A stretch of 45,496 bases of DNA, from the IMG/VR virus record IMGVR_UViG_3300028837_001340, positions 1 to 45,496 of that record. One strand, given 5' to 3'. Source of the stretch: a virus. A program made the position numbers and the translations under genes. The notes beneath the pieces were generated by a model. It was not told the origin of the DNA and made no database searches. It was given only the letters and a program-made list of their open reading frames with translations. Of this stretch, positions 1-45,496 are shown one piece after another (within the stretch, counting starts at the first letter, position 1; each line of letters begins with the position of its first letter).

Positions 1-28
1 CCCCCACACTCTTTATACGGACATTATT

Positions 29-421
29 ATGAAAACTGAAATCCTCAAGACAGCATCCTACGGCAACCGCACCATCAAGCTTTCCAAGCTCACGGTTCGT
101 CCTGGCGGCCATGCGATCACCAAGTCGATCTACCGAGTGGAGACATTCTACAACGGTCGCCCCGCTTGTTCGGTTATGCCAACAAGCTTTAGCGAGGCGG
201 ATGAGCTGTACTTCAAGCCAAGCGCGTTTTGGTGCACTCAGCATAAGGGTCGCATCTTCTTTCATGAGGCGCAGTTCGCCCTTAACGAGCATTGGAAGGC
301 GATGGCCGACCTGCCTCGTCTGGATGATGAGATCGAGGAGTACCTGGACGACGACGAGTGGATGGATCACCTGCCCTGCCGCCTGCCCCCTCTTTCGACT
401 GAGGGTTTTAGACCGAAATAA
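29..421 (+). CDS. Hypothetical protein, 130 aa
   Basis: I do not recognise the family. The reading frame is open for 130 codons with codon use like its neighbours, begins with ATG near the window edge, and ends just before a copy of the recurrent promoter at 425. The C-terminal third is strongly acidic (an EEYLDDDEW stretch near residue 103) and then turns proline-rich. No signal peptide, membrane segment or catalytic motif is visible. No clear Shine-Dalgarno is seen in the 28 bases available upstream, so the start is the first ATG rather than a proven one. The place among small promoter-proximal early genes suggests an accessory early function. Confidence 0.65.
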   Translation: MKTEILKTASYGNRTIKLSKLTVRPGGHAITKSIYRVETFYNGRPACSVMPTSFSEADELYFKPSAFWCTQHKGRIFFHEAQFALNEHWKAMADLPRLDDEIEEYLDDDEWMDHLPCRLPPLSTEGFRPK

Positions 422-424
422 AGG

Positions 425-452
425 TTTACATTCGGTAAGAGTATGGTAGAAT
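425..452 (+). promoter_or_regulatory. Recurrent phage promoter, copy 1
   Basis: TTTACA at 425-430 and TAGAAT at 447-452 with a 16-base spacer. The spacer starts ATTCGGTAA, giving the TTAC-N5-GTAA dyad shared by most copies. The -10 sits in the conserved TGGTAGAATGG block. It drives the 496 gene pair. Confidence 0.8.
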
Positions 453-460
453 GGGTTCAA

Positions 461-481
461 CGGTTAACGGTTAACGGTTAA
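461..481 (+). repeat. Three tandem CGGTTAA heptamers in a 5' leader
   Basis: CGGTTAA occurs three times head to tail between the promoter at 425 and the TAGGAG ribosome site at 482. It lies entirely in the untranslated leader. No other promoter copy in the window has it. Confidence 0.9.
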
Positions 482-495
482 TAGGAGAAAAGAAT

Positions 496-699
496 ATGTA
501 CGAATTACGCATCTGGCTCGACGGCGACGCCTGGCTCCATCGCGAAGAACCTGAGTTCAAAAACGCGATGCAGACGAAGGCGGTCGGAGACTTTGACAAA
601 GCTAAGGCTCTTGCCGACGCGGTATGGGCGGCAGACGGTTATGCTGAGATCTACGACGAGATGCAAGAGTGGGTCTACACTGGCGGCGACGACGTATGA
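496..699 (+). CDS. Hypothetical small acidic protein, 67 aa
   Basis: ATG at 496 has TAGGAG at 482-487 as ribosome site and lies directly downstream of the first recurrent promoter. The product starts MYELRIWLDGD, is acidic and rich in Trp and Ala, and has no recognisable domain, signal or membrane segment. Its TGA overlaps the ATG of the next small gene (ATGA), so the two are probably translationally coupled. Function unknown; an early accessory protein is the most that can be inferred. Confidence 0.7.
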   Translation: MYELRIWLDGDAWLHREEPEFKNAMQTKAVGDFDKAKALADAVWAADGYAEIYDEMQEWVYTGGDDV

Positions 700-827
700 G
701 AACGTGGATAGCCAAAACCATTGACGGCCGCCAGGCGATTGTGTCTGGATTTACCGAGAGTGAGGCACGCCAAAAAGCTGAGAACGAATTGGGCTGGGGC
801 GAGATCATAAGCTGGAGCGAAATGTAG
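696..827 (+). CDS. Hypothetical protein, 43 aa
   Basis: A short frame starts at the ATG that overlaps the TGA of the preceding gene by four bases and ends at TAG 825-827. The product begins MRTWIAKTIDGRQAIVSGF and ends in ELGWGEIISWSEM. The pattern of a beta-hairpin followed by a short helix (TESEARQKAENELG) is typical of small phage proteins in which a sequence predicts strands plus helix, but I know no function. Coupling to the upstream gene is the main support for its being real. Confidence 0.6.
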   Translation: MRTWIAKTIDGRQAIVSGFTESEARQKAENELGWGEIISWSEM

Positions 828-840
828 AACAGAATTCTGC

Positions 841-921
841 GGCGGGATTTGCTGCCCAATGCGGATAGTCCAAGGGAACCTCCCCTGGTTACGGGCCGCC
901 CACACCGTGGATGACGTGGGC
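841..921 (+). other. Hairpin-rich intergenic segment
   Basis: The 100 bases between 828 and the promoter at 931 hold no gene. GGCGG (841-845) can pair with CCGCC (896-900), enclosing a CCAAGGG/CCCCTGG stem-loop near 870-888. A separate GCCCAC (898-903) / GTGGGC (916-921) hairpin overlaps the outer stem and would compete with it. There is no U-run, so it is not a standard terminator. It could be a small RNA, an attenuator or the 3' end of the upstream mRNA. Confidence 0.35.
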
Positions 922-930
922 AACTAATTG

Positions 931-959
931 TTTACATGATGTAAGAGTCATGGTAGAAT
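931..959 (+). promoter_or_regulatory. Recurrent phage promoter, copy 2
   Basis: TTTACA at 931-936, TAGAAT at 954-959, spacer 17. The TTTAC-N5-GTAA dyad is present (TTTACATGATGTAA). The leader is short, without the mini-ORF, and leads to the 39-residue gene at 984. Confidence 0.78.
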
Positions 960-983
960 GGTCTCAACAAAATGGAGATCAAC

Positions 984-1103
984 ATGAAAACGAAAAACCC
1001 CGTGGCGAAGTTTGCCAAACAGGTCAACAAGGCGCACGTCTTTAGAGACCGCAAAAAAGCAATGAAGCGAGGTGCTACCAAGCACAAAGGAGAATGGAAA
1101 TGA
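984..1103 (+). CDS. Small basic protein, 39 aa
   Basis: ATG 984 follows a GGAGATC ribosome site and the promoter at 931. The product starts MKTKNPVAKFAKQVNKAH and continues with a lysine/arginine-rich stretch (RDRKKAMKRGATKHKGEWK). Tiny, very basic proteins with a DRKKAxKRGxxKHK signature are common in the early regions of many tailed phages, and their function is unknown; nucleic-acid binding is an inference from charge. TGA is at 1101-1103. It would be missed by a 60-residue cutoff. Confidence 0.65.
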   Translation: MKTKNPVAKFAKQVNKAHVFRDRKKAMKRGATKHKGEWK

Positions 1104-1140
1104 CGCCGTCACGGGGATGAAGCTGTGAGATCGTCGTCTA

Positions 1141-1290
1141 GGTACCACGGTTTACTTGTCAACTTGGGAGGTATATAGTGGTATCCCCTTGACGACACCA
1201 AGTGTCAGCGGATTACGGACAAAAAAATACCTCACTCGCGGCAAACGAATGAGGTATCAGGCGGGGGGCTTTGTCAAGTATGACAGAGCC
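1141..1290. other. Cluster of four inverted repeats upstream of the primase gene
   Basis: The 226 bases between 1103 and 1330 contain no gene but four dyads. They are: an imperfect GGTACCAC/GTGGTATC pair (1141-1148 and 1178-1185); GACAC-CAA-GTGTC (1194-1206); ATACCTCA-N15-TGAGGTAT (1227-1234 and 1250-1257); and a 10-bp stem with one G-U pair, GGCTTTGTCA-AGTA-TGACAGAGCC (1267-1290). None is followed by a U-run on the + strand. On the - strand the third stem would be followed by seven U residues. Position directly before the replication primase makes an origin or a transcription-control region possible. Confidence 0.45.
1151..1179 (+). promoter_or_regulatory. Sigma70-like promoter for the primase gene
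   Basis: TTTACT at 1151-1156 and TATAGT at 1174-1179 with a 17-base spacer. It lacks the GTAA dyad and GGTAGAATGG block of the recurrent family. The whole promoter lies inside the first inverted repeat (1141-1185), which suggests control by a dimeric regulator. Confidence 0.55.
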
Positions 1291-1329
1291 CATTATACAC
1301 ACTAGGGCGAATAAGAACACGGGCGGCGG

Positions 1330-3696
1330 ATGGTGGCAAGACAAAAGCAAGATGACCAGCTTACTCACGAATTCATGGAATCAATCCAATGGTTCCTGGA
1401 TCACGACCTCAAGATAATCAAACTCAATCGGTACGGCAGCAGTAAAGACTGCAAGGCACCCGCCTCATTAGGATGGCGCGAGAATCCGGGACTGACTAAA
1501 CGCCAGGCATACGCAGCGGTGAGAGCCGGCCACAATTTAGGGTGGGCACCAACAGGTGAACACCTCGTAATAGACGTCGATCTCCACGGCGATAAGAACG
1601 GCCTCAAAACATACGACAAATTTAAGCACATTCTGCCAGCTGAGCATTTGATCCCAAGGGTCGACTCATCGCGAGGCGGGTTCCACCTCTACTTCCGCAA
1701 AGATCCCGACACTCATATAGGAAGGCAGCGACTCAAACGCGAGTACGGAGTCGGTGTCGATATCATCGCGAATGGTATGGTCGTCATTCCATCATCGATT
1801 CACCCAGCAACGAAGCTACCGTATAAGTTCGCCAATACACCAGACGACATTCCCTTCTGGACCGACGAACTCAAAGACCTCCTCACCTTCACCCCCACGC
1901 ATAACCAAACTACCGAACCGACATTGACCTCCGACGAGTTGGAGTTCTACCTGGACTGCTGTGACAACGAGGACCTCGACTACGAAGAATGGTTTGAGGT
2001 CGGTTGTGCTATCCACTTTGAGACAGGCGGCGAAGGGTTTGAGATCTTCGACGAATGGTCAGCACTCTCTGGCAAACATGATCCGGACATAACCATTACG
2101 AAGTGGGAGTCGATGGGCAATTACGGTGGCAGCCCAATTACCGGCGCGACCTTACAACGACACGCCAGGGAGAACGAAGACACGGCAGGCATGGTCAGTC
2201 AATATGAGGCCGCCAAAGATTTCGGCGCGATGCCAAAGGTACCGCGAGTTGATCAACGGAACAATGACCCCGAGGCTGAGTACGGCGGTCTAAGCATCAT
2301 CGACCCCGCTGGTAAAAAGGCGAAGCAAACGGTCTGGTTCATGCGAGGGTTTATCCCCGCCGTCGGTCTAACGCTCTTCGTTGGTGAGACGAAGTCAGGC
2401 AAGTCTACGATCTCCGAGTTGATATATAGTCACGTCGTCGGACAAAAACCGTGGCCGGGTATGGCGGACGGGAATCACCGACCACCCCCGGGTAAAGTGC
2501 TATACTTCAACCTGGAGGATGCTCGCGAAACAGTGCTCTACCCAAGACTAGCGGCTTACGGTGTCAAGGAGTCAAGCCAACTACTACTAGGCGAAGGAAC
2601 GGTTCACACGAAGAAGGGCAAGACTGAGTCATTCAACATCGGCAGGCACCTCGGCTATATGGAAGAGGCTCTCATAAACGACCCAGATATTAGGCTAATC
2701 GACCTCGATCCAATCAACAGTTTCATGCCGTCGGGTAACGCCATTGATTCTTATAACGACGCCACTCTCCGCTCCATCCTAGATCCGCTTCAACACCTCG
2801 CAATCAAATACAACGTCGCCATAGTCGCGAAGATGCACTACAGCAAAAACAGGCAAGGCGGATACTTTGATCCAGGTCGTATCGCGGGCGGCAGCGCGTT
2901 CCAGTCAACCGCTCGTATGATCCTGGCGGTGGCCAAGCATCCCACACTCGCACATCACTCTGTCATCCTCGCCGATCGGGGAAACCAGAAAGCGCGTGAG
3001 GCGGCCTACATCATTCAAACCGAGATGATAGACACCTCCGACCTCGTTGAATACGAAGAGCTGGACGAGAAATACTCCGGGTACAGTACCGATGGCGAAT
3101 CCAAGTCGGTCGCCGTCGCCAGGTTCATGGACTACATCGAGGATAAGCCGGTTTACGATTGGGAGCGCGAATTCAACACGGCTCTGGCCGAAGCAAACGA
3201 GGGCGAGCTAATAGAAGCTCAAGACCAACTCATCAACATCGTCGAGGAGGCGGTACAACTCAAAGGATTGGAATACGCATACTGGACAGCTCCTGAGTTC
3301 GAGCACTTTATGCAAAACGTATCCAGCTACGGCGACACGACGATCAACAAAGCGAAGACCATTCTCAAGGATCGCGGTCGGCTTCACACTCAAAACGTTG
3401 CGGGTACTTGGTATCATTGGTTGGTCGACGATCTCACCGAGCCTGACGAGGTAGCAGTGTTTAATGCGGAGATGGAGAATAAGATCCGCCGCGAAGTGTT
3501 AACCCTCGACCAGGAAATCCTCGTCTACCTCGAAAGCAAATTCCCCATGGACACCAAATATGAGACACTGTACAAAGTGTTCGACAAGCACCCTAACGGA
3601 TCCGTACAGAAGGCCTGCCAAAAACTAGTCAAAGACGGGACGGCGGACAGTCATAAAAAGCCGGGTAGCAATACTCGATATATAGGGGCGACGTAA
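1330..3696 (+). CDS. Primase-polymerase / RepA-like helicase fusion
   Basis: The 788-residue protein combines two replication activities. Residues about 15-180 are a bifunctional primase-polymerase (prim-pol) domain: the DxD metal pair is at D82/D84 (LVIDVDLHGD) and the SRGGFHLYF motif at 114-122 carries the nucleotide-binding His119. Residues about 203-285 resemble the PriCT_2 linker domain. From about 335 a RecA-like RepA/AAA_25 ATPase follows, with Walker A GETKSGKST at 352-360, a LEDA motif near 395, and a Walker B-like hydrophobic run ending LIDLDPIN near 460. It should prime and unwind DNA at the phage origin. The start ATG at 1330 has only a weak GGCGG upstream. The hairpin cluster directly 5' may be its control region or the origin. 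Confidence 0.9.
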   Translation: MVARQKQDDQLTHEFMESIQWFLDHDLKIIKLNRYGSSKDCKAPASLGWRENPGLTKRQAYAAVRAGHNLGWAPTGEHLVIDVDLHGDKNGLKTYDKFKHILPAEHLIPRVDSSRGGFHLYFRKDPDTHIGRQRLKREYGVGVDIIANGMVVIPSSIHPATKLPYKFANTPDDIPFWTDELKDLLTFTPTHNQTTEPTLTSDELEFYLDCCDNEDLDYEEWFEVGCAIHFETGGEGFEIFDEWSALSGKHDPDITITKWESMGNYGGSPITGATLQRHARENEDTAGMVSQYEAAKDFGAMPKVPRVDQRNNDPEAEYGGLSIIDPAGKKAKQTVWFMRGFIPAVGLTLFVGETKSGKSTISELIYSHVVGQKPWPGMADGNHRPPPGKVLYFNLEDARETVLYPRLAAYGVKESSQLLLGEGTVHTKKGKTESFNIGRHLGYMEEALINDPDIRLIDLDPINSFMPSGNAIDSYNDATLRSILDPLQHLAIKYNVAIVAKMHYSKNRQGGYFDPGRIAGGSAFQSTARMILAVAKHPTLAHHSVILADRGNQKAREAAYIIQTEMIDTSDLVEYEELDEKYSGYSTDGESKSVAVARFMDYIEDKPVYDWEREFNTALAEANEGELIEAQDQLINIVEEAVQLKGLEYAYWTAPEFEHFMQNVSSYGDTTINKAKTILKDRGRLHTQNVAGTWYHWLVDDLTEPDEVAVFNAEMENKIRREVLTLDQEILVYLESKFPMDTKYETLYKVFDKHPNGSVQKACQKLVKDGTADSHKKPGSNTRYIGAT

Positions 3697-3733
3697 ACGA
3701 AGACCAAAGACAGCCTTTTTCTCATAATAACTA

Positions 3734-3762
3734 TTTACCTTTGGAAATAATAAGCGTATAGT
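3734..3762 (+). promoter_or_regulatory. Sigma70-like promoter for the methyltransferase operon
   Basis: TTTACC at 3734-3739 and TATAGT at 3757-3762, spacer 17, in an AT-rich gap between the primase and the methyltransferase. It shares the TTTAC start but not the GTAA or GGTAGAATGG blocks of the recurrent family. It resembles the promoter at 1151 in its TATAGT -10. Confidence 0.6.
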
Positions 3763-3803
3763 AGTTCCATCAATTAAACCAAACCAAACAAGAGCGGCGA
3801 CAC

Positions 3804-4568
3804 ATGACAGACGACAATGACGGAATAGAGATATTCTGCGGGGACTCACTCGAAGTTCTATCCGCAATGAGCAATGAGATTGACTTGGTCTTCGGTGATA
3901 TACCGTATCCAGGCATGACCATCCACGACGGATCTACCAAGAAACTGAGCGACAAAGGTTGGTTCCAAGAGTTCGGCGATCTCGCATTCTTCGTTGAGCA
4001 GGCACTCACTAAGACAGGCGTCATGGCGATCCTACTCAACTCCAAAGAGTCAGTGAGGTTCCGCTACGAGTTTGTAAATCATGTGCAGAAAACGACCGGC
4101 ATGGTTTTAGTGGACGAGATCATGTGGCTCAAGCCGTCTATCATTCCAGGCCGAGCCGGTAAAGGCACGTCCAAATTCCGCCAAGCATTCGATCCAGTAT
4201 TGATCTTCGCAAAGAATCCCAAGGACTTCACCTTCAACGCGGTCAACATCGACGGCGAAGACATGCGCGAGATGAATGGCTACTCACGGATGCACGTCAA
4301 CATATTCCGAGGTATGTCCGGGAAAGATGCTGACTACGTTCAAGCCAAAAAGGATACGGACTCCGATCACAAAGGCCGATGTCCTGAGAAGCTCGTCCAA
4401 TATCTGGTCAGCATGTATACCAACGAACTCGATTATGTGTGCGATCCATTCCTCGGTAGCGGCACAACCGCCGCCGCTTGTAAACGTCTCAACCGGGATT
4501 GCCTCGGTATTGACATCAACCCCGACAACATCAAACTGGCGAAGGCCTACGTAAGGAGCGTGAAGTGA
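3804..4568 (+). CDS. Beta-class DNA N6-adenine/N4-cytosine methyltransferase
   Basis: The catalytic motif IV comes first (VFGDIPYPG, D32-I-P-Y35) and the AdoMet-binding motif I is near the C-terminus (CDPFLGSGTT, 213-222, followed by GIDINPDN). This order defines the beta class of amino-methyltransferases (N6_N4_Mtase family). The catalytic tetrad is DIPY rather than the usual DPPY or SPP[YW], so the target base (adenine N6 or cytosine N4) cannot be fixed by motif alone. At 254 residues it is a compact orphan enzyme with no restriction partner nearby, suggesting protection of phage DNA or a regulatory mark. Its TGA overlaps the GTG of the carbamoyltransferase, so the two are coupled in one operon. 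Confidence 0.88.
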   Translation: MTDDNDGIEIFCGDSLEVLSAMSNEIDLVFGDIPYPGMTIHDGSTKKLSDKGWFQEFGDLAFFVEQALTKTGVMAILLNSKESVRFRYEFVNHVQKTTGMVLVDEIMWLKPSIIPGRAGKGTSKFRQAFDPVLIFAKNPKDFTFNAVNIDGEDMREMNGYSRMHVNIFRGMSGKDADYVQAKKDTDSDHKGRCPEKLVQYLVSMYTNELDYVCDPFLGSGTTAAACKRLNRDCLGIDINPDNIKLAKAYVRSVK

Positions 4569-6196
4569 AGACACTACTACTGACCCTCGGTCACAACTCA
4601 ACAGCATGCGTCATCGATAACGATACGCGTAAAATCATCGGCTACGAAGAAGAACGACTCACTCAAATCAAAGGCGACAGCTCATTCCCCGAGATGGCGA
4701 TCCTGGAGATTGGCCGACACATCGATCTCAACACGATTGATACGTACATGATCTCGCATTGGTTTGATAACTTCGACATCAACAAGGTCACGAAATACTG
4801 GGATCCCGTTACGCTCTACGCTTTGGTATCCAATGCCGTCTATTACAATCCTGGTCTCAGTCATCATGACATGCATGCGTACAGCGCCTTAGCATTCGCC
4901 GAGAACTTCACCACCGTCGACAACACATGGCACACCTTGGTAGTGGATGGGTTCGGCAACAACCAGGAAGTCATTAGTCTATATAAGTACGTAGGCGGTC
5001 ATCCCGAATTATCCCTCGTACGACGAGCTCGCGGTTACAACTTCTCGCTTGGATTGATGTTTCAGTATGCGGCAGAGTCCTGCAACATGCATCCACATCA
5101 CGATGTCTATAAATTCCTCGGGTACCGTTCCAAGATTATGGAGAAGGAGACGCCGTACTTGAATGAGGTCGCCAGGCGATTAGCTGCTCCTATCCTCCAA
5201 CGAATTAATGTGAGTGACAGCGCCAACGATGTGGTCAAGCACGATCAACTCATCGACTACCTCGACCTGGAAGCGACGAAGAATTACTGGCGCATCACGT
5301 TTGAGGAGTTTAATGGTGACCGGATCAAGATCGGCTATCTCATCCAAGCGATACTAGAATTGGTGGTGCTCGACATCGTAAGGGTATGGGGAGTCAAGAA
5401 ATTAATGGTAGCAGGCGGCACATTCTACAACGTCCGTCTCAACCACAAGCTGGCCGACAAGTTGGAGAGGTTCTGCCCAATGCCTCTGGCCGGTGATCAA
5501 GGCGGAGCACTCGGCGCGTACCGATACACGGTCGGCCGGAAGGGGATTGAGTTCGGCAACTTATGTTGGGGACCGAGGCGTCCGCTTATCGATACCGTTC
5601 TTTCACCCCCGCGGTTCCAGACAGTCAAGTCATTCAAAGGCGCGATGCCTCTTATCCGCAACGCGTTAGATCAAGGCCTGATCGTCAATGTGGTGAGACC
5701 CGATATGGAATTCGGACCTCGAGCATTATGCCGTACCTCGACATTGGCTCGGCCAACCAAGTTCCACGTCAGTGCGATCAACACTTATAACGGCAGAGAC
5801 ACGGTGATGCCAATGGCCCCCGCCGTTTCATACGGCAAGGCGATGGACCTGTTCCACGTCGAAGACTTGCTCAAGGTACCTGGCTCCGATCGGTTTATGA
5901 TCGTGGCGCATGAGTATAAGTCACTCGACCCCGAAGGATTCCGAGGCGCAGCGCTTGAAGATGAAGGCGCATGGACTGGTCGACCTCAAATCGTGACGGC
6001 CTTGGAAGATCCTACTCTCCAACAGCTACTCGAGGAAGTCAAGTGGGATTGCGTAATCAACACCAGCTTCAACGGTCACGGCGTTCCCATAGTGTTTACC
6101 CGCAAACAGGCGATGACACTTCATTGGAAATGGTTGGGGATCCAGGAAGAAATAGAAGGGCCTGACTTCGTAACCTTCTACTGCATCGATGAGTAG
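4565..6196 (+). CDS. NodU/CmcH-family carbamoyltransferase
   Basis: This 543-residue enzyme has the two-domain plan of O-carbamoyltransferases that use carbamoyl phosphate and ATP to carbamoylate a hydroxyl group. The N-terminal ASKHA/Kae1-like half shows LGHNSTACVI at the start, the metal-binding LSHHDMHAYSAL motif (H100, H101, H104) and VVDGFGN (D128). The C-terminal half shows EFGPRAL (382-388) and NTSFNGHG (499-506). The start is GTG at 4565, overlapping the methyltransferase stop (GTGA). A tailoring role on a hydroxymethylated base fits the hydroxymethylase encoded at 11600; this substrate is an inference. The tetrapeptide after EFGPRAL is CRTS where relatives usually have G-x-RS. Alternatives are carbamoylation of a host metabolite or a surface sugar. 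Confidence 0.9.
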   Translation: MKTLLLTLGHNSTACVIDNDTRKIIGYEEERLTQIKGDSSFPEMAILEIGRHIDLNTIDTYMISHWFDNFDINKVTKYWDPVTLYALVSNAVYYNPGLSHHDMHAYSALAFAENFTTVDNTWHTLVVDGFGNNQEVISLYKYVGGHPELSLVRRARGYNFSLGLMFQYAAESCNMHPHHDVYKFLGYRSKIMEKETPYLNEVARRLAAPILQRINVSDSANDVVKHDQLIDYLDLEATKNYWRITFEEFNGDRIKIGYLIQAILELVVLDIVRVWGVKKLMVAGGTFYNVRLNHKLADKLERFCPMPLAGDQGGALGAYRYTVGRKGIEFGNLCWGPRRPLIDTVLSPPRFQTVKSFKGAMPLIRNALDQGLIVNVVRPDMEFGPRALCRTSTLARPTKFHVSAINTYNGRDTVMPMAPAVSYGKAMDLFHVEDLLKVPGSDRFMIVAHEYKSLDPEGFRGAALEDEGAWTGRPQIVTALEDPTLQQLLEEVKWDCVINTSFNGHGVPIVFTRKQAMTLHWKWLGIQEEIEGPDFVTFYCIDE

Positions 6197-6204
6197 GCGG
6201 TACC

Positions 6205-8040
6205 TTGAAGACGCCATTCGCCTTTCAACGGTCTACTGTCCGATGGCTCAAGTCTCGCGACGTCGCAATCATCGGTCACGAGATGGGGCTAGGCAAGACC
6301 TTCTGCGCGACCATGGCCATGGACGTCCCAGCGATTATCGCATGTCCCGCGTTTTTGATTTACAACTGGTACGACGAAGCTATCGAATACGGGTACACTG
6401 CTACCATAGTCCGAGAACAGGCGGACCTATTCAAAGACGTGGACGTGTTCATCATGTCGTTCCACTTCTTGGTCAACTTAGATTTAGCAGTCGTAGACGC
6501 GGCACAGTTTATAGTCGACGAATTCCACTACGGGAAAAGCTTAGATGCCAAACGCACCCAAGCAATGCTCGTAGAGATCGAGTGCACCCCTCGAGTATTT
6601 GTGCTGTCTGGTACCCCTATACCTTCCCGGCCCGTGGAGATCTACCCCATCTTGGACGCCTTTGGGATTTTCGATCGAGGGTACTATAGCTTTGTTCACA
6701 CCTACTGCGATGCGAAGACGACGCGATACGGTTTGGACGTCAATGGCGCAAGCAACCTGGAGCAGTTGGCGGATCTAATCGCACCGCACATGATACGGTA
6801 CACCAAGAAACAAGTGCTGCCGGAATTACCAGAGAAAATCTACCGAGTCGTATCACTCGACATCGCCCTACCGCCGGAGGAGTTGGAGTATAAGGTAGAC
6901 CAGTTCAAGCATGTGAATCCAGACGTTGCCTTCGATACACTGTCAACGGTAATGCGGATCCACGCCATGGTGAAGTATCCACACGTATGCGAGATCGTGG
7001 ATCACTACCTCCAGGTCGAAGACAAGTTGATTGTGTTTGGCCACCACCGGGAAGAGATGCTGCTCCCCTTGATTGAGCGATATGGCGACTTCAATCCAGC
7101 CCAAATCATCGGCGGCATGTCAGCAATAAAGAAAAAAGAACAAGAATATAAGTTCCAAAATGACCCTACGTGCCGTATAATTGTCATTGGCATTTTGGCC
7201 GGAGGAGTAGGCCTTACACTAACGGCGGCGAGTCGAGTTATCTTAGCAGAATCCAGTTGGGTTCCAGGTAACATAGACCAGGCCGCAGACCGAGCACACC
7301 GCATCGGTCAACTAAGCACCGTCAATGTTGATCTCATAACGATCCGCGGATCTATCGATGAGTACCAACTGCGACGAGCACTCGAGAAGTTAGAAATTAT
7401 AAATCAATTGATTAAGGAGACACCATTAATGTCGGATAATATACGTGAATCGTTGGAAGCTATCAAGGCTGACATCGAAGGGTTGATCGAAAGTCTGCCC
7501 GAAGAAGAGAGCGGCGAAGAAGAAACCAAACCGACTCGCCGTCGTCGTGGCAAAAAGGCCGATGATGCTGAAGCTGAAGAAAAGCCCAAGCGCACTCGCC
7601 GTAGCCGCAAGGCAGTGAAGGAAGACGAGGACGAAGATGAGTCTGAAGAAGATGAGTCTGAAGAGGACGAAGACGAGGAGGAAGAAGCTCCTAAGAAACG
7701 CACTCGCCGAGCTCGTGGTAAGAAGGCCGATGACGACGAAGCTGAAGAAAAGCCGAAGCGCCGTCGCCGCGGTAAAGCCGCCGCTGAAGAAGAGGACGAA
7801 GAGGAAGAGGAAGAAAAGCCTGCTCCTAAAAAGCGTGCCACCCGTAAAAAGGCTGCCGCTAAAGAAGAGTCCCCCTTCGATAAGGTCCGTCGTCTCTCCT
7901 CTGAGATGATGAAGGCAACAAGCCGTGCCGATCTGGTCGACCTACTCGGTGACTTCGAAGTGAAGAAAGTGAGTGAGCTTGAAGAAGGCGACTACGATGA
8001 GTTCTGCGTAGAAGCTCAAGCTGCAATCGACGACGCATAA
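6205..8040 (+). CDS. SNF2-family helicase with charged C-terminal tail
   Basis: Residues 1-400 are an SF2/SNF2 translocase: Walker A GHEMGLGKT (24-32), motif II DEFH (105-108) in place of DExH, motif III SGTPIP (135-140), and motif VI QAADRAHRIGQ (359-369). Such phage enzymes remodel replication or recombination intermediates. The start is TTG at 6205 with AGGCGG upstream, nine bases after the preceding stop. From residue 409 the protein becomes an alternating block of acidic runs and R/K-rich blocks, then ends in a compact domain of about 55 residues (FDKVRRLSSEMMK...) ending in EGDYDEF. An in-frame ATG at 7429 with its own AAGGAG site suggests the tail is also made separately. Confidence 0.85.
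   Translation: MKTPFAFQRSTVRWLKSRDVAIIGHEMGLGKTFCATMAMDVPAIIACPAFLIYNWYDEAIEYGYTATIVREQADLFKDVDVFIMSFHFLVNLDLAVVDAAQFIVDEFHYGKSLDAKRTQAMLVEIECTPRVFVLSGTPIPSRPVEIYPILDAFGIFDRGYYSFVHTYCDAKTTRYGLDVNGASNLEQLADLIAPHMIRYTKKQVLPELPEKIYRVVSLDIALPPEELEYKVDQFKHVNPDVAFDTLSTVMRIHAMVKYPHVCEIVDHYLQVEDKLIVFGHHREEMLLPLIERYGDFNPAQIIGGMSAIKKKEQEYKFQNDPTCRIIVIGILAGGVGLTLTAASRVILAESSWVPGNIDQAADRAHRIGQLSTVNVDLITIRGSIDEYQLRRALEKLEIINQLIKETPLMSDNIRESLEAIKADIEGLIESLPEEESGEEETKPTRRRRGKKADDAEAEEKPKRTRRSRKAVKEDEDEDESEEDESEEDEDEEEEAPKKRTRRARGKKADDDEAEEKPKRRRRGKAAAEEEDEEEEEEKPAPKKRATRKKAAAKEESPFDKVRRLSSEMMKATSRADLVDLLGDFEVKKVSELEEGDYDEFCVEAQAAIDDA
7429..8040 (+). CDS. Internal in-frame start: separate charged-tail protein, 203 aa
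   Basis: ATG 7429 is in frame with the SNF2 gene (codon 409) and is preceded by AAGGAG at 7414-7419 with nine bases between, a better ribosome site than that of the full-length gene. It falls exactly at the boundary between helicase core and tail (MSDNIRESLEAIKADIEG). The product would be an alternating acid/base polypeptide with repeated motifs of the form RRxRGKKADDxEAEEKPK, ending in a small helical domain also found at the end of other phage DNA-metabolism proteins. Separate expression is an inference; the alternative is only a long tail on the helicase. Confidence 0.5.
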   Translation: MSDNIRESLEAIKADIEGLIESLPEEESGEEETKPTRRRRGKKADDAEAEEKPKRTRRSRKAVKEDEDEDESEEDESEEDEDEEEEAPKKRTRRARGKKADDDEAEEKPKRRRRGKAAAEEEDEEEEEEKPAPKKRATRKKAAAKEESPFDKVRRLSSEMMKATSRADLVDLLGDFEVKKVSELEEGDYDEFCVEAQAAIDDA

Positions 8041-8048
8041 TAATAAGT

Positions 8049-8069
8049 GGGGGTGCACGAACGGCCCCC
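8049..8069 (+). terminator. Intergenic GC hairpin
   Basis: GGGGG (8049-8053) and CCCCC (8065-8069) with an 11-base loop, immediately after the TAATAA stop region of the helicase gene. What follows (TATAATTATT) is AT-rich but has no clear U-run, so it may be a processing or 3'-stabilising hairpin rather than a terminator. Confidence 0.45.
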
Positions 8070-8096
8070 TATAATTATTCCCCCTAGGAGATCCAA

Positions 8097-9233
8097 ATGA
8101 GTCACGCGTTTTTCTCACCATCGGCATCCAGTCGTTGGTTATCATGTACCGCTTCCATGACCATCGACACTCGCCACCTGGTACGTAAGTCAGGCTACGC
8201 GGCGGAATTGGGTACAGCACTTCACGAAGCATCCGAATTAATTCTCAACAAGACGGTCACCCCCGCCAAGGTGGTTGGCCACATGTTGAATGGAATAAAG
8301 ATCGAGCGAGAGCCGATCCAGAAAATTGTAGTTCCGTATGTCAACTGGGTCAAAACATTATACGACCCCAAGACAGACGAAGTCGCCACCGAGCAAAAGG
8401 CGTATGTCACCGACGAGTGTTGGGGAACGGCAGACTTCGTGATCCTGGCCGACAACGGCGATGGAACCTGGACGTTGAAAGTCATTGACCTCAAGACGGG
8501 AGCAGGTAACAAAGTCTCGCCGGTCGACAACACCCAACTGCTGACTTACGCATTGGGAATGTATCTGGACCTCAAGCTCACACATGAGATCACCAAGGTC
8601 GAGGTGGGGATTTGCCAACCACCATTTGATGTGTACGCTCTCAAGTCCGTGACCGTCAAGGAGTTGGAAGCACACCACGAGAGAATCCTGAATGCGATCA
8701 ACGCAGTTGAGATAGGTGAGACTGAGTATGTGCCGAGCGAGTCCTCCTGCCAATGGTGTCCGGCATCGAGCCTATGTCCCAAACTGAATGACGTGGCGAG
8801 TGAAGCCGCGAAGATTGACTTCGAGAAAGTACCGAAGACTGGCATCAAAATGCTAGCCCAACAAATGGAGTGGGTTCCACTGCTGAAGATATTCATCAAG
8901 GCGGTCGAGGAGGAGGCCAACACCCGGTTGATGGCTGGTAAGAATGTCAAGGGATTCAAGGTGGTTGCTGGCCGGAACTCACGCCAATGGAAACTGAAGC
9001 AGCCCGCTCTGGAGAAGAAGCTCCAGGCAATGAAGATCCCCAAGACGTGGTGGTACAAGCAGGATTTCCTGTCACCTCCCCAGATGGAGGCGATGCTGAA
9101 GGAGAAGGGCAAGGACTCCGACATCACCAAGCTCATCAAGCTGGTACCTGGTGGGCCGACTGTGGCACGGGAGGATGACAAACGACCTCCGCTGGATCCC
9201 AATCAGGCGGCTAAAAAGGACTTCGCAAAGTAG
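8097..9233 (+). CDS. DUF2800 Cas4/RecB-like Fe-S exonuclease
   Basis: The 378-residue protein has the PD-(D/E)xK nuclease signature of the DUF2800 family: AELGTALHEASE (H43), GTADFV (D113) and VIDLKTG (D131-x-K133). A cluster CQWCPASSLC gives C218, C221 and C227, and an isolated C17 lies near the N-terminus, the four-cysteine arrangement of AddB/Cas4-type iron-sulfur nucleases. It is expected to process double-stranded ends for phage recombination. The neighbouring SSB (DUF2815) is its usual genomic partner. Start ATG 8097 has CTAGGAGATCC upstream. The C-terminal 100 residues are lysine-rich and match the family's extra DNA-binding portion. Confidence 0.85.
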   Translation: MSHAFFSPSASSRWLSCTASMTIDTRHLVRKSGYAAELGTALHEASELILNKTVTPAKVVGHMLNGIKIEREPIQKIVVPYVNWVKTLYDPKTDEVATEQKAYVTDECWGTADFVILADNGDGTWTLKVIDLKTGAGNKVSPVDNTQLLTYALGMYLDLKLTHEITKVEVGICQPPFDVYALKSVTVKELEAHHERILNAINAVEIGETEYVPSESSCQWCPASSLCPKLNDVASEAAKIDFEKVPKTGIKMLAQQMEWVPLLKIFIKAVEEEANTRLMAGKNVKGFKVVAGRNSRQWKLKQPALEKKLQAMKIPKTWWYKQDFLSPPQMEAMLKEKGKDSDITKLIKLVPGGPTVAREDDKRPPLDPNQAAKKDFAK

Positions 9234-9264
9234 GAAAATAAGTGAAAATAGTTAGCAAAAAAGG

Positions 9265-9293
9265 TTTACATGATGAAACAGATACAGCATAAT
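9265..9293 (+). promoter_or_regulatory. Recurrent phage promoter, divergent copy
   Basis: TTTACA at 9265-9270 and CATAAT at 9288-9293 with a 17-base spacer. The dyad is degraded (TTTACATGATGAAA). Downstream, the leader GGGTGAGGGAATGATCC at 9304-9320 is a degenerate form of the conserved GAGGTGAGGGGATGGACCC leader, and its ATG (9313) runs in frame into the gene. Confidence 0.6.
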
Positions 9294-9345
9294 GGTTTCA
9301 TCGGGTGAGGGAATGATCCTAAACCCAAAACAGGAAGGAACCAAA

Positions 9346-9768
9346 ATGAAAAACTTAAACGAAATGACTATCGCCGAATTGACCGCAACTTACAATGAAC
9401 TGAGCGGCAAGAGCGTGAAGAAAGTTGACAGCAAAGCTAAAGGCATTGCCAAGATCGAGAAGCTGATCGCCGAGCAGGCTCCTAAGAAGCCAGCCAAGCC
9501 AGCCAAAGTGAAGAAAGTCAAGACTGAAGGCGAGCGCAAAATCGCTGAAGCCGACGCAGAACGTCAAGGCAAAGTCCTGGAACTGCTTCGCAAAGGTGAG
9601 CACTCAATCAAAGGTTTGCAAGCTATATTCAACACGACTTACAAGAACATCACCGGCAACCTGTTCTACATTCGCAAAGGTAAAGGCGAGACAATGGTTG
9701 AAGGCGAAGAGCTGGTCCGCCGCCGTGAAGGTATGACTTCCTTCTACAGCATTGTTGAAGAGGCCTAA
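9346..9768 (+). CDS. Helical/winged-helix-like protein, DUF3489-type, 140 aa
   Basis: ATG 9346 has AGGAAGGA as ribosome site; an in-frame leader ATG at 9313 could add 11 residues. The N-terminal 45 residues (MTIAELTATYNELSGKSVKK) match the short helical segment common in phage and plasmid proteins annotated DUF3489 or HeH-like. A PAKPAKVKKVK linker follows, and then a C-terminal winged-helix-like part (VLELLRKGEHSIKGLQAIF, IRKGKGETMVEGEELVRRR). DNA binding is likely. It lies between the nuclease and SSB genes and is followed by a UUCG hairpin. Exact role unknown. Confidence 0.6.
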   Translation: MKNLNEMTIAELTATYNELSGKSVKKVDSKAKGIAKIEKLIAEQAPKKPAKPAKVKKVKTEGERKIAEADAERQGKVLELLRKGEHSIKGLQAIFNTTYKNITGNLFYIRKGKGETMVEGEELVRRREGMTSFYSIVEEA

Positions 9769-9777
9769 CAATTAACT

Positions 9778-9793
9778 GGGGACTTCGGTCCCC
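9778..9793 (+). terminator. UUCG tetraloop hairpin
   Basis: GGGGAC-TTCG-GTCCCC, a perfect six-pair stem capped by the exceptionally stable UUCG loop, nine bases after the stop of the preceding gene. No U-run follows, so RNA 3'-end protection or processing is as likely as termination. An identical hairpin is at 13832. Confidence 0.7.
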
Positions 9794-9823
9794 TTCATCC
9801 GTGCACCACATAGGAGATCTACT

Positions 9824-10393
9824 ATGGCACAAGGCGACAAACGCCGGCACACGCCGGAATTCCGCGGGAGCTATGTCCATCTGGCCAAGCCCTCAAAAAT
9901 AGACGAGGACTCGGATCCCCGTTATAGCATACTCATCGTGCTGGACGAAGACGATGATGATCAAATGGATTACCTGGAATCACTCGAAGATTGGATCCAG
10001 GAAGTAGCTGAAGAAGAATGGGGCGATGTTCCCAAGCGACTGAAGATGCCGATCCGCGAAGGTGGTGATTTTGATTCTGACGACTTCGAAGGTAAGGTCG
10101 TATTGAACGTTTCATCCGCTCGCAAACCTGGTATAGTGGACTCCGAACTGGAGGCGATTGATGAGATGGACCAAGCCCAAGAGTTGTACAGCGGCGCGTG
10201 GTACAAAGTCTCGATTCGTCCCTACGCTTGGAACCACAAAACAGGTGGCAAGGGTGTAAGCTTCGCACTAGACAATGTTATGAAGATCCGTGATGATGAG
10301 CCCCTTGGCGGTTCCGCTCCTCGCGCTGAAGATGACTTTGCCGATATGAAATCCGCTGGACGTAAGAAATCCCGCAAAAAGGGTCGTCGCTAA
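9824..10393 (+). CDS. Single-stranded DNA-binding protein, DUF2815/Enc34 type
   Basis: The 189-residue protein matches the OB-fold SSB family first defined in phage Enc34 (DUF2815). Diagnostic parts are the central YSGAWYKVSIRPYAWNHK segment, followed by GKGVSFALDNVMKIRDDEPLG and the acidic AEDDFADM stretch. It ends in a basic tail (GRKKSRKKGRR) instead of the acidic tip of cellular SSBs, which may bind DNA directly. Start ATG 9824 follows TAGGAGATC. It sits beside the DUF2800 nuclease, its usual partner in phage recombination/replication modules, and would coat single strands during replication and recombination. Confidence 0.85.
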   Translation: MAQGDKRRHTPEFRGSYVHLAKPSKIDEDSDPRYSILIVLDEDDDDQMDYLESLEDWIQEVAEEEWGDVPKRLKMPIREGGDFDSDDFEGKVVLNVSSARKPGIVDSELEAIDEMDQAQELYSGAWYKVSIRPYAWNHKTGGKGVSFALDNVMKIRDDEPLGGSAPRAEDDFADMKSAGRKKSRKKGRR

Positions 10394-10430
10394 GGCGACC
10401 CAAAACCCCGCCAACTAAGGAGAATATCCC

Positions 10431-10718
10431 ATGGCAAAAGCAACAAAGAAGAAAGCAACTCCTAAAGCGAAAGCCGAAGAAGCAACTGTACCGTCTAAGC
10501 TGGTACCTGCCAAGAAGTCTGGCAAGTCACCCGCAGACGACAACGCATTGGTAGCACAGGCCGCTACTATGATTCAGTCTCACAGCGGTAACGAGTTCGT
10601 ATCAAAAGGTAAGCTCAACACCTACCTGGTACACATCGTTGGTGTTGCTGCCGATACTGAAGAAGCTCGCGTGATGGTTGCCAACGCGTTTGACGCCGGC
10701 TCACTGAAGGCTGCGTAA
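10431..10718 (+). CDS. Hypothetical protein with Lys/Ala-rich N-terminus, 95 aa
   Basis: ATG 10431 is preceded by AAGGAGAATATCCC. Residues 1-35 are lysine- and alanine-rich, histone-tail-like (MAKATKKKATPKAKAEEAT). Residues 38-95 form a small predicted helical domain (NALVAQAATMIQSHSGNEFV). No family recognised. It lies between the SSB gene and the nucleotide cassette and could be a small DNA-binding protein, an inference from charge only. Confidence 0.65.
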   Translation: MAKATKKKATPKAKAEEATVPSKLVPAKKSGKSPADDNALVAQAATMIQSHSGNEFVSKGKLNTYLVHIVGVAADTEEARVMVANAFDAGSLKAA

Positions 10719-10720
10719 GT

Positions 10721-11122
10721 ATGACGTCTCCTCTCTATCTCGTCAAGGAACAACATCAGCATTTTGGTATTGCATACGACGGAGCTCCTCGTGAGTTGTC
10801 CGTGGAAGAGTCGCGATTCCGCACGTGTTGCATGATGGAAGAAGTAACAGAGTACATGGTCGCCAGCTCGCTGGAAGATCAGTACGACGCCCTCTTAGAC
10901 CTTTTGGTATTTACACTAGGCACAATGGAGCGGCAGGGCTTTCCCCTTGACGGGATAGTAGAGGTGATCTCTGCTAACATGCTAAAAGAGATTGGACCCA
11001 ATTCCGATAAGCGAGGAGGGTTCGAGCTTGACCTCAAAAAACCAGATGGATGGGAGCCGCCAGATCTACAGGCAGTTCTCGACAATGCTCTTATAAGAGC
11101 CGTGAAAGGAGTGGACGAATGA
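10721..11122 (+). CDS. MazG-like all-alpha NTP pyrophosphohydrolase
   Basis: The 133-residue protein has the helical metal-binding pattern of all-alpha NTP pyrophosphatases (MazG/dCTPase/PRA-PH superfamily): MMEEVTEY gives ExxE at E41/E44, and DQYDALLDLLVFTLGT gives D56xxxD60. It would hydrolyse an (d)NTP to its NMP and pyrophosphate. T4 gp56, which removes dCTP so that only hydroxymethyl-dCTP reaches the polymerase, belongs to the same superfamily. Here the gene heads a cassette with a dNMP kinase, a hydroxymethylase and dCMP deaminase, so dCTP is the likely substrate, by context. It starts two bases after the previous stop and its TGA overlaps the ATG of the kinase. Confidence 0.75.
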   Translation: MTSPLYLVKEQHQHFGIAYDGAPRELSVEESRFRTCCMMEEVTEYMVASSLEDQYDALLDLLVFTLGTMERQGFPLDGIVEVISANMLKEIGPNSDKRGGFELDLKKPDGWEPPDLQAVLDNALIRAVKGVDE

Positions 11123-11625
11123 TTATCTTAGAAGGACCTGACGGCATGGGGAAATCTACCCTAGCCAAATACATCGCAGGCCGGTTGAGCTGGACAGTGA
11201 ATGAGATTGGGAAGTCACCTGGTGGACCCGACCAGGTAAGAGAATACGCCGACCGATGTGTCGCGTTATCCTCCGCCCAAATCGTTCAAGACCGAGTCAC
11301 GCAAATAAGTGAGTGGATATACGGGAAGACATTCGACCGCCCCTCATTGACGGACGCTGAGTTCCTCGAATGGCAGAGGAAGATGCTACTCCAAAACCCG
11401 GTAGTCATTTACTGCCGAGTCAACGACTTAAGCAAGGTCACTCAAACTCGCGAAGAGTATGACACCGAAGAAACGATCCAACGGATCAACGACAACCTTG
11501 ATGTGCTACGCGACCGATACGACTCCGTAATGTGGGGCGGTCTATACGCCAAGCATCTCATCACCTACGACTACACAAACATGACACAGGAGGAATTGTA
11601 TGAGCTCGTTCTTAGGCGTATATAG
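11119..11625 (+). CDS. Thymidylate-kinase-like deoxynucleoside monophosphate kinase
   Basis: Starting at ATG 11119 (AAAGGAG upstream, ATGA overlap with the pyrophosphatase stop), the 168-residue product begins MIILEGPDGMGKSTLAKYI, a P-loop (GPDGMGKST) like that of dTMP kinases. QDRVTQISEWIYG near residue 57 matches the DR-x-x-x-S substrate motif of that family. Shorter than bacterial Tmk (about 210), like other phage dNMP kinases. A longer upstream in-frame start exists but lies inside the previous gene and lacks a ribosome site. Within this cassette its probable job is phosphorylating the modified dNMP (the role of T4 gp1). The last 26 bases overlap the hydroxymethylase gene. Confidence 0.8.
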   Translation: MIILEGPDGMGKSTLAKYIAGRLSWTVNEIGKSPGGPDQVREYADRCVALSSAQIVQDRVTQISEWIYGKTFDRPSLTDAEFLEWQRKMLLQNPVVIYCRVNDLSKVTQTREEYDTEETIQRINDNLDVLRDRYDSVMWGGLYAKHLITYDYTNMTQEELYELVLRRI

Positions 11626-12388
11626 AGATTTGTTCGCGTATGGTCAACCGGTATCACCACGCGGCCAGAAAATACTAGAGCTGGAGAATTACCAGTTCAC
11701 GATGGAACCTTACGAACGACTCACCACCTTTGAGGCACGAGGGTTGAACCTGCAATACTGCAAAGCGGAGTTCCTCTGGTACTTGGGCGGCGACCGATTT
11801 GATGAGTCCATCGCAGAGCACGCGATCATGTGGAAGAAGCTGAAGGACGTCGACGGTGGATTCAACTCGCAGTACGGCCAATACATTTTCGGTGACGCTC
11901 AGTTCCATTGGGTGTTGGATGAACTACGCCGCGACATCGATTCACGACGCGCCGTCATGGTCCTGCTCCAAGGTGACCACCTCCGCGAAGATAACGTTGA
12001 CGTCGTGTGCACCTACGGCCTTGGCTTCCGGATCCGAAACAACAAGCTGAATATGAGCGTGACGATGCGAAGCAACGACGCCATCTTCGGTATGACCAAC
12101 GACGTGTTCTGTTTCAGCATGATCCAGGAAATGGTGTTGGAGAATCTCAAGCGTATCTATCCAGATTTGGAGATGGGTACCTACTGTCATAAAGTGGACT
12201 CGCTCCATGTGTATGAGCGCCACTTCGAAATGCTGGAAATCTTGGTAACCGACGGTGAAAGGGGAATTTACAACATAGACATTCCCAGAGCATCCAGTTA
12301 CCTCGATTTCCAGTTCCTACAAACCTCTCCTGGTCAACCGGCACCAGAGAATCTCCCCTTGGCACATTGGCTCACTCACAATGTCTAG
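11600..12388 (+). CDS. Deoxycytidylate (dCMP) hydroxymethylase, ThyA superfamily
   Basis: The 262-residue enzyme belongs to the thymidylate synthase superfamily: DSRRAVM (114-120), catalytic Cys137 in VDVVCTYGLGF, MRSNDAIFGMTNDV (156-169) and SLHVYERHF (201-209). At the position that is Asn177 in E. coli ThyA (needed for dUMP), this protein has Asp168. The same Asn-to-Asp change marks T4 gp42 dCMP hydroxymethylase, whose sequence as I recall it also has MRSND, FG and ND at these places. The predicted reaction is dCMP plus methylene-tetrahydrofolate to 5-hydroxymethyl-dCMP. A strong AGGAGG site precedes ATG 11600, inside the 3' end of the kinase gene. Alternative: a CMP or dUMP hydroxymethylase. 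Confidence 0.85.
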   Translation: MSSFLGVYRDLFAYGQPVSPRGQKILELENYQFTMEPYERLTTFEARGLNLQYCKAEFLWYLGGDRFDESIAEHAIMWKKLKDVDGGFNSQYGQYIFGDAQFHWVLDELRRDIDSRRAVMVLLQGDHLREDNVDVVCTYGLGFRIRNNKLNMSVTMRSNDAIFGMTNDVFCFSMIQEMVLENLKRIYPDLEMGTYCHKVDSLHVYERHFEMLEILVTDGERGIYNIDIPRASSYLDFQFLQTSPGQPAPENLPLAHWLTHNV

Positions 12389-12824
12389 GCCTTCCCACGA
12401 CGAGTACTTCCTCGAGATGGCGAAGCTTGCAGCGACTCGCTCGACTTGTGCTCGACGCCAGGTCGGGTGTGTCCTGGTCAACAAGCGAAATCATGTCCTG
12501 GCAACCGGCTACAACGGTGTTGCCGCGGGGGTGCCTCACTGCATAGAGACCCCTTGCGCTGGAGCGACGGCCGCCTCGGGTGAATCACTTGACTTGTGCC
12601 AGGCGATACACGCGGAGGCGAATGCTCTCCTTCAATGCAAGGACGTGTTTGAGATCGAGACGGTTTACTGCACCGCAAGTCCGTGCGTTCACTGCACCAA
12701 GTTGTTGATGAACACCTCCGCCCGTGTCCTGGTTTTTGACGAGGTGTATCCCGGCGTAGGCCTCGACATGTGGCTGAGCTCCGACCCCGGCCGCTCCTTT
12801 CGGACACCTCAATTCCTCGTTTAG
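12381..12824 (+). CDS. dCMP deaminase
   Basis: The 147-residue zinc enzyme has the cytidine/deoxycytidylate deaminase motifs: HAE at 77-79 and SPCVHC with PCxxC at 101-105. Additional N-terminal cysteines and the H53-C54...C59 group resemble the second zinc site of T4-type, allosterically controlled dCMP deaminases. It converts dCMP to dUMP, feeding dTTP synthesis and drawing down the unmodified dCMP pool. The ATG overlaps the hydroxymethylase stop by eight bases. Together with the three preceding genes it forms a compact set equivalent to the T4 cytosine-replacement enzymes (gp56, gp1, gp42, cd). Confidence 0.9.
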   Translation: MSRPSHDEYFLEMAKLAATRSTCARRQVGCVLVNKRNHVLATGYNGVAAGVPHCIETPCAGATAASGESLDLCQAIHAEANALLQCKDVFEIETVYCTASPCVHCTKLLMNTSARVLVFDEVYPGVGLDMWLSSDPGRSFRTPQFLV

Positions 12825-12859
12825 CTCCGCGACAATGTGAAATTACTTGAAATAAAGTG

Positions 12860-12887
12860 TTTACATTAGGTAACGGTGTGGTAGAAT
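12860..12887 (+). promoter_or_regulatory. Recurrent phage promoter, copy for DUF932 gene
   Basis: TTTACA at 12860-12865, TAGAAT at 12882-12887, spacer 16, with the TTTAC-N5-GTAA dyad and an AT-rich upstream TTGAAATAAAGTG. The leader lacks the mini-ORF and ends in the GATCAAGGAGATCA ribosome module. Confidence 0.82.
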
Positions 12888-12940
12888 GGGTTCATCGATT
12901 GAGGAAGGCCTCATCGAACCAACTGATCAAGGAGATCATT

Positions 12941-13825
12941 ATGTCAAACCTTAACGAAATGAACCACATTAACGAAGCACTCTCAAACGCTTTCTTCGAT
13001 GTGGTTGAAGAAGAAGTCCGGACGGAATCCGGTTTGGTTATCCCCGGTAAGAAAGTAATCTGCCGCAAGGATGACAACACCCCTCTCGCGATAGTCGGCG
13101 ACAAGTATAAGACGGTGACCAACGAGGAAGTATTCTCCTCCTTCACCAATATCCTGGCTCGCTCCGACATCAACCTGGAAGGTGCCGAGGTATCCACCGA
13201 GTTTAGTCACGGCGGCGCACGGACTTTTGCACAAATCATCTTCCCCTCTCACGAGATCAAGGTCGGTGACAAAGACGCAACCGCCCTCCGGGTAATTGCT
13301 CGCAACTCTTATGATGGATCCACAGCGTTCATTGTCCAGGCCGGCGGATACCGCTTCGTTTGTTCTAATGGCCAGATCATGGGTGACAACATCAGCTACT
13401 TCCACGGCAAGCACACTCCGAGCCTGGACGTGAAGATGGCGGCGGAACATATCTCAAATGTGCTGGACTCGTTTGAGAATTCCAAGGAGTGGTTTGAATC
13501 ACTTCGCACCAAGACAGTGAACGATCCCCAAGCATACGCGTGTTTGGCCTTCGCTTCACGCAGCACCGAGGCGGCGCGAGTTGGTTATGTGGATCGCGAG
13601 GAAATGCCACGCAGCATGAGAATGTTGTTTGACTCCTGGTTGACTCACAAGAAGACAATGGGCAACAACGCTTGGTCACTGTATAACTGCATGACCGCTT
13701 TCTCCTCTCACTGGGGTGACGACAAGGACGAGCAACATGCGAATGCCGCATCCTCCAAGTTCCGCCGTGAAGATCGGATCCGCGAGACGCTTTCCTCAGC
13801 CCCTTGGTTGAAGATCGCAGCCTAA
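12941..13825 (+). CDS. DUF932 phage/plasmid protein, 294 aa
   Basis: The start at ATG 12941 is set by AAGGAG at 12929-12934 inside a GATC-flanked ribosome module; an upstream in-frame ATG at 12857 lies in the promoter and is not credible. The protein matches the DUF932 (phage/plasmid-like, TIGR03299-type) family: early SGLVIPGKKVICRKDD, IVGDKYKTVTNEEVFSSF, GGARTFAQIIFP and RFVCSNGQIMG segments, ending with a helical domain (AWSLYNCMTAFSSHW). Members are found in phages, plasmids and ICEs near replication genes; biochemical role not established. It is followed by a UUCG hairpin. Confidence 0.8.
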   Translation: MSNLNEMNHINEALSNAFFDVVEEEVRTESGLVIPGKKVICRKDDNTPLAIVGDKYKTVTNEEVFSSFTNILARSDINLEGAEVSTEFSHGGARTFAQIIFPSHEIKVGDKDATALRVIARNSYDGSTAFIVQAGGYRFVCSNGQIMGDNISYFHGKHTPSLDVKMAAEHISNVLDSFENSKEWFESLRTKTVNDPQAYACLAFASRSTEAARVGYVDREEMPRSMRMLFDSWLTHKKTMGNNAWSLYNCMTAFSSHWGDDKDEQHANAASSKFRREDRIRETLSSAPWLKIAA

Positions 13826-13831
13826 CTAACC

Positions 13832-13847
13832 GGGGACTTCGGTCCCC
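13832..13847 (+). terminator. UUCG tetraloop hairpin
   Basis: GGGGAC-TTCG-GTCCCC, identical in stem and loop to the hairpin at 9778, six bases after the DUF932 stop. Followed by CTCACTTTTGGAG, so the T-run also begins the next ribosome site. Confidence 0.7.
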
Positions 13848-13867
13848 CTCACTTTTGGAGTGCAAGT

Positions 13868-14038
13868 ATGAGTCCGCAGGATTTCGAAAAGCTGTACCGA
13901 GCAGTACGTCATTTAGGCACCATCGACGAGGAGGCTCTGCAAAGGGCGTACATCGATTTAACGAAACACGAGAAGGGTTGCCTGACGGTGACAATCCAGT
14001 GCTTGGCGAAGATGGTCGAGTACGACTTGAAGCACTAA
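13868..14038 (+). CDS. Hypothetical protein, 56 aa
   Basis: ATG 13868 has TTTGGAG eight bases upstream and lies between a UUCG hairpin and the next promoter. The product (start MSPQDFEKLYRAVRHLGTID) looks fully helical, mixed charge, with no motif I recognise. TAA at 14036-14038. It would escape a 60-residue cutoff. Function unknown. Confidence 0.65.
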   Translation: MSPQDFEKLYRAVRHLGTIDEEALQRAYIDLTKHEKGCLTVTIQCLAKMVEYDLKH

Positions 14039-14041
14039 TCC

Positions 14042-14071
14042 TTTACATTCGGACATTACCTGTAGTAGAAT
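14042..14071 (+). promoter_or_regulatory. Recurrent phage promoter, divergent copy
   Basis: TTTACA at 14042-14047 and TAGAAT at 14066-14071 with an 18-base spacer. The second half of the dyad is GGAC rather than GTAA, so operator control may differ here. Leads to the ORF at 14098. Confidence 0.6.
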
Positions 14072-14097
14072 ACTCATTCAATTCAAGGAGAATGAAA

Positions 14098-14211
14098 ATG
14101 TCAACAGCCACTTTAAAGAAAATCCGTAAGTCACTCATGGAAACTCAAACCCTGGAACAACAATTCGGTGAGTCAACGGCCATCCACCCCCGCTGGAGTT
14201 GTTCAAGCTAA
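14098..14211 (+). pseudogene. Short ORF, 37 aa, probably a truncated gene fused to the polymerase remnant
   Basis: ATG 14098 has an ideal AAGGAG site (14085-14090) and its own promoter. The product starts with a basic helix (MSTATLKKIRKSLMETQTL) and then runs, from about residue 25, into a stretch (ESTAIHPRWSCSS) that appears to be the polymerase-coding DNA read in the wrong frame: the other frame reads VNGHPPPLELFKLINKGW there. The simplest reading is that a deletion near 14165-14175 joined the start of one gene to the middle of the polymerase gene. Alternatively the 37-residue protein is genuine. Confidence 0.45.
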
Positions 14212-16007
14212 TCAACAAAGGCTGGACGGTGAGAGCCTGGAACTCTGAATTTGAAAGAGCGGTGTGGGATCACGTTGCCGTCCCCTCATTGGGTTGGGAT
14301 CCAGTTCCCTTTGAGCAATGGTTCGACACGATGTCGTTGGGTTATACGCACGCTCTGCCGGGGAAGCTAGAGAAGGCGGGCGAGGTCCTGGAGCTGGTCA
14401 CCCAAAAGAACAAGAACGGCACCCGCCTCATTACCAAATTCTGCAAACCTCGTAAGCCAACCAAGAACAATCTTGCCGTCCGCAACAAGCCGGTCGACTT
14501 CCCGGAGGACTTCGAGTTATTCGGCGAGTACTGCGACGATGATGTCCGGGTAGAATGCGGTGTCTATAACGCGCTCCCACGCCCTCAGTTCCGAGTTGGT
14601 GAGCATATAACCTGGAGGACCACATGCAGGATGAACGAGTACGGTGTCAAGCTCGACATACCTGCAGTCATCGCGGTCCAAGAGATGCTGGATTACTGGC
14701 GGGAGAAACGGCTCGGCGACCTGGTCGAACTCACAGGCGGCGCGGTCCACACCGACGGACAACGAGACAAGGCACTCGCCTGGTTGGCGACCAAGGACTG
14801 TCATCTGGACGGGTACACCAAGGACGACTTAGCCGAAGCGTTGAAGCACGACATCGACCCCGACGCTCGTAAGTTCATACTCATCCGCCAGGAACTCAGT
14901 CAAGTCTCCACCAAGAAATACTCCGCGATGCTCAACGTCCAGTGGGGCGAGCGAACTCACAACAACATGGTTTACCACCGGGCGACGACAGGCCGGAACG
15001 GCGGATCGGGATTGCAGCTACACAACTTTCCCCGGGATGCGGTGAGCAAAGACATCAACGTGATCGAGCTCGCAATCGAGATGGTGATGAACCGTCAATA
15101 CGTCGAGCTGCAGTTGGTGTTTGGTAATCCCATCGATGTCGCCAAGCAGTTACTCCGGGCGATGATCATACCGGACGACGGTGAGATCTTCTACTGCGCT
15201 GACTTCTCATCGGTCGAGAACATGGGGACGGTGTGGATTTGCCAGGATCCGGTCGGCCTTGAAGTGTTTGAAAACGGCGAGGATCAATACCGAGCTTTTG
15301 CCGCCAAGCAATTCAACATCAAAGCTGAGGACGTGAGCGACGTGATACGAACCGAGTCCAAGGCAACCATTCTCGGATCCATGTTCGGCGCCGGCTGGAA
15401 GACGATCTTTGCTACCAACCAGCAGAAGGGAATCCCGATGACTCAGCAACAGGCCAAGGACAACGTGAAAGAGTTCCGGGCTCAGTACGCCGTGACCTCC
15501 GAGTCCTGGTATGAACTGGCCGAAGTCGTGAAGGAGGTCGTGGAGCATCCCGGTCGGATGGTCGAGTACAAAGGCCTGAAGTTCAAGGTCAATGACGACT
15601 ACCTCTGGATCCGCCTCCACTCTGGTCGGTTCCTGGCATACTACCACCCCAAGAATGAGTGGGTGATGACGCCGTGGAAGGAGAAGAAATACCAGCCGAC
15701 CATCATGGGGTTGAACGGCAAACAGCAGTGGGTCCGTCAAACCATGACCCCTAGCAAGATCATTGAGAATATCGTCCAGGCGACCTGCCGTGATTTGTTG
15801 ATGTACAGCCAAACCAATCTCCACGAAGCAGGGTTCCACGTCCTGTTGAATGTCCACGATGAAGTGCTCTCGAGCCAGGTGCCTGACTTCATGGAAATGG
15901 AGGAGTTCATCGAGATCATGGTCCGCATGCCGGACTGGGCTTACGGCCTGGAGCGGGCATTCCCCCTCAAAGCCGAGGGATACACCGCTCTGAGATACCG
16001 AAAATAA
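14199..16007 (+). CDS. Family A DNA polymerase, N-terminally truncated (lacks Exo I)
   Basis: Palm motifs are intact: motif A CADFSSVE (D335, E340), motif B RTESKATILGSMFGAG (R384, K388), and motif C NVHDEV (H553-D554). Of the 3'-5' exonuclease domain only Exo II (RAWNSEFERAVWD, residues 12-24) and Exo III (YCDDD, 111-115) remain. The Exo I motif (D-x-E, usually DFET in phage relatives about 50 residues before Exo II) is missing, because the frame closes at TGA 14169-14171. No good start exists: TTG 14199 lacks a spaced ribosome site. The enzyme should still polymerise but, as encoded, would lack proofreading. A deletion, frameshift or assembly error could explain it. Confidence 0.85.
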   Translation: MFKLINKGWTVRAWNSEFERAVWDHVAVPSLGWDPVPFEQWFDTMSLGYTHALPGKLEKAGEVLELVTQKNKNGTRLITKFCKPRKPTKNNLAVRNKPVDFPEDFELFGEYCDDDVRVECGVYNALPRPQFRVGEHITWRTTCRMNEYGVKLDIPAVIAVQEMLDYWREKRLGDLVELTGGAVHTDGQRDKALAWLATKDCHLDGYTKDDLAEALKHDIDPDARKFILIRQELSQVSTKKYSAMLNVQWGERTHNNMVYHRATTGRNGGSGLQLHNFPRDAVSKDINVIELAIEMVMNRQYVELQLVFGNPIDVAKQLLRAMIIPDDGEIFYCADFSSVENMGTVWICQDPVGLEVFENGEDQYRAFAAKQFNIKAEDVSDVIRTESKATILGSMFGAGWKTIFATNQQKGIPMTQQQAKDNVKEFRAQYAVTSESWYELAEVVKEVVEHPGRMVEYKGLKFKVNDDYLWIRLHSGRFLAYYHPKNEWVMTPWKEKKYQPTIMGLNGKQQWVRQTMTPSKIIENIVQATCRDLLMYSQTNLHEAGFHVLLNVHDEVLSSQVPDFMEMEEFIEIMVRMPDWAYGLERAFPLKAEGYTALRYRK

Positions 16008-16020
16008 GTGAAAGTAATTG

Positions 16021-16048
16021 TTTACACGGTGTAATATTGTGGTAGAAT
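16021..16048 (+). promoter_or_regulatory. Recurrent promoter with mini-ORF leader
   Basis: TTTACA 16021-16026, TAGAAT 16043-16048, spacer 16, dyad TTTACACGGTGTAA. Upstream is the AT-rich GAAAATAAGTGAAA block seen at other copies. The conserved leader ATGAGGTGAGGGGATGGAC begins at 16055. Confidence 0.85.
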
Positions 16049-16067
16049 GGTTACATGAGGTGAGGGG

Positions 16068-16106
16068 ATGGACCCCACACCAGAGGAGAAAGCCAAATGC
16101 AAATGA
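16068..16106 (+). CDS. Leader mini-ORF, 12 codons
   Basis: ATG 16068 follows GAGGTGA, a perfect match to the 16S anti-Shine-Dalgarno, at good spacing. The peptide is MDPTPEEKAKCK. TGA 16104-16106 overlaps the ATG at 16103 of the next gene. Homologous mini-ORFs occur at 18403, 19850 and 21509, and in-frame fused versions at 17464 and 21053, which suggests it is translated to couple or regulate the downstream gene. Confidence 0.5.
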   Translation: MDPTPEEKAKCK

Positions 16107-16402
16107 ATAACCAATACCACGCGGTAATCAATGTCCACGCTGGCGACATAGAGTTTTGCGATGTCACCATTGTTCACTCCGGTAGCTACGAAGAGTTCAT
16201 CAGCGTCGAGACTCGTATGGCTCAGGATTGCGTGAACATGGCCAAGGAAGATTACTGCGGTCACCTCTACAAAGTAGAGACGGTCCACGGCGAGGAAGTG
16301 CTCCTCCCCGAAGGCCTGGTCGATTACTGCAACGACGACATACTAGCCGAGGAAGAAGCACCCTTCGGTTCAACTGAATCTCAATACTGGGCTTGGAGTT
16401 AA
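16097..16402 (+). CDS. Hypothetical acidic protein, 101 aa
   Basis: Two starts are possible. ATG 16097 is eight bases from AGGAG (16084-16088), while ATG 16103 overlaps the stop of the leader mini-ORF as in the sister cassettes. The protein is acidic with an N-terminal beta-rich part (YHAVINVHAGDIEFCDVTIV) and an EEEAP-containing tail. No domain recognised. It is the first of a run of small accessory genes with the same promoter-leader cassette, and is followed immediately by the gene at 16405. Confidence 0.65.
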   Translation: MQMNNQYHAVINVHAGDIEFCDVTIVHSGSYEEFISVETRMAQDCVNMAKEDYCGHLYKVETVHGEEVLLPEGLVDYCNDDILAEEEAPFGSTESQYWAWS

Positions 16403-16404
16403 TC

Positions 16405-17013
16405 ATGGCTACGAAAAAGAAACGAGCAGCGTCGGTGATACCGTCTCGCAAGAAGTTCATACTGGCGGAATCGGACTACCCGAATATCCAGTCGATGTTG
16501 GACCGGGACCAGAAATTCGCAAGGATCTTCTCCATGGCGAAGGCGAATGGTCTCCCCGAGGATCTGGAACCTGGGTACACACGAGTGTATGAGAACAACG
16601 GCGACATGGGCATCGCGACCATGATGCTACCCGACACCAGCACGTGGAAAGAGTACCTGGACGATTGCGAAAAAGCTGTCGCTGAAATGATCATCAACGG
16701 TGAAAATCCCCGCGTCAAAGAGCTGGGTTTGGACACCATCAAAACCCCCAAGAAAGGAGTAAAGAAAGTGGCAAAGAAGAAAGAAGTACCGGCGCCGTCA
16801 ACCGACGGAGTTGTAACACCCAAAGAAGGCGACGCGTTCCGGGCAACAGTCCGCAAACTCTGCGACTCGATGGGCTGGACTCTGACCGACGCGAGCAGCA
16901 TGCTCACCGTGGAAGACGAGGACGGGGAAGATATCGCATCATGCATGTACAAGCGCGGCGGTAAGAATGGCGCGTGGAAGAAAGTTGCCGACGAGTTGGA
17001 GGTGCTGACATGA
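16405..17013 (+). CDS. Hypothetical protein with Lys-rich linker, 202 aa
   Basis: ATG 16405 is preceded by TTGGAG; a TTG four codons earlier is not needed. The protein has a basic N-terminus (MATKKKRAAS), a globular segment to about residue 110, a lysine/proline linker (KTPKKGVKKVAKKKE near 115-130), and a second small domain (RATVRKLCDSMGWTL...). The last part is alternating strand/helix and could bind nucleic acid, but I recognise no family. The TGA overlaps the ATG of the next gene (ATGA), indicating one operon. Confidence 0.65.
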   Translation: MATKKKRAASVIPSRKKFILAESDYPNIQSMLDRDQKFARIFSMAKANGLPEDLEPGYTRVYENNGDMGIATMMLPDTSTWKEYLDDCEKAVAEMIINGENPRVKELGLDTIKTPKKGVKKVAKKKEVPAPSTDGVVTPKEGDAFRATVRKLCDSMGWTLTDASSMLTVEDEDGEDIASCMYKRGGKNGAWKKVADELEVLT

Positions 17014-17222
17014 AAATGAAAGTCGACGATGTCATCGAGCGGTTCGGTGGCGTTGAGAAAATGTTGGCCAAGATGGAAGGCCTGGACCAGAGTTATCCCG
17101 CCGCCACGGTCGCGGTGTGGAAGTTCCGGCATGTGATACCAGACAATGCGATCGTGACGTTGATGTTGATCGACCGCAAGTTTGATCCCCGGGAATTTGG
17201 TTGGAAGCCAAGACTGAAGTAG
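17010..17222 (+). CDS. Cro/YdaS-like helix-turn-helix protein, 70 aa
   Basis: ATG 17010 overlaps the preceding TGA by four bases. The product has the pattern of small Cro-type regulators: VIERFGGVEKMLAKMEG, then AATVAVWKFRHVIPDN, where a recognition helix with V-x-V/x-W is followed by the typical I-P segment and a last helix. The phage uses at least 13 promoters with a common dyad, so a small DNA-binding regulator is expected; whether this one binds that dyad is unknown. Followed by a structured 180-base non-coding stretch. Confidence 0.6.
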   Translation: MKMKVDDVIERFGGVEKMLAKMEGLDQSYPAATVAVWKFRHVIPDNAIVTLMLIDRKFDPREFGWKPRLK

Positions 17223-17400
17223 CAGGCGTGATCGCAGTAGAGGAGCGCGTCAATCGGTGAGAGGCCGATTCGGCCAGCCGGCGGTGCCGATAAACACCGG
17301 CAGTGGGGGAAGGATGACACTCCTAGGGTCCGTCCCATCACCTGCGACCTCACCAGTTTACGGCTCGGGTTCTGCAAAAACCCGGCAAATCATTTGAAAA
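17223..17400 (+). other. Structured non-coding segment
   Basis: No credible reading frame. Several stems are visible: ATCGG/CCGAT around 17254-17269, GGCCG-ATT-CGGCC at 17263-17275 (these two exclude each other), a CGGTG-N8-CACCG stem further on, and CGGGTT-N7-AACCCG at 17366-17384. Competing stems upstream of a promoter suggest a small RNA, an attenuated 3' leader of the HTH gene, or a relic. Not a tRNA; no known RNA family recognised. Confidence 0.4.
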
Positions 17401-17416
17401 TAAGTGAAATGAATTG

Positions 17417-17444
17417 TTTACATACGGTAATAACGTGGTAGAAT
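17417..17444 (+). promoter_or_regulatory. Recurrent promoter with fused leader ORF
   Basis: TTTACA 17417-17422, TAGAAT 17439-17444, spacer 16, dyad TTTACATACGGTAA, preceded by TTGAAAATAAGTGAAA. The GAGGTGAGGGGATGGACTCC leader follows at 17453. Confidence 0.85.
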
Positions 17445-17463
17445 GGGTTCATGAGGTGAGGGG

Positions 17464-18270
17464 ATGGACTCCACACCGAACCAAAGGATCTACCAGATGG
17501 AATCAGCATACCAACAAGCAAAAGCGGTCATGGACCTGGACGACAATAACTACTGTGTCCCCGTGGCTCTGGCCCTCATCTCCGGCAAGTCTGCCCGCGA
17601 CGTCAACTCCAGCCTAATGGCTAAAGGCCGCCGCCGTAAAGGTAAGGGTGTCCACAACGGAGACTGGAAAGCAGAGATGGACGAGATGGGAATCACCTAC
17701 TCCAACGTCACCGAGAAATACTCCAAGAATGCTGGTGGCCGGACTGTCAAGTCGGTGGTCGAAGTGTTGGACCCCTCACGCAAGTTCCTGGTCACCGTCC
17801 GCGGTCACCTCCTCGCAGTCATCCACGGTAAAGTCGAAGACTGGTCCGAAGGTCGCAAGCATCGTGTAACCGAGATCCTCGAGATCGCCGAGAACGGGAT
17901 CATCCAATCGAACTTCAAGCCGAAGGCTCGCAAGCAGCGTGACTCATCCAAGCTGGCCGGCCTCGAGCAACAGTTGTCAACCCTCTTCTACAAGAACGAC
18001 GACCTGGCCTGGAACCAACGGCCGCATCGCATCACCATCACAGGGTCATGGGTCAAGGTCGAAGGCCAGTACATGTCAGCCTTGGTAGCCCAAACCAAGA
18101 CGGGATACCGAGTCGCCTTCACTGGCAAGTCACGCCAACTGGCCTCGGACTTCGCACTCAAAACTGGTCTGGTCTCCAAGGATTCCAAGAGCTACGCACA
18201 GTTTGAGATCGGGATCCGCCAGTTGGACATGGTCCGCCAGATCGTAGTCGAGGAAGGGTTCTGGTCATAG
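17464..18270 (+). CDS. Papain-fold (C39-like) cysteine peptidase-like protein
   Basis: The leader ATG 17464 (GAGGTGA site) reads in frame into the gene, giving 268 residues; ATG 17497 with AAGGATC upstream is the alternative start, giving 257. The N-terminal half has the order expected of a papain-like peptidase: NNYCVPVALALISG (Cys31, as in C39-type peptidases), then FLVTVRGHLLAVIHGKVEDW with His115 and Asp126. The RKGKG segment between them is also typical of related phage proteins. The C-terminal 110 residues contain a basic linker and a beta-rich domain of unknown kind. The substrate is unknown. The assignment rests on motif spacing, not on close similarity to a known enzyme. Confidence 0.6.
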   Translation: MDSTPNQRIYQMESAYQQAKAVMDLDDNNYCVPVALALISGKSARDVNSSLMAKGRRRKGKGVHNGDWKAEMDEMGITYSNVTEKYSKNAGGRTVKSVVEVLDPSRKFLVTVRGHLLAVIHGKVEDWSEGRKHRVTEILEIAENGIIQSNFKPKARKQRDSSKLAGLEQQLSTLFYKNDDLAWNQRPHRITITGSWVKVEGQYMSALVAQTKTGYRVAFTGKSRQLASDFALKTGLVSKDSKSYAQFEIGIRQLDMVRQIVVEEGFWS

Positions 18271-18285
18271 AGCTCCTCCTCTCAT

Positions 18286-18309
18286 CCTGGCGGGGGTTTA
18301 CCCGCCGGG
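18286..18309 (+). terminator. Terminator-like GC hairpin
   Basis: CCTGGCGGG (18286-18294) pairs with CCCGCCGGG (18301-18309) around a six-base loop, nine pairs with one G-U, 16 bases after the peptidase-like gene. Only TTCT follows, so termination would be partial. Confidence 0.55.
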
Positions 18310-18355
18310 TTCTAAACGAGGGGCGTGAGGCGCTGAAAATAAGTGAAACTAATTG

Positions 18356-18383
18356 TTTACTTAACGTAATATCATGGTAGAAT
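18356..18383 (+). promoter_or_regulatory. Recurrent promoter with mini-ORF leader
   Basis: TTTACT 18356-18361, TAGAAT 18378-18383, spacer 16, dyad TTTACTTAACGTAA, upstream TGAAAATAAGTGAAA. Full leader at 18390 onwards. Confidence 0.85.
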
Positions 18384-18402
18384 GGTTACATGAGGTGAGG
18401 GG

Positions 18403-18438
18403 ATGGACCCCGCACCAACCAAAGGAAGAAGATCATGA
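18403..18438 (+). CDS. Leader mini-ORF, 11 codons
   Basis: ATG 18403 after GAGGTGA; peptide MDPAPTKGRRS. Its TGA (18436-18438) overlaps ATG 18435 of the next gene as ATGA, the classic arrangement for translational coupling. Confidence 0.5.
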   Translation: MDPAPTKGRRS

Positions 18439-18827
18439 CAGCATTCAACAAAGCAGATTTTAACTGGGACGGCATGTACCTCACTTACACTGGCGACCAA
18501 GGCGACGCAGGTTACTACTACATCGCCAGCCCCAGGACTCACCCTTCACGAGTTGGTACTGCTCACAGCCTGTTCATCGCTCGCTTCAAGTATGGTCGCA
18601 AGCCTTGGAAGACATACGTCAACTTCATCACCAAGAACTTCACAGTTGAAGAGTGGTACGAGATCCAGCAAGACGGTACCGATCCAATGAAGGCGATGTC
18701 AAGTAAAGGTTTCATCCACTCCACCGAGAGACAGCTGATGAAGGAGTTCAACCTCAAAGCTACCTTCGCGAATGTCGCGGTAGCATGGACAATGTTCCAC
18801 GAGCAACAAGCTGCACATTACGGCTAA
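18435..18827 (+). CDS. Hypothetical protein, 130 aa
   Basis: ATG 18435 overlaps the mini-ORF stop; AAGGAAGAAG lies upstream. The protein is rich in aromatic residues (MYLTYTGDQGDAGYYYIASP, then FKYGRKPWKTYVNF), suggesting a compact beta-sheet domain, with a helical C-terminus. I recognise no family, signal peptide or catalytic motif. A GGCCCC-TTCG-GGGGCC hairpin follows directly. Function unknown. Confidence 0.65.
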   Translation: MTAFNKADFNWDGMYLTYTGDQGDAGYYYIASPRTHPSRVGTAHSLFIARFKYGRKPWKTYVNFITKNFTVEEWYEIQQDGTDPMKAMSSKGFIHSTERQLMKEFNLKATFANVAVAWTMFHEQQAAHYG

Positions 18828-18834
18828 CCCAACC

Positions 18835-18850
18835 GGCCCCTTCGGGGGCC
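18835..18850 (+). terminator. UUCG tetraloop hairpin
   Basis: GGCCCC-TTCG-GGGGCC, six perfect pairs, eight bases after the preceding stop and just before the next ribosome site. No U-run. Confidence 0.7.
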
Positions 18851-18868
18851 ATGATCACGGAGATCGAG

Positions 18869-19042
18869 ATGATTTTTGATTTAGAGAAACGGGCGATATG
18901 CGCCTCGGACGATTTCACCACCTGGTCCAAGCGAGACCTGCTGGAGGAGATCCAAGCACTCAAGCGAGATCACGTCAACGGCGGACCGGACGAGTCCGAC
19001 CAGATCGCAGTCATCCGCAAGGAACTGGAGACACGAGCATGA
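18869..19042 (+). CDS. Hypothetical protein, 57 aa
   Basis: ATG 18869 is six bases from GGAG (GATCACGGAGATCGAG module); ATG 18851 is in frame but overlaps the hairpin and has no site. The product is acidic and helical (start MIFDLEKRAICASDDF, then KRDLLEEIQALKRD). TGA overlaps the next ATG by four bases. Unknown function, probably co-expressed with the gene at 19039. Confidence 0.6.
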   Translation: MIFDLEKRAICASDDFTTWSKRDLLEEIQALKRDHVNGGPDESDQIAVIRKELETRA

Positions 19043-19485
19043 AGGTCTACCACTACACCACCGGCGTCAAGCTCAAACTCATTAGAGAGTCATGCGAGTT
19101 GATACCAACCAACATCGGGATCCGCCGAGGGGAGAAGCCGGTCCTCTGGTTCTCCGCCCATCCCCGTCTTGAGCCTACTGCCCGCAAACTCCTGATGAGA
19201 AACCGGGACAGCGTCCTCCTCGAGTTGGACGACTACCGCCGATTTACCGAGGGGGCCTACCGCTTCCAGGTCGACTCGGACCGGTTGATCCCCTGGTCAC
19301 TCCTCAAGCACCGAGCCGGGATGACCATGACCGCCGCCAAAAAGCTGGCCAAGGAGGGGAAGCGGCAGAAGGCCAAGGCCTCCGATTGGTACGGATCCTT
19401 GGAGCCCATTGACCTGGGCGAGATCGAGTTGTTGGAACGATGGGACGTCACGGCTCAGGCCTGGCGGGTGGTTGAAATCATTTGA
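19039..19485 (+). CDS. Uncharacterised protein with YHYTT start, possible ADP-ribosyltransferase-like fold
   Basis: ATG 19039 overlaps the previous TGA (ATGA). The 148-residue product begins MKVYHYTTGVKLKLIRESCE and continues with PVLWFSAHP and LEPTARKL. A His-Tyr-Thr motif at the very N-terminus followed by an I-x-x-S/G segment is the pattern of the DarT/HYD1 type of ADP-ribosyltransferases (H-Y-[ST]), and phage proteins of this type are common but uncharacterised. A catalytic Glu is not obvious; the EPIDLGEIELLE region near residue 130 is a candidate. The fold assignment is a guess from motif order. Its gene ends just before the promoter at 19495. Confidence 0.5.
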   Translation: MKVYHYTTGVKLKLIRESCELIPTNIGIRRGEKPVLWFSAHPRLEPTARKLLMRNRDSVLLELDDYRRFTEGAYRFQVDSDRLIPWSLLKHRAGMTMTAAKKLAKEGKRQKAKASDWYGSLEPIDLGEIELLERWDVTAQAWRVVEII

Positions 19486-19494
19486 AATGAAGTG

Positions 19495-19522
19495 TTTACT
19501 TATTGTAATAACATGGTAGAAT
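19495..19522 (+). promoter_or_regulatory. Recurrent phage promoter, short leader
   Basis: TTTACT 19495-19500, TAGAAT 19517-19522, spacer 16, dyad TTTACTTATTGTAA, upstream TTGAAATGAAGTG. The leader is short (GGAGATACACC) and has no mini-ORF. Confidence 0.82.
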
Positions 19523-19549
19523 GGTCTCAACGAATGAGGAGATACACCA

Positions 19550-19783
19550 ATGAAATTATCGGACGCCAACAACGGACTAATCGGAATCCAGGCCAACATG
19601 AAGAAAGCCGGTGATTACGAAGCCGCCCTCAAGGTTGCCGAGGAAATGGTGTTAATCTCCTCCGACTCACTGGTCATTGTAGAAGCCGATGAGTGGGAAG
19701 GCCGGGTCGTTCTCTCAAGTGTAGCCGAGAGATATCAACGAGCCGAGTGGATCGACCTCTACAAAATGGCGAAAGCCGCCTGA
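19550..19783 (+). CDS. Hypothetical protein, 77 aa
   Basis: ATG 19550 follows GAGGAGATACACCA. Helical N-terminal half (NMKKAGDYEAALKVAEEMV) and a beta-strand-like centre (SLVIVEADEWEGRVVLSSVA). No family recognised, no signal or membrane segment. Single-gene unit: its own promoter upstream, the next promoter cassette directly downstream. Confidence 0.65.
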   Translation: MKLSDANNGLIGIQANMKKAGDYEAALKVAEEMVLISSDSLVIVEADEWEGRVVLSSVAERYQRAEWIDLYKMAKAA

Positions 19784-19802
19784 AAATAAGTTAAAATAAG
19801 TG

Positions 19803-19830
19803 TTTACATAAGGTAAATACGTGGTAGAAT
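19803..19830 (+). promoter_or_regulatory. Recurrent promoter with mini-ORF leader
   Basis: TTTACA 19803-19808, TAGAAT 19825-19830, spacer 16. The dyad is perfect over five bases (TTTAC-ATAAG-GTAAA). Upstream TGAAAATAAGTTAAA. Leader GAGGTGAGGGGATGGACCCC follows. Confidence 0.86.
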
Positions 19831-19849
19831 GGTTACATGAGGTGAGGGG

Positions 19850-19882
19850 ATGGACCCCACACCCAAACAAGGAAGAAGATGA
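19850..19882 (+). CDS. Leader mini-ORF, 10 codons
   Basis: ATG 19850 after GAGGTGA; peptide MDPTPKQGRR. Its TGA (19880-19882) overlaps ATG 19879 of the next gene. Confidence 0.5.
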   Translation: MDPTPKQGRR

Positions 19883-20094
19883 TGAGAAACCAAATGCACA
19901 TAAGCCGCCTGATGGACCTGGTACGTGGAGCCGCAGCCGAGCAAGAGAACCTCAACGAAGATGGTAGCATCAACTGGGATTTCGTATCCGCTGATCTGCA
20001 CATCGACACTGACGAAGCAAGCGACCGGATCGACAACGCGATCACACGGGTGGCACGTCAAAAAGAGCACAACGCCAAACTACTGGCATCATAA
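19879..20094 (+). CDS. Hypothetical acidic helical protein, 71 aa
   Basis: ATG 19879 overlaps the mini-ORF stop, with AAGGAAG upstream. Helical (MHISRLMDLVRGAAAEQENL) with an acidic centre and a basic final helix (NAITRVARQKEHNAKLLAS). Function unknown. A GCCCC-CACG-GGGGC hairpin follows within eight bases, then the next gene in the same unit. Confidence 0.62.
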   Translation: MMRNQMHISRLMDLVRGAAAEQENLNEDGSINWDFVSADLHIDTDEASDRIDNAITRVARQKEHNAKLLAS

Positions 20095-20101
20095 CCCTAC
20101 C

Positions 20102-20115
20102 GCCCCCACGGGGGC
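20102..20115 (+). terminator. Tetraloop hairpin (CACG)
   Basis: GCCCC-CACG-GGGGC, five pairs. It belongs to the same intergenic family but is the only member whose loop is not UNCG. Confidence 0.65.
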
Positions 20116-20142
20116 ATTAACCACTTGATCAAGGAGATCAAT

Positions 20143-20394
20143 ATGTCAAACCGCAGACCTAACCAAAACTTCGATGAGTTCGGCTGGAAAGTCGGTGACA
20201 TTCTCGTCTTTCAACGGACTCAAACGATGGTGTCGATTGCCGGCTCCAAGACAGTCTGGTACCGAGGCAAGGAAGTTTACCTGACCAATGTCGCAGAAGA
20301 CCTTGGCATCCACCGAGCCACCGGCGTCGTCAACACTCGCACCGGTGAGAAGCTCCAGGAGGTGTACGACAACCTCCACCCAATAGCGGCATAA
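20143..20394 (+). CDS. Hypothetical protein, 83 aa
   Basis: ATG 20143 follows the GATCAAGGAGATCA ribosome module (20127-20140). The product begins MSNRRPNQNFDEFGWKVGD and looks like a small beta-barrel-type domain (GDILVFQRTQTMVSIAGS, then VYLTNVAEDLGIHRATGVV). No family recognised. A UUCG hairpin separates it from the next gene. Confidence 0.62.
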   Translation: MSNRRPNQNFDEFGWKVGDILVFQRTQTMVSIAGSKTVWYRGKEVYLTNVAEDLGIHRATGVVNTRTGEKLQEVYDNLHPIAA

Positions 20395-20408
20395 CCCCAA
20401 ACCCAACC

Positions 20409-20422
20409 GCCCCTTCGGGGGC
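20409..20422 (+). terminator. UUCG tetraloop hairpin
   Basis: GCCCC-TTCG-GGGGC, five perfect pairs, between the genes at 20143 and 20444. No U-run. Confidence 0.7.
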
Positions 20423-20443
20423 ATACGATCAAGGAGATCAACC

Positions 20444-20779
20444 ATGGAAACCACAACCGTAGTGCAGCACGAACTCGGGCGGTTCATAGCCCAACTAGGC
20501 GAGGGCCCTCACGGGATCATCCCCACCAGCACTCAGTATGGCCAACTCATTTACAGCGAGATCGCTAGCCACTTCCCCGGCCGAGCATTCTCCCACGCGG
20601 GATACCTCCGCAAAGAGATCAAGCCGCGGAACTCGGTGTACATCGTGGTCATCCAGTTTGATGATGAGCATACACCCTCCTACTTCGTACGTACCACGGG
20701 CCTGGGAGGCCGCTACGTCGAGACACTCCCTAACCGGGTGATAGGCGAGTTTCTCAAAGCACTCATCGCACGTTCATAA
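20444..20779 (+). CDS. Hypothetical protein, 111 aa
   Basis: ATG 20444 follows GATCAAGGAGATCAACC. The product has a helical start (VVQHELGRFIAQLGEGPHG), a central beta-rich segment (SVYIVVIQFDDEHTPSYFVR) and a short helical end. No motif or family recognised. It lies in the unit that ends with csrA, separated from csrA only by a UACG hairpin, so the two are probably co-transcribed. Confidence 0.62.
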   Translation: METTTVVQHELGRFIAQLGEGPHGIIPTSTQYGQLIYSEIASHFPGRAFSHAGYLRKEIKPRNSVYIVVIQFDDEHTPSYFVRTTGLGGRYVETLPNRVIGEFLKALIARS

Positions 20780-20787
20780 ATAACTCA

Positions 20788-20801
20788 GCCCCTACGGGGG
20801 C
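20788..20801 (+). terminator. UACG tetraloop hairpin
   Basis: GCCCC-TACG-GGGGC, five pairs with a UNCG-class loop, directly upstream of csrA. It lies 18 bases before the csrA start, close enough to affect ribosome access. Confidence 0.7.
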
Positions 20802-20819
20802 AATTCAAGGGGAAGTACA

Positions 20820-21002
20820 ATGTTAATTCTGTCACGCCGCGTAGGCGAGGTCATTAAAATCGGGGACGATATCGAGATCACGATCTTGGGAGTCCACGGC
20901 AATCAGGCACGAATTGGTGTACAAGCGCCGAAAGAAGTGTCCGTTCACCGCGAGGAGATCTACGATAAGATTCAAGCTGGTGAGGATAAACCTGAAAAAT
21001 AA
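20820..21002 (+). CDS. csrA: Carbon storage regulator CsrA/RsmA
   Basis: This 60-residue protein is a clear CsrA, the dimeric RNA-binding regulator that recognises GGA motifs in mRNA leaders. It begins [20 protein letters not shown] and continues with [25 protein letters not shown]. Leu4 and Arg44, the key RNA-contact residues, are present, and most positions match E. coli CsrA as I recall it. ATG 20820 follows AAGGGGAAG. It is the last gene of its unit; the next recurrent promoter begins four bases after its stop. It may reprogram host translation during infection, act on phage leaders with GGA motifs, or both. The closeness to bacterial CsrA points to acquisition from a gammaproteobacterial host. 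Confidence 0.95.
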
Positions 21003-21005
21003 GTG

Positions 21006-21033
21006 TTTACATTAGGTAAATACATGGTAGAAT
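21006..21033 (+). promoter_or_regulatory. Recurrent promoter with fused leader ORF
   Basis: TTTACA 21006-21011, TAGAAT 21028-21033, spacer 16, with a perfect five-base dyad (TTTAC-ATTAG-GTAAA). The upstream AT-rich block is the csrA stop region (GAAAAATAAGTG). Leader GAGGTGAGGGGATGGACCCC follows. Confidence 0.86.
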
Positions 21034-21052
21034 GGGTTCATGAGGTGAGGGG

Positions 21053-21412
21053 ATGGACCCCGAACCAAACCAAGGAAATACGGATATGAAAGTTTACCAA
21101 ATAGTTTTGAACAACGACGACGTCAACGAGATCAACTCTGGCGGCGAGTATCCAGCCAAGTATACAGCTTACCTGGATGCATCCATGAAGGGTGACATCG
21201 TCTCCTTTGGCCACTACGAGCACGTCGCCAATGTAGATACCACCGACCTGGACGACGCGTTCAAGGTGATGAATCGCTGGGCTCCTGAAGACGAAGATCG
21301 TGTTGAACGTCTGGCACCTCTCCACTCTTTAAGCGTTGGTGATATTCTGGAAACTAACGACGGTCACCGCCACTTGGTTGCAGGCTGCGGTTTCACTCAA
21401 ATCACCCTTTAA
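21053..21412 (+). CDS. Hypothetical acidic protein, 119 aa with fused leader peptide
   Basis: The leader ATG 21053 (GAGGTGA site) reads MDPEPNQGNTD in frame into MKVYQIVLNN; ATG 21086 with AAGGA upstream is the alternative start, giving 108 residues. The protein is acidic and mostly beta, ending in a SLSVGDILETNDGHRHLVA segment resembling a small barrel. No family recognised. A UCCG hairpin follows at 21420. It is one of two cassettes where the leader ORF and gene are continuous. Confidence 0.65.
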   Translation: MDPEPNQGNTDMKVYQIVLNNDDVNEINSGGEYPAKYTAYLDASMKGDIVSFGHYEHVANVDTTDLDDAFKVMNRWAPEDEDRVERLAPLHSLSVGDILETNDGHRHLVAGCGFTQITL

Positions 21413-21419
21413 CTCAATC

Positions 21420-21433
21420 GCCCCTCCGGGGGC
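21420..21433 (+). terminator. UCCG tetraloop hairpin
   Basis: GCCCC-TCCG-GGGGC, five pairs with a UNCG-class loop, between the stop at 21412 and the next promoter. Confidence 0.7.
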
Positions 21434-21461
21434 ACAACTTGAAAATAAGTGAAATTAGTTG

Positions 21462-21489
21462 TTTACATTCGGTAACTATGTGGTAGAAT
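21462..21489 (+). promoter_or_regulatory. Recurrent promoter with mini-ORF leader
   Basis: TTTACA 21462-21467, TAGAAT 21484-21489, spacer 16, dyad TTTACATTCGGTAA; a second partial dyad GGTAAC...GTTAC flanks the -10. Upstream TTGAAAATAAGTGAAA. Confidence 0.86.
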
Positions 21490-21508
21490 GGTTACATGAG
21501 GTGAGGGG

Positions 21509-21544
21509 ATGGACTCCGAACCAAACAAGGAAGGAAGGAAATGA
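21509..21544 (+). CDS. Leader mini-ORF, 11 codons
   Basis: ATG 21509 after GAGGTGA; peptide MDSEPNKEGRK. TGA (21542-21544) overlaps ATG 21541 of the next gene. Confidence 0.5.
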   Translation: MDSEPNKEGRK

Positions 21545-21723
21545 AAATGTACGATATTCTCAGAGAGCGAGTCATCAAGGAATTGGAAGAGCTTCACAAA
21601 CTGTCAAACGACTTCAACCTGAAGCGTGCGGTTATGAATGCCCAAGACCTGGACGACGGTGAACTCGACTCAATGGGTACCACCGACGCGGCCGACATGT
21701 GCGTCAGCCTCGCGGGAATTTAG
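21541..21723 (+). CDS. Hypothetical protein, 60 aa
   Basis: ATG 21541 overlaps the mini-ORF stop and has AAGGAAGGAAGG upstream. Helical, acidic protein (start MKMYDILRERVIKELEELHK, then an acidic DDGELDSMGTTDAADM tail). Unknown function. The exported-protein genes follow from 21752 in the same direction. Confidence 0.62.
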   Translation: MKMYDILRERVIKELEELHKLSNDFNLKRAVMNAQDLDDGELDSMGTTDAADMCVSLAGI

Positions 21724-21751
21724 CAAGACCACAATGATCAAGGAGATCAAA

Positions 21752-22207
21752 ATGAAAAAGTCAATTATAGCAGTCGCTTTACTAGCCAGCATGAACGCTC
21801 AAGCCGAGTGGAACTTCGAATCAAAGGTTGACGCCTTTACCGACTCGGCTAAACACTCCGCATCGTCTATAGACCAAACAGGTGGGGAAACTTCCATCAC
21901 AATGGGCCGATGTAGCGACGGAGATATGAGCGCCGTATACTCGGCAATCAAGTTCATCGGCGGAGACACCGCGAAAGTGATGTACCGCATCGACAGCGAA
22001 CCGGCTGTCACCGAGTACTGGACCGTGGCTAGTAACAACACGGCGGTATTTGTGAAGAACTCTGAGACGTTTCTGAAGAGTTTACAGAGTGGTTCAAAGC
22101 TGACCATCCGCGTGTACAACTACCAGAACGTGGCTATCGACCGAACCGTCGACCTAACCGGCAGCTCCTCCGCCATCGACCAGTTGTTCGCAGCCTGCAA
22201 CTCATAA
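21752..22207 (+). CDS. Exported protein, VasI-like (type VI secretion-associated family)
   Basis: ATG 21752 follows a GATCAAGGAGATCA ribosome module. The first 18 residues are a signal peptide (MKKSIIAVALLASMNAQA) with cleavage expected after AQA. The mature domain matches the general pattern of VasI/invasion-associated periplasmic proteins: a single Cys after a strand (TMGRCSDG), VMYRIDSEPAVTEYW, LKSLQSGSKLTIRVYNY, and a closing LFAACN with a second Cys for a disulfide. In bacteria such proteins accompany type VI or other envelope functions; no secretion system is encoded here. At 151 residues the length fits the single domain. It starts the envelope-directed part of the window. Confidence 0.6.
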   Translation: MKKSIIAVALLASMNAQAEWNFESKVDAFTDSAKHSASSIDQTGGETSITMGRCSDGDMSAVYSAIKFIGGDTAKVMYRIDSEPAVTEYWTVASNNTAVFVKNSETFLKSLQSGSKLTIRVYNYQNVAIDRTVDLTGSSSAIDQLFAACNS

Positions 22208-22218
22208 CCAACAACCGC

Positions 22219-22235
22219 GCCTGGCGGCTCCAGGC
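22219..22235 (+). other. Intergenic hairpin
   Basis: GCCTGG-CGGCT-CCAGGC, six perfect pairs, between the VasI-like gene and the lipoprotein gene. No U-run follows; the AAGGAGGG ribosome site is close downstream. Confidence 0.6.
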
Positions 22236-22260
22236 ATGCTCCCCTAAGGAGGGAATTGTA

Positions 22261-22695
22261 ATGAAAGCACTATTTGGAATAGTGGGTATCGGGCTCCTGG
22301 CTCTGAATACCGGGTGTGCCACCATCGTGGATGGAAGCACCGACGAGGTCTCGGTCAATACGACGGGATGCGGTAACGAAGATAAGTCGGAAGTTCAATG
22401 TACTTTAAAGAGCGGCGACCGAACTTATTACACCAAGGCACCAGGCACGGTGACGGTAGAGAAAAGCGCCAAAGCTCTGCACGTTCTGTGTGAATCCGGT
22501 GACGGGACCGAAGGGTCTACGGTAGTTCAATCATCGTACAGCGCCATGAACATCGGCAACGTATTGATTGGTGGAGGTGTGGGCATCATCGTGGACGCAG
22601 TGTCTGGGGCGATGTGGCATTACCCAAGTGAAGTTGTAGTACCAATGGATTGTCCTTCACAGGCACCTGAAACCAATGACGAAGGAGAGTCATAA
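22261..22695 (+). CDS. Lipoprotein-like exported protein, 144 aa
   Basis: ATG 22261 follows TAAGGAGGGAATTGTA. The N-terminus (MKALFGIVGIGLLALNTGCA) is a lipoprotein-type signal with Cys19, although Asn rather than a small hydrophobic residue is at position -3. The mature part begins ATIVDGSTDEVSVNT, like a group of small proteobacterial lipoproteins of unknown role, and contains a glycine-rich hydrophobic segment (NIGNVLIGGGVGIIVDAVSG) that could insert into a membrane. Its TAA overlaps the next ATG (TAATG), so it is coupled to the membrane protein that follows. Confidence 0.65.
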   Translation: MKALFGIVGIGLLALNTGCATIVDGSTDEVSVNTTGCGNEDKSEVQCTLKSGDRTYYTKAPGTVTVEKSAKALHVLCESGDGTEGSTVVQSSYSAMNIGNVLIGGGVGIIVDAVSGAMWHYPSEVVVPMDCPSQAPETNDEGES

Positions 22696-22871
22696 TGTTG
22701 GCTGTATCAATATGGATCGTAGCGGTACTTTGCGCCGGCGTCATAGCCTCAAACAAAAACCGTAGCGCGATTGGCTGGTGTCTGATAACAGTCTTCTTTC
22801 CAATCGCCATTCTCATCCTGCTCTGTTTGCAGCAGGTCCCTTATCGCACCACAACCGTAGGAGAGTCGTAA
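22695..22871 (+). CDS. Small membrane protein, 58 aa
   Basis: ATG 22695 shares one base with the preceding TAA (TAATG) and AAGGAGAG lies upstream. Two membrane segments are visible: about residues 3-18 (AVSIWIVAVLCAGVIA) and 28-45 (WCLITVFFPIAILILLCL), separated by a short basic loop (NKNRSA). The stop again shares a base with the next ATG. The gene is below the usual length cutoff. A small two-pass protein in the inner membrane; function unknown, with holin-like or superinfection-immunity-like roles possible. Confidence 0.65.
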   Translation: MLAVSIWIVAVLCAGVIASNKNRSAIGWCLITVFFPIAILILLCLQQVPYRTTTVGES

Positions 22872-23200
22872 TGTTGGGTATTCTACCTGATTACAACGGT
22901 GTCATCGACCGCACCGAATATTGGAAGTCACTGGCGGTGTTGTTCGTCGTATACTTTGTCAGCCTGTTCATAGGCGGCATGGTGGGCGCGAGCCTCGAAG
23001 AATACGACAGCTTGATAGGTGTGCTGAGCGTGTGGACAATCTACATGGGTCTTCATCTAATGTGCCAGATCGTGAAACGTGGGAACAGCGCCGGCTTGCC
23101 CAATTGGGGATCCTGGTTGATTGCACTACTCAGCTTTTGTTTCCCCCCGTTGATCATTATCGTGGGCCTGCTGAAGACCGACGTCTTAGCCAACTTCTAG
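22871..23200 (+). CDS. DUF805-like inner-membrane protein, 109 aa
   Basis: ATG 22871 overlaps the preceding stop (TAATG) with TAGGAGAG upstream. The pattern follows DUF805 membrane proteins: RTEYWKSL near the start (the family's R-x-x-[FY]W), three or four hydrophobic segments, and VKRGNSAGLPNWGSWL corresponding to the RRLHDTGRSGWW-like loop of the family. About 109 residues, typical of DUF805. Function of the family is unknown; it sits at the end of a three-gene coupled run of membrane or envelope proteins. Confidence 0.6.
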   Translation: MLGILPDYNGVIDRTEYWKSLAVLFVVYFVSLFIGGMVGASLEEYDSLIGVLSVWTIYMGLHLMCQIVKRGNSAGLPNWGSWLIALLSFCFPPLIIIVGLLKTDVLANF

Positions 23201-23222
23201 CGACCTCGTATAAAAATAAATG

Positions 23223-23250
23223 TTTACTTGTAGGGACACCATGGTAGGAT
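23223..23250 (+). promoter_or_regulatory. Recurrent promoter variant embedded in a palindrome
   Basis: TTTACT 23223-23228 and TAGGAT 23245-23250, spacer 16. The GTAA half of the usual dyad is absent; instead the spacer and -10 are covered by a 12-bp perfect inverted repeat. Confidence 0.78.
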
Positions 23251-23260
23251 GGTGTCCCTA
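23231..23260. promoter_or_regulatory. 30-bp palindromic operator (12-bp arms)
   Basis: TAGGGACACCAT (23231-23242) and ATGGTGTCCCTA (23249-23260) are perfect inverted repeats around a six-base centre. They overlap the promoter spacer, the -10 and the transcription start. Directly upstream of a predicted ribbon-helix-helix protein gene, it is a likely autoregulatory operator; as RNA it would also be a hairpin. Confidence 0.75.
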
Positions 23261-23284
23261 ACTTAATAACCAACCGGATCCATC

Positions 23285-23473
23285 GTGGCCAAAGATACAG
23301 CGCAATCTAGACTTCATCGGAAGAACACATTGCGCGGACTCGTCCAGGTCAAAGTGTGGATACCGATCGGCGATAGATCTGAAATAACCGAGTTGGCAGC
23401 ACGCAAACGAGCCGCCCATCTCAAAATGCTCGAGCAAGAAAAGGAACAGTCGCAGAATGACAATGCAGATTAA
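23285..23473 (+). CDS. Probable ribbon-helix-helix DNA-binding protein, 62 aa
   Basis: The start is GTG 23285, with only GGATC upstream, 25 bases after the operator. The product is short and basic: after a charged N-terminus (AQSRLHRKNTLRG) comes LVQVKVWIP, a beta-strand with alternating hydrophobics, then DRSEITELAARKRAAHL as a helix. Small proteins with a G-x-V-x-V-x-V-W-[IV]-P strand and following helices are typical phage/plasmid RHH repressors. Position behind a perfect operator supports autoregulation. The end overlaps the next gene by 17 bases. Confidence 0.6.
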   Translation: MAKDTAQSRLHRKNTLRGLVQVKVWIPIGDRSEITELAARKRAAHLKMLEQEKEQSQNDNAD

Positions 23474-23696
23474 GCAGTTAATCGTCACCGAGCAAGAAGA
23501 CGAGAAGCACATGTACACCATCCTCACCGAAGATAACCGAATGTTTGTTGGTGGCATCCACTCAAATCAGTGGGCCTGGATGGAGATTCCCCCTCCCACC
23601 GCAGAGAATACAAAGTTCCACGGTGAGTCACCTTTCCCCGATCAACCCAAGACCACCTACGATATGTCAACCAAAACAGAGATCCCGACGTCATGA
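23457..23696 (+). CDS. Hypothetical protein, 79 aa
   Basis: ATG 23457 lies inside the end of the RHH gene, with AAGGAA about a dozen bases upstream; ATG 23463 is a second possibility. The product starts MTMQIKQLIVTEQEDEKHMY, has a compact beta-type half and a proline-rich end (MEIPPPTAEN...FPDQPKTT). No family recognised. TGA overlaps the next ATG (ATGA), so it is in one operon with the DUF5675 gene. Confidence 0.6.
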   Translation: MTMQIKQLIVTEQEDEKHMYTILTEDNRMFVGGIHSNQWAWMEIPPPTAENTKFHGESPFPDQPKTTYDMSTKTEIPTS

Positions 23697-24154
23697 AAAT
23701 AAAAGTTATACGGTACTTCCAAGACGAGTTCGCAACCTCCGGCGTGATACTACTCGACGGCGAGTTCATGGGGCATGTCTTAGAGGATCCATTCCACGAA
23801 GTCAAGATACCTAACGAGACCAGAATCCCCGCCGGCACATACGAAGTTGAATTCCGCCAGCTCGGTCAAGGCTCGATGAATGACCGCTACGTCGATAAGT
23901 TCGGCTCTAATCATCACGGCATGTTGGAGCTTCAAGACGTTCCTGGTTTCACCTTTGTGTACATTCACATTGGAAACTTCGTCGCTGACACATCGGGTTG
24001 CTTGCTTATCGGATCCGACGTAATGCACCAGGACAATGAAGCCAACGCGATCACATCATCGACGTCAGCCTACAAGCCGTTCTACAAGGCAGTCAGCCAC
24101 GCTTTGATCGACGATACCCCGGTCGATATTGAGATCGTGGACATGTATTCATGA
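23693..24154 (+). CDS. DUF5675 family protein, 153 aa
   Basis: ATG 23693 overlaps the previous stop. The sequence matches DUF5675: ILLDGEFMGHVLEDPFHE, the KIPNETRIPAGTYEVEF segment, GMLELQDVPGFTFVYIHIGN and TSGCLLIGSD. The family is widespread in phages, prophages and Bacteroidetes, folds as a compact beta domain, and has no established activity; the conserved H-x-G-N...G-C-L pattern resembles that of L,D-transpeptidase-like proteins, so cell-wall action has been considered, but this is not shown here. It lies just upstream of the curli-like module and the lysis region. Confidence 0.75.
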   Translation: MKIKVIRYFQDEFATSGVILLDGEFMGHVLEDPFHEVKIPNETRIPAGTYEVEFRQLGQGSMNDRYVDKFGSNHHGMLELQDVPGFTFVYIHIGNFVADTSGCLLIGSDVMHQDNEANAITSSTSAYKPFYKAVSHALIDDTPVDIEIVDMYS

Positions 24155-24363
24155 GTGATGGGAGCCTGGTGGGGGCTTATAGGGTCACTATACCCCTGTA
24201 TACCCCATTGGATCGAGGACAGAACGTCCCCTGTAGCTCCCCGTTCAACCAAATCCCGGTAGATGGTGGCCAGTTGAGCCCCCCATATCAGGTAGGAGTA
24301 TCAACGGCTATGGACGGCTGTCCTTTAACCCTCAACCCGGGGCATTCCCTGGAGGAGATAACG
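24155..24363 (+). other. Intergenic leader of the curli-like module
   Basis: This 209-base stretch precedes the signal-peptide start at 24364. The frame stays open from ATG 24151, but the encoded segment is proline/glycine-rich, lacks homology I know, and would place a signal peptide in mid-protein. I see no promoter of the recurrent family, and no clear terminator. It may be an untranslated leader. Confidence 0.5.
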
Positions 24364-24813
24364 ATGAAAGAAGGCAGGATTATCACAGCCATCTGTATCG
24401 CAGCCGTCGGGCTCGTAATATTCTTTGCGAGCACAGCGGACGCAGCAGGGTTCCGTGAACAAGAGAGCTGGAAGTTTAGAACGCCGATGGAGCGGTCTGT
24501 ACAATTGCAGGTGGAACAACACCGTCAACTGTATAACGGCCGGTACTTCAAAGGCTCCCACGCCGCTAAGTATCAAAACATCGATGTCCATATCGACAAC
24601 GTTGATGCCGACGGTATGCAGTACCAGGAGATCACCAACATCGGCAACTCGAACCAGACGGTTAACGAGATCACCGGTGACGGGAACATGATCAATGTGG
24701 ATGGTACGCAGGACTCCGCCGACCAGAACGGTCAGAATGGCGCGACCTGGGGAGATGGTTCAAATACTTCTCAACAGCAAGACAGCATGGGAGCAACTCT
24801 CAATGTTGAGTAG
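24364..24813 (+). CDS. Exported protein with curlin-like repeats (minor subunit or nucleator candidate)
   Basis: The start ATG 24364 is fixed by GGAGGAGAT eight bases upstream and by a signal peptide (MKEGRIITAICIAAVGLVIF...STADAA, cleavage after about residue 28). The mature 120 residues are Gln/Asn/Gly-rich. From residue 86 they contain YQEITNIGNSNQTVNEITG and GDGNMINVDGTQDSADQNGQ, the Q-x(4-5)-G-N-x-N spacing of curlin repeats, but only about two units. It overlaps the CsgG-like gene by 11 bases. By analogy with CsgB it could nucleate or anchor the larger repeat protein at 25821; CsgF- or CsgE-like roles are alternatives. Confidence 0.65.
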   Translation: MKEGRIITAICIAAVGLVIFFASTADAAGFREQESWKFRTPMERSVQLQVEQHRQLYNGRYFKGSHAAKYQNIDVHIDNVDADGMQYQEITNIGNSNQTVNEITGDGNMINVDGTQDSADQNGQNGATWGDGSNTSQQQDSMGATLNVE

Positions 24814-25759
24814 AAAACTATTGCCCATGGTAGCAGCTATCGCGTTGACAACAGGCTGCGCATCCCAAGATCAAATGTGGGATCTCAACGACCAAGCTCG
24901 TATCACCCCCGAGGATTACACGACCCCAATGGCCGACGCGATGCAGTGTTCTGCTGAAACGCAGTTGGTAAAAGGTCGCGACTTCAGGCTCGGCATCGGT
25001 ATTATCGGTGCTGAAGACGGGGTGTTCGATTATGAAAGCCAGGGAAAGTACACGCCAAACAGCGCGCATCACATGATGATCACCGCTCTCAAGGCAAGTG
25101 GCTTCCGGGTTATGAACCGTCTTGGCGAAGTCACGACGATGATGGAGTGGGAGAATGCCAAGTCGATGGACAAGCTTTTAGGCGATGGCAAATCCAACTA
25201 CGTCGACGCACAACGTCCTATGAGAGATTACGATGGCGAGATTATCACTAACAAGATGGGCAACCAGGTTCCGGAAACCTACAAGAAAGAGATACGTCAT
25301 CGCATCCTCACTCATGGTCAAATGCTGGGATCGACTCACTTACTCAGTGGGGCGATTACTCGACTTGACTTCGATACCAGTTCTGGCGGTTTTGAGTTAT
25401 ACGTTAACGGTGTTGGTGCTGGTAAACGTGTTTATCGCATGCTTATTGGCATGGACATGCATGTCACTAACACTATTACAGGAGAAATTGAATGGGCTAA
25501 GGCCTACGACAAACAATTCTTCGGTGTGGAAATAGCAGCTGGCGTATTCCGGATGATCGACGGTGAAATGGTTGACCTCAACACAGGCGTTGAAACAGGC
25601 GAGCCGATTCAAACAGGTGTACATTACCTGGTTGATTATATAGCTTACGACATGTCCCGAGAGTTTAGGGGCGTGGCTAAGTTCTGCGATGATAAGTTAC
25701 CTCAACCAGAAGTGGAAGTTGAACACCACTCGGACGAAGTAGCACAACAAGATTCCTAG
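24803..25759 (+). CDS. CsgG/HfaB-like curli secretion channel lipoprotein
   Basis: ATG 24803 (GGGAG upstream, 11-base overlap with the previous gene) starts a 318-residue lipoprotein: MLSRKLLPMVAAIALTTGC gives a lipobox Cys19. Residues about 180-285 follow CsgG: LLSGAITRLDF...SGG (CsgG: EGSIIGYESNVKSGG), a VTNTITGEIEW strand like VVNVSTGEI, and VEIAAGVFRMID matching CsgG's VQAGVFRFID, followed by a NEP-like GEPIQTG. SAHHMMITALKASGFRVMNR fits the earlier TAMLVTALKDSRWFIPLER region. CsgG forms the outer-membrane pore through which curli subunits leave the periplasm. Adjacent repeat proteins are its likely substrates. The acidic C-terminal 30 residues are extra. No CsgE or CsgF is recognised. 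Confidence 0.8.
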   Translation: MLSRKLLPMVAAIALTTGCASQDQMWDLNDQARITPEDYTTPMADAMQCSAETQLVKGRDFRLGIGIIGAEDGVFDYESQGKYTPNSAHHMMITALKASGFRVMNRLGEVTTMMEWENAKSMDKLLGDGKSNYVDAQRPMRDYDGEIITNKMGNQVPETYKKEIRHRILTHGQMLGSTHLLSGAITRLDFDTSSGGFELYVNGVGAGKRVYRMLIGMDMHVTNTITGEIEWAKAYDKQFFGVEIAAGVFRMIDGEMVDLNTGVETGEPIQTGVHYLVDYIAYDMSREFRGVAKFCDDKLPQPEVEVEHHSDEVAQQDS

Positions 25760-25788
25760 CATTTAGGATAGGGTGGCGACCTCCCGCC

Positions 25789-25802
25789 AAAACAATTGTT
25801 TT
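25789..25802. repeat. 14-bp perfect palindrome
   Basis: AAAACAATTGTTTT, between the CsgG-like gene and the repeat protein. A TGGCG/CGCCA hairpin lies directly before it (around 25776-25790). Together they could form a weak terminator (hairpin plus T-run) or an operator. Confidence 0.55.
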
Positions 25803-25820
25803 TAATCTTTGGAGATTTAC

Positions 25821-26465
25821 ATGAAAAAAGTAATACTTGGTTTGGCCGTAATGGCAATGAGTAGTTCAACACTGGCTGGTGGATTCGGTTGGCCTCCTAT
25901 CTTCAGCGGCGGTGCGGCTGATTATGATATCGAGCAAACAACCACTGCTCCTCAGTTCGCACTGAACGTTGCAGACATCGGTCGCGCTACTCGCATTGAG
26001 CAAGTTGCTCAGAACGTGGGTAACCTCGCCGAAGTCAATGACCTGGACGGTACCGACGGTGGCCTGGATTCAGTCCAGTCTGTTGGCGAGATGCAGTTTG
26101 CTAAGAACGTTATCGAAGTCGGATACGTTTCAAACTCTATCGACCAAACCGCTAGTAACTTCGGCTCCAGCCTTACCGTTACCGGTGTGAATGGCGGCAT
26201 TGACGCTACTCAAACTCAGAACGGTCTGCAACACGCGATCAACCAATTGGACATTCACGATCCAGTTTCAATTGATCAAATCGCCAGCAACAGCGGAAAC
26301 AGCATCACGATCACGCTGCCTTCCTCTAACGTTGTTACGACTCAGTCAGTTGGCGCACCTCAGGTGGCAGGCAACTTCATGACTGTGGGTTATGTTGGTA
26401 ACGTAGCACAGACCGCCGCGAACATCGGCAACGCTGTGTCTATCAACCCGGTAACTACTCCTTAA
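25821..26465 (+). CDS. Exported curlin-like repeat protein (major fibre subunit candidate)
   Basis: ATG 25821 follows TTTGGAGATTTAC. A signal peptide (MKKVILGLAVMAMSSSTLA, cleavage near residue 19) precedes 195 residues almost without Lys, Arg or Cys. Four copies of a 44-48 residue unit are visible. Each has a strand-turn-strand motif IEQVAQNVGNLAEV (59), IDQTASNFGSSLTV (107), IDQIASNSGNSITI (151), VAQTAANIGNAVSI (195), alternating with a Q-x5-Q-x-A-x-N half-unit starting near 39, 86, 131 and 176. The Q-x-A-x-N-x-G-N register resembles CsgA/CsgB curlin repeats. With the CsgG-like channel upstream it is predicted to be exported and form an amyloid-like beta-solenoid fibre. Not homologous to tail fibres. 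Confidence 0.75.
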   Translation: MKKVILGLAVMAMSSSTLAGGFGWPPIFSGGAADYDIEQTTTAPQFALNVADIGRATRIEQVAQNVGNLAEVNDLDGTDGGLDSVQSVGEMQFAKNVIEVGYVSNSIDQTASNFGSSLTVTGVNGGIDATQTQNGLQHAINQLDIHDPVSIDQIASNSGNSITITLPSSNVVTTQSVGAPQVAGNFMTVGYVGNVAQTAANIGNAVSINPVTTP

Positions 26466-26486
26466 GGTAGGCGCCAGGTAAAACGG

Positions 26487-26512
26487 AAAGGGGCTCACAA
26501 GGTCCCTTTTTT
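26487..26512 (+). terminator. Rho-independent terminator
   Basis: AAAGGG (26487-26492) pairs with CCCTTT (26504-26509), with further weak pairs in the loop, followed by a run of six T residues from 26507. It ends the curli-like unit. Confidence 0.75.
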
Positions 26513-26537
26513 ATTTCATCAATAAGAGATACAGCTA

Positions 26538-26849
26538 ATGAGTCAGTTTATAGTTTTGAAAGATTGCAATAACCACCAAAGCCCGTTCAAGATCGATGAG
26601 TTCATGAGCCAGCTGGTGGATAACCAACAACCATTATTCGGATGCGACCTGGCGTTCCTCCTGACGATGAAGCAGGCGGCGGAAGGATTAGGTATTCCCC
26701 AGACGCCTCAAGGTGCACAGCAATGGTTTGAGCACATGTCGGGTTTGATTGAAGTGATCCGCGGAGCGGGTATTGAATTGACGCCTCAGGCCCTTGGTGA
26801 AGCGTTGGCCAAGCCAGATCCTAAGGACACAGGCAAGAAGCCTAACTAG
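26538..26849 (+). CDS. Hypothetical protein, 103 aa
   Basis: ATG 26538 has AAGAGATACAGCTA upstream, a modest ribosome site. The product starts MSQFIVLKDCNNHQSPFKID and is mainly helical (LAFLLTMKQAAEGLGIP, then MSGLIEVIRGAGIELTPQAL), ending in a Lys/Pro tail. No signal peptide or membrane segment and no recognised family. It is the last rightward gene, between two intrinsic terminators, so it depends on readthrough of the first. Confidence 0.62.
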   Translation: MSQFIVLKDCNNHQSPFKIDEFMSQLVDNQQPLFGCDLAFLLTMKQAAEGLGIPQTPQGAQQWFEHMSGLIEVIRGAGIELTPQALGEALAKPDPKDTGKKPN

Positions 26850-26868
26850 TCGAAGTCGTGATTTGATA

Positions 26869-26896
26869 GGGTGCCCGTTGCAGGCACCCTTTTTTT
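26869..26896 (+). terminator. Strong intrinsic terminator at the convergence point
   Basis: GGGTGCC-N7-GGCACCC, seven perfect GC-rich pairs, followed by seven T residues (26890-26896). It stops rightward transcription five bases before the last leftward gene. On the other strand no U-run follows the stem, so it acts mainly on + strand transcripts. Confidence 0.92.
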
Positions 26897-26900
26897 GACC

Positions 26901-27278
26901 TCATTTTTCTCGTGCCACTCCCTTCATCTTCTCGGCCATGCGCATAGTACCAAACCCAAGTAGGCCACCCAACATCGTGAGGAGGAGCGTGGTGTCAACC
27001 AGGGGCATCTTAAACCAGATACTAAAGATCGGTTGGATGAACACGGCGTACAACAATCCGAGGTTACATATCCACAAGGTCGCAGGCCTGGCGCCGGCCA
27101 CGAAGATATTCTTATGAGCCGCGGCCTGTTGGTTAACCGCAATCTGAGCGATAGCGATTTCATTGGCGTGTTTCTCCGCCATGGTCGCCAGGTCGTGAGC
27201 TAGCTGAAGTTTGGTGTCAGCATCCGGAATGAATTTATCCAGTAACTCAGTTGCACCTTTTATAATTCCCTCAATCAT
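26901..27278 (-). CDS. Holin, 3TM (gene-transfer-release) family
   Basis: The 125-residue protein matches the three-TM holin family (GTA_holin_3TM). An amphipathic N-terminal half (ATELLDKFIPDADTKLQLAH...AEKHANEI) is followed by the signature ARPATLWICNLGLLYAVFIQP. A second hydrophobic region (TLLLTMLGGLLGFGTMRMAEK) follows, and the end is basic. It should form lesions in the inner membrane at the end of infection. It is the last gene of the leftward operon and overlaps the preceding gene by eight bases. No endolysin is recognised in this window. Confidence 0.85.
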   Translation of the reverse strand: MIEGIIKGATELLDKFIPDADTKLQLAHDLATMAEKHANEIAIAQIAVNQQAAAHKNIFVAGARPATLWICNLGLLYAVFIQPIFSIWFKMPLVDTTLLLTMLGGLLGFGTMRMAEKMKGVAREK

Positions 27279-27558
27279 CGGGGACGTCCTCGCAAGTTAT
27301 GGTGTAGGGGAATGAGATCTGCAACCAGTTACTCTCGTCATCACTTCTAATCCAGATACGTTGACGTCTGTACTCGTCTTCCCACGTGACTTCGCAGAAT
27401 TGAGTGAAGTAACAGCTGTTGAAAAACTTGACGTACACATTTCCCCGCTGGTCGTATCCTATTGTCGGGGTTATTACGCAATCCTCAGTTATAAGAAGCG
27501 GACCGCTCGCATTACTGAGGAGGGGCAATGCCAATAACAATACCAAGAATCTGTGCAC
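27271..27558 (-). CDS. Small exported protein overlapping the upstream coiled-coil gene; outer-spanin candidate
   Basis: The best start is GTG at 27558, with TTGGAG eight bases upstream; an ATG at 27576 is in frame but lacks a ribosome site. The product has a signal peptide (MHRFLVLLLALPLLSNASG) and about 75 mature residues with four cysteines (CVITP, SCYFTQFCEV, TCEDV). It starts inside the 3' end of the membrane/coiled-coil gene at 27512, the arrangement of Rz/Rz1 spanin pairs. Unlike Rz1 it shows no lipobox, so the assignment as outer spanin is weak. It overlaps the holin gene by eight bases. Confidence 0.5.
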   Translation of the reverse strand: MHRFLVLLLALPLLSNASGPLLITEDCVITPTIGYDQRGNVYVKFFNSCYFTQFCEVTWEDEYRRQRIWIRSDDESNWLQISFPYTITCEDVPDD

Positions 27559-27838
27559 GCTCTTTCTCCAAATCATTTTTAGCAGTTAGCAATTGTTTGT
27601 AGTACGCCATCTGCTGAGGGTTGAGTTCGCGAGTGTCCAATGATCTCAGTTCCATCTCCAACAGTTTGATGTTGGTATCTATGTGAGCGGCTTGCGCCTG
27701 TTCCCACGTGACGAACCGTTGTTCAATCGCAGTTTGTGAAGCGGTTATGTCGATCCCTTTGTCGATTATCCAGACCAGGCCACCAGCAATCGGTGAGAGA
27801 GCGATGACCCAGGCTGTTATAGCTTTTGGGGTTAACAT
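27512..27838 (-). CDS. Membrane-anchored coiled-coil protein; inner-spanin candidate
   Basis: ATG 27838 has AGGAGGATTT upstream, an excellent site. A single N-terminal membrane segment (ITAWVIALSPIAGGLVWII) is followed by a helical, charged region (TAIEQRFVTWEQAQAAHID, then LLEMELRSLDTRELNPQQ and KQLLTAKNDLEKERAQ) predicted to be coiled coil, then a short hydrophobic end. An N-in, type II membrane anchor with periplasmic coiled coil in a lysis cassette suggests an i-spanin (Rz-like). The next gene begins within its 3' end in another frame. A tail-associated coiled-coil protein is the alternative. Confidence 0.5.
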   Translation of the reverse strand: MLTPKAITAWVIALSPIAGGLVWIIDKGIDITASQTAIEQRFVTWEQAQAAHIDTNIKLLEMELRSLDTRELNPQQMAYYKQLLTAKNDLEKERAQILGIVIGIAPPQ

Positions 27839-27849
27839 AAATCCTCCTA

Positions 27850-28971
27850 CTATGTGGCTACGGCGGCGACATTCAAACTGAAGGCGGCATCATCCCCGGT
27901 TGCGTTATTGCTTCCGGTCGATACCAAGATAGTGTTTATGCTAATCGCGTCAGCTTGCACGGTGAAGGGTTTGTTTCCTGCGGGAGTAACCCAAACCGTG
28001 GCGATTGGAATCAAATCGGCTTGTGAGAGAGCGCTAAAGGGTACGGTCACTTCGTACAAGCCTGCGCCTATCTTATTCACCACTGGAGGTATCAATCCGT
28101 CGTGAGACAAGACCGTACCGTCATCGTCGATCCGCATCATTTGGGACAGGTTGGCGTCGGTGCGAATTAAGATCTGTTCCAGCATGAGAGCCAGATCCCA
28201 AACTGGTACCGCCGGCTCGGCTGGATCGAGATACGCCGTCGTCGATACGTCGTTGGGGTCAATGCCTGCGATCAACAAAGCGGGAAGAATAGTTGGTGTC
28301 TCGGAGAAGACTTGTTGAAGAGCCAGCTTTGATACCGGTCGCTCCATAACGTAGTTGCCCACCTCGTTGAGATACGCTTCATGAGGTAGCAGCAAACCGT
28401 TATCGATTTGGAATCCAACCGCGGGCGCTGTCTCATTAGTCGACTTCAACAGGATGGCGTTCTGGTCCAGAAGTTGTGTCGTAACCAGTTGGCCTCGAAC
28501 GTCCGGATCCGTGAGACCCAGGTCGCTGTTCTTCAGGTCCAAACCAAACTTGGTGCGAGTCCACTCATTCGCTATCAAATCCCGTGACGCCTGGTGATCA
28601 CCCGACGTAAAGGTACCTGCGCCCAAGGTGGTTAGCTTCTCCTGACCATCCCAATACAGAGAGACCGGACCAAACTTAGTGCCGGCGATCATCGGTTTGA
28701 GGATGGCTCCTGTGGCGTCTAGTAGTCCAATAAGTAGGTTACCGTCCACATCAGTTCCGAAGGACGCACCACCGGAGGATCCGTATGCCCGGAAGTATCG
28801 TTCAATCGCAGACGCCGATGTGATATCGATGTTGGGACCGGTCGTAACAATCGGACCCGTCATGGTGCCGCCGGTCAGTTGAAGATACCGGGCATCACCT
28901 CTGGCGTCGTTGTGATATTGGGGATGGTCGTCAAAGTCGTCCCATCCGGTTAGGTCGTGGTGAGCAGTCAT
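27850..28971 (-). CDS. Short tail fibre / receptor-binding protein
   Basis: The 373-residue protein has the fibre motif YLQLTGGTMTGPI near residue 29 (the [LY]L-x-L-TGG-x-MTG repeat found in many phage fibres). This is preceded by a short anchor (HHDLTGWDDFDDHPQYHN), and a large beta-rich region without other repeats follows. It lies between the GNAT-like gene and the lysis cassette, downstream of two other fibre genes, so it is probably the distal or accessory fibre. No chaperone domain is seen. Exact receptor and position on the virion cannot be told. Confidence 0.7.
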   Translation of the reverse strand: MTAHHDLTGWDDFDDHPQYHNDARGDARYLQLTGGTMTGPIVTTGPNIDITSASAIERYFRAYGSSGGASFGTDVDGNLLIGLLDATGAILKPMIAGTKFGPVSLYWDGQEKLTTLGAGTFTSGDHQASRDLIANEWTRTKFGLDLKNSDLGLTDPDVRGQLVTTQLLDQNAILLKSTNETAPAVGFQIDNGLLLPHEAYLNEVGNYVMERPVSKLALQQVFSETPTILPALLIAGIDPNDVSTTAYLDPAEPAVPVWDLALMLEQILIRTDANLSQMMRIDDDGTVLSHDGLIPPVVNKIGAGLYEVTVPFSALSQADLIPIATVWVTPAGNKPFTVQADAISINTILVSTGSNNATGDDAAFSLNVAAVAT

Positions 28972-28987
28972 TAGCCTATCCTCTCAG

Positions 28988-29392
28988 TTATATCTTGCAT
29001 TCGATGATTACCATCTTTTCTTTCCAGCCGTGTGGCTTGAATACTTTCATGAATCCGCGTCGTCCGATCATTTCCATCTGGACGCAACCGAAGCTAGCGC
29101 CTAGTTCGCGGAAGTTCTCCGTCATTGATCCCCAATCTTGGAGGCAAGTACCAGCTGCTCCAACTATCGATAAGCAGCGACCTGTCCTGTAGTGTTGGGT
29201 GTGGAATACTATGATCCCGATCTCAGCCCCCATCTCGTCGCATACCCACATGGCTGCGAACTGTTTGCCAAGGGTCGAGTACAAACCTTCTGGCGATTTC
29301 TCCTTGTCATCCTCCGCCAGCATGGTGAGGAACTTCATCAACCGGGCTTTATCCCGTACGTAGCAGTCAACCTGCTTAAATTTAAGAGCCAT
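28988..29392 (-). CDS. GNAT-like protein in the fibre region
   Basis: The 134-residue protein resembles GNAT-fold proteins that accompany fibre or internal-virion genes in several phages (such as T7 gp13-like). It begins MALKFKQVDCYVRDKARLMK, has a central core FAAMWVCDEMGAEIGIIVFH, and ends QMEMIGRRGFMKVFKPHGWK, the R-x-G-[FW]-x-x-x-[FLV]-x-x-[HY]-G-[WYF] closing of that group. No clear acetyl-CoA loop (Q/R-x-x-G-x-G/A) is obvious, so it may be a structural rather than enzymatic GNAT. The start codon lies within the possible frame-shifted end of the preceding fibre gene. Confidence 0.55.
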   Translation of the reverse strand: MALKFKQVDCYVRDKARLMKFLTMLAEDDKEKSPEGLYSTLGKQFAAMWVCDEMGAEIGIIVFHTQHYRTGRCLSIVGAAGTCLQDWGSMTENFRELGASFGCVQMEMIGRRGFMKVFKPHGWKEKMVIIECKI

Positions 29393-29395
29393 CTT

Positions 29396-32300
29396 TTAGA
29401 TCATCCAATTCTTGTTGCATCCGCGTTGCCGTCCAGTCATCGGGTTTAATCGGAATATGTCAGGATATATGTCGTAGTCTTGAATGACGACCTGCTCGAT
29501 TAGCGCCATGGACTCGGCAGGATCCACCACCTTGAGATTCTCCTTCAACCTCCGATCGGATGGAGACAGGAAGCGAGGTATCGCTGAGTTCCGAGTTTGG
29601 AGTGTACCTTGAGCCGTCGAACCGTTGGACGCCAGGAACCGGAACATATCCGTGTAGGTGTTATCGTTATTGGAGTTCCAGAAGTCTCCTGTGTAGAACG
29701 AGCTACCTGTAGCCGTGAGCTTGCCTGTGGTTATGAGGTTACCATCCGAAACCTCGACGGTCTTGGCGCCGTTGAACCAGAATTCGGGACCGCCATCCTT
29801 GTTCAAGAATATCCATGACTTGGAGAACGCACCGGAGGAAGTTAGCTGAGCGATTGTCGCTGTGCCATCGCTCCGGGCGTACATACCGACGCCGCCTTGA
29901 CTATTGAAGGCTCGCATGTTCCGTTCGGTTGTGCCGGTGGAGGATGCCCGGAAGTTGTTGGTGGTTCGTAACTCGCTACCAAACGTCTTGATGCCGTTGA
30001 TTGTTTGGTTACCGGTTAGCGCGACGTAGAGTGAAGCCGTGTGTTGGGTTACCGAGCTAGAACTTATTCTCGCGTTAGCGAATGTGCCCGAGGTAGTTTT
30101 GCTTGTAGCCAATGACGGGATCCTGGCGTCCGCCAATGTACCAGAAGTGATGTCATTTGCCGCCCAAGTCTTGTCATCAACGTAAGCCTTTCGAGCCGCG
30201 TCGGTGGTTGCGGTTGGAGTAGCTAGGTTGGTGATCTTCTTGCTGCCCATGGAAAGGGCGCCACTCATGGTGCCACCGGTTAGGAGCAATCTCGCGTTCA
30301 ACGCTGTATTCAAATCCGTTTGGCTGGATAGCGTTCCGGTGATTGTGCCCCAAGCCGTTCCACCAACCAGGCCGTCGACATAGTTCTTGTTGGCTGCTTC
30401 GTTTCCAGCTGTAGGCGTTCCGACATTACCTATGGTGAAACCACCTGCGTTGATCTGGCCCGTCATCGTACCGCCGGACAGAGCTAGGAAGTTACCCTCG
30501 ACCCAATCCTTCCGAGTGAGTGAAGCGGGTAACGCGGCTTGACCTGCTGTTTGAGTGACGCCTGCGCCAGAGATTAGAACGGTGTTGCCTTCGTCCTGGA
30601 ACAGGTAGGAGTTTTGAGTTTCCAACACGTTGAAGTGGAGGAAGTTTCCAAAGGTGTCCCGTTGCTCGATCTGTATTGGGTTGATGCCGCCAGTCGTGAG
30701 AAGCGTCGTAGTCCTAGCGGCGAAGTTACCAACTGCTGTTGTGGCACCGTTGAAGATCTTGTTGCCGCTGATTGTTTGGTTACCAGTTAGACCGACATAA
30801 AGAGCGTTGGTGAATTGCGTCACACTTGATTGACTTATCCGCGCGTTAGCGAATGTGCCTGAGGTAATCTTGCTGGTTGCCAATGACGGGATACGAGCGG
30901 TGGCGAATGTACCAGAGGTGACCGAACTTGCCGCCCAAGTCTTGGCATCGACATAGTCCTTCCGAGTGAGGTGACTTGGACCAGTTGGGGGATTAGAACT
31001 TGACGCTATACCGCTGCCCATCGCGACGAAGTCGCCACCACCTGTTCGGAAGGTGTAGTTCTGAATATCGTCATCGACGTTGAATTCCAAGTAGTTGCCG
31101 AAGTCATTCTTAAACTGGATCGTTGTCCAAACCGTGTCATCCTCGGTATAGAAGCGGACGTCTTCGAACTTGGCGGTACCTTTAACCTGGAGGTTTCCAA
31201 CAACATGGCCCGCGCCCTCGATCGTGACACTGTTGCTGAAGGTCTTATTCCCTCCAATTGTTTGGGCGTTGGTTAGGTCGACGTATAAGCCGTTCGTGTA
31301 TTGCGTGACCGAGCTGGAACTTATCCGCGCGTTAGCGAATGTGCCCGAGGTAATCTTGCTCGTCGCCAGGTTGGGAATGCGTGCGGTACCGAATGAGCCG
31401 GTGGTAGTTTTGCTCGCATCCAGGTTGGGGATCTGCGCCGTGCTTGCTGTACCGAACAGGTCCGTGAAGTTGAGGGTACCTTCGAAGTAGTTCCCATCGG
31501 TTGTTTGTAAAACCGTGGTGCCGGCGTAAGGTCCGCCGCCTATCGTCACATCGCTCAGGTCGTTTAGATCGGTGACTAAGGAAGGCGTACCGGTTAGTTG
31601 AGAGTACGCGATACTCAGAGCGGCTTGGTGTTGAGTAACGTTGCTTTGACTTATCCGAGCATTCGTAAATGTACCAGAGGTAATCTTGCTAGTTGCTAAG
31701 GAAGGGATCCTGGCATCAACGAATACACCTGAGGTAATGTCATTAGCTGCCCAAGTCTTAGCATCGACGTAGGTCTTATTGGTCGCTTCATTTCCTGCGG
31801 TTGGAGTACCGAGGTTGCCAATCTTAAAGCCGCCCATGTTGAGGACTTTACTCGCCAGGATCTCAGCACTCGATAACCGGAGCACTTCATCGCTGTTACC
31901 GTAGAAGATAGTCGTACCTTCATTAGCGATCGCCATTCCTAACCAGTTACCGCCAGCGCCCGCATAACCAAACCACGCGTTGTCACCGAATGATCCGATG
32001 TAGGCGTTATCGCCCGTTGTCAAGACGGCGGTCATCGAACCACTAAGCGCTATGTCGGTGCCGTTCAACGTGCCAGTCATCGTGTCGCCGACTGTCGCTA
32101 CACGACTATTTCGTTGGGTATCTACATAAGACTTCGTAGCAGCGTCGGTTGTGTTGATCGGACTTTGTAGGTTGTTGATCCGGTTGGTGTTCATGTTGAT
32201 GGCGCCGGTCATGGTCGCCGTGCCATCCAGCCTTAGGTATTCAGAGAACTTCGCTATCAGGTCGAACTGGTTACCTAAGGTGCCGTTGATCGTGCCCCAG

Positions 32301-33352
32301 GTTGCGGTCGCCGCCGCACCACTTACCGCAGTATCCACATAGATCTTTCGAGCTGCATCACCAGTAGCCGTTGGATTAGCCAGGTTGGTGATTTTGCTGC
32401 CGCCCATCGACAAGGCGCCTGTCATCGTTCCACCTAAAAGAGGCAGCTTCGAGTTGAGCGAGTTGTTCAAGTCCGTCTGGTTAGAGAGGGTACCGGTTAC
32501 CTGTCCCCAAACTGCGGTACCAACCGATCCGATAGGAGCGAAGCCTGCATCTACCTCACCTTTTCGTATGGCGTGGTTGGCATTAGTAGCCGCGACGGAT
32601 AGGGCGAGGCTGCCACCAGCCATTATCACATTAGTGCCGCCGCCTGTGTCGAACCAGTATGCGGCCAGCGCGTCGTTGTTCGGGGAGAAGTTTAAAGTAG
32701 TAGCCCCGAGGAAGTTAGTCGTCCACAGCTTAATGTCCTCAAGACCGCCAGCGCCTGTGAACTTCATCGTAGTGCTGATACCCAACTCACCCTGCATCGT
32801 GCCACCGGTTAGAGGAAGGTACAGGTTTAGAGCTGCAACCAGATCCGCCTGATTAGTCAGCGTTCCTGTGATGTTTCCCCATACCGATCCACCAACCAGG
32901 CCGTCGACATACGACTTGTTAGCCGCTTCGTTACCGACCGTAGGTGTGGCTACACCCCCGATGATGTTGTTGTTCATATTCAACGTGCCGGTCATGGACC
33001 CGCCCGCGGTATTCAACTTGGCGTTTAAAGCATTTTGCAAATCCGTTTGATCGGACAGAGTACCAGCGATGCCGCCCCATATTGCCGTACCGCCAGCACC
33101 AGGAAAGATCACCGAATCGGTAACCGTGTTGATCTGCCAAAGGGGTACATCAACTCCGCCTTCCCTTTGATTAATCTGCCAGAGTAGAGGATCAGCGACG
33201 TCGACCCATATCATTCCGTCAATGGCGTATAAAGGTGGGATGGTACCGAGATGCTGAGAGTGTAGAGCATCTTCGCCTTGGTTTAGGAGGTTAGCAAGCT
33301 CCGTTCCCGATACCGAGTTTGGATCAATTATCGACCACTTAAATTGTGACAC
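29396..33352 (-). CDS. Long tail fibre with S74-type end, apparently frameshifted at the 3' end
   Basis: This 1318-residue fibre starts at GTG 33352 (AGGAG upstream). The first 65 residues (MSQFKWSIIDPNSVSG...) match the N-terminus of the fibre at 33363 and are a virion anchor. The shaft contains repeats of the form TGG-x-MTG...ITNLA-x-PTA-x-x-DAARKAYVD and ASSVTSGTFATARIPSLAT. The end begins a peptidase-S74 chaperone signature (FLSPSDRRLKENLKVVDP), but the frame ends 50 residues later in an atypical tail. A -1 shift near 29455-29462 would instead give IPIKPDDWTATRMQQELDD and a stop at 29382. This looks like a one-base deletion or a recoding site. Confidence 0.85.
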   Translation of the reverse strand: MSQFKWSIIDPNSVSGTELANLLNQGEDALHSQHLGTIPPLYAIDGMIWVDVADPLLWQINQREGGVDVPLWQINTVTDSVIFPGAGGTAIWGGIAGTLSDQTDLQNALNAKLNTAGGSMTGTLNMNNNIIGGVATPTVGNEAANKSYVDGLVGGSVWGNITGTLTNQADLVAALNLYLPLTGGTMQGELGISTTMKFTGAGGLEDIKLWTTNFLGATTLNFSPNNDALAAYWFDTGGGTNVIMAGGSLALSVAATNANHAIRKGEVDAGFAPIGSVGTAVWGQVTGTLSNQTDLNNSLNSKLPLLGGTMTGALSMGGSKITNLANPTATGDAARKIYVDTAVSGAAATATWGTINGTLGNQFDLIAKFSEYLRLDGTATMTGAINMNTNRINNLQSPINTTDAATKSYVDTQRNSRVATVGDTMTGTLNGTDIALSGSMTAVLTTGDNAYIGSFGDNAWFGYAGAGGNWLGMAIANEGTTIFYGNSDEVLRLSSAEILASKVLNMGGFKIGNLGTPTAGNEATNKTYVDAKTWAANDITSGVFVDARIPSLATSKITSGTFTNARISQSNVTQHQAALSIAYSQLTGTPSLVTDLNDLSDVTIGGGPYAGTTVLQTTDGNYFEGTLNFTDLFGTASTAQIPNLDASKTTTGSFGTARIPNLATSKITSGTFANARISSSSVTQYTNGLYVDLTNAQTIGGNKTFSNSVTIEGAGHVVGNLQVKGTAKFEDVRFYTEDDTVWTTIQFKNDFGNYLEFNVDDDIQNYTFRTGGGDFVAMGSGIASSSNPPTGPSHLTRKDYVDAKTWAASSVTSGTFATARIPSLATSKITSGTFANARISQSSVTQFTNALYVGLTGNQTISGNKIFNGATTAVGNFAARTTTLLTTGGINPIQIEQRDTFGNFLHFNVLETQNSYLFQDEGNTVLISGAGVTQTAGQAALPASLTRKDWVEGNFLALSGGTMTGQINAGGFTIGNVGTPTAGNEAANKNYVDGLVGGTAWGTITGTLSSQTDLNTALNARLLLTGGTMSGALSMGSKKITNLATPTATTDAARKAYVDDKTWAANDITSGTLADARIPSLATSKTTSGTFANARISSSSVTQHTASLYVALTGNQTINGIKTFGSELRTTNNFRASSTGTTERNMRAFNSQGGVGMYARSDGTATIAQLTSSGAFSKSWIFLNKDGGPEFWFNGAKTVEVSDGNLITTGKLTATGSSFYTGDFWNSNNDNTYTDMFRFLASNGSTAQGTLQTRNSAIPRFLSPSDRRLKENLKVVDPAESMALIEQVVIQDYDIYPDIFRLNPMTGRQRGCNKNWMI

Positions 33353-33362
33353 TTTCTAACTC

Positions 33363-34244
33363 CTATGCAAGGCCAACCGCGAACCAGTTGGCTTGATTAA
33401 CGTTGGCACCGGTGCGGACCGTGAAACTCGAATTGGTGATGTTCCACACGACCACCGTGGCGAAATCCGCTATACTCGCCCCCGCGGTAGCTGTCACCGT
33501 ATACGCGTTACCTGAAAAGGTTGATGGGAAGTTAACTGTTGTGGGACCAGTACCTGTTGTCACCACTCGACCCCACTGGATTTTGATAGGTCCGATTATA
33601 CGCCATCCGTTCTGGGCGTTGACACCGTCGCCTATCGAGTTGTTGTCGACATACCGCTTGTTCGCTGCGTCCAAGTTGTTTGTGGGATCTGCCAGTTGGG
33701 TGACTTTGTTCGTTGTGCCCATGTTCAAATTGCCCGACATGGTGCCGCCTGTCTTGTTCACCCGAAGGTTGTCGGCGGTGTCCACATAGGTTTTGTTCGC
33801 GGCGTCCGACAAGGACGTTGGGTTGCCCAAGGATCGGATTTGCTGCAAGCCCATGTTCAACTGGCCGGTCATGGCTCCACCGGTGAGGTCCAGCTTCCTG
33901 GAATCCAATTGATCGATGGCGCCTTGAACGTTGGTAGCCGTCAGGTTGGAACCGGCTGGGTTGTATGTCACGAAGAAGGCGTCAACCGTAGAGCTGAATT
34001 TCGCAGTGCCCGTAGTAATGGTACCCACCTGGGCATCACCTTCACCTGGACTGACGTACATATTGAGAAGCCAGAATTCTGGATCGGTTGTGTCCAACCA
34101 CAACATACCCGGCACGGCGTAAGACGGTCTAACCGATCCACCATGCTGTGAGTGGAGAGCAGCCTCGCCTTGGTTCAACCTATCGGCAAGCTGGGTACCT
34201 GACGTCGTGTTGGGGTCGATTGTTTGCCATTGAAATTGTGACAT
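33363..34244 (-). CDS. Tail fibre protein, paralogue of the long fibre's anchor
   Basis: The 293-residue protein shares its N-terminal 65 residues with the neighbouring 1318-residue fibre (MSQFQWQTIDPNTTSGTQLA, LNQGEAALHSQH, then YAVPGMLWLDTTDPEFW). Two TGG-x-MTG-x-L-N-MG repeats with D-AANK-x-YVD follow (about residues 120-200). The C-terminal 80 residues are a receptor-binding-like domain (GWRIIGPIKIQWGRVV, then FPSTFSGNAYTVTATAG), the type found at the ends of lambda-like and P2-like fibres. It is adjacent to the tip protein gene with a one-base overlap. A shared anchor suggests both fibres attach to the same baseplate site. Confidence 0.8.
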   Translation of the reverse strand: MSQFQWQTIDPNTTSGTQLADRLNQGEAALHSQHGGSVRPSYAVPGMLWLDTTDPEFWLLNMYVSPGEGDAQVGTITTGTAKFSSTVDAFFVTYNPAGSNLTATNVQGAIDQLDSRKLDLTGGAMTGQLNMGLQQIRSLGNPTSLSDAANKTYVDTADNLRVNKTGGTMSGNLNMGTTNKVTQLADPTNNLDAANKRYVDNNSIGDGVNAQNGWRIIGPIKIQWGRVVTTGTGPTTVNFPSTFSGNAYTVTATAGASIADFATVVVWNITNSSFTVRTGANVNQANWFAVGLA

Positions 34245-37200
34245 TATGAAGTTGCTCCTATTGTGCCGGGTATCGCCAGTGTCGCCGCCGGCGCGATTTG
34301 TTGATAGCCATGACCGTTGGCGATCCAGTTGATTGTCTTAGTACCGACGAAGACTAATTCGACGATGAACGAGAACCTGGTAACCGATACCACTCGGGCC
34401 GAGTCTACGTTGTCTTGGTCCTGCAAGGTCAGCGATACGTTGGGTGGTAGGTAGAACGGTGAGGGGTCCCCGTTCTCATTCGTAAAGAACACCTCCACGT
34501 TAGCCGTCGCCGTGGTCAACGATCCGCTTGAAGTTCGACCTGGTTGGGATACCACCATGTTCGCTGACTCTATGATCGGCGTAGTGTCTCCTGCGTCCAG
34601 TGACCGAATGACTAACCGGAATGCAAACCGGGCGCCAGCTACATCACGCACGTTGAACGGCAGCCATGGAGACCAGAGGAACTCGTTCTCATTCAGTGGA
34701 TCGATGTTAGCAAGTATCAACCAATCCGCCATGGTGAAACCGTCGTCACTAGCGAATTGGAATTCAGGAACCACTTCCCATTGATCGGAAAGGAAGCCAC
34801 CCGTAATCTCACCTCGACCGACGATATTGTCGATGATTCGAGTGATGAAGCTGGACTCGAGTAATGACACCGACTCGAAGTAGTAATACGCCAATTGGGT
34901 GGGATCGATTACCTGAAGCTCGTTCGCTCCGTTAATAGTACAGTTTGTTTTAGGTCCACCCCAAGGCCGATTCGGAGACCAGTTGAGCAGCAACGTTTCC
35001 TGGAGAATCTCAACACGGAAGAAGTCAACTTCACGTGGGGGTGTGATATCACCGATTGGGAGGATCGCCGTCCAGGGTGACGTGTCAAGATCCTGCTTCA
35101 GGCCAGTAGGTCCGACCGCCAGCACTCGGAAGAAGTAGGCTACATCGACGATGTCCTGGCCGTTGGCTCCGGCGATAGGCACGTCTTTGAAGAAGTAGTA
35201 CTCATTCTTGGAGACGGTCGCGTCCAGCTGCCAGGACTGTCCACGCCACACGTAGATTTGATATTGCGATGTGACCGACGAGTCGTTCTTTTCCCAAAAC
35301 AGTCGGACGCTTGTGTAGGGTATCCGATCGATGTACAGGAAGTTGACTGAGCCGTCCGAGTTGATCGGCTCCTGCCGTACCTTAAGACCCGTGACGTGCG
35401 GAGGCGCGACGTCTCTGTCCGGCGCGATCTTCACGCTCCATGGTGGAATGGGCCCGGTATCAGCGGAGTAGATAGGACGCGCCAGGTTGGTCAACGTTAT
35501 CGTAGCGGTAAGATCCGGACCAGGTCTAACGTCCAGAACCAGGAAGTCATCGACTACGAAGTCTACGATCCCGTAGGAGAACAGGTCGCCGATGTCAGCG
35601 GTTATGCCGCCTGCGACCGTGACGGTGAATGGATCCACCTGGTTCGTTATCTCGTATGACTTAAGGGTGTTGCTGGTACCGTTCACCTCTCGCATACGGA
35701 TGGAGTAGATACCCGGCGCGTTAGTGTCGAAGGGCTCTGATGCCGTGATGTTCTGGCCGCTAATACCGGTGACACGAGCCGGCGATCCTCCGATCTTGGC
35801 GATGTCTTGTTGGAGCTGTACGTAGTCACCGCGCTGGCAAACCAGATTCTCAAGATCCATGCTGATCGTGAAAGTCTCTTGACGAAGTATCGCCTGCGCC
35901 AGGTAGTAACGGCCGTCTCTCCATGCTTGGGTTGAGCGGGTAACACCGAAGAGCGGAATGTCTTCAAACTTATTTGAGTTCCCTGCGTCTTTACCGTCGG
36001 CGTAGACGATCACTTCCTTTTGCTGCCAATTGGCATCGGGGTCAACGAACTTGCAGCGAATGGCGTCCGGCGTGTCGATGAACGTCCGATTGCCGGAGAA
36101 ACCCCACGAGTTGTGAGGCGTGATCAACTGGATAGGGACAGTGGGCTCAACGTCCCACGTCATGCGGTACACACCATCCTGGACGATCAACGCACCTCGA
36201 GCGGCGTTAGCCACCGACTTGGCGAGTTCCCATACAGTCGTTTGATAGTCGACGACCATGTCACACCGGAACATTGACTCATCGCTGTTCGGCGCCTTCT
36301 GGAAACAGAAGTTACCGAATTGTCGGAACGATTCCAGATCGATCTTGTCCATCTCGATAGGAGTAGGCGTAGCGGTACCAGTGAGAATATCCAAGATGAT
36401 CCAGGCTGGACTAGAAGTAATGACCGTGTTGAATTGGCTTCCATTCCATACCGGGATTCTCGCGTTCGCCTGCATGTTGATCGTGCTGATCACACCGTTG
36501 AGCTGGTCGGTTGCTTTGACTCTCAGCTCCATAACGGTGTGAGGACGGTCGAACTCGAATGGCGCCTGATTGAGTATAGACCTAATAGCCGTCAACGTGC
36601 TGATGGACGCGCCGTAAAGTGAATCGTCCAAGTCAGGATCCGCGGTAGTTCGCTTTAACCGGAGCTCGTAAACCGCCGTCTCCGGGAAGTTCATCGTCAT
36701 CATAACGGTGAAAGGCTGCGTAGTCTCGTCGCTAACCGTGAATGTGTACGGCGCGAATGTCAAAGCCGTGCCGGCGCTTGTGTAATCCGGGACGGGAGTG
36801 TATAAGCCTGTTCCCGCATTCACGCTATCTGGATTATCAAATCCAACAGGCTGCGAGTACTCGTATGGGACCGTGATCAAATCACCCAACAGCGGAGGCG
36901 AGATCGGGATGATAGCCGAAGGACCCGCAGGCACAAGCGAAGTGACCGTGTAGTTAGTACCGTTGATCCAGATAAGCGAGGCCGCAGGAATGTCTTGTGA
37001 GATAGTGCCAACCAACTCCTCCGATCCTTCGGGGAATCCGATCAAGGGGTTAGGCTGACCTGCCGCGTAAGTCGGATCGTAGTCGTCATCACCCCCGAAC
37101 TCAGAGCCAATGAACAGGATCGTCGCGCCGTCCGCCGGATCACCTTCTGTTGGAAGCGACGTTGGGTTGCTACCGCCCTCATCAAGCTGTTGAAGAAATG

Positions 37201-38218
37201 CGCCGTAGTTGTAAGGACTTCCCCAGTTACCCCAACCAGAGTTGACTCGCACCTGGCGAGAGAAGTCGTAATCAATACTACCAAATCGCTGCCAGTCGAC
37301 TTCACCCTCTTTGCGGAACTCAACGCTTAGGATAACCGACCGGACCAGCTTGTTGCCTTTCTTGCTCAGATCGAATAAACCCGTTGGGAAGGTGAAGTCG
37401 ACTTGGGCACTGTCAGCCAGACCAGTTGAGCGTATGACTTCCTGCTGTGACTTCAACTCGACGCTGAAGTTCTCGGTGGATATATCCTTGGTGTATCTCG
37501 TCAAGGTGGATCCGTCCAGGACGTCTCTGCGAATATTGAATCCTAGCTCCTTATACTGACCGATAGGAGTCTCGCCGATTCGGATATCGTTGACGTTGAT
37601 GTTGCCGTAACCGAGGTCCAGGAGCATGTACAGGTATTGGTCACGATCACCAACCGTCTGGATATACGGCTCCGCCAGATTGGCTGGCCAGATCCTGTGG
37701 CGACCATACACCCTGGTGACCGCGCCGTATGGGCGAGTAGAGTTACGCTGACCTTGAATCGACAAGGTGGGTGATTCGGTTCCGCCGCCTGACAGTGAGT
37801 CGGTGTTTAGACTCGGGGGTGGAAAGATTGCGTTGATCGCCAATGTGCCTGCGACCGAGATCGCGGCGGTGACGGCTAAGGTCGCCGTGACACCGGCACC
37901 CGCGCCAAGGATTAGGCCGGCGGCCCAAGGGGCGATAAAGGCGAGAGCGATAACCGCGATCAAGCGGAATATGTTTTTACCGCCTCCACCGTGAGCAACC
38001 GCAGCTATGAGTACGTGAGTACCGACGTCAGGCCTGTACTCCTCCCAAGTGCTTCGCTCAATGTGCATGCCTTCAACAAACACCTCGATATACTCGAGCA
38101 TCTCGTATGGGACATCGACATCACGGACTAACTCTGCAACCGTCTTCGACTCGTTGTACGAAAGGATCTGCGTATCCTTATCGGATATCGCATGCGGACG
38201 AACTACTAACTGACCCAT
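34244..38218 (-). CDS. Tail tip / central fibre protein, lambda J-like
   Basis: The 1324-residue protein has the organisation of host-specificity tip proteins. An N-terminal ubiquitin-like/tail-assembly part comes first (VRPHAISDKDTQILSYNESK), followed by the hydrophobic region FRLIAVIALAFIAPWAAGLI...LAVTAAISVAGTLAIN near residues 85-135 that resembles lambda gpI fused to J. Then comes PTLSIQGQRNSTRPYGAVTR with YGRHRIWPAN (TipJ/phage-tail_3 region), and large beta-rich and fibronectin-III-like modules to the end. The fusion of I-like and J-like portions is common in phages of this type. It lies directly after the NlpC/P60 gene, the order seen in lambda (K-I-J). Confidence 0.85.
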   Translation of the reverse strand: MGQLVVRPHAISDKDTQILSYNESKTVAELVRDVDVPYEMLEYIEVFVEGMHIERSTWEEYRPDVGTHVLIAAVAHGGGGKNIFRLIAVIALAFIAPWAAGLILGAGAGVTATLAVTAAISVAGTLAINAIFPPPSLNTDSLSGGGTESPTLSIQGQRNSTRPYGAVTRVYGRHRIWPANLAEPYIQTVGDRDQYLYMLLDLGYGNINVNDIRIGETPIGQYKELGFNIRRDVLDGSTLTRYTKDISTENFSVELKSQQEVIRSTGLADSAQVDFTFPTGLFDLSKKGNKLVRSVILSVEFRKEGEVDWQRFGSIDYDFSRQVRVNSGWGNWGSPYNYGAFLQQLDEGGSNPTSLPTEGDPADGATILFIGSEFGGDDDYDPTYAAGQPNPLIGFPEGSEELVGTISQDIPAASLIWINGTNYTVTSLVPAGPSAIIPISPPLLGDLITVPYEYSQPVGFDNPDSVNAGTGLYTPVPDYTSAGTALTFAPYTFTVSDETTQPFTVMMTMNFPETAVYELRLKRTTADPDLDDSLYGASISTLTAIRSILNQAPFEFDRPHTVMELRVKATDQLNGVISTINMQANARIPVWNGSQFNTVITSSPAWIILDILTGTATPTPIEMDKIDLESFRQFGNFCFQKAPNSDESMFRCDMVVDYQTTVWELAKSVANAARGALIVQDGVYRMTWDVEPTVPIQLITPHNSWGFSGNRTFIDTPDAIRCKFVDPDANWQQKEVIVYADGKDAGNSNKFEDIPLFGVTRSTQAWRDGRYYLAQAILRQETFTISMDLENLVCQRGDYVQLQQDIAKIGGSPARVTGISGQNITASEPFDTNAPGIYSIRMREVNGTSNTLKSYEITNQVDPFTVTVAGGITADIGDLFSYGIVDFVVDDFLVLDVRPGPDLTATITLTNLARPIYSADTGPIPPWSVKIAPDRDVAPPHVTGLKVRQEPINSDGSVNFLYIDRIPYTSVRLFWEKNDSSVTSQYQIYVWRGQSWQLDATVSKNEYYFFKDVPIAGANGQDIVDVAYFFRVLAVGPTGLKQDLDTSPWTAILPIGDITPPREVDFFRVEILQETLLLNWSPNRPWGGPKTNCTINGANELQVIDPTQLAYYYFESVSLLESSFITRIIDNIVGRGEITGGFLSDQWEVVPEFQFASDDGFTMADWLILANIDPLNENEFLWSPWLPFNVRDVAGARFAFRLVIRSLDAGDTTPIIESANMVVSQPGRTSSGSLTTATANVEVFFTNENGDPSPFYLPPNVSLTLQDQDNVDSARVVSVTRFSFIVELVFVGTKTINWIANGHGYQQIAPAATLAIPGTIGATS

Positions 38219-38604
38219 CGGTAAACTCCCTCAATTCTTCTGGCCCACTGGACGCTGTCGTATCTCTCCATGGCGGAGTTATGTCCAGGCAACGTGTGGA
38301 TCATGTGATTCTGCGTCAATACCACGCCTACGTGGACGGGCATCCCTCTGATTCTGAATACCATCAAATCACCAGGCGCTCGGTCGTCGTAGTTGATATC
38401 GTCGAACTGTGTCTTATTATCTACGTACGCCTGATGCACACCCTTCAATTCCTCAACACTCTCATACGAGCCGTCAAGCTTTGGGATACGCTTACCAAAT
38501 ACACGATCCATGACCATGCAAGCAAGTCCCCAGCAATCGGATCCTTTCATGTCGCGACCTCTGTCCACGTATGGGATACCAATGAAATCGGATAAAGCGT
38601 GCAT
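38206..38604 (-). CDS. Tail-tip NlpC/P60 cell-wall peptidase, lambda K-like
   Basis: The 132-residue enzyme has the NlpC/P60 cysteine peptidase triad: GSDCWGLACMV (Cys24), MPVHVGVVL (His91) and MIHTLPG (His103), with the typical DRAPGDLMVF between them. Attached to the tail tip, it would cleave peptidoglycan stem peptides during DNA injection or assembly. It overlaps the tip-protein gene by 13 bases and abuts the DUF1833 gene, matching the lambda L-K-I-J order. The length is short, containing only the catalytic domain, without the MPN domain of lambda gpK. Confidence 0.85.
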   Translation of the reverse strand: MHALSDFIGIPYVDRGRDMKGSDCWGLACMVMDRVFGKRIPKLDGSYESVEELKGVHQAYVDNKTQFDDINYDDRAPGDLMVFRIRGMPVHVGVVLTQNHMIHTLPGHNSAMERYDSVQWARRIEGVYRWVS

Positions 38605-39089
38605 TAGAATAATCCTGGCGAGTTGTCGGGTGTGTATCGATCCCGGGGAAAGCGTTGGTTGAGAATGTCATTGGTGTATAACTCGCCTGAGACCTGGACG
38701 GCGTCATACGAGACATCGCGCAGGATCAGGTTGGTCAGCACCATCTCGGCTTCATTCGGACGGGAGTGCGCTATCAATGTCAGCGTCACTTCAGGCGGCG
38801 CGGTCAACTGGCGTATCTCGCTAATCAACTCGCGGTCCACGTTATCCATTATCAACTTGACTGAGGGTAGCTTCTCACCGTCTTCCGTATTCAATACGAT
38901 GTTGAATGCCAGAGGCAGGTAGACTTGACCGTTAGCCGTAACCTCCACGTTGTTATTCACAAAGTGCTGGACGTCAGGTAGCAGGGTGATTGGGTTGATG
39001 TAATCCAGTTGAAGCAGGAAGAGGAACGCCTCTCCGCTCGATACCGAATTCATCTCCTCCAGTGAAGCTTGGTTGAAGTCACGACTCAT
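38604..39089 (-). CDS. DUF1833 minor tail protein
   Basis: The start is ATG 39089, which overlaps the preceding stop (ATGA) and has GGGAG eight bases upstream; a GTG at 39104 is in frame but less well supported. The 161-residue product follows DUF1833: FLFLLQLDYINP, VYLPLAFNIVLNTEDG, LPSVKLIMDNVDRELI, RQLTAPPEVTLTLI, and a C-terminal F-P-R-D-R-Y-T motif. DUF1833 occupies the place of lambda gpL between the minor tail protein and NlpC/P60 peptidase in many siphophages. It is probably a tail-tip hub component. Confidence 0.8.
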   Translation of the reverse strand: MSRDFNQASLEEMNSVSSGEAFLFLLQLDYINPITLLPDVQHFVNNNVEVTANGQVYLPLAFNIVLNTEDGEKLPSVKLIMDNVDRELISEIRQLTAPPEVTLTLIAHSRPNEAEMVLTNLILRDVSYDAVQVSGELYTNDILNQRFPRDRYTPDNSPGLF

Positions 39090-39439
39090 GACATAGACTC
39101 CCACTGCATCGAGATCTTGTAGGTAGCACCGCCAACTTGCGATGTAGCCGGTGGACCTTTAAACCGCCAAACGGTGGGGAAGCCTGTGATAGGATCGTCG
39201 AAGTCAAACTCCAAGGTGCCGTTCTGCAATGTGATGTTGTAGAAGTCCAGGAAGATCGCGTAGTCAGCGTGAGGTACCCAAATCATACACTTCATATCCG
39301 TCATCGGTTGTGTAAACCGGCGGCGTTGTTTGATCGGACCCGTTTCCACATTGGTTCGGATATTCGTGTTCTGCTGTGATTGTCCGAACTCCCCAGTTTG
39401 TAAGAACTGCTGAAGTCCTGGTGGCCATGTTTCTGCCAT
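39086..39439 (-). CDS. Minor tail protein, lambda M-like position
   Basis: The 117-residue protein has the signature of small distal-tail proteins that follow the tape measure: QQFLQTGEFGQSQQNTNIRT, ETGPIKQRRRFTQP, FYNITLQNGTLEFDFDDPITG and VWRFKGPP. This N-x-x-R-[ST]...G-P-x-K-x-R-R-R-x-T pattern is common to phage and GTA minor tail proteins. The gene starts four bases before the tape measure stop region and its own stop overlaps the DUF1833 start (ATGA), so the whole tail-tip set is translationally linked. Confidence 0.8.
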   Translation of the reverse strand: MAETWPPGLQQFLQTGEFGQSQQNTNIRTNVETGPIKQRRRFTQPMTDMKCMIWVPHADYAIFLDFYNITLQNGTLEFDFDDPITGFPTVWRFKGPPATSQVGGATYKISMQWESMS

Positions 39440-39442
39440 GAT

Positions 39443-41320
39443 CTATCTCCCTTTCCGCGATAGCCCGAAGCTACTGTTGAGTGACTTGTCGAATGAGCCA
39501 TTACCCAAACCTTGGTTGACAGCCTTCGATATCATCACGTCTATTGTCATGCCGTCGGATGAAGTCGTTACCTCAGCCTCGTTTCCGGACTCGTTAATGA
39601 TGTTGACGGTTACACCCCCGCCGCCACTCGCCTGGACACCGAGCTTACCGCCTTTGCCTCGCGTAAGCGGCATGATCGCCTCAGGTCCCGCCTCACCCAT
39701 GAGGCCTGCGCCGTTCTTCATTGGGAAGACTGTCGGGCTGCTGACCACACCGCCTTTCGCGAAGGCAGTCATATTGCCATTCGACATGACGGCGCCATTC
39801 GCTGCAGGCGATAGCATCCCCGGGAACGCGCTAGTCAATGCGTTCATGATCTGCGTCTGGATAATGAGCTTGGCCAGATCCGCCAGGATGGATTCGGTCA
39901 TATCCGAGAATGACTGCTCGCCTGTCAACGCGAAGTCAACGAACGCGGAGGACATTGCGCCGGCTGTTTTACGTGCCGCATCGGCGACCGCCTGCAGTTC
40001 CGCCGATGTCTTCGTGCCTCCTTCCTTGGCGGCCTTAGGCATGCCTTGGAATAGTGACCGCTGGACTTCGGCTAACTCTTCGTCCATCAACCCGAGGTCG
40101 GCTATAATCTTGGTCAACCAGAGCTCGTACTCTTTCAGGCCGATGGCGCCGGTTAGATATGCGTCGGCTAATACCTCGATTGATTCCTTGGCGCCCATTA
40201 ACTCGGGTTGCGTGAGCTTCAAGAACTCCAGATGAGCGGCTTGCTTTACGCGAAGTATCTCGGCGGCTTCGGCGGCTCGTAGGTCAGCCTCCGCCTGTTC
40301 GTCCGTCGCGCCAGCTGCAACCAGGAGATGGTACTTCTCCAAAGCTATATTGATCTGGGTCTGGCGTTGTTCCTGTTCCGTGAGGTTCTTGTTCAACAAT
40401 GTTTGAGCGGCCGCCCGCACGTCTCCGTCGGCCATCATGTCTTTGGTTATCTTAAGGAGTTTCTGCTCCTCTAGGATCAATGCCCTCATCGGTATCGCGG
40501 CAGCGTCAAGAGCTTCCTCTAACTCTTCAACCGTCTTCGCCCCTTTGCCTATCTCTTCACGAGGTATGACGTCGAGCTGTCGAGCCAATTCAACAAATAC
40601 CGCCAAGCCTTTATTCAGCTTGCTCGCGAACACTTCACTCAATTCGCCTAACGCATCTTGTAATGCTTCGGCTCCTCGAACGGTGTCGTCTTCCAGGATG
40701 CCGCCTAGTTCCTTAGCTCGGTTGCGGAATTCCTGGAGACCAATGGATCCTTTGCGTAAGAGGTTGACCAAGGCTGCGCCTTCGGTGTCAAACGCTTTAA
40801 ACGCCAATCGCAATTGTTCTTGGGAATCCTCGGTATTCGCTATGACATCGGCGTAGTCGTTCAACACATCGCCCAACGCTCGAGTTCGGCCTTGAGCGTT
40901 CTGCGTTTCAATGCCGTATTCCTTGAAGACCTTCGCCAGGACACCAGTCCCTTTGGCGGCTTCACCTACACGACGTGAGAAACGTTGAAGGCCGACGTCC
41001 AGGTTCCTGACATCAACGCCTGCCTGACCGGCTGCGAATCGTAGTTCCTGGAGTTCGGAGATACCGACGCCAATCTTATCGGCCGTCTTGCCGATCTCAT
41101 CAGCTGCCCTAATCTGGCTTTTGATGAAGACGCCAACTGCGGCCGCGGCTGCGGCGAATGCGAGTGCACCTTTAGCGAGGGTTTTGCCGACGTCTGCGAC
41201 TGATAGGCTTGTCTTCTTGCTTTGCTTGCTGGTTTCGTCCAGGCTTTTGTCCAGCTTGTCTAACTCGCGTTGAGCCGACTTGCTGTCCACCGTGATCTTG
41301 ATTTCCGCTTCTCTGGCCAC
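39443..41320 (-). CDS. Tail tape measure protein
   Basis: The start is GTG 41320, with AGAGGTGATT nine bases upstream. The 625-residue protein begins EIKITVDSKSAQRELDKLDK, the usual tape-measure N-terminus, then has a helical/coiled-coil body with hydrophobic segments (LAFAAAAAAVGVFI near residue 53). It ends with a lambda-H-like C-terminal part (AGAMSSAFVDFALTGEQSF...LAKLIIQTQIMNALTSAF and GLMGEAGPEAIMPL). At about 1.5 angstrom per residue the helical length corresponds to a tail of roughly 90 nm. The N-terminal coding region overlaps the end of the frameshifted chaperone product. Confidence 0.88.
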   Translation of the reverse strand: MAREAEIKITVDSKSAQRELDKLDKSLDETSKQSKKTSLSVADVGKTLAKGALAFAAAAAAVGVFIKSQIRAADEIGKTADKIGVGISELQELRFAAGQAGVDVRNLDVGLQRFSRRVGEAAKGTGVLAKVFKEYGIETQNAQGRTRALGDVLNDYADVIANTEDSQEQLRLAFKAFDTEGAALVNLLRKGSIGLQEFRNRAKELGGILEDDTVRGAEALQDALGELSEVFASKLNKGLAVFVELARQLDVIPREEIGKGAKTVEELEEALDAAAIPMRALILEEQKLLKITKDMMADGDVRAAAQTLLNKNLTEQEQRQTQINIALEKYHLLVAAGATDEQAEADLRAAEAAEILRVKQAAHLEFLKLTQPELMGAKESIEVLADAYLTGAIGLKEYELWLTKIIADLGLMDEELAEVQRSLFQGMPKAAKEGGTKTSAELQAVADAARKTAGAMSSAFVDFALTGEQSFSDMTESILADLAKLIIQTQIMNALTSAFPGMLSPAANGAVMSNGNMTAFAKGGVVSSPTVFPMKNGAGLMGEAGPEAIMPLTRGKGGKLGVQASGGGGVTVNIINESGNEAEVTTSSDGMTIDVMISKAVNQGLGNGSFDKSLNSSFGLSRKGR

Positions 41321-41606
41321 GACTAATCACCTCTTCTTTCTGTATACGTAACATCGAAGAGATAATCTTTATGAACATCTCAGCGGATCCTAGTAGATCA
41401 ACTACTGCCGAGTATTCAATTATCTCCCCAATGCGTGGGGGTTCGCCTCCACTGGTTAGGACTAAATAATGCCTGTAGTAGTAGTCGACTTCACCATCTA
41501 CTTCGGGCTTAAAGTCCAGGGGCGTGGGTTGCCCCTTCTTCTTCAACCGCTCCCAAAACTTTAAGCGGGTGCCGTGCTCAATTTCCCATCTGAAGGCGTC
41601 AAGGAC
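41172..41606 (-). CDS. Tail assembly chaperone GT: T-like extension made by -1 frameshift
   Basis: The reading frame that follows the slippery site has no good start of its own but reads through to 41172 as a plausible protein: VLDAFRWEIEHGTRLKFWER, LKKKGQPTPLDFKPEVDGEV, EYSAVVDLLGSAEMFIKI. Joined after codon 122 of the upstream gene (41971 to 41606) it gives a 266-residue G-T fusion. In lambda and most long-tailed phages the same device yields about a few percent of a fusion chaperone that bridges the tape measure and tube subunits. The last 50 codons overlap the tape measure gene. Coordinates given are for the extension only. Confidence 0.8.
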   Translation of the reverse strand, partial: VLDAFRWEIEHGTRLKFWERLKKKGQPTPLDFKPEVDGEVDYYYRHYLVLTSGGEPPRIGEIIEYSAVVDLLGSAEMFIKIISSMLRIQKEEVISRGQRSGNQDHGGQQVGSTRVRQAGQKPGRNQQAKQEDKPISRRRRQNPR

Positions 41607-41971
41607 TTTTTTACTGAAAGTTCCTGAGAGCGATGAAAGAAGTTAGACTCCATCATCGCGTTGCGCATTATAAATTCATACGCATACTCATCATCGCGGA
41701 GTAGAGACATCGCGTTCTCGACGGTGTACTCAATCTCCTGGTCTTCAATATTAAAGTTGGACCAACCAACCAGGATCGTACCGGGGATAGAACGTACATT
41801 CACCTCCCGGTAATCCTCGTCGGTCAACTCTTCGCGGCCCGTCTCGATCTTGATCTCTCCAATCGCCTTTTGTGTAGCTGCGATATGGATTGCTGAAGAC
41901 GATCGGGCAATCTCCAATATGACACCGAAGAAATCCTTTTCCACGGTCTTTACGGCGTTTACTATTTTCAT
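41561..41971 (-). CDS. Tail assembly chaperone, G-like
   Basis: The 136-residue product lies between the tube protein and the tape measure, the invariable position of the tail assembly chaperone G. It starts MKIVNAVKTVEKDFFGVILE, with a beta-rich middle and an acidic region. In its last 15 codons (near SVKKSLTPSDG) is the A-AAA-AAG slippery site giving the GT fusion. The zero-frame tail after the site is short and low in complexity, typical of G proteins that end soon after the shift site. It binds the tape measure to keep it soluble during tail assembly. Confidence 0.82.
   Translation of the reverse strand: MKIVNAVKTVEKDFFGVILEIARSSSAIHIAATQKAIGEIKIETGREELTDEDYREVNVRSIPGTILVGWSNFNIEDQEIEYTVENAMSLLRDDEYAYEFIMRNAMMESNFFHRSQELSVKKSLTPSDGKLSTAPA
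41606..41612 (-). promoter_or_regulatory. -1 programmed frameshift slippery site A AAA AAG
   Basis: Read on the minus strand, codons gtA-AAA-AAG form the canonical dnaX-type slippery heptamer in the zero frame of the chaperone gene. It is 14 codons before the zero-frame stop region, and the -1 frame is open downstream for 144 residues. Confidence 0.85.
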
Positions 41972-41980
41972 GCTTACCTC

Positions 41981-43150
41981 TTAAGCCGGAATGATATCGA
42001 ACTGGAGAGTGTAATCATACGTTGGATCACGTAACGCGCGGAACGTACCATTCTGCATCATGAACTCGTCTTTCCCGGGGATAGGTTCCTCAAGAGTTTC
42101 GAATTTGCAGTAAGGCATGCTCATCACGATCGTGTTACCAACCGCATCCACCAGTGCAATGGAGAGTGAGAACGACTGCGATGCCCGGAAGAGGTTGTAC
42201 GCCGAAAGATCTTCGAAGTAAATCTCAATGTCACCTGTTGGATCCAAGGTGAAGCTCGCCAGATCAATGGCGCCGAGTGTACCAATCGCTTTAGCCGGAT
42301 TGATGTTGTTGTTGATAGACAGGTTCAACGTCATGAACTCAGTAGAGACCGGAAGGCCTGTTACTTCGATCGACGCCACGCTTGTCACGGAGTTCATTAA
42401 CGAGTAAGATGCTACATCGGTAATCGTCTCACCCGCGATTGGCGTGATAGTCCCTTCGCTTGTCAAACCAATGATGTCCATGGAGCCGGTGAGAATTGCC
42501 GCCGTCTCGTAGTTGAATACCATCTGGCCGATCTCGCATCCTCGGAAGTAGAAGATACTCTCAACACCGCCGGAAGGCTCAACGCTCTTACGGAACGAGT
42601 ATGTCTGAGCTGCTTCGGCTCCGTTGCGATATGACGCGGCATCGAATGAGACTGCGTCGCCTGCACCCACTGTTACCAGGTTGACGTCCGTCACGATCAG
42701 GTCGGTCGCGGTGGAGGACACCACTTGCTTCGGACCATTGTTAGCGGCGTCGGTGAATCCGCTCACGTTCACGAACATGTTAGGCGTGAGAGTGGAGAAG
42801 TCCACGGCGCCAGACGTCGTATAGGTATTGGTTCCCGAAGTGACTGAGACATCACTGCCGGACACATTGAGAACCGTCGGTGCGAGACCTTGGAGCAATG
42901 CGACTAGGAATGGAGACCACGCTTCGAATGTTAACTCGAAGGGGGTGGATCCGGTTGAGTCTTCGTCAACGGCAATCAAGTCGTCGGTTTGTCGGTCATT
43001 ACGAATGGCTTCAGAAACCGCGGTTGCGATTTGGGTCTGAAGACCGTTACCCGTAACCGGCAACGACTGGAAAGTCGGTGTGACTGGGGTAGTACCAGGA
43101 GTTACCTCCTCGACATACGCCAGGTCCGTGCGGTTTGTTGAAGTTACCAT
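41981..43150 (-). CDS. Major tail tube protein
   Basis: The 389-residue protein resembles the Phage_tube_2 family: N-terminal LAYVEEVTPGTTPVTPTFQ, TGNGLQTQIATAVSEAIRND and FELTFEAWSPFLVALLQG, followed by beta-sandwich regions. Residues about 93-170 look like an inserted Ig-like or HN-type decoration domain (VSVTSGTNTYTTSGAVDFST...FVNVSGFTD). It is followed directly by the tail chaperone genes and preceded by the tail terminator gene, the standard siphovirus order. It polymerises in hexamer rings around the tape measure. Confidence 0.85.
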   Translation of the reverse strand: MVTSTNRTDLAYVEEVTPGTTPVTPTFQSLPVTGNGLQTQIATAVSEAIRNDRQTDDLIAVDEDSTGSTPFELTFEAWSPFLVALLQGLAPTVLNVSGSDVSVTSGTNTYTTSGAVDFSTLTPNMFVNVSGFTDAANNGPKQVVSSTATDLIVTDVNLVTVGAGDAVSFDAASYRNGAEAAQTYSFRKSVEPSGGVESIFYFRGCEIGQMVFNYETAAILTGSMDIIGLTSEGTITPIAGETITDVASYSLMNSVTSVASIEVTGLPVSTEFMTLNLSINNNINPAKAIGTLGAIDLASFTLDPTGDIEIYFEDLSAYNLFRASQSFSLSIALVDAVGNTIVMSMPYCKFETLEEPIPGKDEFMMQNGTFRALRDPTYDYTLQFDIIPA

Positions 43151-43165
43151 TTGTGTATCCTCTCG

Positions 43166-43570
43166 CTAAGTAGCTTGAAATGGGATTGTTACGTTCATCT
43201 GAAACCAGTCGTTGCCGTCATCACCGATACGAAGAGTCTCACCAGCATAAAACCAGAGAGTGCTATTCACACCGAGATGCTTGTTCTCAAATATAGCGAG
43301 AAACTCATCGGCAAGTTCTTGGCTCAGTCTTGAACCTGTGTTGAGCAGCGTGAATATCTGCAACGATAAAATACCGTTGCGGGTCACGCCGTTCGGATCT
43401 GTTCCAAGAGTCCTGTTCTCACTATCAACCGGGATAATGATGAACCGAACCCATGGGTATTTTTGTGTTTCTTGAGGCACGTTGTCGTATGCGACGGTAG
43501 ACGTACCGATCCATTGAGCTTCCATCGTACTCTGGAGGAGCTGCTCAATTTCTTCGTAGGTCATCGTCAT
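43166..43570 (-). CDS. Tail terminator protein (DUF4128-like)
   Basis: The 134-residue protein has the pattern of tail terminators (lambda gpU / DUF4128): helical start (YEEIEQLLQSTMEAQW), the strand segment YPWVRFIIIPVDSENRTLG, and RNGILSLQIFTLLNTGSR, which are conserved in that family. It stops the tube polymerisation and joins it to the neck. Its start overlaps the preceding gene by one base, and it precedes the tube gene, the usual order. Confidence 0.78.
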   Translation of the reverse strand: MTMTYEEIEQLLQSTMEAQWIGTSTVAYDNVPQETQKYPWVRFIIIPVDSENRTLGTDPNGVTRNGILSLQIFTLLNTGSRLSQELADEFLAIFENKHLGVNSTLWFYAGETLRIGDDGNDWFQMNVTIPFQAT

Positions 43571-43980
43571 TAGAACTTCTCCTTTTTAGCTTCTAGGCCT
43601 AAGCTCTTTTCAGCAAACTTCCTGGCGCCTGCAACCGAGATCTCAACAAAGGCTATCGGGGCTTTATCGCTCCAGCCGTCATTCAGCTTGGTCATGTAAT
43701 CTATGTTCGACACCACAAAGTTGGGGTTGCCAAACTCAGTTCTCTGTAACGAACCTGGTCGGTTGAGCGGGTACGTCTTTTCACCTGGGGGTGGAACTTC
43801 ATTAGACGGCTTCTTCGCCGTGGCGATCCAGGATGCTTGCGCTCGGCCGGTATCCTTAGGCGTGATATTAACCAGACGATTCCAGAGGTCGAGTGTAGTC
43901 TTGCGCTGGGCCTCCTCAACGAACTTCTCAATGCCGTCGATAGTGGACCGAATAAATGCGCCATCAAATTCAACGCTCAT
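43570..43980 (-). CDS. HK97 gp10-like head-tail/tail completion protein
   Basis: The 136-residue protein shows the family pattern: helical N-terminus (IRSTIDGIEKFVEEAQRKT), LVNITPKDTGRAQASW with the T/P-x-D-T-G-x-A/L motif, a small beta-region and a final PIAFVEISVAGARKFAEK helix. It corresponds to the tail-completion (lambda Z/HK97 gp10) protein. It overlaps the next gene at ATGA and shares a base with the terminator gene, showing tight coupling of head-tail genes. Confidence 0.8.
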   Translation of the reverse strand: MSVEFDGAFIRSTIDGIEKFVEEAQRKTTLDLWNRLVNITPKDTGRAQASWIATAKKPSNEVPPPGEKTYPLNRPGSLQRTEFGNPNFVVSNIDYMTKLNDGWSDKAPIAFVEISVAGARKFAEKSLGLEAKKEKF

Positions 43981-44354
43981 GTGTCATTACCTCGTCTAGC
44001 GTACACGTCCCATGATGCGTCCGCTGGATCCTCTTTTACTTTGTAGACCGTAAACTCCTTCGTCGTCTCGACTGTCAAGTAGTCATTCGGCTTTGGTTCC
44101 AATGACAACTCATTCTGCAATATCGTAATGACCACGTCGGTCGGTCTTACGTTACTATCGACAAGTTGTAAGGTCGTAGGATCGTTGAACACACCTCGGC
44201 TAAACGCTGATGTGTCTACCGTATCCACGACTCCTGTAACCGTGTTGTACTGACTATTGCCTCGACTGGTGAATTCAAATAGCTTGACCGCGTCCGCCAG
44301 ATCCGTATCGAAGGCAATCCCCAAATCGGTTTGTATGTCGTCGCGCAGTCCCAT
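43977..44354 (-). CDS. Head-tail joining protein (head closure candidate)
   Basis: The 125-residue protein starts MGLRDDIQTDLGIAFDTDLA and has a beta-rich core (SNVRPTDVVITILQNELS, then YLTVETTKEFTVYKVKED). Size and position between the adaptor and the gp10-like gene match the head-closure or stopper protein of siphophages. Sequence alone is not enough for a confident family call. It overlaps both neighbours by one to four bases (ATGA-type), supporting co-translation. Confidence 0.6.
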   Translation of the reverse strand: MGLRDDIQTDLGIAFDTDLADAVKLFEFTSRGNSQYNTVTGVVDTVDTSAFSRGVFNDPTTLQLVDSNVRPTDVVITILQNELSLEPKPNDYLTVETTKEFTVYKVKEDPADASWDVYARRGNDT

Positions 44355-44782
44355 TATCGTCTAACCAGTGGCTTAACTACCGCAGAGCCTTGAGTCAGTG
44401 AACAGTATCCACCAACCAGTGACGTGACTTCGGGGAATGGATCTTTCCATGTTCCCGTTGCAGACACCGCGTATGATTTCTTTGAGCTAACCGATCCAGC
44501 CGCAACATCAACCGATGCTAGTGGACCTAATCCGTCTTGGCGCTCCCACAATGATTCGCTCAATTGCGCGTTAGCCAATAGGCTGTTACCCTCTATCAAT
44601 GCTTCCGGTGGGTTGGCTTGATCCGGTACTATGCAGAGATAAGTGGCGTCCATATACAATTTGCCCTGGACGAGAGCGGATTCCTTTTCTTCAGACGTTG
44701 CCGAATCCCAAGGCTCAACTGTCCCTAGGATCACATCGGCCTCCGCAACGGTGGCGTATGGTGTTACACTGGACAAAGCCAT
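44354..44782 (-). CDS. Head-tail adaptor (DnaT-like connector)
   Basis: The 142-residue protein shows the phage neck adaptor pattern annotated as DnaT-like: PYATVAEADVILGTVEPWDS, KESALVQGKLYMDATYLCIV, then NSLLANAQLSESLWER. Helical connectors with a [YV]A-x-x-[AE]AD-x-[YIL] start and A-L-x-x-[AG]-x-x-[YL]-[IM]-D sequence form the ring that docks beneath the portal. It is downstream of the capsid gene and a hairpin that may reduce its transcription relative to the capsid. Confidence 0.75.
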   Translation of the reverse strand: MALSSVTPYATVAEADVILGTVEPWDSATSEEKESALVQGKLYMDATYLCIVPDQANPPEALIEGNSLLANAQLSESLWERQDGLGPLASVDVAAGSVSSKKSYAVSATGTWKDPFPEVTSLVGGYCSLTQGSAVVKPLVRR

Positions 44783-44806
44783 TATTCAACTCCCTTAACG
44801 AAGAAA

Positions 44807-44834
44807 CGGCCGAGACCTCTTTGAAGTCCGGCCG
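44807..44834 (-). terminator. Attenuator-like hairpin between the neck genes
   Basis: CGGCCG (44807-44812) and CGGCCG (44829-44834), extended by a GAC/GTC stem with one bulge, form a stem of nine pairs on the minus strand, followed by TTTCTT. It lies between the small protein at 44874 and the adaptor at 44354 and may thin transcription. Confidence 0.5.
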
Positions 44835-44873
44835 CTTGTTTTGTGAATTTCATGAGAATCAGGTTAGCCCCAA

Positions 44874-45065
44874 CTACGAGCCGTCCAACTCTCCGATGGT
44901 TTTGCCTTTAGCGGGCTTTTTCAAACTAGGCTTCTCAACCTTCTCAGCGGCTTTCTTCTTCTCCGCCTTCGCGCCTTCGGTTCGTGTCCAACCACCCTTT
45001 TCCATCGATGCTACCTGATGGATTGTGCAGTTACACTGTTTTCCGTCTTTGTATAATGTTGGCAT
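44874..45065 (-). CDS. Hypothetical Lys-rich protein in the head region, 63 aa
   Basis: ATG 45065 follows GGGAGAGAAACGAA. The product starts MPTLYKDGKQCNCTIHQVAS, ends in a lysine/alanine-rich stretch (AKAEKKKAAEKVEKPSLKK) and has a C-x-C pair. Small genes like this are frequent between the capsid and the connector genes in siphophages; they may be head accessory proteins. I recognise no family. It is flanked by a terminator upstream and a hairpin downstream. Confidence 0.6.
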   Translation of the reverse strand: MPTLYKDGKQCNCTIHQVASMEKGGWTRTEGAKAEKKKAAEKVEKPSLKKPAKGKTIGELDGS

Positions 45066-45088
45066 TTCGTTTCTCTCCCGAGAGTGTT

Positions 45089-45117
45089 AAAAAGCGGGGG
45101 CCTGCGGAAGCACCCCC
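45089..45117 (-). terminator. Rho-independent terminator after the capsid gene
   Basis: On the minus strand, GGGGGTGC-TTCC-GCAGGCCCCC followed by GC and a run of five T residues. The stem has at least seven pairs. It sits 20 bases after the stop of the capsid gene and would set a high capsid-to-connector ratio if leaky. Confidence 0.75.
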
Positions 45118-45136
45118 TAACCAAGAGCGGCGACTC

Positions 45137-45496
45137 TTAGAACTCGCGGAGCAGAGTCATGCGGCGTGGATCGTAAGCCGCGGCACCAACCAGGACGTCC
45201 AGAGACAGAGTCTCTTTCTTCGTGGTCATGTCGTAACCCTGTACTACTCGAATCGAGAAGCCGTTCGCGCTGACTACGCTTGAGGGCTTATCGGAAGGAG
45301 CATCCAACATTGGCATTGCGAAGCCGAGTGAACGGTCGTCCATGATCACACCGCGGCTCAACAGGTTGGTGGCACCAGAACCGATGACCGTAACGGCGGA
45401 ACCGTCGGGGACAATCTCGGTGATGGGATCAACCAGTGGGATTGCGGTGGCGCCTGCCAATACCTGGCTGGCCACTTTCAATGGACGTCGTACGCC
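45137..45496 (-). CDS. Major capsid protein, C-terminal part (partial)
   Basis: The window edge cuts the 5' part; at least 119 residues remain. The visible sequence reads GVRRPLKVASQVLAGA..., GVIMDDRSLGFAMPMLDAP, FSIRVVQGYDMTTKKETLSL, DVLVGAAAYDPRRMTLLREF. The Q-GYD-x-x-[TK]-K-x-[ED]-T-L-S-x-D-V-L-x-G segment with a final D-P-R-x-x-x-L-L is the C-terminus of a phage coat protein (P22-coat-like/HK97-fold). Position before neck and tail genes, and a terminator right after it, agree. Full identification needs the missing 5' end. Confidence 0.7.
   Translation of the reverse strand, partial: GVRRPLKVASQVLAGATAIPLVDPITEIVPDGSAVTVIGSGATNLLSRGVIMDDRSLGFAMPMLDAPSDKPSSVVSANGFSIRVVQGYDMTTKKETLSLDVLVGAAAYDPRRMTLLREF

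Follow-up and report, generated by a model that had tools for sequence, protein, structure and literature searches.

We asked what kind of DNA would be made by a phage that carries a compact block of overlapping nucleotide-metabolism genes, and whether that block holds its whole modification pathway. The block lies at 10721-12824 of a 45,496-base linear virus record (IMG/VR IMGVR_UViG_3300028837_001340), the whole of which is called the window below. A sequence-only reading had taken the block for a complete cassette producing 5-hydroxymethylcytosine (5hmC) DNA. We consider it highly probable that the window encodes a five-gene pathway replacing cytosine with 5-carbamoyloxymethylcytosine (5cmdC) in phage DNA.

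Gene content and layout of the window

The four open reading frames of the block and their coordinates were borne out, all on the + strand, with families assigned by Pfam and PHROG and with overlaps of 4 bases (11119-11122), 26 bases (11600-11625) and 8 bases (12381-12388). The cassette extends beyond these bounds, its fifth gene being found 4.5 kb upstream, at 4565-6196. The genes concerned are the following:

4565..6196, + strand: carbamoyltransferase homologue, 543 aa, GTG start (PF16861, PF02543, phrog_1601, identity to a purified enzyme)
10721..11122, + strand: MazG/PRA-PH superfamily dNTP pyrophosphatase, 133 aa (PF01503)
11119..11625, + strand: Tmk/YorR-like P-loop nucleotide kinase, 168 aa (phrog_761, structure model)
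11600..12388, + strand: ThyA-superfamily enzyme, predicted dCMP hydroxymethylase, 262 aa (Pfam, PHROG, alignment)
12381..12824, + strand: dCMP deaminase, 147 aa (PF00383, HAE and PCxxC zinc motifs)
9824..10393, + strand: Enc34-type ssDNA-binding protein (PF10991, E 6e-36), context only
3804..4568, + strand: N6/N4-type DNA methyltransferase (PF01555, E 8e-32; DIPY motif)

The kinase gene was read from the ATG at 11119 (the mechanical open reading frame begins at 11050), and Shine-Dalgarno-like sequences precede both this start (AAAGGAG) and the one at 11600 (AGGAGG). Helicase, exonuclease and ssDNA-binding genes separate the carbamoyltransferase from the MazG gene in the window and in its nearest relative, with gaps of 4.5 and 6.6 kb, and the Enc34-type gene is found in this interval of the window. 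Considering this distance, co-regulation of the carbamoyltransferase with the other four genes is weaker here than in other members of the group.

The methyltransferase gene at 3804-4568 shares its last 4 bases with the start of the carbamoyltransferase gene. It likely encodes an adenine methyltransferase and was ruled out as a part of the cassette, having no homologue at other carbamoyltransferase loci; its modification is probably a separate one, and adenine methylation could coexist with modified cytosine. Downstream of the block, a family A DNA polymerase frame (13804-16007) was read from a TTG at 14199, its true start being uncertain, and the frame before it overlaps it in another frame.

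Tail genes of the lambda type (tape measure, central fibre J, tail terminator, connectors) occupy the right arm of the window. The record ends inside the connector region, and the open reading frames scanned included neither a terminase nor a capsid gene. It is therefore reasonable to speak of a siphovirus, and the record is apparently a genome fragment. The sequence-only reading had remarked on such a cassette in a siphovirus rather than a T4-like phage; the classification is correct, but the occurrence is not unusual, as Xanthomonas phage Xp15 has the five genes contiguously. A DNA-level search of phage records with the first 25 kb of the window gave no match.

Predicted activities of the five enzymes

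The product of 11600-12388 matched Pfam Thymidylat_synt (E 2.5e-19) and the PHROG thymidylate synthase family (E 3e-40), and was aligned with E. coli ThyA, T4 gp42, 44RR gp42, the SPO1 dUMP hydroxymethylase and relatives. Around residues 137-168, the alignment places Cys137 as the nucleophile, Thr138 at the position of E. coli ThyA His147 and, as first read, Asp168 at that of Asn177. The same Thr (147) and Asp (177) occur in T4 gp42 and 44RR gp42, and Asp was found at 177 in 10/10 members of the aligned set. The catalytic Cys, the phosphate-binding Arg and Ser and the folate/base residues are all kept (also aligned were Arg126, Asp160, Ser167, His203 and Tyr205). As in gp42, the protein lacks the APVAI tail that closes ThyA, and Trp83 is replaced, by Leu in the window enzyme and by Val in gp42.

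The best solved match was the T4 dCMP hydroxymethylase (E 1e-20), followed by the CMP hydroxymethylase MilA, E. coli ThyA being a weaker match (about 3e-8 at best). MilA is likewise a ThyA-superfamily hydroxymethylase acting on cytosine with Asp at the specificity position, but it prefers CMP via Lys133 and Ala176, whereas the window enzyme keeps Arg (126) and Ser (167) of the deoxynucleotide enzymes.

Positions 147 and 177 were, among ThyA sites, the most strongly tied to modified DNA in the MetaGPA study of Yang et al. 2021 (PMC8670742), which also reported that the Asn177Asp change can by itself make a canonical ThyA use dCMP, the product being 5mdCMP. Asp177 therefore selects cytosine but by itself does not settle methyl versus hydroxymethyl, as it shows base choice and not the hydroxylation step. 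Considering Asp177 together with Thr147, T4 gp42 as the closest structure, and a near-constant partner whose tested homologue needs a hydroxymethyl acceptor, the prediction of a dCMP hydroxymethylase working in cytosine replacement is well supported. To this extent the original reading of hydroxymethyl-dC chemistry stands, while plain 5hmC as the end product is unlikely because the phage also encodes a 5hmC carbamoyltransferase homologue. The window fragment yielded neither a canonical ThyA nor a ThyX, so dTMP would depend on the host or on genes beyond the fragment.

The product of 4565-6196 matched the C and N carbamoyltransferase domains (PF16861, E 3e-22; PF02543, E 3e-10), both above cut-off, as well as phrog_1601 (Nol-like carbamoyltransferase, E 7e-56) and TobZ (E 2e-10). 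Over residues 1-520 it shares 37% identity with the purified 5hmC carbamoyltransferase of Yang et al. 2021, whose sequence is printed in PMC8670742. That enzyme makes 5cmdC; its substrates are hydroxymethyl-dCTP and hydroxymethyl-dC DNA, the single-stranded form being carbamoylated several-fold better than the double-stranded one, and it is inactive on methyl-dCTP and hydroxymethyl-dUTP (PMC8670742). The presence of a homologue of so specific an enzyme argues that the upstream product is hydroxymethyl-dCMP and the final base 5cmdC. We also compared TobZ W408, G421 and R423, which PMC8670742 singles out as tied to modified DNA. With a numbering that assumes six extra N-terminal residues on the crystallised chain, the equivalents are Val, Cys and Thr in the window protein and Ile, Cys and Thr in the validated enzyme, the Cys and Thr thus being common to both at two of the three positions (G421, R423). 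On these likenesses 4565-6196 should be the fifth gene of the cassette, a predicted 5hmC carbamoyltransferase, which was overlooked at first because it is displaced from MazG here, the two genes directly adjoining in most relatives.

The kinase has a Pfam P-loop kinase match and a match to phrog_761 (thymidylate kinase, E 1e-19). A structure model from an alignment of the window and IMG/VR loci only reached a pLDDT of 94.7 (a single-sequence fold, at 36, was discarded), and it resembled B. subtilis YorR (3kb2, Z 17.3), NadR (Z 13.5 to 15.5) and thymidylate kinases (Z about 13.5). T4 gp1 was absent among the structural matches listed, though the two may be related. From this model a nucleoside-monophosphate kinase is plausible, and the gene context would make hydroxymethyl-dCMP its substrate.

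The pyrophosphatase matched PF01503 (PRA-PH, MazG superfamily; E 4e-7) and keeps, like its relatives, the acidic MazG motif EExxE...DxxxD. Its nearest solved MazG relative is DR2231, a dUTP pyrophosphatase, and it is predicted to convert dCTP, possibly dUTP, to the dNMP. The deaminase was assigned by PF00383 (dCMP_cyt_deam, E 3e-21), by the PHROG dCMP deaminase family (E 2e-41) and by solved dCMP deaminases (2hvv, E 4e-18; 1vq2, E 2e-10).

The logic is that of T4 gp42, gp56, gp1 and cd, in which dCTP removal is joined to hydroxymethyl-dCMP synthesis, and the active-site residues of the ThyA-like enzyme are those of gp42; the kinase and the pyrophosphatase are likened to gp1 and gp56 by their predicted function, family kinship apart. 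T4 differs in having glucosyltransferases and a glucose cap, while the window cassette is compact and its predicted cap is carbamoyl. No DNA glucosyltransferase was seen among the open reading frames scanned in the window fragment, which took in part of its small frames.

Distribution of the cassette among viruses

We looked for the same genes at other viral loci. The five IMG/VR loci closest to the ThyA-like protein all had the carbamoyltransferase, MazG, kinase, ThyA and deaminase genes. Broader relatives came from an alignment-based scan of viral contigs, as a single-sequence carbamoyltransferase scan of such contigs had confirmed none. The close carbamoyltransferase type was present at 68 IMG/VR loci, 61 of them non-identical, and a ThyA homologue stood within the fetched flanks in 57 of the 61 (of the four others, three are contigs 6 to 11 kb long); the loci lack phylogenetic independence, and the counts are descriptive. 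Asp177 was found in 63/63 ThyA genes at these loci and Asn in none. All five genes occurred at 24 loci, in the order carbamoyltransferase, MazG, kinase, ThyA, deaminase in 23 of them, so that the arrangement is not due to chance. Twelve loci with distant viral carbamoyltransferases had none of the four partner genes. As a control, His147 and Asn177 were present at 80/80 canonical viral ThyA loci, where the close carbamoyltransferase type was found at none and the distant type at one. Among bacterial genome contigs, one distant ThyA relative was retrieved, in a Methylococcaceae MAG; it had no carbamoyltransferase nearby and hence allows no host inference.

At some carbamoyltransferase loci the Asp177 ThyA is present as two paralogues, as in Bacteroides phage BF503P2 (L009, 7061-7867 and 9941-10621) and at L038, L041, L044, L050, L058 and L060. 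One paralogue of such pairs lacks the conserved Trp80, and in BF503P2 also Glu58, which suggests that the second copy may be specialised or inactive.

Another variable feature is the gene directly before the carbamoyltransferase. In Xp15/HHU4-type cassettes its product is a conserved protein, about 270 aa long, that has four invariant cysteines and matches no Pfam family (L008 12548-13378, which is Xp15 gp40; L007 12011-12826; about 25 other loci). This protein was not found in the window's group, and in the relatives L004-L006 its position is filled by the Enc34-type ssDNA-binding protein; profile comparison gave no detectable similarity between the two, and thus no support for gp40 being an Enc34-type protein.

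The full cassette was also present in cultured phages, namely Xp15 and the Acinetobacter phages HHU4 and Effie, as well as in the MD-2021a assembly. Xp15 gp39-gp35 are the same five genes, with the same strand and order as in the window; Xp15 differs in that the genes are contiguous, with gp40 before the carbamoyltransferase, and in having other replication genes and an annotated ThyX. HHU4 has a canonical ThyA (L007 786-1637; Asn177, His147, VAV tail) beside the Asp177 enzyme, and thus provides an internal control for the residue assignment.

A related arrangement exists in Stenotrophomonas phage AXL3 (L015 3638-7672), with MazG, kinase, Asp177 ThyA and deaminase in the same order and no carbamoyltransferase in the stretch read. 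Phage PW916 (L016 934-4846) likewise has the cassette with an Asp177 ThyA. In both phages a class I SAM methyltransferase takes the carbamoyltransferase's place, and the product could be a methylated hydroxymethylcytosine. The ThyA of AXL3 was published as a thymidylate synthase, and AXL3 DNA resisted 35/37 restriction enzymes, every tested one with G/C in its site included, being cut only by two that recognise A/T-only sites (PMC7504290). This resistance agrees with modified cytosine (or guanine) in phages that have the Asp enzyme, and has no bearing on the carbamoyl step.

In the MetaGPA study, the carbamoyltransferase, Asp177 thymidylate synthase, PRA-PH pyrophosphatase and dCMP deaminase formed a co-occurring network in DNA selected for modified cytosine (PMC8670742). 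The window has the same Pfam set (carbamoyltransferase N and C, thymidylate synthase, PRA-PH, dCMP deaminase), and its cassette joins this already known 5cmdC carbamoyltransferase network. It differs in the 4.5 kb that set the carbamoyltransferase apart, and in the Tmk/YorR-like kinase, a consistent member here that goes unnamed in the part of the paper giving its top co-occurring domains.

Proposed pathway and alternatives

We propose that the MazG-type enzyme would convert dCTP to dCMP, lowering dCTP and feeding the substrate to the ThyA-like enzyme (Asp168), which very probably, from its residues and homology, transfers the methylene of methylene-THF onto C5 of dCMP and hydrates it to give hydroxymethyl-dCMP, a conversion demonstrated for T4 gp42, which has the same Asp. 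The Tmk/YorR-like kinase would phosphorylate this product and host NDP kinase would bring it to the triphosphate, while the deaminase, going by its family, would turn leftover dCMP into dUMP for thymidylate synthesis and deplete dCTP further. The carbamoyltransferase, with carbamoyl phosphate and ATP, would then cap the hydroxymethyl group on hydroxymethyl-dCTP or on replicating single-stranded DNA; both substrates were demonstrated for its homologue (PMC8670742) and are extended to the window protein by analogy. Incorporation by the phage family A polymerase would lead to genome-wide replacement, whose likely purpose would be resistance to host restriction.

Three other readings were weighed against this pathway. 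The DNA might hold plain 5hmC, with the carbamoyltransferase acting elsewhere, for example on a surface sugar or a small molecule. This would suit the distance of its gene from the four-gene block, and the 12 distant loci indeed show that some viral Nol-like carbamoyltransferases have no ThyA homologue nearby. We nonetheless regard it as unlikely, because the window protein belongs to the subfamily almost always paired with Asp177 ThyA, directly adjoins MazG in most relatives and resembles an enzyme proven on 5hmC. We give still less credit to the idea that the ThyA-like enzyme resembles that of phage XP12 in methylating dCMP, which would lead to 5-methylcytosine DNA. The 5mdCMP made by the Asn177Asp form of canonical ThyA speaks for it; the absence of the tail that seals the active site and the replaced Trp83, both as in T4 gp42, speak against it, as do the hydroxymethylases among the best solved matches and the inactivity of the tested carbamoyltransferase on 5mdCTP.

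An ordinary thymidylate supply, in which dCMP deaminase, thymidylate synthase, kinase and dUTPase work without any base modification, agrees with the automated annotation of relatives as thymidylate synthase and thymidylate kinase, and with DR2231 as the nearest solved MazG relative. We judge it highly improbable, given Asp177 throughout the aligned members against Asn in all 80 canonical viral ThyA. Moreover, HHU4, with its second, canonical ThyA, and Xp15, with its annotated ThyX, are unlikely to draw their thymidylate from the Asp enzyme.

Using a metagenome gene, the 2021 study produced 5cmdC in vitro, and its authors predicted that the base occurs in an unknown phage (PMC8670742). That paper was the only one found to name the base in the open-access literature, where no report of 5cmdC in a virion or an isolated phage turned up, a null result that counts as weak evidence. 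What our analysis adds is a kinase that regularly belongs to the pathway, and the full cassette in the cultured phages Xp15, HHU4 and Effie, which makes 5cmdC directly testable in virions. On balance, we think it probable that 5cmdC wholly replaces cytosine in the virions of widely spread tailed phages sharing a horizontally moving five-gene cassette, these three included, the carbamoyl group being added at the nucleotide or replication-fork stage. A carbamoyl-capped cytosine would be a small, uncharged counter to restriction, distinct from the glucose of T4.

Follow-up and report, generated by a model that had tools for sequence, protein, structure and literature searches.

The closest described relatives of the locus analysed here are the hfaA-hfaB-hfaD genes for the holdfast anchor of Caulobacter, the curli genes csgBAC-csgDEFG and the csgF-csgG genes of phages infecting SAR11 and OM43 bacteria, the last already published for pelagimyophages and phage Melnitz (PMC9004378, PMC7029224). 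According to these two papers, csgA and csgB are missing from the phage systems, and one of the papers allows that hypothetical genes might stand in for them. In HTVC008M and Melnitz, Curlin_rpt proteins near csgG exceed the Pfam cut-off. In marine viromes, csgG is reported to be one of the most abundant phage-borne 'virulence' genes (PMC7003362). The main text of two jumbo-phage genome papers mentions neither CsgG nor curli (PMC3556154, PMC10070969), and no description of an HfaB-type gene trio in phages was found in the open-licence literature searched.

The DNA analysed here, referred to as the window, is the whole 45,496-base IMG/VR virus record IMGVR_UViG_3300028837_001340. Its plus strand carries replication genes (primase, helicase, exonuclease and DNA polymerase) upstream of a trio of genes at 24364-26465, and lambda-like tail genes and a holin gene are on its minus strand; the phage is siphovirus-like, of the small siphovirus type. 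The window proteins that were scanned include no integrase, and a search for tRNAs in the window found none. The three genes lie on the same strand and encode a small exported protein, a CsgG-family lipoprotein and an exported repeat protein, P0001, P0002 and P0003, respectively (Table 1). All three have N-terminal signal peptides, recognised by eye, and a purine-rich stretch resembling a ribosome-binding site precedes every start. The first 11 bases of P0002 are also the last 11 of P0001, and 61 bases separate P0002 from P0003. A consensus scan of the region returned seven terminator-like sites, a number only weakly above expectation (4.6, sd 2.5); the stem behind P0003 is well placed and probably marks the transcript end. 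No promoter-like site was found directly upstream of P0001 in the scan of this region. Chance open reading frames are ruled out by the family matches and the conservation described below. The trio sits outside the tail module of the window, and a GTA-type holin is encoded nearby at 26901-27278 on the minus strand.

Table 1. Coordinates of the three-gene cassette and its associated features in the window
Feature	Coordinates	Strand	Description
P0001	24364..24813	+	149 aa; small exported protein in the HfaA position; signal peptide at about residues 1-27 (by eye); WxF-type
P0001 residues 31-40, REQESWKFRT	24454..24483	+	W/F-x-F-x-T/N signature; putative channel-recognition segment
P0002	24803..25759	+	318 aa; CsgG/HfaB-family outer-membrane lipoprotein; predicted export channel
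P0003	25821..26465	+	214 aa; exported repeat protein in the HfaD position; four units, eight Q-x-[AFS]-x-N half-units
Intrinsic-terminator-like stem and T run	26485..26511	+	20 bases past P0003; from consensus scan

P0002 matches the Pfam CsgG family (PF03783) with 39.5 bits against a cut-off of 20.8 (E 4.9e-10), over its second half only (residues 172-286), and its residues 174-270 match solved E. coli CsgG chains in phmmer (E 1.6e-6). These chains are also matched through the profile of alignment A7 (8.9e-16), and phrog_20175, a phrog of unknown function, is matched at 4e-20. A lipobox, LTTGC, with its cysteine at residue 19, was recognised by eye; no lipobox cysteine was seen in the channel homologues of CcrPW, CcrColossus and L006. 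An initial interpretation of this DNA from its letters and open reading frames, hereafter the sequence-only reading, had proposed a CsgG-like lipoprotein flanked by two exported proteins, all within a single block of phage genes, and this proposal is supported. The AlphaFold monomer model of P0002 is weak (pLDDT 35.3), its best parts being long strands (residues 179-194, 209-223 and 229-245) and a C-terminal helix (268-297). Its 12 best Foldseek matches are all to CsgG (4uv2; TM 0.19-0.25 by query, 0.26-0.32 by target) and add little, given the weak model and Foldseek's additional use of sequence.

The best NCBIfam model for P0002 is HfaB, the holdfast anchoring protein, with 92.7 bits (E 2.1e-26), followed by curli CsgG with 27.6 bits, both scores lying under the respective cut-offs of 300 and 505. 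In a tree of 36 rows, the curli CsgG rows (E. coli, Aeromonas, HTVC008M and Melnitz) stand apart with a support of 100/100, and P0002 groups with a Loktanella plasmid channel (98/100), to which it is 32% identical, both sitting on long branches. A tree of 56 rows agrees (99/94) and carries a warning of long branches meeting. P0002 is the most divergent channel in these trees, with an end branch of 2.46-2.89 and at most 32% identity to any relative in them. Based on the two NCBIfam scores and both trees, P0002 is placed by its sequence on the HfaB side rather than the curli side, its exact place being uncertain. That the nearest channel to P0002 is found on Loktanella plasmids is a hint, and only a hint, as to the host.

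The window trio shares with curli the CsgG fold family and the presence of Q- and N-rich repeats, whereas its repeat pattern differs and the curli CsgG clade is separate from P0002. Neither CsgE nor CsgF was found among the window proteins scanned with Pfam, a set that leaves out very short open reading frames, and neither P0001 nor P0003 has a Pfam match to Curlin_rpt (PF07012) at E<=1; together with the NCBIfam scores and the tree, this rules out curli proper. The label 'curli-like (type VIII)' given by the sequence-only reading therefore does not hold in its strict sense, as the layout is that of hfaA-hfaB-hfaD. Of the profile searches that this reading had proposed, those for the channel gave matches, with CsgG over its Pfam cut-off and HfaB as the best NCBIfam model, and that for the curlin repeat gave none. 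The phage systems of the pelagimyophages and Melnitz resemble the window trio in having a phage CsgG channel with repeat proteins beside it, but their channel is a curli-type CsgG in the tree and is accompanied by CsgF.

The conserved part of P0001 lies directly after the signal peptide and is separate from an N/Q/G-rich tail. The mature form of P0001 scores 21.3 bits against an HMM of seven small proteins encoded beside HfaB-type channels elsewhere (two of them, L002 and L003, near-identical), the best of 500 shuffles reaching 9.7, and what it shares with them is the first mature residues. When all eight proteins are aligned, including two near-identical Loktanella rows, these residues form a G-E-x-x-x-W-x-F-x-T stretch in which the E and the F of the second aromatic position are invariant in eight of eight rows. 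The resulting W/F-x-F-x-T/N signature is common to P0001 and the small proteins from phages, plasmids and a T4SS-linked locus. The typed motif occurs in 9 of 11 proteins of the WxF set and in 29 of 10,000 shuffled versions of P0001, and is absent from all 13 canonical HfaA-type and all 7 type-c proteins; the two rows missed (L107 and L113) read E-x-R-P-W-Q-F-D-T and mismatch in the letter before the E only. We use the term WxF-type cassette, coined here, for loci with this signature after the signal peptide of the small protein and an adjoining channel and repeat gene; the window trio is one of them. Homology of P0001 to HfaA is not supported, given that no NCBIfam model matched it, HfaA included, and that a profile comparison of its group with canonical HfaA, run with fewer than 30 shuffled controls, aligned the signal peptides alone.

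The internal-repeat score of P0003 is 127, whereas the maximum in shuffled sequences is 68 (0 of 500 reach 127). Eight Q-x-[AFS]-x-N motifs at residues 45, 61, 92, 109, 137, 153, 181 and 197 correspond to four units of two half-units each, as had been read from the sequence at the outset. The accompanying claim, that both flanking proteins carry such curlin-type repeats, stands for P0003 only, as the motif was found nowhere in P0001. The two Loktanella repeat proteins encoded near CsgG have 15 and 1 copies, respectively. Compared by hhalign, the units of P0003 and those of the jumbo-phage repeat proteins gave a score of 23.8 (65%), 30 column shuffles reaching no more than 12.1; P0003 did not match an HMM of the jumbo-phage repeats significantly (best domain 5.8 bits, shuffles up to 10.2). 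Judged from sequence, the P0003 units thus appear akin to the jumbo-phage units, with moderate support. A search for P0003 itself in phages gave no match. NCBIfam returned no sensible match for P0003, and the HfaD model was not reached, so that homology to HfaD is not supported. The AlphaFold model of P0003 from one sequence (pLDDT 33.6) is uninformative as to a solenoid.

Taken against the Caulobacter genes, the window trio has the same order on one strand, namely a small exported protein, a CsgG-like channel and a larger exported protein, and its channel has HfaB as best model and falls on the HfaB side in the trees. However, P0002 stays far under the HfaB cut-off, the HfaA and HfaD models match neither P0001 nor P0003, P0001 has the WxF signature in place of the R-D-x-N-G-N stretch of canonical HfaA, and the trio is phage-borne. 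As neither partner matches HfaA or HfaD, it is filed as an HfaB-type cassette and not as HfaABD.

The same cassette is present in very different phages. A tblastn search with P0002 in 50,697 phage records matched nine, five of Brevundimonas and four of Caulobacter phages, the latter being two phages entered twice each. The four records opened, CcrColossus (gp241-243), CcrPW (gp250-252) and the Brevundimonas phages Domovoi and Kabachok, all belong to the Dolichocephalovirinae and all encode the small protein, the channel and the repeat protein in that order (4/4). These cassettes share with the window trio the three genes, their order, the WxF small protein and the Q-repeat protein, whereas their channels are only 24-29% identical to P0002 and their genomes measure 280-357 kb, unlike that of the small siphovirus type analysed here. 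In NCBIfam, the CcrPW channel is best matched by HfaB (207.5 bits) and its repeat protein weakly by HfaD (23.2 of 100 bits). In the jumbo-phage records the channel is named 'putative CsgG-like curli assembly protein' or 'hfaB', and its partners are annotated as 'hypothetical' or 'putative lipoprotein'. The sequence-only reading knew of no characterised phage system of this layout; the trio was in fact already deposited in these records, mostly as hypothetical proteins. Hence, the phage HfaB-type trio is a variant beyond the published curli-type csgGF of phages, with a channel already named in some records.

Further copies were found on other elements. The trio is also encoded on a viral contig of 499,572 bases, and IMG/VR scans with A1, A4 and A8, which require short exact peptide patterns, returned only this contig, CcrPW and CcrColossus. 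Under the same requirement, scans with P0002, A5 and the exonuclease found no relative and a scan with the primase gave a single short match of 46%. A near-identity search with the left 24 kb of the window gave no match in phages. The relatives of the window phage found through its tail genes are fragments that do not reach the cassette site, and among these no second copy of the cassette was found. A first contig scan of species genomes with P0002 as confirming sequence was empty, probably because P0002 is too divergent for this role. One bacterial locus recovered by a species-genome scan, in Pseudoxanthomonas sp. Root630 (L012), has the trio directly after genes for TrbL, VirB8, CagX and TrbI and a serine recombinase about 1 kb beyond it, and is interpreted as an integrative conjugative element. 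A Variovorax plasmid carries the trio with a repeat protein of 1,566 aa and a small protein that, as annotated, begins just before the WxF signature.

Relatives also occur on bacterial chromosomes. In the phylum to which Pseudoxanthomonas belongs, the channel profile matched in 55 of 398 genomes; among the 62 matches listed, 22 score at least 131 bits and the other 40 under 57 bits. Both a small and a repeat protein stand beside the channel in at least 16 of the 20 regions covering 21 of the strong matches, and one or neither partner was found, under a composition filter, in L053, L058, L060 and L062. We take these chromosomal loci to be HfaA/B/D, and NCBIfam bears the names out for L049, the sole trio tested, in which all three proteins exceed their cut-offs (HfaA 137.5/50, HfaB 413.7/300 and HfaD 366.2/100); the three models are sound on this chromosomal trio. 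In the class of G122, channel matches occur in 37 of 385 genomes, and WxF small proteins in 4 of the 20 regions taken (L107, L108, L113 and L118). The chromosomal trios indicate that the arrangement is bacterial and that copies of it are carried by phages and other elements.

Among phages, the cassette is not a fixed part of the genome. A tail-tube marker identified 48 phage records with an identity of at least 60% (duplicates included), of which nine have the channel, all of them within the 11 records at 76% or more (duplicates counted). In the remaining two of these 11, Gurke and Kikimora, of which Gurke alone was opened, searches did not find the channel, and the genes upstream of the site are present. 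A sister set in Vibrio alginolyticus has the order channel, repeat protein, small protein and Hpt protein; five records match, three were opened and one was read whole. This last record is circular and carries terminase, portal, baseplate and tail genes together with RepB and ParAB, which makes it a phage-plasmid. In two Vibrio records the 2,638-base set is 98.5% identical, whereas identity in the other matching stretches is 63-71%, and the set lies beside parAB in one and among tail and baseplate genes in the other. Of all observations, this pair argues most strongly for movement of such sets as whole units, although it concerns a sister form and not the WxF form of the window. The best explanation is that the cassette is an accessory module travelling between element types, outside the virion and lysis modules.

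Based on these comparisons, we hypothesize the following route. By homology, Sec signal peptides would take all three proteins across the inner membrane, and lipidated P0002 would build an outer-membrane ring channel resembling those of CsgG/HfaB. P0002 may then recognise the WxF segment of P0001 that follows the signal peptide, as well as some feature of P0003, and export both unfolded. The homology of the channel and the gene layout argue that P0001 and P0003 should be its substrates, and the N-terminal segment of CsgA is a precedent for such recognition, by analogy with which the WxF segment is the candidate signal. Outside the cell, the Q/N-repeat protein P0003 and P0001 could assemble, as suggested by HfaA/HfaD and curli, into stable fibres, perhaps amyloid-like, that stay attached to the surface. 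We consider this part of the scheme, a three-gene HfaB-type cassette for export and surface-fibre assembly, to be probable. The fibres may further make infected or carrier cells stick or clump, keeping them with their kin or attached to a surface, which would improve onward infection; where a plasmid or conjugative element encodes such a coat, it would promote contact between cells. The scheme extended to this adhesive benefit is plausible, at slightly under even chances. Adhesion and clumping have been proposed for pelagimyophages as 'sibling capture' (PMC7029224), whereas clumping was not seen with Melnitz, which has a curli-type system (PMC9004378).

The main rival to the adhesion reading accepts the same export evidence and assigns the coat a different purpose: it would hide receptors from other phages or from the phage's own progeny, and on plasmids it would act as surface exclusion. 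Such superinfection exclusion predicts presence on carried elements, and the Vibrio phage-plasmids, the Variovorax plasmid and the T4SS-linked locus agree with it, as well as they do with adhesion; genes of this kind also move as morons, as the Vibrio set does. Nevertheless, the known relatives, HfaABD and curli, function in adhesion and the data here link cassette presence to no receptor type, so that receptor masking appears unlikely, albeit a serious candidate.

Opening of the envelope is considerably harder to reconcile with the locus. A gated pore acting at lysis has been proposed for the CsgGF of Melnitz (PMC9004378), and in the window the GTA-type holin is close by, yet that holin lies on the opposite strand and beyond terminator-like sites, and a pore would not need two exported proteins. 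The annotated endolysin, holin and spanin genes of CcrColossus (104550-106388) are about 78 kb from its cassette (184902-187266), which makes a role in lysis less likely, and for the copies on the plasmid and at the T4SS-linked locus there is no lysis that would need timing. Outer-membrane opening late in infection, one of the functions initially considered, is accordingly very improbable. The exported proteins could instead decorate virions or form a matrix that clumps phages, and fibres set free when the cell lyses could keep virions close to the next host; but the signal peptides direct the proteins outward, away from virion assembly, and the cassette is not part of the tail module, leaving this reading if anything with a still slimmer chance.

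Discussion of the published phage CsgG systems has treated them mainly as pores lacking recognised substrates, which left their use a puzzle, whereas here the channel and two exported proteins occur together, in the same order, across unrelated phages and other mobile elements. More tentatively than the adhesion reading itself, we propose that WxF-type HfaB cassettes may be a general surface-conversion module of mobile elements, re-coating the host for their own spread. Virulent jumbo phages and a small siphovirus, like a plasmid and a conjugative element, would then each have acquired a channel together with its own fibre substrates, and phage-plasmids a sister form. Since CcrColossus shares the trio, and it and Caulobacter are already in laboratory use, it is directly testable whether, and for what reason, phages build surface fibres on infected cells. 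If true, surface conversion of this kind would be the secretion-based counterpart of the lysogenic conversion that modifies LPS.

Curlin-repeat (Curlin_rpt) proteins are encoded near csgG in both phages HTVC008M and Melnitz (L073 and L074), that of HTVC008M also carrying a PA14 domain, while published accounts describe these csgG phages as missing csgA/csgB (PMC9004378, PMC7029224). In two Vibrio alginolyticus phage-type plasmids (L067 and L129), a set comprising CsgG, a repeat protein, a small protein and an Hpt phosphorelay protein is 98.5% identical and occupies different sites; the remaining matching stretches share only 63–71% identity. The channel of a Variovorax plasmid (L066) has a long C-terminal extension beyond its CsgG part, which by eye looks like an OmpA-type domain. 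On a Loktanella plasmid (L070), the WxF-type small protein and channel are adjoined by two opposite-strand repeat proteins, with polysaccharide export genes close to the set.

Features of the window and of compared regions
Feature	Location	Strand	Remark
CsgG-repeat-small-Hpt set	L067 14586-17223; L129 11382-14019
Curlin_rpt protein, HTVC008M	L073 6597-7922		Pfam, above cut-off
Curlin_rpt protein, Melnitz	L074 5482-6498		Pfam, above cut-off
Variovorax channel	L066 8908-10323
Loktanella set	L070 7307-9790
DNA methyltransferase-like gene, then Nol/NodU-type carbamoyltransferase	window 3804-6196
Thymidylate synthase	window 11600-12388
GTA-type holin, three TM	window 26901-27278	-	opposite strand, just past cassette
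252 additional bases (84 codons' worth)	L131 10530-10781		inside J-like tail gene
Site of the 252-base difference	window 34967/34968	-	within tail gene 34244-38218

Elsewhere in the window, the methyltransferase-like, carbamoyltransferase and thymidylate synthase genes together hint at possible DNA base modification. A related contig, L131, is 99.97–100% identical to the window across 13.4 kb, except for the additional bases in the J-like tail gene, and the match of a second relative, L132, is likewise interrupted at this point. The 252-base difference may reflect a tail-tip variant that differs in host range.
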